A DNA stretch of 20,971 nucleotides from positions 1 to 20,971 of IMG/VR virus record IMGVR_UViG_3300044641_003691; one strand, 5' to 3'. The position numbers and the translations under genes are program-made. Below, in pieces: positions 1 through 20,971 of the stretch. The notes beneath the pieces were generated by a model. It searched no databases. It was not told the origin of the DNA and was given only the letters and a program-made list of their open reading frames with translations. This stretch comes from a virus. Position 1 is the stretch's first letter; each line of letters opens with the position of its first letter.

Positions 1-427
1 AGCCATTCTTTCGCGTGTAGGAGACATTCTCCTCAGTACCAAGAGTTTTGCGCTTAAGCTCCTCGGGAAGCGCATCGTAGATCGCGGACTGCTGCTGTCT
101 GATGGAAACGTCAGCATTTTGGGCGAAACACATTATAACCGCCCCATAGTTCTCAATCGCCGCCTTCACCACCGCATGGGCAGCCCAACTCGTTTTAGAC
201 GAACGATTACCACCACTTACAAGAATCTCGTTCTTCTTAGACAGTAGATCCTCCGCCTCACCCCAATTCACCAGCTTAAAGCCATACCGATAGGGATCAC
301 GCTCAGCGTTCTCAATAGCCTCATGGTAGAGCTCCCACAGTTGGACCAACTGCTTGGGGTCCATCCGCGCCATCTCCTCAATCGTAGGAGGCGTCAGTAT
401 TGGGTGCTGCTTCCAGACTAACGACAT
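1..427 (-). CDS. terL: Terminase large subunit (N-terminal part, runs off the left edge)
   Basis: This is the ATPase motor that packages DNA into the prohead together with the small terminase and portal. Only the first ~142 residues are in the window, and the nuclease half lies beyond the left edge. Reading leftwards from ATG at 427, an N-terminal helical region (about residues 15-60, with WELYHEAIENAERDPYRYGF) is followed by the Walker A-like P-loop LVSGGNRSSKTSWAA at about residues 69-83. The GGNRSSKT form is typical of phage large terminases. The start overlaps the end of the upstream small ORF by 10 bases. No clear Shine-Dalgarno precedes it, so translation may be coupled. The identification rests on the P-loop and on the small-terminase candidate just upstream. 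Confidence 0.88.
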   Translation of the reverse strand, partial: MSLVWKQHPILTPPTIEEMARMDPKQLVQLWELYHEAIENAERDPYRYGFKLVNWGEAEDLLSKKNEILVSGGNRSSKTSWAAHAVVKAAIENYGAVIMCFAQNADVSIRQQQSAIYDALPEELKRKTLGTEENVSYTRKNG

Positions 428-612
428 ACGGCTCTATGCTTTCCACTAATCATAAGCAAGCCACGGAAAAGACCAATGCTCAAAGCCCAATACCAGTAGA
501 GACTAACATAACGCTTTCCGGTAGAAACATTTGTCCATGAAGATTTTACATACATCTTCCCAAACATAATTCCAACTGAACTAGTAGGGTTTTTCTGGTA
601 TGTAATCTTCAT
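418..612 (-). CDS. Small hypothetical protein with one possible membrane segment
   Basis: This 64-residue ORF lies between the small terminase candidate and terL on the same strand and ends 10 bases inside terL. It starts with MKITYQKNP and carries an aromatic, hydrophobic stretch, YVSLYWYWALSIGLFRGLL (about residues 35-53), that could cross a membrane once. The C-terminus is basic. No family was recognised. Its position and tight overlap with terL favour a real, co-translated gene. The lack of a visible ribosome site and the existence of a second open frame over its start (581-754) leave doubt. Confidence 0.45.
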   Translation of the reverse strand: MKITYQKNPTSSVGIMFGKMYVKSSWTNVSTGKRYVSLYWYWALSIGLFRGLLMISGKHRAVCR

Positions 613-635
613 AAAGCGCGGGAAGGTACACCACC

Positions 636-1235
636 TTAACCCTCAACTCGGGACTCCACCACGCTATTGTCCCCTCCTTCGTCATCGTCGCCGTCCACTT
701 CAACTTCTGGTCCCACTCGCTCAACAGGGGTCGTGAGTACTGTAATGGTGTCATTTCGTAAAGCTGCCCTAGCCTCCTCAATAGCCTTCATGGCGTCAGC
801 AAGCGACGGCTTCCCCGTCCTATGCTCCACCACCACCTTCTGCTCCCCAAGAGCCTGCAAGCCCTTGTCCACACTAATGCCATAGCTTAGCGTTAAATCC
901 TTAAGCGGCGTCTTCATCAACGCCTCATCATCCTCCATCAACATCTCTGTCTTCTTTGCCACCAACGCCCTCATCCTCTCTGCCATCTCAAAGCCATCTA
1001 ACGCAAGCTCCTTGCGCCTCACCTCCAAAGCACGCTCATGCCGCGCCCTCAAAGCCGATAGTGCCACAAACCCTATACCCGTCTCTTCCATCACCTTCGC
1101 ATACGTCTCCCCATTAGCCAGCATATCCAAGGCTAACGCTGCCTCCTTAGGCTTACGCTTCTCTATGTAACGGTGGTTTAGGCTCGCTTGCGCATCGCCT
1201 ATGCTCTCCACAATTGCTTTGGACTTCCTCCCCAT
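636..1235 (-). CDS. terS: Probable terminase small subunit (HTH DNA-binding protein)
   Basis: Small terminases recognise phage DNA and load it onto the large subunit. This 199-residue protein lies two genes upstream of terL on the same strand, the usual place. A basic N-terminus (MGRKSKAIVESIG) is followed by a helix-turn-helix-like region at about residues 35-68 (ALALDMLANGETYAKVMEET then VALSALRARH). A long helical, charged middle follows, and a very acidic tail contains DGDDDEGGD. Length and architecture fit small terminases, but the family is so divergent that the call depends mostly on context. It is the first leftward gene after the large intergenic region, so its promoter should lie just upstream. 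The acidic tail overlaps another open frame (581-754). Confidence 0.65.
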   Translation of the reverse strand: MGRKSKAIVESIGDAQASLNHRYIEKRKPKEAALALDMLANGETYAKVMEETGIGFVALSALRARHERALEVRRKELALDGFEMAERMRALVAKKTEMLMEDDEALMKTPLKDLTLSYGISVDKGLQALGEQKVVVEHRTGKPSLADAMKAIEEARAALRNDTITVLTTPVERVGPEVEVDGDDDEGGDNSVVESRVEG

Positions 1236-1440
1236 GCAAACGTTCTACAGGTGGTGTTAGGTAGTGGTCAAGACCTATTTGCAAATTTTTTTAAGTGGTC
1301 GTTTAACCTATCAATATGCGACAGCGGAGCCGAACGTTGACCCCCTCCCCCCCTATGGTTGCTGCAAAGTAAGTGCTTGTCACTAGCAAAACAAGTGAGT
1401 TGCTTGTACATTGCAATGCAATTGCATGGCAATACTGTGT
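1236..1440. other. Left part of the divergent intergenic region
   Basis: No convincing gene is present. The stretch holds a 13-base pyrimidine run of almost only C at 1341-1353, a CTTGT/ACAAG inverted repeat (1376-1380 with 1391-1395), and a perfect 12-base palindrome ATGCAATTGCAT at 1416-1427. Several acttg/caagt words recur. Such features, between divergent early and late blocks, could belong to a replication origin, regulator sites or the start of the structured RNA described next. Confidence 0.5.
1242..1271 (-). promoter_or_regulatory. Possible leftward promoter for the terminase genes
   Basis: On the minus strand a TTGACC box (plus positions 1266-1271) is followed after 18 bases by TAGAAC (1242-1247). 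These are partial matches to bacterial -35 and -10 boxes. A transcript would begin close to the terS candidate start codon at 1235, leaving almost no leader. This is weak, motif-only evidence. Confidence 0.2.
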
Positions 1441-1552
1441 CCACCGCTTCCCATTGTTGGGTTTGTTGCTTGGGATGGTGGGGTAAAGGGTTCCATTGGG
1501 CACCGGGGGCTTCCACCAACCGGGCCGGGGTAGCTTGGCTAGTTGACTAAAT

Positions 1553-1613
1553 GGGTCAAGATACCCTGCGAATGGCACTGTGACAAAATGGCACTCGTCC
1601 CTGGGTCAAGGTA
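1553..1613. repeat. Nested short direct repeats
   Basis: GGGTCAAGATA (1553-1563) recurs as GGGTCAAGGTA (1603-1613), and between them AATGGCACT occurs twice (1571-1579 and 1587-1595). The GGTCAAG word also appears at 1266-1272. The paired arrangement could be protein-binding sites, origin iterons or parts of the RNA fold. Confidence 0.45.
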
Positions 1614-2164
1614 TGGTTGGCTAGGGGTGGCTCTTCCTTGTGGCCTCTGGAGGTGTTCCTTGCCCTTCCTTGTGGCTTAGATGAGGGGTTGCTGAGGGGG
1701 GATAATTCGGGTGGCGCGGTCTTGTCGATATTGCGTAGTTTATCCTTCGATACGCGAAAAATAGTGTGATGATAAGTGGCTTGTCTTGTGGCACTTGCAC
1801 TTCTGATTCACTTTTTTCTCGTCACTCGATATAGCCTCTGATTGAGTCTGAAACGTCGGGGGCAACTCCGGCAGCTCTTTCACAGTCTATCCCATCACCG
1901 GGGGATTATCCGGTGACGGTTGCAGGCGAGGGGGGATTCCCCTTCGCTTGTGCGAGCGACAAGGGGCAAAGTCCTACCTTACCAGCCACACGAACGGCGG
2001 TTCGGCGTTAGTCTACGGGCTAGCGTTAATGCTAAGGGATGGGGGCGAGCCTTCACGGCGACGGCTTTTGCAACCGATGGGACGTGTTCCCGACTTGCTT
2101 TTAGTGCAAGTTATTGGCTTGGCAAGCTAGTAACGGCAAGTGATTAGCACTCTTCGGCTTAGTA

Positions 2165-2201
2165 TCTGCACTAGTCGATCGTATGCATTAGCAGACTTTT
2201 T
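2165..2201 (+). terminator. Possible rho-independent terminator
   Basis: TCTGC (2165-2169) pairs with GCAGA (2191-2195). One C follows, then five T (2197-2201). The loop is long (21 bases) but can form extra pairs. It would end the candidate structured RNA before the early gene leader begins. The short stem makes this a tentative call. Confidence 0.3.
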
Positions 2202-2220
2202 CAAACCATTAACAATTAAC

Positions 2221-2351
2221 CCCGACAGGCTGTCCCCCGTTAAAAGGACGTAGTCGGGCTTCCCTTGCAAGTCAGTGGCCTCATCGCGGCGCAAGGGTTA
2301 AACGCCAATCAATGGCGGCCAATACTGATAAAACCAAAGAAAGACAAACAA
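2221..2351 (+). promoter_or_regulatory. Structured 5' leader of the first early gene
   Basis: Three hairpins are stacked between the terminator-like element and the ATG at 2352. CCCGAC/GTCGGG (2221-2226 with 2253-2258) encloses TGTCC/GGACG (2231-2235 with 2246-2250). CCCTTGC/GCAAGGG joins 2262-2268 with 2291-2297. CGCC/GGCG joins 2303-2306 with 2314-2317. The leader ends in AACCAAAGAAAGA (2332-2344), which recurs exactly at 5393-5405 before another gene that follows a structured leader. No Shine-Dalgarno is seen, so the A-rich box may serve ribosome entry. Confidence 0.4.
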
Positions 2352-2702
2352 ATGCAACTGGTACTTACTAATGACGCAATCGTTCAGCGCGTAAATCACG
2401 GCAACTCGTTTACTCGCGAGGAAATGCTGGCTTATCGTGATCAAATCAAAGCCGCTCGTGCGGAGAAGAAAACCAAGCTTGCTTCCTTGGAGGCTCCGCA
2501 AGTGTGCAATCTAATCACGGCTGTTTTGAACCGTGGCGGTTTTGTTGGAGACATGAAAATTGTTGAAAACAAGCGAACCCGTAGCACTTGGATCAAACTC
2601 AGCGAAACCAAAACGCTAACCTTGGCGGAACGCTATCGCGCCAACGCCGAAAAGTGGCTCAAGAAAGCGCAAGAGGCTGAAATGACCGTCAATGTTGCCT
2701 AA
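2352..2702 (+). CDS. Hypothetical early protein
   Basis: This is the first gene of the rightward block, 116 residues, starting MQLVLTNDAIVQRVNHG. I chose ATG 2352 over an in-frame TTG at 2265 because the TTG lies inside a 7-bp hairpin arm, and because the A-rich box before 2352 is shared with the gene at 5411. The protein is charged and probably mostly helical, with FTREEMLAYRDQIKAARAEKK near residues 20-40 and a Lys-rich C-terminal helix (LAERYRANAEKWLKKAQEAE). No family was recognised. Position directly behind the regulatory region suggests very early expression and possibly a host-takeover or regulatory role, which is inference. Confidence 0.75.
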   Translation: MQLVLTNDAIVQRVNHGNSFTREEMLAYRDQIKAARAEKKTKLASLEAPQVCNLITAVLNRGGFVGDMKIVENKRTRSTWIKLSETKTLTLAERYRANAEKWLKKAQEAEMTVNVA

Positions 2703-2704
2703 CT

Positions 2705-2914
2705 ATGATCGCCGACACTCCAGAGAAGATTGCAGCCTATCAACTGCTAACCCTCAAGGCTATGCTCAAGCTTGAATCCTTGGGCATGAAGCATTCTAGG
2801 GGATCAATTGCGCCAACTGTGCGCCAAGTAATTGGCAGCAAGACACGCGATAAGAAAGCCTTGTTTGCTGAGTATGTCAACTTCCTGAAAAGCGAAGGTC
2901 TCTTACAGCCATGA
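2705..2914 (+). CDS. Small conserved-type phage protein
   Basis: This 69-residue protein starts 2 bases after its neighbour's stop, and its own stop overlaps the next start as ATGA. The sequence AYQLLTLKAMLKLESLGMKHSRG (about residues 11-33) resembles a family of small phage and cyanobacterial proteins with an LKLE..G(M/L)..SRG signature, a basic turn and a helical C-terminus. The function of that family is not known to me. The tight spacing implies co-translation with the lytic transglycosylase gene that follows. Confidence 0.75.
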   Translation: MIADTPEKIAAYQLLTLKAMLKLESLGMKHSRGSIAPTVRQVIGSKTRDKKALFAEYVNFLKSEGLLQP

Positions 2915-3255
2915 ATCTTACTGCCCTATTCCTCGCTATTGTCGCCGTTGAATCTGGCGGCAATGTCAACGCAATCGGTGATAACGGGAAGGCCGTAGGC
3001 CCGGCGCAAATCTGGGAAATTACGGTGAGAGATGTCAACCGCATCGCCGGAACGCGCTACACGTCAAACGATAGGCGCGACCTAACCAAGTCTGCTGAAA
3101 TGTTCCGAATCTACACGGACCACTATGGCAAAAGGTACGGTTGGCCTGTGACAGACGAGATTAGGGCGAAGGTGTGGAACGGTGGACCTAATGGTCCCAA
3201 GAAGTCCGCAACATCAACTTATTGGCGGAAAGTCTCTGCCAAGCTCAAACGATAG
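2911..3255 (+). CDS. Lytic transglycosylase-like endolysin (SLT fold)
   Basis: This 114-residue protein resembles small phage lysozyme-fold transglycosylases, which cleave the MurNAc-GlcNAc bond of peptidoglycan. The presumed catalytic Glu14 lies in AIVAVESGGN. It is followed by the conserved-type AVGPAQIW (about residues 28-35), a helix with VRDVNRIAG, and VWNGGPNG (about residues 89-96), which matches the YNGGP motif of SLT domains. The hydrophobic start is the catalytic helix rather than a clear signal peptide, so export would need a holin or another route. It begins inside the stop of the preceding gene. Its place in the early block rather than among tail genes suggests a free endolysin, although a virion-associated role cannot be excluded. 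Confidence 0.8.
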   Translation: MNLTALFLAIVAVESGGNVNAIGDNGKAVGPAQIWEITVRDVNRIAGTRYTSNDRRDLTKSAEMFRIYTDHYGKRYGWPVTDEIRAKVWNGGPNGPKKSATSTYWRKVSAKLKR

Positions 3256-3264
3256 GATAAACCC

Positions 3265-3681
3265 ATGAACACAGATACACAGACACAGAACGCCGGGGGC
3301 AACGATGTTGTCGCCCGTATCATCAACGTGATTGCTACTGAAGTCCTCTTCCGTGTGGAGAGTCGCATCAATGAGCAACTCATCAGCCTAAGCAATCGAA
3401 TCACCAAGCTTGAGACTGAAATGGGCAAGAGTCCTAGTCTCGATCACTTAGATGACTTCGTGACGCTGGTTGAATATCGTGCGTTGCGTTCCACAGTCGA
3501 AGAAATCGACGGCAAGATTGAGGACATCGAGTACAAGGTTCGCGATCTTGAGGACGAAAAGGTTAGTTCGGACGATCTTGAAGACACCCTGCGCGATGCC
3601 GTAGAGATGGCACAGTCCCGTCAAGACGCTGAGTCCATCGTCCGCGAGGGTCTCAAGGCAATCATCGACGGAGAGATCTAA
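3265..3681 (+). CDS. Coiled-coil hypothetical protein
   Basis: This 138-residue acidic protein has a polar N-terminus (MNTDTQTQNAGGND). Heptad-like segments follow at about residues 27-52 (ESRINEQLISLSNRITKLE) and 73-100 (RSTVEEIDGKIEDIEYKV), and the C-terminus is acidic and helical. No catalytic motif was seen. It sits 9 bases after the endolysin gene and one base before the next gene, so it is in the same operon. An oligomeric scaffold or adaptor is a fair guess, with no direct evidence. Confidence 0.75.
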   Translation: MNTDTQTQNAGGNDVVARIINVIATEVLFRVESRINEQLISLSNRITKLETEMGKSPSLDHLDDFVTLVEYRALRSTVEEIDGKIEDIEYKVRDLEDEKVSSDDLEDTLRDAVEMAQSRQDAESIVREGLKAIIDGEI

Positions 3682-3682
3682 C

Positions 3683-3937
3683 ATGAGACACATACACGAA
3701 ATCGCTAGTGAGATTGAACAGAAGTGGACGCCCAAAGTTCATCCTTGGGCGCGGCCATATCTCGACGCTATGTCAACGCTCGAAAGCGTTAATGACAGGT
3801 ATGGATTCGATGATGCTAGCACCATCATCAACTATTTCCTCAGCAATGCCACAATGTGGCGCGGCGAGGATGCTCGTAGGCTCAAGAAAGAACTAAAAGA
3901 CATCATCAATGAAGCTCCTATCAGTCGGATCGGATAG
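3683..3937 (+). CDS. Conserved phage protein, function unknown
   Basis: This 84-residue protein carries the core WARPYLDAMSTLESVNDRYG followed by INYFLSNATMWRGEDARRLK (about residues 44-69). I recognise this pattern from many short phage proteins annotated only as hypothetical. The repeated aromatic and charged pattern suggests a compact helical fold. Its last 29 bases overlap the start of the GP88-family gene in another frame, so the two are probably translationally coupled. I know of no established function. Confidence 0.8.
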   Translation: MRHIHEIASEIEQKWTPKVHPWARPYLDAMSTLESVNDRYGFDDASTIINYFLSNATMWRGEDARRLKKELKDIINEAPISRIG

Positions 3938-4598
3938 CAAGACCACCAAGGGCGAGAAGTTTGGCTGGCGTACAGCCATTCTCTATCTCGCTCCTCACAA
4001 AGTTGCCCAACGTGGCAACGTTTGTTCGCACGCATCACTTGGCTGCATATTGTCCTGCCTATATAGCGCGGGACGTGGCGCATTCAGCAACGTGCAGCGT
4101 TCACGCATCAGCAAGACTCAATACTTCTTCGATGACCCAGCGGGTTTCCGCAAGCAACTCATCGAGGAGATCGAGGAGTTTGTGTCGCGTGCAAACCATG
4201 ATGGCATGGCTGCGTGTGTTCGTCTCAATGGCACGTCAGACATCCCGTGGGAAGGGTTGCAGATTATGCAACAGTTCCCCAAAGACATCATGTTCTACGA
4301 TTATACGAAGAACCATCACCGTGCATTGCGCTTTGCTCGCGGCGAACTTCCGCCCAACTACCACCTGACCTTCAGCCGATCAGAGTGCAATGAGATGGAG
4401 GCTCTCAAGGTATTGGAAGGTGGCGGCAATGTTGCAGCCGTGTTCTCCTGTCAACTGCCAGACAGTTGGCACGGCTACACCGTGATCAATGGCGACCTTT
4501 CAGACTTGCGATTTCTAGATCGTCGCGGCTGTGTCGTCGGCCTCAAAGCCAAGGGCGCAGCCAAGCGAGACACCTCAGGCTTTGTCGTCCAGTCCTAA
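3909..4598 (+). CDS. GP88-family protein with a possible metal or Fe-S cysteine cluster
   Basis: This 229-residue protein matches the phage gene product 88 family as I remember it. The start LLSVGSDSKTTKGEKFG leads to ILYLAPHK, then Cys39, Cys46 and Cys50 in NVCSHASLGCILSCLYSAGRG, then SRISKT and FFDDPAGF. Later come alternating strand-like motifs: VRLNGTSDIPWE (104-115), FYDYTK (129-134), YHLTFSRSE (151-159), NGDLSDLRFLD (194-204) and GLKAKG (211-216). The three clustered cysteines plus a beta/alpha repeat pattern recall Fe-S TIM-barrel enzymes, but the spacing (C-x6-C-x3-C) is not the classical radical-SAM one. The family function is unknown to me. The start overlaps the preceding gene by 29 bases. 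Confidence 0.8.
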   Translation: MKLLSVGSDSKTTKGEKFGWRTAILYLAPHKVAQRGNVCSHASLGCILSCLYSAGRGAFSNVQRSRISKTQYFFDDPAGFRKQLIEEIEEFVSRANHDGMAACVRLNGTSDIPWEGLQIMQQFPKDIMFYDYTKNHHRALRFARGELPPNYHLTFSRSECNEMEALKVLEGGGNVAAVFSCQLPDSWHGYTVINGDLSDLRFLDRRGCVVGLKAKGAAKRDTSGFVVQS

Positions 4599-4611
4599 CC
4601 CATAACCAACC

Positions 4612-4869
4612 ATGATCAAACCCACTATCCACCTTAACGGTACCAGCCCTGAGCGACTGTTTGAGGACTACCACAAAGCATCCCTTGCGGTTGACGCTGC
4701 GATTGATGCTCTGGCAAGCATCGAGTTCAATTCCCGCGATTACTACCCACAGGATAACAAGGCGTTTGAGCTAGCCCGTGCCCAACGGGTCGAGCAGTTC
4801 ATCAAGCTGCGGGATGTCCGTGACGAGCTACGCGACGTAGCCGAATACGTCAGTAAATTTAAAGCCTAA
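4612..4869 (+). CDS. Conserved phage protein, function unknown
   Basis: This 85-residue protein begins MIKPTIHLNGTSPERLFEDY and continues with a helical pair containing AVDAAIDALA, NSRDYYPQ and AFELARAQRVEQFIKLRDVRDEL. This layout (IHLNGTS start, then a DYYPQ turn between helices) is familiar from many unrelated tailed phages, where it is annotated only as hypothetical. It follows the GP88 gene by 13 bases. It is likely a small helical-bundle protein, and no function can be assigned. Confidence 0.8.
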   Translation: MIKPTIHLNGTSPERLFEDYHKASLAVDAAIDALASIEFNSRDYYPQDNKAFELARAQRVEQFIKLRDVRDELRDVAEYVSKFKA

Positions 4870-4900
4870 CAATTCGCGCAGCAATTAATTTGAGACAGTA

Positions 4901-5308
4901 ATGAGCTATTCATCAATCTCATCCTGCGTGCGCTTTGCGGAGCGCATGCACGAACGTGTTGAACAGATGGAACGAGAGGAGGCAAAGCTTCGGGCTTCAG
5001 CCGATAAGCGTATTCGTGCGCCCATCTTCACCAAAACCCGTCGAAGCTCAGGCTTTGGCAAGGGTATGGTGAGACGAGACAAATGGGAGCCGGGTATGCC
5101 GCGCATCACGCAAGAAGCGTGTGCTGTCGTACATGAATACGCACTAGCCCGTGCCGCAACCGAGGGCTACGTCGGACGCAAGAGCTACAGCGAACGCGCA
5201 GGAATTTCGACTGCGACCCTCAACCGTTGCGCGAATGAAATCATTTCGGGCGAGATTTATCTTGACCCTGTGGATGGAGTCTGGAAAGTGAAAAACGTTC
5301 AGAGCTAA
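4901..5308 (+). CDS. Hypothetical protein with a possible helix-turn-helix
   Basis: This is a 135-residue basic protein. Its N-terminal half is helical and charged (AERMHERVEQMEREEAKLRA). The C-terminal half contains SYSERAGISTATLNRCANEI (about residues 95-114), which has the spacing of a DNA-binding helix-turn-helix, followed by a short strand region ending in DGVWKVKNVQS. A transcription or replication accessory role is possible but unproven. The gene is followed by a structured stretch of about 100 bases, so it may sit at the end of a transcription segment. Confidence 0.7.
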   Translation: MSYSSISSCVRFAERMHERVEQMEREEAKLRASADKRIRAPIFTKTRRSSGFGKGMVRRDKWEPGMPRITQEACAVVHEYALARAATEGYVGRKSYSERAGISTATLNRCANEIISGEIYLDPVDGVWKVKNVQS

Positions 5309-5316
5309 CAGGGAAA

Positions 5317-5380
5317 GACCGCCGTCCTATCGGACAAGCACACGGGTGCAAGTGGTCCCTATGCAGGGACTTAGGTGGTT
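5317..5380 (+). promoter_or_regulatory. Cloverleaf-like structured leader RNA
   Basis: GACCGCC (5317-5323) can pair over 7 bp with GGTGGTT (5374-5380), two of the pairs being G-U on the plus strand. Inside it sit three hairpins: GTCC/GGAC (5324-5335), GCAC/GTGC (5338-5349) and GTCCC/GGGAC (5355-5370). Together they make a four-way junction. It is not a tRNA: the middle arm has a 4-bp stem and a 4-base loop, and there is no TTC in the right-hand loop. Part of the closing stem (GGTT, 5377-5380) could instead pair with AACC (5393-5396), next to the A-rich start box of the following gene. That would give a switch-like choice. Confidence 0.4.
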
Positions 5381-5410
5381 GTCCTGTTGCCTAACCAAAG
5401 AAAGAAAAAC

Positions 5411-5605
5411 ATGAGCCTAAATATCGAAGACGCCCGCTCGATTGTTTTCGAGCTTGCAGCAATGGCCCTCACCGATGGCCCAATCTCGGAGGAGTACTAC
5501 GAAGAGGTGATGCTTCGCCGCCGGGAGCTCCTCGAGTTCCTCGATCATCAGCATGAGTTGCTGCACGGTCGCCGCAATCCACTCCTTGACGATCCACACC
5601 CATGA
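5411..5605 (+). CDS. Small acidic hypothetical protein
   Basis: This 64-residue protein starts MSLNIEDARSIVFELAAMAL. ATG 5411 was chosen over an in-frame GTG at 5375 because the GTG lies within the closing stem of the leader fold, and because the box before 5411 (AACCAAAGAAAGA) also precedes the gene at 2352. The protein is helical and acidic (EEYYEEVMLRRRELLEFLDH). Its stop overlaps the next start, so it is coupled to the HTH gene downstream. No family was recognised. It may be controlled by the structured leader. Confidence 0.7.
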   Translation: MSLNIEDARSIVFELAAMALTDGPISEEYYEEVMLRRRELLEFLDHQHELLHGRRNPLLDDPHP

Positions 5606-5832
5606 TGACCGGACTCTGGATCAGCAGTCAACTGCTTGAAAAGGACATCAGCCATGCCGAGCGCATGGTGCTGGCGTTCGTCGCAGGTTTCCCTGACGGC
5701 TACTTCGGTAGCGACAAGTACATTGCAGACTGTCTGCACATGAACCAACGCACCGTCGAGCGCGTCATCTCCTCCCTGTACAAGTCTAATCTCCTTGTCC
5801 GCAGGGGTAATAAGCGTTTCTGCGTATCGTAA
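5602..5832 (+). CDS. Small winged helix-turn-helix protein
   Basis: This 76-residue protein is almost entirely one HTH domain. GLWISSQLLEKDISHAERMVLAFVAG is followed by the recognition part SDKYIADCLHMNQRTVERVI (about residues 37-56) and SSLYKSNLLVRR with a short wing. This resembles the HTH_36 and replication-initiator type winged helices that phages place ahead of replication genes. It starts at ATG overlapping the previous stop (ATGATGA). It probably binds DNA near the origin or regulates the following replication cluster. Which of these cannot be told from sequence. Confidence 0.75.
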   Translation: MMTGLWISSQLLEKDISHAERMVLAFVAGFPDGYFGSDKYIADCLHMNQRTVERVISSLYKSNLLVRRGNKRFCVS

Positions 5833-5925
5833 CTACGCAATAACGCGAGCATATGGTATAGAGATGATAGTAATACAAAGTAATAAGTAGTTCTAGTCTT
5901 TGTCAGCACCCACAACTAAACGCAA

Positions 5926-6492
5926 ATGAATAACATCCTGTCAGCAAATCCGGGCGAGGCCGTTAAAGGCACCGTTATCGCTAACGTAAGCAACGCACGG
6001 CCTCTCGTAACGAAGGCCGGAAAAACTATCTTCAAGTGTACCTTGAGGGAAGGTCAAGATATCGTGGAGGCAACCAGCTTCTCCAAGACGTTTGAACATA
6101 TCGACGGCAAACGAGTGCAGTTTTCTGGCTGGGGAATCCGTCGCGGAGACGATCACAACGGGAAACCTTCTGTCGTCATCGGCGATAAGGTCGTTTTTAA
6201 GGCCGTAGATGGCTCTACCCCTAGCCAGACTGCCCCAGAAGCCCCAGAACCCCGTAAAAGCCAAGGAAACGCCGCTCCTGCGCCTTCCCGCATCGAGGGG
6301 GTAACCGTTGGAATGGCTATCAACAAGGCTGTCGATGCCTTGATTGCTGAATCGCAGGGTACTTCCTCGTCGCTAGTGAACGAGGAGAACGTGTGGCGCG
6401 TAGCCTCAGACCTGATCCGAGTGGCTCAGCGTTTGCAGTCGGGCGAACTCCATCCCAAGACCGAAACCGTGGGCGAGGAGACTCCGTTCTAA
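5926..6492 (+). CDS. Single-stranded DNA-binding-like protein (OB fold)
   Basis: The N-terminal ~95 residues look like an OB fold: GEAVKGTVIANVSNARPLVT, then a strand with TIFKCTLREGQDIVEATSF, then VQFSGWGIRRGDDHNGKPSV. A Pro/Ala-rich linker and a helical region follow. The last residues, GEETPF, resemble the acidic C-terminal tip (D/E-rich, PF end) by which bacterial SSBs recruit partner proteins. The protein is 188 residues long, close to bacterial SSB. It lies directly upstream of a nuclease gene, with a TAATG stop/start overlap. Together these suggest an SSB or ssDNA-annealing role in replication or recombination. The OB assignment is by pattern only. Confidence 0.6.
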   Translation: MNNILSANPGEAVKGTVIANVSNARPLVTKAGKTIFKCTLREGQDIVEATSFSKTFEHIDGKRVQFSGWGIRRGDDHNGKPSVVIGDKVVFKAVDGSTPSQTAPEAPEPRKSQGNAAPAPSRIEGVTVGMAINKAVDALIAESQGTSSSLVNEENVWRVASDLIRVAQRLQSGELHPKTETVGEETPF

Positions 6493-7319
6493 TGCACGCT
6501 TACACCCTAGCGGGAGAGCCCCGCCACTACCAGAAAACAAAACCCGGCGCGAAGAATCCCAGCAGAACAACGACAATCAGGGACATCAAGGATCAGAAGC
6601 TGCTGCCAAGTGTAACAGAAATCTGCCGGATGCTGTCAGCTCCATCCCTTGAGGAGTATCGAATTGGGCAGGTGATTCAGGCTTGTTTTGAGGACACCCC
6701 ATCAGCAGGTGAGGACTTCCAGAACTACCAACGGCGCATCAAAGACAGGGCTGGCGAAGATGCGGCTGGAGCAGCCGACCTCGGCACCATCATCCACGAC
6801 AGCTTAGAGACCTACCTATCTGACCACGATAACTGGGATGGCACCGCTAAGGTGGAGATGCCAGACGGTCGCAGTGTTCCGATTCGAGAGTTTGTCCTGC
6901 CTGCGGCGATTGTGGTGGATCAACTTGGGATTGCCGACAAGGTATGCGAGTCGGTGGTAGTTAACCCAGAGCTTGGCTACGCTGGGACTGTTGACCTCTA
7001 CGGCCATCGTTTGTCTGACCAAGACGGAAACAAACAACTTGTTGTCGTCGATTTTAAGTCTAAGCGCACCAAGCCGGGGCAGGTGGTTGAACCCATCGAG
7101 ACTCACCCCATCCAGATCGCTGCGTACATCGGCGCTCTCACCCCGCCGTGGTCGATGTATTTCAATGCAGAGGGGTATAACATCTACATCAGCACCACCG
7201 AGATCGGGCGTGTTGACGTAGCGCACTACAGCACGGATACGATTAGCAGGAGCCAGAGAATTTTCGAGCATCTCCTCGCCTTGTGGCGTTGGAGATACTT
7301 CGATCCACGACAGGTATAA
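6492..7319 (+). CDS. RecB/Cas4-like PD-(D/E)XK nuclease
   Basis: This is a 275-residue exonuclease-type protein. Recognisable motifs are His102 in LGTIIHDSLETYL, Asp168 in GYAGTVDLYG, Asp187 and Lys189 in LVVVDFKSKR, and the QxxxY motif IQIAAYIGAL (Gln208, Tyr212). This order is that of the RecB and Cas4 nuclease family, which degrades DNA ends in recombination and replication. I start it at ATG 6492, overlapping the SSB-like stop as TAATG, rather than at an upstream in-frame start that would overlap that gene by 100 bases. Pairing with an SSB-like protein fits a phage recombination or DNA-processing module. Confidence 0.8.
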   Translation: MHAYTLAGEPRHYQKTKPGAKNPSRTTTIRDIKDQKLLPSVTEICRMLSAPSLEEYRIGQVIQACFEDTPSAGEDFQNYQRRIKDRAGEDAAGAADLGTIIHDSLETYLSDHDNWDGTAKVEMPDGRSVPIREFVLPAAIVVDQLGIADKVCESVVVNPELGYAGTVDLYGHRLSDQDGNKQLVVVDFKSKRTKPGQVVEPIETHPIQIAAYIGALTPPWSMYFNAEGYNIYISTTEIGRVDVAHYSTDTISRSQRIFEHLLALWRWRYFDPRQV

Positions 7320-7338
7320 CTGGATAGCTCACCGGGGG

Positions 7339-7359
7339 GAGCGCATCCGAACAACGCTC
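7339..7359 (+). promoter_or_regulatory. Hairpin in the leader of the first paralogue gene
   Basis: GAGCG (7339-7343) pairs with CGCTC (7355-7359). GAGC can alternatively pair with GCTC at 7327-7330, so the two folds exclude each other. It lies 10 bases before the ATG at 7370 and lacks a T-run, so it is not a clear terminator. Confidence 0.25.
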
Positions 7360-7369
7360 ACAAAAACAT

Positions 7370-7768
7370 ATGAAGATAGAACAACTGAATGAAACGCGTT
7401 GGAAGTACGATTTTCCGAGCCACTATCGGAAAGTTATCGCCGAGCTTGAGGCGGAGAACGCCGAGCTTCGCTCTAAGTTAAACGATCCCGCAGCCATCCT
7501 TATAGCTGGCGGTCATAACCTCACGCATGAACAGGTTGCCGCCTTGCTTGGCGAACGATTCGTGGCAGACATGAATCATCTCAGGGAGCAGAACCAACTG
7601 CTGCGCCGCGACCGCGAGCGTATGGACTGGCTCTCGGAAGAGGCGTTCTCGATACACATGCTGTTGGAATCTGGTGGTGTCGAAGTGTCGTGCAGGGATG
7701 GACGCTACGACGGCGAGACGCTGCGCGAAGCTGTTGACGAGGCCCGCAGGGAAGGAGGTGCGACGTGA
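7370..7768 (+). CDS. Coiled-coil paralogue 1 with an EGGAT tail
   Basis: This 132-residue protein has an N-terminal helix with KVIAELEAENAELRSKL, a middle part GGHNLTHEQVAALLGERF, and the family signature LLRRDRERMDWLSEEAF followed by LREAVDEARREGGAT at the C-terminus. The same signature, (K/R)DxxR(L/M)DWL then AIDxA, recurs in the proteins at 7765 and 11714. Small proteins of this sort are common in phages, and I know of no function. Its last codons contain AAGGAGGTG, which is the ribosome site for the next gene, and its TGA overlaps the next GTG. Confidence 0.75.
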   Translation: MKIEQLNETRWKYDFPSHYRKVIAELEAENAELRSKLNDPAAILIAGGHNLTHEQVAALLGERFVADMNHLREQNQLLRRDRERMDWLSEEAFSIHMLLESGGVEVSCRDGRYDGETLREAVDEARREGGAT

Positions 7769-8127
7769 GCACACCGTTGCAGGGTGGGAATCGACCCTCG
7801 CTTCTGGAGCTTTTGCCTAAGCTCCCCGTAAACATGGTTGCAGGCTGGATTGAAGAGCTAGAGCGCGAAAACGCAGCGCTGCGGCAGGATCGTGCGGAAC
7901 TTAAAATGTTGCGCGAATTGGTCGGTTTGCACAAAAACGCCAGAGCGTGCGTCAACGACGCGACACGCTGGCTTAAGTTAATGGATGCATGGGACGAGAA
8001 CGCCGCGCTGCGGAAGGACAAGGAGCGGCTGGATTGGTTGTTGGGGCAGGTCAACGATGGTATGTGTTTCGAGTGTTATGATCGCGCCGCCATCGACGCC
8101 GCCCGCAAGGAAGGAGGTGCGACGTGA
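7752..8127 (+). repeat. 17-bp stop/start junction cassette, copies 1 and 2
   Basis: AAGGAGGTGCGACGTGA occurs identically at 7752-7768 and 8111-8127. Each copy encodes the last four residues GGAT of one gene (preceded by Glu), provides a perfect Shine-Dalgarno (AAGGAGG), and holds the overlapping GTG start and TGA stop. Identity at the DNA level over the whole cassette goes beyond what the peptide alone requires. Confidence 0.8.
7765..8127 (+). CDS. Coiled-coil paralogue 2 with an EGGAT tail
   Basis: This 120-residue protein starts at GTG 7765, placed 6 bases after a perfect GGAGG. A first helix (MVAGWIEELERENAALRQDRAEL) is followed by AALRKDKERLDWLLGQVND and a tail with AAIDAARKEGGAT. It is clearly related to paralogue 1 in the DWL segment and tail, so the pair probably arose by duplication. 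The C-terminus again encodes the ribosome site of the next gene. Function is unknown. Confidence 0.75.
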   Translation: MSTPLQGGNRPSLLELLPKLPVNMVAGWIEELERENAALRQDRAELKMLRELVGLHKNARACVNDATRWLKLMDAWDENAALRKDKERLDWLLGQVNDGMCFECYDRAAIDAARKEGGAT

Positions 8128-8654
8128 TTGACAAAGATGAACTCACCACCGCTGAGTTAACCGCAGCAATCCTTCGCACGGTTGCAAAGGAATCTGAGCG
8201 CGAACGTCGGGAGCTTGGCGTGGATCACAACCCGGTATGTAGCGACTGCGCTGCGCTGCGCGGTAAGGTCGAGCAGTTAGAACGCGCAATCCTGCGGTAC
8301 GCGCACATTGAAGAGAGCTTAGCATCCACAGTACGAGGGCTGGAGTTTGAGTTGGAGAAGGCGAATAAACAAATTGATGGGCTATATGCTGAACTAGCCT
8401 CAACTGGTGCCGAGGAGGTGAGGCAGACCAGAGCAGAAAACCATCAGATAAGTCAAAAGGCGAGCAAGCTTTGCTACGATCTAATCGCTAGAGAGCGTGA
8501 GCTAGAGAAAGCCAACGCTGCGCTGGATCTACTAAACACCCATTGTATGTCTGCCGACCCTATCATGGGTCGGTCTACCTACCGATGGACAATCGAGCAT
8601 GACGAGCCGGACATCCGCGCTGCCATTGCCGAGCTACGAAAGGCCCAAGTATGA
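8124..8654 (+). CDS. Coiled-coil hypothetical protein ahead of the helicase gene
   Basis: This 176-residue protein starts at GTG 8124 behind the shared cassette. It contains CSDCAALRGKVEQLERAI (a CxxC, about residues 38-41, then a helix), a long heptad-rich section (LEFELEKANKQIDGLYAELA, then ARERELEKANAALDLL), and a C-terminal DEPDIRAAIAELRKAQV. It lacks the EGGAT tail. Its TGA overlaps the helicase ATG, so the two are coupled. A structural or helicase-partner role is possible but is only inferred from position. Confidence 0.7.
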   Translation: MIDKDELTTAELTAAILRTVAKESERERRELGVDHNPVCSDCAALRGKVEQLERAILRYAHIEESLASTVRGLEFELEKANKQIDGLYAELASTGAEEVRQTRAENHQISQKASKLCYDLIARERELEKANAALDLLNTHCMSADPIMGRSTYRWTIEHDEPDIRAAIAELRKAQV

Positions 8655-9910
8655 ACCACGAACAAGTGTTTATCGGCTCCTGTCTGTTGGAGCCTACATT
8701 GATTGACACCGCCGTAGCTCAGGGGCTGAAGGCCGATGCGTTTAGCAGCAACGACCGCAAGGCCATCTGGCTCCAGCTATTGGAGAACCGTACCAACTCC
8801 CGGCTGACGGATATGCAGTCCATCTTCTTGGAGATGGGCAACGCTTGCCCAGCCGAGGAACTGCTCGCCTGTGAATCCTCCGCTCCCACCCAGACTCACG
8901 GGAAGAAAGCTCTCAAGGCTACTCTGGAAGCTGCCATCATCAGCGACCTACGCCCTGCCCTACGGGATGCGCTGTCCATGATTGATGACAAGGAGAGCTA
9001 CACGAAGATCAAGGAAGCCATCGAGGGACTGCCCAACCACCTCAAGCCGGAAGAGCGGACAGAGGTGAGCTTGCCAGAGACCGTGGACGAGGCCATATCG
9101 TGGATTGCTGGGCAGATTAGCGGCAACACGGCCAACGAAAAGGTGGTGGTTACAGGTATGCCACGGTTCGACGACTCAGCCGGGGCCATTGGGATGCACG
9201 AGTACGTCATCGTTGGTGCTCGTACCTCGACGGGTAAGTCCTCGTTTATGACCCAATTGGCCGCGCACAACCTCTACCGTGGGCTGCGTGTGGCCTACTT
9301 CACGCTGGAGACATCAGCCAAGGCTGTCCTCCTGCAGATGGGTGCTCAGCGTGCAGGGGTCAATCTTCGCCGTCTATCGATGGAGTTTACGAACAAGCAG
9401 GATGCTCTGAAGAAGGAGGTGGAGAAGCTGCGCAACATGCCGCTGCTGGTTTACGAGCGAGACCTGTCGCTCGACCAGATTGAGGCTCGCTGCCGATTGC
9501 TGGCCTCAACATGGAAGCCGGATCTCGTTATCATCGACTACCTCGGACTCATCCGTGTTAACGCTGACGGTGCTTACGAGCGCATGACCAAGCTGAGTAA
9601 GAGCATGATCCCGCTGAAGAAAGCACTCGGCTGCACCCTCATCGTCGCTGCCCAACTTAACCGTGGCAACGAACGAGAAGACCGTCCACCTAGTCGCACA
9701 GACTTCCGCGACACGGGAAGCATCGAAGAGGACGCTCACCGTGTGCTGGCCCTGCACCGCCCTAGCAAGGATGACTCGGGACAGATTCAAGGCTATGACC
9801 GAACGGAGTACCTCCAAGAACTCTACCAACTCAAGAACCGCGACGGTAGCTTAGCTCAAACTAGATTGACATTCTTCGCACCACACACCAAATTCGTTGA
9901 GAGGACATAA
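8651..9910 (+). CDS. DnaB-like replicative helicase (RecA-type)
   Basis: This 419-residue protein unwinds DNA at the fork as a hexamer, judging by its family. The N-terminal part (MNHEQVFIGSCLLEP to about residue 85) resembles the DnaB N-domain. The C-terminal ATPase core shows Walker A GARTSTGKSS (189-198), YFTLE (216-220), Walker B LVIIDYLGLI (292-301), AAQLNRG (333-339) and TDFRDTGSIEEDAHRV (350-365), the last matching DnaB motif SDLRxSGSIEQDAD. Length is slightly below cellular DnaB. No primase domain or polymerase gene is visible nearby, so the phage probably recruits host polymerase and primase, or encodes them outside the window. Confidence 0.9.
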   Translation: MNHEQVFIGSCLLEPTLIDTAVAQGLKADAFSSNDRKAIWLQLLENRTNSRLTDMQSIFLEMGNACPAEELLACESSAPTQTHGKKALKATLEAAIISDLRPALRDALSMIDDKESYTKIKEAIEGLPNHLKPEERTEVSLPETVDEAISWIAGQISGNTANEKVVVTGMPRFDDSAGAIGMHEYVIVGARTSTGKSSFMTQLAAHNLYRGLRVAYFTLETSAKAVLLQMGAQRAGVNLRRLSMEFTNKQDALKKEVEKLRNMPLLVYERDLSLDQIEARCRLLASTWKPDLVIIDYLGLIRVNADGAYERMTKLSKSMIPLKKALGCTLIVAAQLNRGNEREDRPPSRTDFRDTGSIEEDAHRVLALHRPSKDDSGQIQGYDRTEYLQELYQLKNRDGSLAQTRLTFFAPHTKFVERT

Positions 9911-9914
9911 ACAC

Positions 9915-10106
9915 ATGAATGAAACTGAACTACTGGCCCTGTACCGTGAAATTGCTGCGTTGCGTAAGCAACTGGCCGATGCTGAGATCCGTGAGATGGA
10001 TCTGAAAGATAACATCTCAATGGCACTAGACTATCTAACTCACGATGCTAACGGCACACCCCAGAAGCACATTGACGAACTGATTTGTTTGCTCAACGGC
10101 GAATGA
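9915..10106 (+). CDS. Small coiled-coil hypothetical protein
   Basis: This 63-residue protein starts at ATG 9915 (MNETELLALYREIAALRKQ), 4 bases after the helicase stop. A TTG 18 bases upstream would overlap the helicase and is not preferred. Residues 3-40 form a single amphipathic, heptad-like helix, and the rest (DYLTHDANGTPQKHIDELIC) is also helical. Its stop overlaps the next ATG. Function is unknown. Confidence 0.65.
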   Translation: MNETELLALYREIAALRKQLADAEIREMDLKDNISMALDYLTHDANGTPQKHIDELICLLNGE

Positions 10107-10411
10107 AGAGGACGCCTCTCAAGCGGGTGAGCAGCAAGCGCAGCAAGGAGCTAAAGGAATATGCCAAGCTCCGTAAAGCCTACCTTGAGGCTCACCCCTA
10201 CTGCGAGGTGTATCTAGCCGAGAATGGCCTTAAATACGAAGGAACCCCCATCGACGCGCCTTTGGCGACTGACATCCATCACCGCCGAGGACGCTGGCAT
10301 GGCCGACTAAACGACACAGAACATTGGCTTGCTGTATGCCGCGAGTCACATGACCGAATCCATTACCATCCCCAATGGGCATACGAACGGGGATATATGC
10401 TTCCACGATGA
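10103..10411 (+). CDS. HNH-like protein with degenerate zinc ligands
   Basis: This 102-residue protein starts MKRTPLKRVSSKRSKELKEY. ATG 10103 overlaps the preceding TGA, so I prefer it over an upstream TTG. The HNH-like core is ATDIHHRRGR, then LNDTEHWLAVCRESHDRIHYHP, which matches the HH, then LN, then C..CH layout of phage HNH nucleases. Only one cysteine remains in each expected CxxC pair (HPYCEVY and VCRESH). The zinc site therefore looks partly lost or replaced, and activity is uncertain. The N-terminus is strongly basic, suiting nucleic acid binding. Confidence 0.65.
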   Translation: MKRTPLKRVSSKRSKELKEYAKLRKAYLEAHPYCEVYLAENGLKYEGTPIDAPLATDIHHRRGRWHGRLNDTEHWLAVCRESHDRIHYHPQWAYERGYMLPR

Positions 10412-10602
10412 ATAACATTCCAGACAACTACCTCCGCATCCTTGCAGCAGGCCAAGACGACGTTCTTGCCTCCCTCGAAACAGGAAACCCCAAGGATTTC
10501 TTCGCCGCCCTTGAGCGGCATAAAGCTCTCACCGAGAGCGTCAAAAACGGAGTCGATGCCTATATGCATCTTACCTACGAGAATGAAGGTTCGGGAATTT
10601 GA
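10408..10602 (+). CDS. Small hypothetical protein
   Basis: This 64-residue protein starts at ATG 10408, overlapping the previous stop as ATGA. It begins MNNIPDNYLRILAAGQDDVL, continues with NPKDFFAALERHKALTESVK and ends in a short polar tail. It is mainly helical. No family was recognised. The next gene starts 20 bases inside its end in another frame, indicating tight coupling. Confidence 0.65.
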   Translation: MNNIPDNYLRILAAGQDDVLASLETGNPKDFFAALERHKALTESVKNGVDAYMHLTYENEGSGI

Positions 10603-10849
10603 TATAGGAACCTACATCGTTTCCTCCAAGACAGTCGATCAGAAGGAATATCTGGTGGACATTAATGCTTATGCAGGAAACGGAGAGTGTAGCTGTGAAG
10701 ACTTCACCTACAAAAAACGAAAGATTATTGAAGCAACTGGAGTCATTGTAAAATACGGGGAGCCGGAAACGACACGTTGTAAACACATCCATGATTGTTT
10801 AGCAGCATTTGCCGACACCGTATTGAACCGAGTACACGGACGTGCCTAA
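10583..10849 (+). CDS. SWIM zinc finger-like protein
   Basis: This 88-residue protein starts MKVREFDIGTYIV at ATG 10583 within the end of the previous gene. Cys36 and Cys38 (NGECSCEDF) and, after a 27-residue spacer, Cys66 and His68 (TRCKHIHDCL) give the CxC...CxH pattern of SWIM zinc fingers, which bind DNA or proteins. The N-terminal strands (YLVDINAYAGNG) also match the beta lead-in of SWIM domains. SWIM domains normally sit inside transposases or ATPases, so a stand-alone one is unusual. It is followed directly by a tiny membrane protein gene (TAATG overlap). Confidence 0.7.
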   Translation: MKVREFDIGTYIVSSKTVDQKEYLVDINAYAGNGECSCEDFTYKKRKIIEATGVIVKYGEPETTRCKHIHDCLAAFADTVLNRVHGRA

Positions 10850-10941
10850 TGTACCTACTAGTCATTTATCTGCTGTCAGTATTTTCACTATGCCTAGTAG
10901 TTCCACTAGTCATTGAGTTTTTTTACAGGCTTAGAAAGTAA
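10849..10941 (+). CDS. 30-residue membrane peptide
   Basis: This very short ORF is linked on both sides by TAATG stop/start overlaps (10847-10851 and 10939-10943), which strongly suggests a real gene. The product begins MYLLVIYLLSVFS, stays hydrophobic through LCLVVPLVIEFF, and ends YRLRK. It is a single membrane helix with a positive C-terminus, so probably N-out/C-in. Holin accessory, superinfection-exclusion or host-membrane effector roles are all conceivable. The sequence alone cannot decide. Confidence 0.6.
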   Translation: MYLLVIYLLSVFSLCLVVPLVIEFFYRLRK

Positions 10942-11366
10942 TGCCTAAGCCGCCAAAGACTCGCTGCTCAGGGACATGGACAGAGGCTCGCTATTGGGGC
11001 TTCATTCGCTCTGCCCTGCGCCGAGCCTTCACCCGCTACCCAGTTAACTACCACGTTCGCAACGCAGCTAAACGCCCATACAAGGGTCCGAATAAGCTAC
11101 AGAAGAACGAGTTCCAATGCGGTGTGTGCAAGGAGTGGTTCATTCAGAAGTCCACTCAAGTGCATCACCTTGTAGAGTGTGGCTCACTCAAGAGCTACGC
11201 AGACCTCCCCGGCTTCGTTGAACGCCTGTTCTGCGAGGCCAACAATTTACAGGTCGTTTGCAAGACCTGCCACAACAACATAACACACAAAGAAGATGCT
11301 AAACCTAAACGACAAGGAAGACCAAAAGCGAGCCGAGTGGATGGAAAAGCACGTCAATGTCATTGA
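10941..11366 (+). CDS. HNH endonuclease-like protein
   Basis: This 141-residue protein has an intact HNH zinc and catalytic layout: Cys60-x2-Cys63 (FQCGVCKEWF), the VHH motif at residues 74-76 (STQVHHLVEC), NNLQVVC around residues 101-107, and CKTCHN (Cys107, Cys110, His111). The N-terminus, with RYWGFIRSALRRAF and YHVRNAAKRPYKGPNK, is basic and aromatic and probably binds DNA. This form is common in podovirus replication blocks. It could be a free-standing homing-type nickase or a replication or packaging-related nuclease. Its last 71 bases overlap the next gene. Confidence 0.8.
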   Translation: MPKPPKTRCSGTWTEARYWGFIRSALRRAFTRYPVNYHVRNAAKRPYKGPNKLQKNEFQCGVCKEWFIQKSTQVHHLVECGSLKSYADLPGFVERLFCEANNLQVVCKTCHNNITHKEDAKPKRQGRPKASRVDGKARQCH

Positions 11367-11541
11367 TATGTACATTGGCGAACCTGATCTGGACAAGCCA
11401 ATGGGTGACCCTACAGCCAAGGTGCTTTACAAGATCCACTACACCTACGATAATCAGAATCATACAATCGTGTGCGATCATTCGTCGATAAGGGACGCCG
11501 TTGATCGGGCCATGGAAGTTACTGAAGGAGGTGCGACGTGA
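11296..11541 (+). CDS. Paralogue 3 with an EGGAT tail
   Basis: This 81-residue protein starts MLNLNDKEDQKRAEWMEKH at ATG 11296, preceded by AAAGAAG. An internal ATG at 11341 would reduce the unusually long 71-base overlap with the HNH gene, so the start is uncertain. The middle is strand-rich (KVLYKIHYTYDNQNHTIVCD) and the end, SIRDAVDRAMEVTEGGAT, matches the tails of the other paralogues although the DWL segment is absent. Its stop and the next GTG lie in the 17-bp junction cassette. Confidence 0.7.
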   Translation: MLNLNDKEDQKRAEWMEKHVNVIDMYIGEPDLDKPMGDPTAKVLYKIHYTYDNQNHTIVCDHSSIRDAVDRAMEVTEGGAT

Positions 11542-11717
11542 GTCCTTTACAGCAGCAGCAGTATGAACTTTTTCTCTCAATGGGATGGGAATATTCACAC
11601 ACAGAAGCCAATGGCGACATCGTTGTGGAGCATTGGACTCGCGGCTCACGATTAACCAATTCACATATCATCAAAGCTGATAGTGACGCCACGAAAAAGG
11701 AAGGAGGTGCGTCGTGA
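11538..11717 (+). CDS. Short protein with an EGGAS tail
   Basis: This 59-residue protein starts at GTG 11538 in the junction cassette. It begins MSPLQQQQYELFLSMGWEYS, has a probable strand pair (DIVVEHWTRGS) and ends DSDATKKEGGAS. It has no DWL motif, so only the cassette links it to the paralogues. The start is well supported by the GGAGG 6 bases upstream, and the stop overlaps the next GTG. No family was recognised. Confidence 0.7.
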   Translation: MSPLQQQQYELFLSMGWEYSHTEANGDIVVEHWTRGSRLTNSHIIKADSDATKKEGGAS

Positions 11718-11956
11718 GTTGGATTGACCCGAATAACCAGTTGGATCGGGAAGCACCTGTTTTCAAAGCGGTAAGGCAAGATGAACTTATCGACCTACAG
11801 AAAGACAGAAAAAGGTTGGATTGGCTTAGTAGCTACGCAAGCTCTCACCGTTATCCGTGGGGTGTTGCATGGGGCTTTGCTGCACCAAGCCATTCTCAAG
11901 ATCTTCGGGAAGCTATCGACAAAACTATGGAAACCACACAAGGAGGTGCGTCGTGA
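11714..11956 (+). CDS. Paralogue 4 with a QGGAS tail
   Basis: This 80-residue protein starts at GTG 11714 behind the cassette. It contains LIDLQKDRKRLDWLSSYAS (about residues 25-43) and DLREAIDKTMETTQGGAS at the end, so it belongs to the same family as the proteins at 7370 and 7765. The middle is rich in aromatics (YPWGVAWGFAAP). The family looks like a short coiled coil plus a conserved tail. Function is unknown. Confidence 0.72.
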   Translation: MSWIDPNNQLDREAPVFKAVRQDELIDLQKDRKRLDWLSSYASSHRYPWGVAWGFAAPSHSQDLREAIDKTMETTQGGAS

Positions 11957-12123
11957 CACTCACAGACAAGCAATATGATGAAATGTTGGAGGCCGCAAAG
12001 CCACTTATGACATGGATTCGCGAAAACGGCCATCCACATTGCGTTGTAACGGTAGACACGACTTTTGTTGAACTACTGGAAGGCGTTGCAATCAGACGTG
12101 TTGAGGAGGGAGGCGCATCGTGA
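11953..12123 (+). CDS. Short protein with an EGGAS tail
   Basis: This 56-residue protein begins MTLTDKQYDEMLEAAKPLMTWI at GTG 11953. That start is set by the cassette ribosome site and the overlap with the preceding TGA, so a longer in-frame reading from 11857 is rejected. It has one N-terminal helix, a Cys/His-containing turn (ENGHPHCVVTVD) and a second helix ending RRVEEGGAS. Its stop overlaps the next GTG in the most diverged cassette copy. The function is not recognised. Confidence 0.7.
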   Translation: MTLTDKQYDEMLEAAKPLMTWIRENGHPHCVVTVDTTFVELLEGVAIRRVEEGGAS

Positions 12124-12500
12124 TAAAGATGCCAAAGCTAAGTGAGATCGTAATGCCTACGCCTCAAACCGATCTCTTTGAAAAAAAGCAAAACGATAGC
12201 AAGGCCGACGCACAAGTTCTTCGATCTGAACTACTGGAGTTTGCTCGCGCACTAGAGCGTGAAAAGCGAGAATTGAGATCTAGACTCAATGTTGTTTTTC
12301 AAGCTCCGTTTAACAAGGAATTGCGCATTGATATGTCCTTCTTTGAGGGCAACGATGTAATCCATGTAATGTCGTCAATAGATCAATGGGAGATTAACAC
12401 CAAGGGTGTAGACCACATTAAGTGGAAGGCAGAGGGACTTTACTTCTCTCTGATGAGCCATGTTGAAAATAGACGCCGTGAACTAGAAAAACTAAGTTAA
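12120..12500 (+). CDS. Hypothetical protein, last of the cassette cluster
   Basis: This 126-residue protein starts at GTG 12120. The N-terminus is MIKMPKLSEIVMPTPQTDLF, followed by a coiled helix (QVLRSELLEFARALEREKRE), a strand-like middle (LRIDMSFFEGNDVIHVMSSI) and a basic C-terminal helix (ENRRRELEKLS). It lacks the EGGA tail and is separated from the next gene by 15 bases, so the coupled series ends here. No family was recognised. Confidence 0.7.
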   Translation: MIKMPKLSEIVMPTPQTDLFEKKQNDSKADAQVLRSELLEFARALEREKRELRSRLNVVFQAPFNKELRIDMSFFEGNDVIHVMSSIDQWEINTKGVDHIKWKAEGLYFSLMSHVENRRRELEKLS

Positions 12501-12515
12501 GATTAGATACACAAT

Positions 12516-13502
12516 ATGAGCACACAAAACCCCATTGGATCAGCCATCGTCGATGAGATGCTGGCTAAGTACCCCGATCTTCCGAGCGCACAATTGGCTC
12601 GCATGATTTACAAGGAGAACCCAACTGTCTTCACCAACCAAGAGGCTGTGCGCAATGCCATCCGCTACCGCCGTGGGGCAACAGGGAAAGCCCACAGGGA
12701 AAAGGTTAACTTAGAAGCCCCAACCACCCCCGTGCGTACCATCCCCAAGTCTTGCGTTCGTGAGTGGTCTCCATTCATCATGGATGGGGTGAAGAAGGTG
12801 GCTATCCTCTCAGACATCCACGTTCCCTATCATACGGAAGATGCCATTGAGTGCGCGGTGAAGCGTGCCAAGAAGCAGGAGGTGGACGGCATCATTCTCA
12901 ACGGCGACACCATCGACTGCCATGCCCTGTCTCAGTTCATACGGGACCCCCGCGCTCGATCCTTCAAGCAGGAGCGGGAGACCACGAATGAGCTACTAGC
13001 CTACCTACGCGAGCAATTCCCCACTCAGCGCATCGTTTGGCGCGACGGCAACCATGAGGACCGCTTCAAGGCTTACATGATGCAGAAGGCTCCCGAGGTG
13101 TATGACGAGAAGTTCTTCTCCATCGACAAGCTACTCAACTTTGAGGATCTCGACATTGAGTATGTCACCGACAAGCGCATCATCATGCTGGGCGGCTTGG
13201 CCGTGATGCATGGGCATGAGTTCCACAAGGGCTTCGCACCCCCGGTAAACCCTGCTCGCGGAGCCTACCTCAAGGCCAAGCAGAGCGTCATGGTCGGCCA
13301 CCACCACCGCACCTCAGAGCACACGGAAACGGCCCTAGACGGGACGATGACCACTACTTGGAGCGTAGGGTGCCTCTCGGACCTACACCCCGCTTATAGC
13401 CCATACAACAGCTATAACCACGGGTCAGCCATCGTCACCCTAGACGGCAACTACTACGAGGTGGCTAACTACCGTATCGTCAACGGACGAGCGTTGAATT
13501 AA
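12516..13502 (+). CDS. Calcineurin-like metallophosphoesterase with an N-terminal HTH-like region
   Basis: This 328-residue protein carries the full set of metal-ligand motifs of the calcineurin-like phosphoesterases: SDIH (99-102), NGDTID (129-134), DGNHED (177-182), MHGHE (231-235) and GHHHR (261-265). Such enzymes cleave phosphomono- or diesters with two metal ions. The substrate here is unknown and could be DNA, RNA or a nucleotide. The first ~60 residues (EMLAKYPDLPSAQLARMIYK, then TNQEAVRNAIRYRRG) resemble a DNA-binding helix-turn-helix, which would favour a nucleic acid substrate. It is the last rightward gene, and its stop codon overlaps the stop of the convergent virion gene by 4 bases. 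Confidence 0.87.
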   Translation: MSTQNPIGSAIVDEMLAKYPDLPSAQLARMIYKENPTVFTNQEAVRNAIRYRRGATGKAHREKVNLEAPTTPVRTIPKSCVREWSPFIMDGVKKVAILSDIHVPYHTEDAIECAVKRAKKQEVDGIILNGDTIDCHALSQFIRDPRARSFKQERETTNELLAYLREQFPTQRIVWRDGNHEDRFKAYMMQKAPEVYDEKFFSIDKLLNFEDLDIEYVTDKRIIMLGGLAVMHGHEFHKGFAPPVNPARGAYLKAKQSVMVGHHHRTSEHTETALDGTMTTTWSVGCLSDLHPAYSPYNSYNHGSAIVTLDGNYYEVANYRIVNGRALN

Positions 13503-16500
13503 TAACCCTCATTATTACGAAGGATGTTCATCTGTTGCATGACATCCTTTGTAATCAGGTTACGGCGAATGGCATTCTGCACAAAGGTGTTGTAGTCACC
13601 AGACTCCTTTGCCCTCTTGTGCAAGTAAGACGCACGCTCGCCATCAGCAATACCAAGGGCCAAGATAAGTCTATCCTTGGCATCAATGCCCCTAGCTTTA
13701 TAGTTAAGATCTTGCTTCCTAAGATTATTCAAGCTTTGAGCGAGGGATGCGGTTTCCCTAGAGCGAGCAAGCTTTCTGATTTCTTCCATTTGCTTTTCAG
13801 CCGGAAGCACAGAAATCACTTCACTCCAATACTCTGAAGGAGTTTGCCGCTTAACTCGTGGAAGATCCGGGATCTCCTTGTCAAATGCAGCAAGGATATC
13901 CTTAGACGCAACCCCACCATCACGCATGATTTGAACGATGTCATTATCGTTCATTCCAATGGTGCGAAGACTATCAACGTGCCGTAGCACAATAGCCATC
14001 GCATCTCGGCGAGCTTGATTACTCTTCTGGTACTGAGCCTCGATGTCCTGAGGCGACAGATTGCGATAGTCCCTAGCAGCGGTGTAGTCTCCAGATGCAA
14101 GCTGAATGCGATCAGCAAGAGACTTGAACTTAAACCGCGCGTTTTCCTTTACGTTGATAGGATTGAACCGCGCACCAAACTGACGCGCGAGTACATCCTC
14201 AACAGTAAGATCGCCCTGTCCACGTTGAGCTTCGCCAAGCTTCTTGGCTTCTCGTGAGAAGCCCGGGGTAAACGCATCCTCAACAAAGAACTTGATAGCA
14301 TCCTTAGCGCGTTCAAACGGCTTGGTCTGATAGCTGATTGGTTTACCCGTGCGCGGATTGAAACCAAGAACCGCAGAGTAGAGAGATCGAGCAAAGAACG
14401 ATCCCTCTCCAACAAGTTCTTGAGCAATCAGATTGGCAACAGAAGATGAATCTGCACCATTGAGTCCAGCTTCAAAGGCTGACAACGCTGTAGCGTGCGG
14501 AATGATGTAAGACGGATTGGCGTATTTGCCAGTCATCGTCTTCTTATCAAGCGTCATTGCCAGCATACGCGATTGATCGTAGTCTGGAATGGCAACATCT
14601 CGCAGAGCGTTCTCGGTCTTCTGGTCTACACCATTCTGCTCATTAAACACCTTGATAGCACCAGCCGTTCCTGCGTATAGGGTGGTTAATGCAGCCAAAC
14701 GCTTGGCACCCTCAATCTGCATACGGCGTCTATCGGCTGCACCCAAAGCAGCCACGCCCTGACCAAACGTTCCATTAAGCATCTGCCTAATGATGCGTCC
14801 CTGATGATACTGGTTACGAGCAAACTCTAGCGTAAAAGAAGCGAACTGCGGAATGAATCCAAGACGTGACGCCTTCTTCAAAGACGAAGAAAGTTTTTGG
14901 TAGTTCTGATAGGTGTCATTTGTAATTTCAGCAGCAAACAACTTAACCATCTCAGGACTAGCAGATGGAAACACATTGCTAACCATCTTTTGATTAGCCT
15001 TCCAAGATACATAACGACCGACCGTATCTGGAATTGTATACGTTTTGGCAAATGGATCTAACCCTTTTTGAAGAGCCTTGCCAAAAACGCCAGTTTCTAG
15101 GCCAGAACGAATATCGCTATCAAGGATGTTGGCACCCTTAATGCCATACTTAGTCATCTCTTGAATGTCATTAAGCAATGCCTTACGGGCCTCTGGATTC
15201 TTAGTCAGCCGTTCAATTGGACCAAACTCAGAAACGGCAAGACGAAGACCACGGGAGAAGCCGTTGCCAAATGGATTGATCCCCTGACCTAAAAGATTTG
15301 CAGCATTTCCATAAAACTGCACCGAGTAGGAAGCTGGATTCAATAGAACTTTAACAGCCTTAGATCCACTAACTCCAGACTCAATAGAGTCCTTCAATGT
15401 ACGGAAGGCCATGTTGCCAATCTCTTCATCGGCATTGCTAAGATACAACTCATTGATTGCATCTTGAACATGAGGTGGAACAAACAACTTTGGCGCATCA
15501 CCCGGAGCACGACGAAGCTTAAGTGGCACGAACATCGGATCGGTTCGGTTTTCCGTACCAATGCCAAGACGTTGGAAGTTCTTGATGATCTCTGAGTCGG
15601 TGGCATCCCGATAGACAGACCTAGCCAAGCGGCCCATCGTCCCAGCAACGCGCTCACCGGGATCAGTAATTTCTCCAAGGTAGCCCCTAAAAGCCGGACC
15701 AAGCTCAGAGCGACCCTTCATAAATCCATCAATAGAAGATGGATAGAGATTGAACGATCCAACCTCAGACAGCTTCTTGAGGTCAATGTCGTCTAGATAC
15801 TGAGAGGCTCTAGACAAAGATTGCTCACGGGTAATTGGAGAGCCAGCGGTATTTGCCTCAAGATAGAAGGAGTTAGCCAACTCATCAACAGCCGCTTGCC
15901 GCTGCTGCTTAGTCGGGAAGTACTTCTTATCGGTGAAGAATCTATACTCACGGGTAAGGTAGTTGCCACGATCCATCGACTGCTGGATAATGGAGTTAAC
16001 ACGCTGACCATTATCTAGCAGCTTTCCGCCCAGCGCATTGTTGGGATCGGGCGTGATGCCAGCATCAATGTTAGACAGCAACTGCTTCTGAAGATCCAAG
16101 ATCTTCTCTCGCGCCAAATCCAAGTCTGTCTGAATCGACTTCAATGATCCCGGCAGACTGTTCGTTTCGCCATCCAAGTAGCTGTTAATAGCCCGTTGTG
16201 CTTCAACTGGATTGGCGTCTCTAGCGATAGTCTTTTGAATATTCTGGCGCAGACGACCACCCATCTCAAGTGTACCAGCCACCGAGTTCTTGAACCTTAG
16301 GATGGCTTCATTGCTATCATTTCCAATTGCGCGGGATGGGGCAAGCGCAGCAAAGAACTGGCGAGTCTTTTCTCCCTTGGGACCAATAAGTTCAGACGGC
16401 CTTGTAACAGCAGCCTCAAATACAGGCATATCGGTAGCCTTAATCTGAGCAGTTTCTGCCTCCCGCTTCAAAGCGTTTCCAAGCTGCACAACAGCAGGAT

Positions 16501-17971
16501 CTTGTGAGGCGGGGCTAAACTCGTCTGGTGCAATAGTGCCAGAGCGAATCATCTGATCCACCTCCTGTGGAGACTTACTACGAATCTTGTTCCATAGGGA
16601 CGAGCCTCCCTTGAACATCGTAGCAAACAGCTTTGGGTCAGCAGCCAATCCTGCTCCTGCCCCCAGCGCAGCGTACTGAAGCTTCTCTTCTGGAGTCTCA
16701 CCTTGTGTAGCTCCAATGGCTGCACCAGTTCCAGATCGAGCCAAACGGAAGGCAAGATCTAGGGAGATCTGACCGCCCTCAAGTCCCATCTTGCGTGCGC
16801 CAGCACGACCACCAATGCCGGGAATATTCTCAACGTCTTGAAGAACTTCTTCAGTAGTTGGAAGGGGTTGCTCTTCTGTAATGCCAAGCTTCTTCTCTAG
16901 GCGAGCACGCTCCTTTGCTGACGCACCACGTCTAGCATCCAGCATATCAAGCTGAATCCTATCAAGCGGCGTTTCTGGATTGTAAGTAACAGTCTCTGGT
17001 CCCTTCAAACGAGCACCAAGGAACGAAACCAAGTCTTCCTCGATCTTAGCCTTCTCCGTCTTAGCCTCAGCAAACTGTCTAGCAAGTTCCTCACGGCGTG
17101 CAGGACCAACGTCACCAGTAAAGACAGCAGCAGATTCCTCTGCGGACTTAGCTGGGAATACAGCGGCAGACTCCTGTGCCGACTTGCCAGTAGCATTCCT
17201 TACCAAACCAAGTTCTTCGCCAACAGCGTCAATGATTTCGGTAGCAACAGCCTTCTCTTCTGGCGTCCCGTTTACAGTAAGTTTGCGGACTTCCTCAACA
17301 GGATTGGCACTCTCGTTGCCAGACACCCGGTTCCATAGTTCCCTAGCCTTAGGGGACAGCTTCTGAATGCCTCGGCCAGCCAAGCCAAATCCAGCACCAA
17401 AGGTTGCACCACCAGCCCCATATGCAAGAACCTCCTGAGCAGTAGGCGGACGACCTTCGTCAACAATAGCCGTTGCCGTGGCTTCTCCTGCGCCAATAGC
17501 CGCGCCACGAAGAGCCTCCTTTCCAACTGCCGTAGACAGCTTTACACCACCCTTGGCAGCACTAGATCCCGGTATTAGGTTAATAGCACCAGCAAACAAA
17601 GCACGGCCAAGGCTAATGTCATCGCGCCCCTCAATCTTTTGAGCAGTAAGAGACCCACCTACGCCAGACGTAAATGCAAGTACTGGGTAGGAGATGCCAA
17701 GCGTAAACGGCATAAGCGCAGCCCCGGTAGCTTGCCCAGCCATGCCAATGCCAACCTCCGCTGCAAGACCAGCCGCGATTTTAGTGAGGTTTGGGTCTTC
17801 AGCAGGAGTCTTATCTACTGGCTTTGGCGTTTCCTCTACTGGCTTAGCAGTAGCGGCTTTTGCTGAATACTCAGAAAAGATCTTTTGAAGCTCTTCTTCT
17901 GTCGGCGGACGATCACCAGTCAGCTTTAACGTAACACCAGTTTTCTTATCAGTTACCCGGTAGGTAGGCAT
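13499..17971 (-). CDS. Large internal virion / DNA-ejection protein
   Basis: At 1,490 residues this is the largest gene. It starts MPTYRVTDKKTGVTLKLTGD then RPPTEEELQKIF, a start I recognise from large virion proteins of podovirus-like phages. Ala/Gly-rich hydrophobic segments follow at about residues 64-112 (GLAAEVGIGMAGQATGAALM) and further on (ALFAGAINLIPG, YGAGGATFGAGFGLAGRG), suited to membrane insertion during DNA ejection. The rest is long and helical, ending with ITKDVMQQMNILRNNEGY. The size and last position in the late block match the T7 gp16-type internal core protein. No lysozyme or protease motif was found by eye. The upstream virion gene is 20 bases away. Confidence 0.75.
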   Translation of the reverse strand: MPTYRVTDKKTGVTLKLTGDRPPTEEELQKIFSEYSAKAATAKPVEETPKPVDKTPAEDPNLTKIAAGLAAEVGIGMAGQATGAALMPFTLGISYPVLAFTSGVGGSLTAQKIEGRDDISLGRALFAGAINLIPGSSAAKGGVKLSTAVGKEALRGAAIGAGEATATAIVDEGRPPTAQEVLAYGAGGATFGAGFGLAGRGIQKLSPKARELWNRVSGNESANPVEEVRKLTVNGTPEEKAVATEIIDAVGEELGLVRNATGKSAQESAAVFPAKSAEESAAVFTGDVGPARREELARQFAEAKTEKAKIEEDLVSFLGARLKGPETVTYNPETPLDRIQLDMLDARRGASAKERARLEKKLGITEEQPLPTTEEVLQDVENIPGIGGRAGARKMGLEGGQISLDLAFRLARSGTGAAIGATQGETPEEKLQYAALGAGAGLAADPKLFATMFKGGSSLWNKIRSKSPQEVDQMIRSGTIAPDEFSPASQDPAVVQLGNALKREAETAQIKATDMPVFEAAVTRPSELIGPKGEKTRQFFAALAPSRAIGNDSNEAILRFKNSVAGTLEMGGRLRQNIQKTIARDANPVEAQRAINSYLDGETNSLPGSLKSIQTDLDLAREKILDLQKQLLSNIDAGITPDPNNALGGKLLDNGQRVNSIIQQSMDRGNYLTREYRFFTDKKYFPTKQQRQAAVDELANSFYLEANTAGSPITREQSLSRASQYLDDIDLKKLSEVGSFNLYPSSIDGFMKGRSELGPAFRGYLGEITDPGERVAGTMGRLARSVYRDATDSEIIKNFQRLGIGTENRTDPMFVPLKLRRAPGDAPKLFVPPHVQDAINELYLSNADEEIGNMAFRTLKDSIESGVSGSKAVKVLLNPASYSVQFYGNAANLLGQGINPFGNGFSRGLRLAVSEFGPIERLTKNPEARKALLNDIQEMTKYGIKGANILDSDIRSGLETGVFGKALQKGLDPFAKTYTIPDTVGRYVSWKANQKMVSNVFPSASPEMVKLFAAEITNDTYQNYQKLSSSLKKASRLGFIPQFASFTLEFARNQYHQGRIIRQMLNGTFGQGVAALGAADRRRMQIEGAKRLAALTTLYAGTAGAIKVFNEQNGVDQKTENALRDVAIPDYDQSRMLAMTLDKKTMTGKYANPSYIIPHATALSAFEAGLNGADSSSVANLIAQELVGEGSFFARSLYSAVLGFNPRTGKPISYQTKPFERAKDAIKFFVEDAFTPGFSREAKKLGEAQRGQGDLTVEDVLARQFGARFNPINVKENARFKFKSLADRIQLASGDYTAARDYRNLSPQDIEAQYQKSNQARRDAMAIVLRHVDSLRTIGMNDNDIVQIMRDGGVASKDILAAFDKEIPDLPRVKRQTPSEYWSEVISVLPAEKQMEEIRKLARSRETASLAQSLNNLRKQDLNYKARGIDAKDRLILALGIADGERASYLHKRAKESGDYNTFVQNAIRRNLITKDVMQQMNILRNNEGY

Positions 17972-17991
17972 AGTTGTTACTAGCTAACATC

Positions 17992-19071
17992 TTACTCTAC
18001 CTCAACAGTAAATCCACTAGATTTAGGAAACAAACTCTGCAAGTCACCAACTGTGACAATACCACCTAGTGAGTTCTTGAAGCCACTAGCGCGTAGAAGT
18101 CTCACGGCCTCTCCGGAGTTACCAGAATTGTAGGCATCCTCAGCTTGCTTAAGGATAGTCTTTTTAAGTTCAGTATCCTTAGCAGTAGCAGTAAGACGAC
18201 CAGAGGTAGCCGGAAGAATTTGAGGAGGCTTTCCGGGAACGCTAACAACGATAATGCTTTCGCTAGCACCACCCGGAAGGTCAACAGTCATAACAGAACT
18301 CCTGACATTAGTAGGATCTGAAGATGACGCCTTAGCCTCTGAAACGCTCTTCCAAACCTCTGAAGCCTTTTCTGACGGCAATCCAGACTCTTGAATGCTC
18401 TTCATGAAGTCCTCAAAGCTAGAAGAAGCATTGGCAATATTCACAAGACTATTGGCCTGTTGATTCTGTCTAAGTTTTGCAGCTTCAGCACGAGCAGCTT
18501 CACCAGCATCAGAAAGGTTCTTAATAACCTGAGAAGAAACAAGTTCTCCCTGACGGGTCTTAGCCTCACGCTCCATCTCTTGATTGTTGAAGATTTGCAA
18601 TGCGCGGGGGTCGGCTTTGCCAACAACAACATCAAAAAACCCAGACTTCTTGGCCTGCTCAAGTTCAGCAACCTGAGCAGCAATCTTCTTCTGGTCCCGC
18701 TTCTCAGCCTTGGCACTAGAGATATTGGCATAAGTCATAATGCCATCAGAACCTACTGCCCTAACAGCGGCTTCGGTTGCGGCTTTGTCAAACTTACCCT
18801 CGTCGTCAGCTAGGAACGAAAAGCCTTCTTTGTCATTATTGTAGGCTTTCTCTAAGAAGCTGATCGTATTAGAGATCTTCTTCTCTTCTTCCTTCTTTTT
18901 CTTGTAATCGCGAATTGCGCCTCCAGCAACATTTCCAATATTAGCAATGCTTTGAGCCAAAGCCGCATTGCCCTGTGCAGAAAATTGCTGGGCATTACTC
19001 ATGCCTTGGAAAAGCGGTGAATAATCAATCCGGCCAAGTCCTGCTTGAATGTTTGATCCGATGCGTGCCAT
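17992..19071 (-). CDS. Internal virion-type protein
   Basis: This 359-residue protein lies just upstream of the large internal virion gene. It begins MARIGSNIQAGLGRIDYSPL and continues with NAQQFSAQGNAALAQSIANI (residues 26-45), an Ala/Gln-rich opening typical of phage ejection proteins. A highly charged segment (YKKKKEEEKK, residues 56-65) and long helical, Ala/Lys/Glu-rich stretches follow, ending FPKSSGFTVEVE. By position and composition it is probably a second internal core or DNA-ejection protein. The start lies about 3 bases after a terminator-like hairpin and T-run, and no ribosome site is visible. Confidence 0.65.
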   Translation of the reverse strand: MARIGSNIQAGLGRIDYSPLFQGMSNAQQFSAQGNAALAQSIANIGNVAGGAIRDYKKKKEEEKKISNTISFLEKAYNNDKEGFSFLADDEGKFDKAATEAAVRAVGSDGIMTYANISSAKAEKRDQKKIAAQVAELEQAKKSGFFDVVVGKADPRALQIFNNQEMEREAKTRQGELVSSQVIKNLSDAGEAARAEAAKLRQNQQANSLVNIANASSSFEDFMKSIQESGLPSEKASEVWKSVSEAKASSSDPTNVRSSVMTVDLPGGASESIIVVSVPGKPPQILPATSGRLTATAKDTELKKTILKQAEDAYNSGNSGEAVRLLRASGFKNSLGGIVTVGDLQSLFPKSSGFTVEVE

Positions 19072-19074
19072 AGA

Positions 19075-19099
19075 TAGAAAAATGGCCTAAAACGCCATT
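19075..19099 (-). terminator. Intrinsic terminator or attenuator after the SET gene
   Basis: On the minus strand AATGGC pairs perfectly with GCCATT across a 7-base loop (plus positions 19081-19086 and 19094-19099), followed by a five-T run that begins in the stem end. It lies 44 bases downstream of the SET-domain gene and directly before the start codon of the 359-aa virion gene. It may end the upstream transcript partly and act as an attenuator for the virion genes. Confidence 0.5.
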
Positions 19100-19142
19100 A
19101 GGACGCCGTAGACCGGGTTAAAGCCATTCCCCCTATCTTACA

Positions 19143-19532
19143 CTAAGATTTGGCTTTGCCTAGCTTCTGGGAGCAGAGAACATCGCTCTCTTGGCAAATA
19201 AGAAGCTCTTCCCCAGCCGCTATATTCCTAGTGGCTACAATAACGGGTTCGCCATTAAGAATGGCCTCAGACTCGGCCGTATTGGTTTCGGCTTCGCTAT
19301 CCGAAAAATTCCACCACCTAGCCAAGTCTCCGCAAATTGTTAGCGTCTTTGGATTAAGACGGCAAACGTACCCAAAGTGGATTTGCGCTGGGGTAGCCTT
19401 AGCCAAATCAACCGACTGGTCTACTTCGGGGCTGAAGTAGTAAACAACCGTGTTCTTAGGAATTGGATCTAAAGCAAACAGCCCATTGCCATGCTTAGGG
19501 CTTTTCTTGGCTTCAACCCTTACTGTTATCAT
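19143..19532 (-). CDS. SET-domain protein (possible lysine methyltransferase)
   Basis: This 129-residue protein looks like a minimal SET domain, the fold that transfers methyl groups from SAM to protein lysines. It has KHGNGLFALDPIPKNTVVYY (13-32, the GxGLFA motif), a middle with ARWWNFSDSEAETN (71-84, in place of the usual N-H-S-x-x-P-N), and VIVATRNIAAGEELLI (97-112, matching ATRDIxxGEEL). The His of NHS is Phe here, and the final catalytic Tyr is not obvious (ICQES), so activity may differ. I use ATG 19532, not a TTG 6 bases upstream. It overlaps the PP-loop gene by 20 bases. Such genes are rare in phages, and the substrate is unknown. Confidence 0.75.
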   Translation of the reverse strand: MITVRVEAKKSPKHGNGLFALDPIPKNTVVYYFSPEVDQSVDLAKATPAQIHFGYVCRLNPKTLTICGDLARWWNFSDSEAETNTAESEAILNGEPVIVATRNIAAGEELLICQESDVLCSQKLGKAKS

Positions 19533-20334
19533 CGCCAAAATAGTCCATAGCTACATCCTGATACGGGATCTGGTCTGAGATGTTGCTCACTTGGCATTGC
19601 AGCTTGGGGCAGTAAACCGACTTTTCCTTACTGCGGCGATCAATGCATCTAATGCAAACATTGGCATAGTCGCTATTAGCCCACTTGTCATCCCACTCTT
19701 TCTTTGTGGAAGGGTTATACCTGTTCCATTGCTGAGGAACGGAGTTGGCCTCTGTGTACTCCCAAATGTCATCATCAGTCCAATGGCGAAGCGGAAAGGC
19801 AAAATCTGGAATGCCGGGAGCATTCTTCTTGATGTCAACGTGCAGTTTAACGCTGCCAGCAATCTGGTCTACATCGCTAGACTTGTGACCAACAAACATT
19901 ACATCCCAAGGAAAGGAAAAGGAACCCTTTGGCCTATTAAGCAGATCTAGGCCGCAAACCCACTTCCTTCCAGCTTCGGGTTCCAGAATGTTCTTTGGTA
20001 GCTTGAGAATGGCATTACTTGAATAGCCAACCTGATAGTGGTTGGTAAATGCCATGATTTCCTTGCCTTCCCACATCGTGATTTCCGAAGGTGGATAGTC
20101 ATATACCTCAAGACCCCAAACGTTGATTACCGAGTCGGCAAACTGATACTTTTGGGGCCACCAAGGATCTCGATAGAAAACGATCTTGGGCTTAAATCCG
20201 TGCGAAACAAGAATGTGCAGCAATACCATGCTGTCCTTGCCAAAGGAACACATCATGGCCGGATTCTTGTAATTAGCTAAAACCTTGCTAATTAGCGAAA
20301 CGCTATCCTTAACCAAAGCGGGAATATCAGGCAT
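19513..20334 (-). CDS. PP-loop ATPase, PAPS reductase-like
   Basis: This 273-residue protein belongs to the adenine nucleotide alpha-hydrolase / PAPS reductase superfamily. Its PP-loop is SFGKDSMVLLHIL (30-42). Further family features are FYRDPWWPQKYQF, GHKSSDVDQ (149-157, in place of the usual GxRxxES) and FPLRHWTDDDIWEY (180-193). It lacks the C-terminal ECGLH motif of true sulfate-assimilation reductases. Instead it has Cys127 (VCGLD) and a cluster Cys227, Cys230, Cys242, Cys247 that could hold zinc or an Fe-S cluster. It probably activates a substrate by adenylation, as in DndC- or TilS-type enzymes, rather than reducing sulfate. I use ATG 20334, just after a GTG. It is coupled to the SET gene. 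Confidence 0.85.
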   Translation of the reverse strand: MPDIPALVKDSVSLISKVLANYKNPAMMCSFGKDSMVLLHILVSHGFKPKIVFYRDPWWPQKYQFADSVINVWGLEVYDYPPSEITMWEGKEIMAFTNHYQVGYSSNAILKLPKNILEPEAGRKWVCGLDLLNRPKGSFSFPWDVMFVGHKSSDVDQIAGSVKLHVDIKKNAPGIPDFAFPLRHWTDDDIWEYTEANSVPQQWNRYNPSTKKEWDDKWANSDYANVCIRCIDRRSKEKSVYCPKLQCQVSNISDQIPYQDVAMDYFGDDNSKG

Positions 20335-20369
20335 CACTATCTGCTAGTGATGCGCGAGTGCTTGGTCAA

Positions 20370-20971
20370 TTAGAAAAGGGCAGCCGCTAAAGTTGCAGCA
20401 GCGGTAATACCAGCACCAGCAAGAGACTTGTTGCCAGCCGACCTCTGAGCGGCAGCACTAATGTTTGCCCCTTGAATACCAGCTTGGTAGTTAGCCAAAT
20501 TCGTAGCATTGGCAAGGGCCAGATTAATGCCAGCGTCAGGATTAAAAACATTACCGCCAAGGCCTTGCTGAGCCATGCCAAGTTGATTCTGGCCCATAGC
20601 CACAGCGTTAGACGGGCGACCCAAGACAACAGACATCGGATCAAACGCCGCACCGTACATACCAACAAGGTTTTGCTGGTAGCCGCGATTCGCCGCCAAC
20701 TCGCCCTGACGAGCCTGACCAAGAAGGGCAAGATTAGAAACGCCCCGTTGCTGTTGGTCGGCTTGGAAGCCACGGTTTTGAAGGCCGAGGTTCGCCATCA
20801 TCTCCTGATTAGTGAGGCCAACCTGCGTCTGCGTAGCCTGATTGGCTAGGGCAGTACGCATCGCAGCATCCAAGTTAGCTTGTCCAGCGACGTTAGTAGC
20901 CTGAGCACCAAATTGTGAGGCTTGGTTAAGGGCATCTAGGTTAGCCATGCCAAACTGATTTTGGGCAGCTT
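20370..20971 (-). CDS. Ala/Gln/Asn/Gly-rich virion-type protein (N-terminus outside the window)
   Basis: The reading frame is open to the right edge without a stop. The residues before the first internal Met (QNQFG) continue the same Gln/Asn-rich pattern, so the true start is probably outside. The visible ~200 residues contain many short, helix-like Ala/Gln/Asn repeats (ALNQASQFGAQATNVAGQAN; NRGFQADQQQRG) and end in a hydrophobic Ala-rich segment (AGITAAATLAAALF). This composition is typical of internal or tail-associated ejection proteins in the podovirus late block. No enzymatic motif was seen. It ends 35 bases before the PP-loop start. Confidence 0.65.
   Translation of the reverse strand, partial: AAQNQFGMANLDALNQASQFGAQATNVAGQANLDAAMRTALANQATQTQVGLTNQEMMANLGLQNRGFQADQQQRGVSNLALLGQARQGELAANRGYQQNLVGMYGAAFDPMSVVLGRPSNAVAMGQNQLGMAQQGLGGNVFNPDAGINLALANATNLANYQAGIQGANISAAAQRSAGNKSLAGAGITAAATLAAALF

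Follow-up and report, generated by a model that had tools for sequence, protein, structure and literature searches.

A viral SET gene family adjoins a PP-loop gene and probably works with it as one unit

The window, meaning here the whole stretch of DNA that was analysed, comprises an entire IMG/VR virus record of 20,971 bases. A PP-loop gene and a SET gene overlap in it on the same strand, and both lie among internal-virion-type genes (Table 1). The initial annotation had described two overlapping reading frames at this place, and our analysis reproduced the positions of both, the 20-base overlap and the location among virion genes; the motifs SFGKDS, GNGLFA and ATRNIAAGEELLI were also found. 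Translational coupling across the overlap is possible. No family match was obtained for the protein encoded upstream of the PP-loop gene. The 359-aa protein encoded downstream of the SET gene is kept in relatives with the SET gene and in those without it. The 1490-aa protein has a relative with 35% identity in Phage C75C1 (L141, 1-8700), which also has a frame of more than 2,500 codons upstream and lacks the PP-loop gene.

Table 1. Features of the PP-loop/SET locus and its surroundings in the window.
Feature	Position	Strand	Description
Upstream flanking gene	20370-20948	(-)	192 aa; Ala/Gln/Asn-rich, internal-virion type
PP-loop gene	19513-20334	(-)	273 aa; ATG start, alternative GTG at 20337 possible
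Overlap of PP-loop stop region and SET start	19513-19532	(-)	20 bases, ATG to stop
SET gene	19143-19532	(-)	129 aa; ATG start, alternative TTG at 19538 possible
Intergenic stretch between SET gene and 359-aa gene	19072-19142	(-)	71 bases; weak hairpin
Downstream flanking gene	17992-19071	(-)	359 aa; internal-virion type, GRIDYSP N-terminus
Large internal-virion-type gene	13499-17971	(-)	1490 aa

Some other features of the window were recorded. Positions 3909-4595 match Gene product 88 strongly (PF17338, E 3.8e-48), and a small lytic transglycosylase (SLT, E 3.1e-5) is encoded at 2911-3255 on the plus strand, in the early-side gene block. At 7370-8127 and 11296-12123, consecutive small genes share an -EGGAT/-GGAS tail that overlaps the next start, perhaps a ribosome site embedded in the coding end.

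We searched the PP-loop protein against profile libraries and solved structures. It matched PAPS_reduct of Pfam (PF01507) with an E-value of 1.1e-9 and 39 bits against a cut-off of 22.5, and a profile built from an alignment of its relatives reached CysD at 1.1e-14 among the solved structures. The AlphaFold2 model had a pLDDT of 93.1. Its closest fold was CysD (1zun_A), with a Z score of 15.1 over 162 residues, and further structural matches included FAD synthase, PAPS reductases, TtuA, NcsA and LarE. The PP-loop fold, for which profile searches and structure prediction had been proposed as a check, was thus assigned rightly, with a Pfam score above the cut-off and a confident model.

The protein contains the motifs SFGKDSM and GHKSSDxDxxxG and the cysteines C127, C227-x2-C230 and C242. 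SFGKDSM was invariant in all 33 aligned PP-loop proteins, and so, in sequence, were C127, C227, C230 and C242 (33/33); H150, D154, D156, G160, P181, W191, R205-Y206, N220, D222 and P243 were likewise invariant. At another locus (L159, 2941-4202), a SET-linked PP-loop protein carries the classic SGGKDS in place of SFGKDS, with the K and D kept. In profile alignments, the K and D of SFGKDS are as in CysD (SIGKDS), unlike PAPS reductase (SSFGIQA). The absence of ECGLH, the C-terminal catalytic motif of CysH, which had been noticed in the window protein, extended to all 33 aligned proteins. The NCBIfam equivalog cut-off for PAPS/APS reductase (CysH) was missed by a wide span (31.2 vs 154 bits), as were the CysD subfamily cut-offs (42.1 vs 195 and 39.6 vs 396.6 bits), and the DndC, TilS and TtcA families gave no profile match in NCBIfam or PADLOC. 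At the level of sequence, the intact K and D of the motif, the cysteine pattern and the missing ECGLH together speak less for a PAPS reductase than for an ATP pyrophosphatase that carries a metal or Fe-S site.

The SET protein was analysed in the same way. It matched Pfam SET (PF00856) with an E-value of 2.3e-6 and 28.4 bits against a cut-off of 22.4, and its relatives scored 23-43 bits. A profile from the alignment of these relatives retrieved the solved structures of MLL1 (E 2.6e-12) and vSET (1.8e-5). The AlphaFold2 model (pLDDT 91.5) matched vSET with a Z score of 11.3 and a TM score of 0.80 by target length, and MLL1 and EZH2 with Z scores of about 11. A SET fold had been predicted for this protein, and both the Pfam score and the model agree with it. 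The accompanying remark that SET proteins are rare in phages is broadly right, with the qualification that annotated SET proteins also occur in other uncultured Caudovirales phages.

Although the fold is that of vSET from the chlorella virus PBCV-1 and of MLL/EZH2, the phage family lacks two residues of those enzymes, the His of NHS and the Tyr of ELxYDY. The residues H14, G17, C67, D69, N75, F76, N84, E109, L110 and D117 were invariant in 19/19 SET proteins, which means that the GxG SAM-loop (G17) and the Asn of NHS (N75) were retained throughout. The His of NHS was replaced by F in every PP-loop-linked SET, where the motif reads NF(S/A/P/G), so that the NHS-to-NFS change noted in the window holds for the family. 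The catalytic Tyr was F, Q, T, L or P, or was deleted, in every linked SET. SAM binding is possibly intact, and methylation via another residue is possible. A solo SET protein of the huge phage LR756504 (L140), which is likewise small and phage-borne, was matched by the linked-SET profile at 70 bits. It differs from the linked proteins in keeping NHS and ELTDDY, the ELxYDY loop of the linked SETs being shortened by comparison, and no PP-loop relative was found anywhere in its 636-kb record. Loss of the canonical SET residues thus appears to coincide with PP-loop linkage, as judged from one solo protein in a distant alignment. The dN/dS values were 0.10-0.25 for the SET gene and 0.02-0.06 for the PP-loop gene. 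Both genes are under purifying selection and not decaying, and these low values indicate that both make working proteins.

Scans of IMG/VR with single proteins and with alignments yielded 30 further contigs carrying the window's SET family. Searches elsewhere were less productive: tblastn with the window's SET and PP-loop proteins yielded no relative of use among 50,697 phage records, tblastn with diverged PP-loop members found almost none, and a scan of genome contigs returned weak PP-loop matches only. In all 31 distinct viral contigs, window included, a PP-loop gene was the immediate same-strand neighbour of the SET gene; the scan patterns favour the 'NF' type, and this count therefore describes the window's SET family and not all phage SETs. 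The SET gene lay downstream of the PP-loop gene in 18 contigs (window included) and upstream in 13; the spacing between the two profile matches ranged from about -10 to about +35 nt. Among the linked contigs, the most diverged proteins share about 42% (PP-loop) and about 35% (SET) identity with those of the window, indicating that the link is old. In a tree of 54 PP-loop rows, a single branch (support 93/83) separated all SET-linked rows from the rest, and one change was needed to explain them. Furthermore, SET and PP-loop distances correlated (r 0.60, 10 representatives, Mantel p 0.001), an agreement that is partly due to shared phage ancestry. The SET gene of this family always adjoins a PP-loop gene and moves with it, and the pairing is far beyond chance. 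The neighbourhood survey therefore bore out the tight linkage that had been proposed, and no unlinked homologue turned up in the window's SET family. A literature search on SET with PAPS reductase, phage, cyanophage and polyvalent proteins found no such pair, in line with the initial statement that no system joining the two in phages had been described.

The wider history of this slot was examined in 80 kept PP-loop loci, of which 26 had a SET gene and 54 did not, some of the latter being fragments. When 44 whole records were searched with PF00856, which covers SETs outside the 'NF'-type scan, 17 had a SET and the other 27 had none anywhere. The phages lacking SET have their PP-loop gene at the corresponding position: an Ala/Gln-rich internal-virion-type gene lies on one side of it, a 'GRIDYSP'-type gene on the other, and a gene for a very large protein is found further downstream. 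We compared a contig with both genes (L015) with four that carry the PP-loop gene only (L085, L090, L092 and L094). The flanks were 76-86% identical at the DNA level, and the homology broke off within the PP-loop gene, about 107 bases from its start, and resumed just past SET. Conserved flanks around such a break indicate that a block of PP-loop and SET was swapped for a SET-less PP-loop gene, or the reverse.

These comparisons fit poorly with the proposal that the two genes form an inserted moron. Relatives without SET still have the PP-loop gene at this place, and the corresponding slot of Bcep22-like podophages also holds a 'PAPS reductase', which two papers have termed a moron (PMC9144972, PMC10269572). 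In addition, no sigma-70-like promoter was found in the scanned region, where the scan looked for that promoter type only, and the terminator-like hairpin at 19081-19099(-) is at chance level, the region containing 3 such sites against 3.8 expected from shuffles. The fold of the intergenic stretch had a z score of -1.74, and in one relative (L008) a stem pair is lost with no compensating change; a terminator downstream of the pair is thus doubtful. The intergenic stretch itself showed only 0-2 base differences among seven contigs whose SET genes had a dS of 0.13-0.26; some regulatory function different from simple termination is possible. The PP-loop gene is a long-standing resident of the slot, also without SET, and the accessory part is the SET gene or, more exactly, the slot in its PP-loop+SET form. 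The PP-loop slot is of a known kind; its SET-bearing version is new.

Two SET-free loci had other enzyme-like neighbours. At L104 (3321-3992), there is a 4-base overlap between the PP-loop start and the gene for a class I SAM methyltransferase (Methyltransf_11, E 1.4e-15). A general theme of PP-loop plus methyltransferase was considered and dropped, as L104 stood alone and a family search of 34 records gave no other methyltransferase there. At L059 (4771-5796), a sulfotransferase-like protein (PF17784, E 0.0011, below the Pfam cut-off) is encoded directly downstream of the PP-loop gene.

Among known systems, the closest in gene order are the Bcep22-like podophages (JC1, DC1, CSP3; Lessievirus), whose 'PAPS reductase' has the PP-loop/PAPS-reductase fold. 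DC1 gp64-gp67 share with the window and with contig L013 the order of internal-virion-type gene, PP-loop gene, virion-associated gene and giant internal protein gene. The Bcep22-like protein is Cys-rich as well (CC...CxxC). However, no SET partner is annotated in that stretch, which has an acetyltransferase two genes upstream instead, and the protein is a member of phrog_424 (E 1.7e-39), to which the window protein has a weak match (7.6e-6). CysD, the small subunit of ATP sulfurylase, resembles the window protein in fold and in the K and D of the PP-loop, but no CysN partner was seen. CysD is not known to carry the C127/CxxC/C242 set. TtuA, NcsA and LarE, which are [4Fe-4S] PP-loop sulfurtransferases, share the PP-loop fold (Z about 10-12) and the CXXC-C pattern; the likeness comes from fold and cysteines, and there was no sequence-family match. 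In LarE, a PP-loop sulfur insertase, the CXXC-C set binds a [4Fe-4S] cluster (PMC9283937), whereas the tetracysteine of the PP-loop amidotransferase NASAT holds a structural zinc (PMC10607449). By analogy with NASAT, the four cysteines of the phage protein may form a structural zinc site instead. For the SET protein, Prdm14 provides an example of a non-catalytic SET domain serving as a protein-binding module (PMC4749557). Its PR/SET domain and the phage protein, for which we claim homology of fold only, may both bind a partner instead of methylating, although Prdm14 is a multi-domain regulator of eukaryotes in which the Tyr position is kept.

We propose that the two genes form a co-inherited cassette in the late virion block of a podophage-like group of uncultured viruses, in which the PP-loop protein would be the catalyst and the SET protein its dedicated, non-canonical partner; we put the probability of this reading at about 0.4. 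The PP-loop protein would split ATP into AMP and PPi, adenylating a group on the substrate. A metal or Fe-S site bound by its cysteines (C127, C227xxC230, C242) would allow it to transfer sulfur, or some other nucleophile, to a late-phage substrate, either a virion protein or a nucleic acid. The SET protein, without the residues of canonical lysine methyltransfer, would serve the PP-loop enzyme by binding SAM, the substrate (e.g., a lysine tail) or both, and would not be an ordinary lysine methyltransferase. Given the late position of the genes, the proteins may act on the virion or be packaged in it. A more specific version, in which an ATP-dependent PP-loop enzyme and a Tyr-stripped SET holding a lysine or SAM substrate carry out an undescribed modification of virion protein or nucleic acid, is doubtful as it stands.

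Several other explanations were weighed against the evidence. The SET protein could be a functional lysine methyltransferase whose active site is unusual; it would methylate a virion or host protein, and the PP-loop protein would act on or prepare the same target. The genuine SET fold with its GxG and Asn and the purifying selection on the gene agree with this, yet the Tyr position is altered or deleted and the NHS His always replaced, and we regard it as unlikely. The target suggested in the initial annotation, a Lys-rich stretch of the 359-aa neighbour, offers it little help: the segment reads QYQKNKEERDF in L015, which has SET, and NYQKNKEERDF in L090, which does not, so the stretch is not special to SET-bearing phages, and the linked SET proteins lack the catalytic Tyr. 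Virion lysine methylation is thus unsupported. We give a similarly low chance to the idea that the two proteins travel inside the virion and leave it together with the DNA, to modify incoming DNA or host proteins against defence, much like the Dar-type antirestriction cargo. The pair always lies between internal-virion-type genes just upstream of a very large internal protein, and the Bcep22-like equivalent is followed by a virion-associated protein and a DarB-like protein. However, PADLOC gave no match, and gene position by itself is no proof of packaging.

Thiolation of host or phage tRNA or DNA by a PP-loop protein of the TtuA/TtcA/DndC kind, with SET as a regulatory or scaffold partner only, is less probable still. 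It would account for TtuA, NcsA and LarE among the structural matches and for the cysteine pattern, as opposed to the missing DndC, TilS and TtcA matches in NCBIfam and PADLOC and the lack of a visible tRNA-binding domain. An auxiliary sulfate-assimilation enzyme, namely a PAPS reductase aiding cysteine synthesis of the host with SET as an incidental neighbour, is very improbable. The PF01507 and distant phrog_424 matches and the annotation of the Bcep22-like slot gene speak for it; nevertheless, the ATP-type K and D are intact, ECGLH is absent, no NCBIfam reductase cut-off was reached, and the 31/31 linkage to SET would be left unexplained. Chance adjacency, for which nothing more than the general compactness of phage genomes can be cited, may practically be dismissed given the linkage in both gene orders and in diverged lineages and the exchange of PP-loop and SET as a block.

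The PP-loop and SET proteins probably work as one unit with a chemistry that is not yet described. PAPS-reductase-like genes of phage virion blocks are routinely labelled sulfate-metabolism genes. In one large clade, the invariant SET partner, the intact ATP motif and the four-Cys site argue for a different, testable role. A SET fold that has lost the catalytic Tyr, is under purifying selection and is always tied to an ATP pyrophosphatase would represent an unusual use of this fold.
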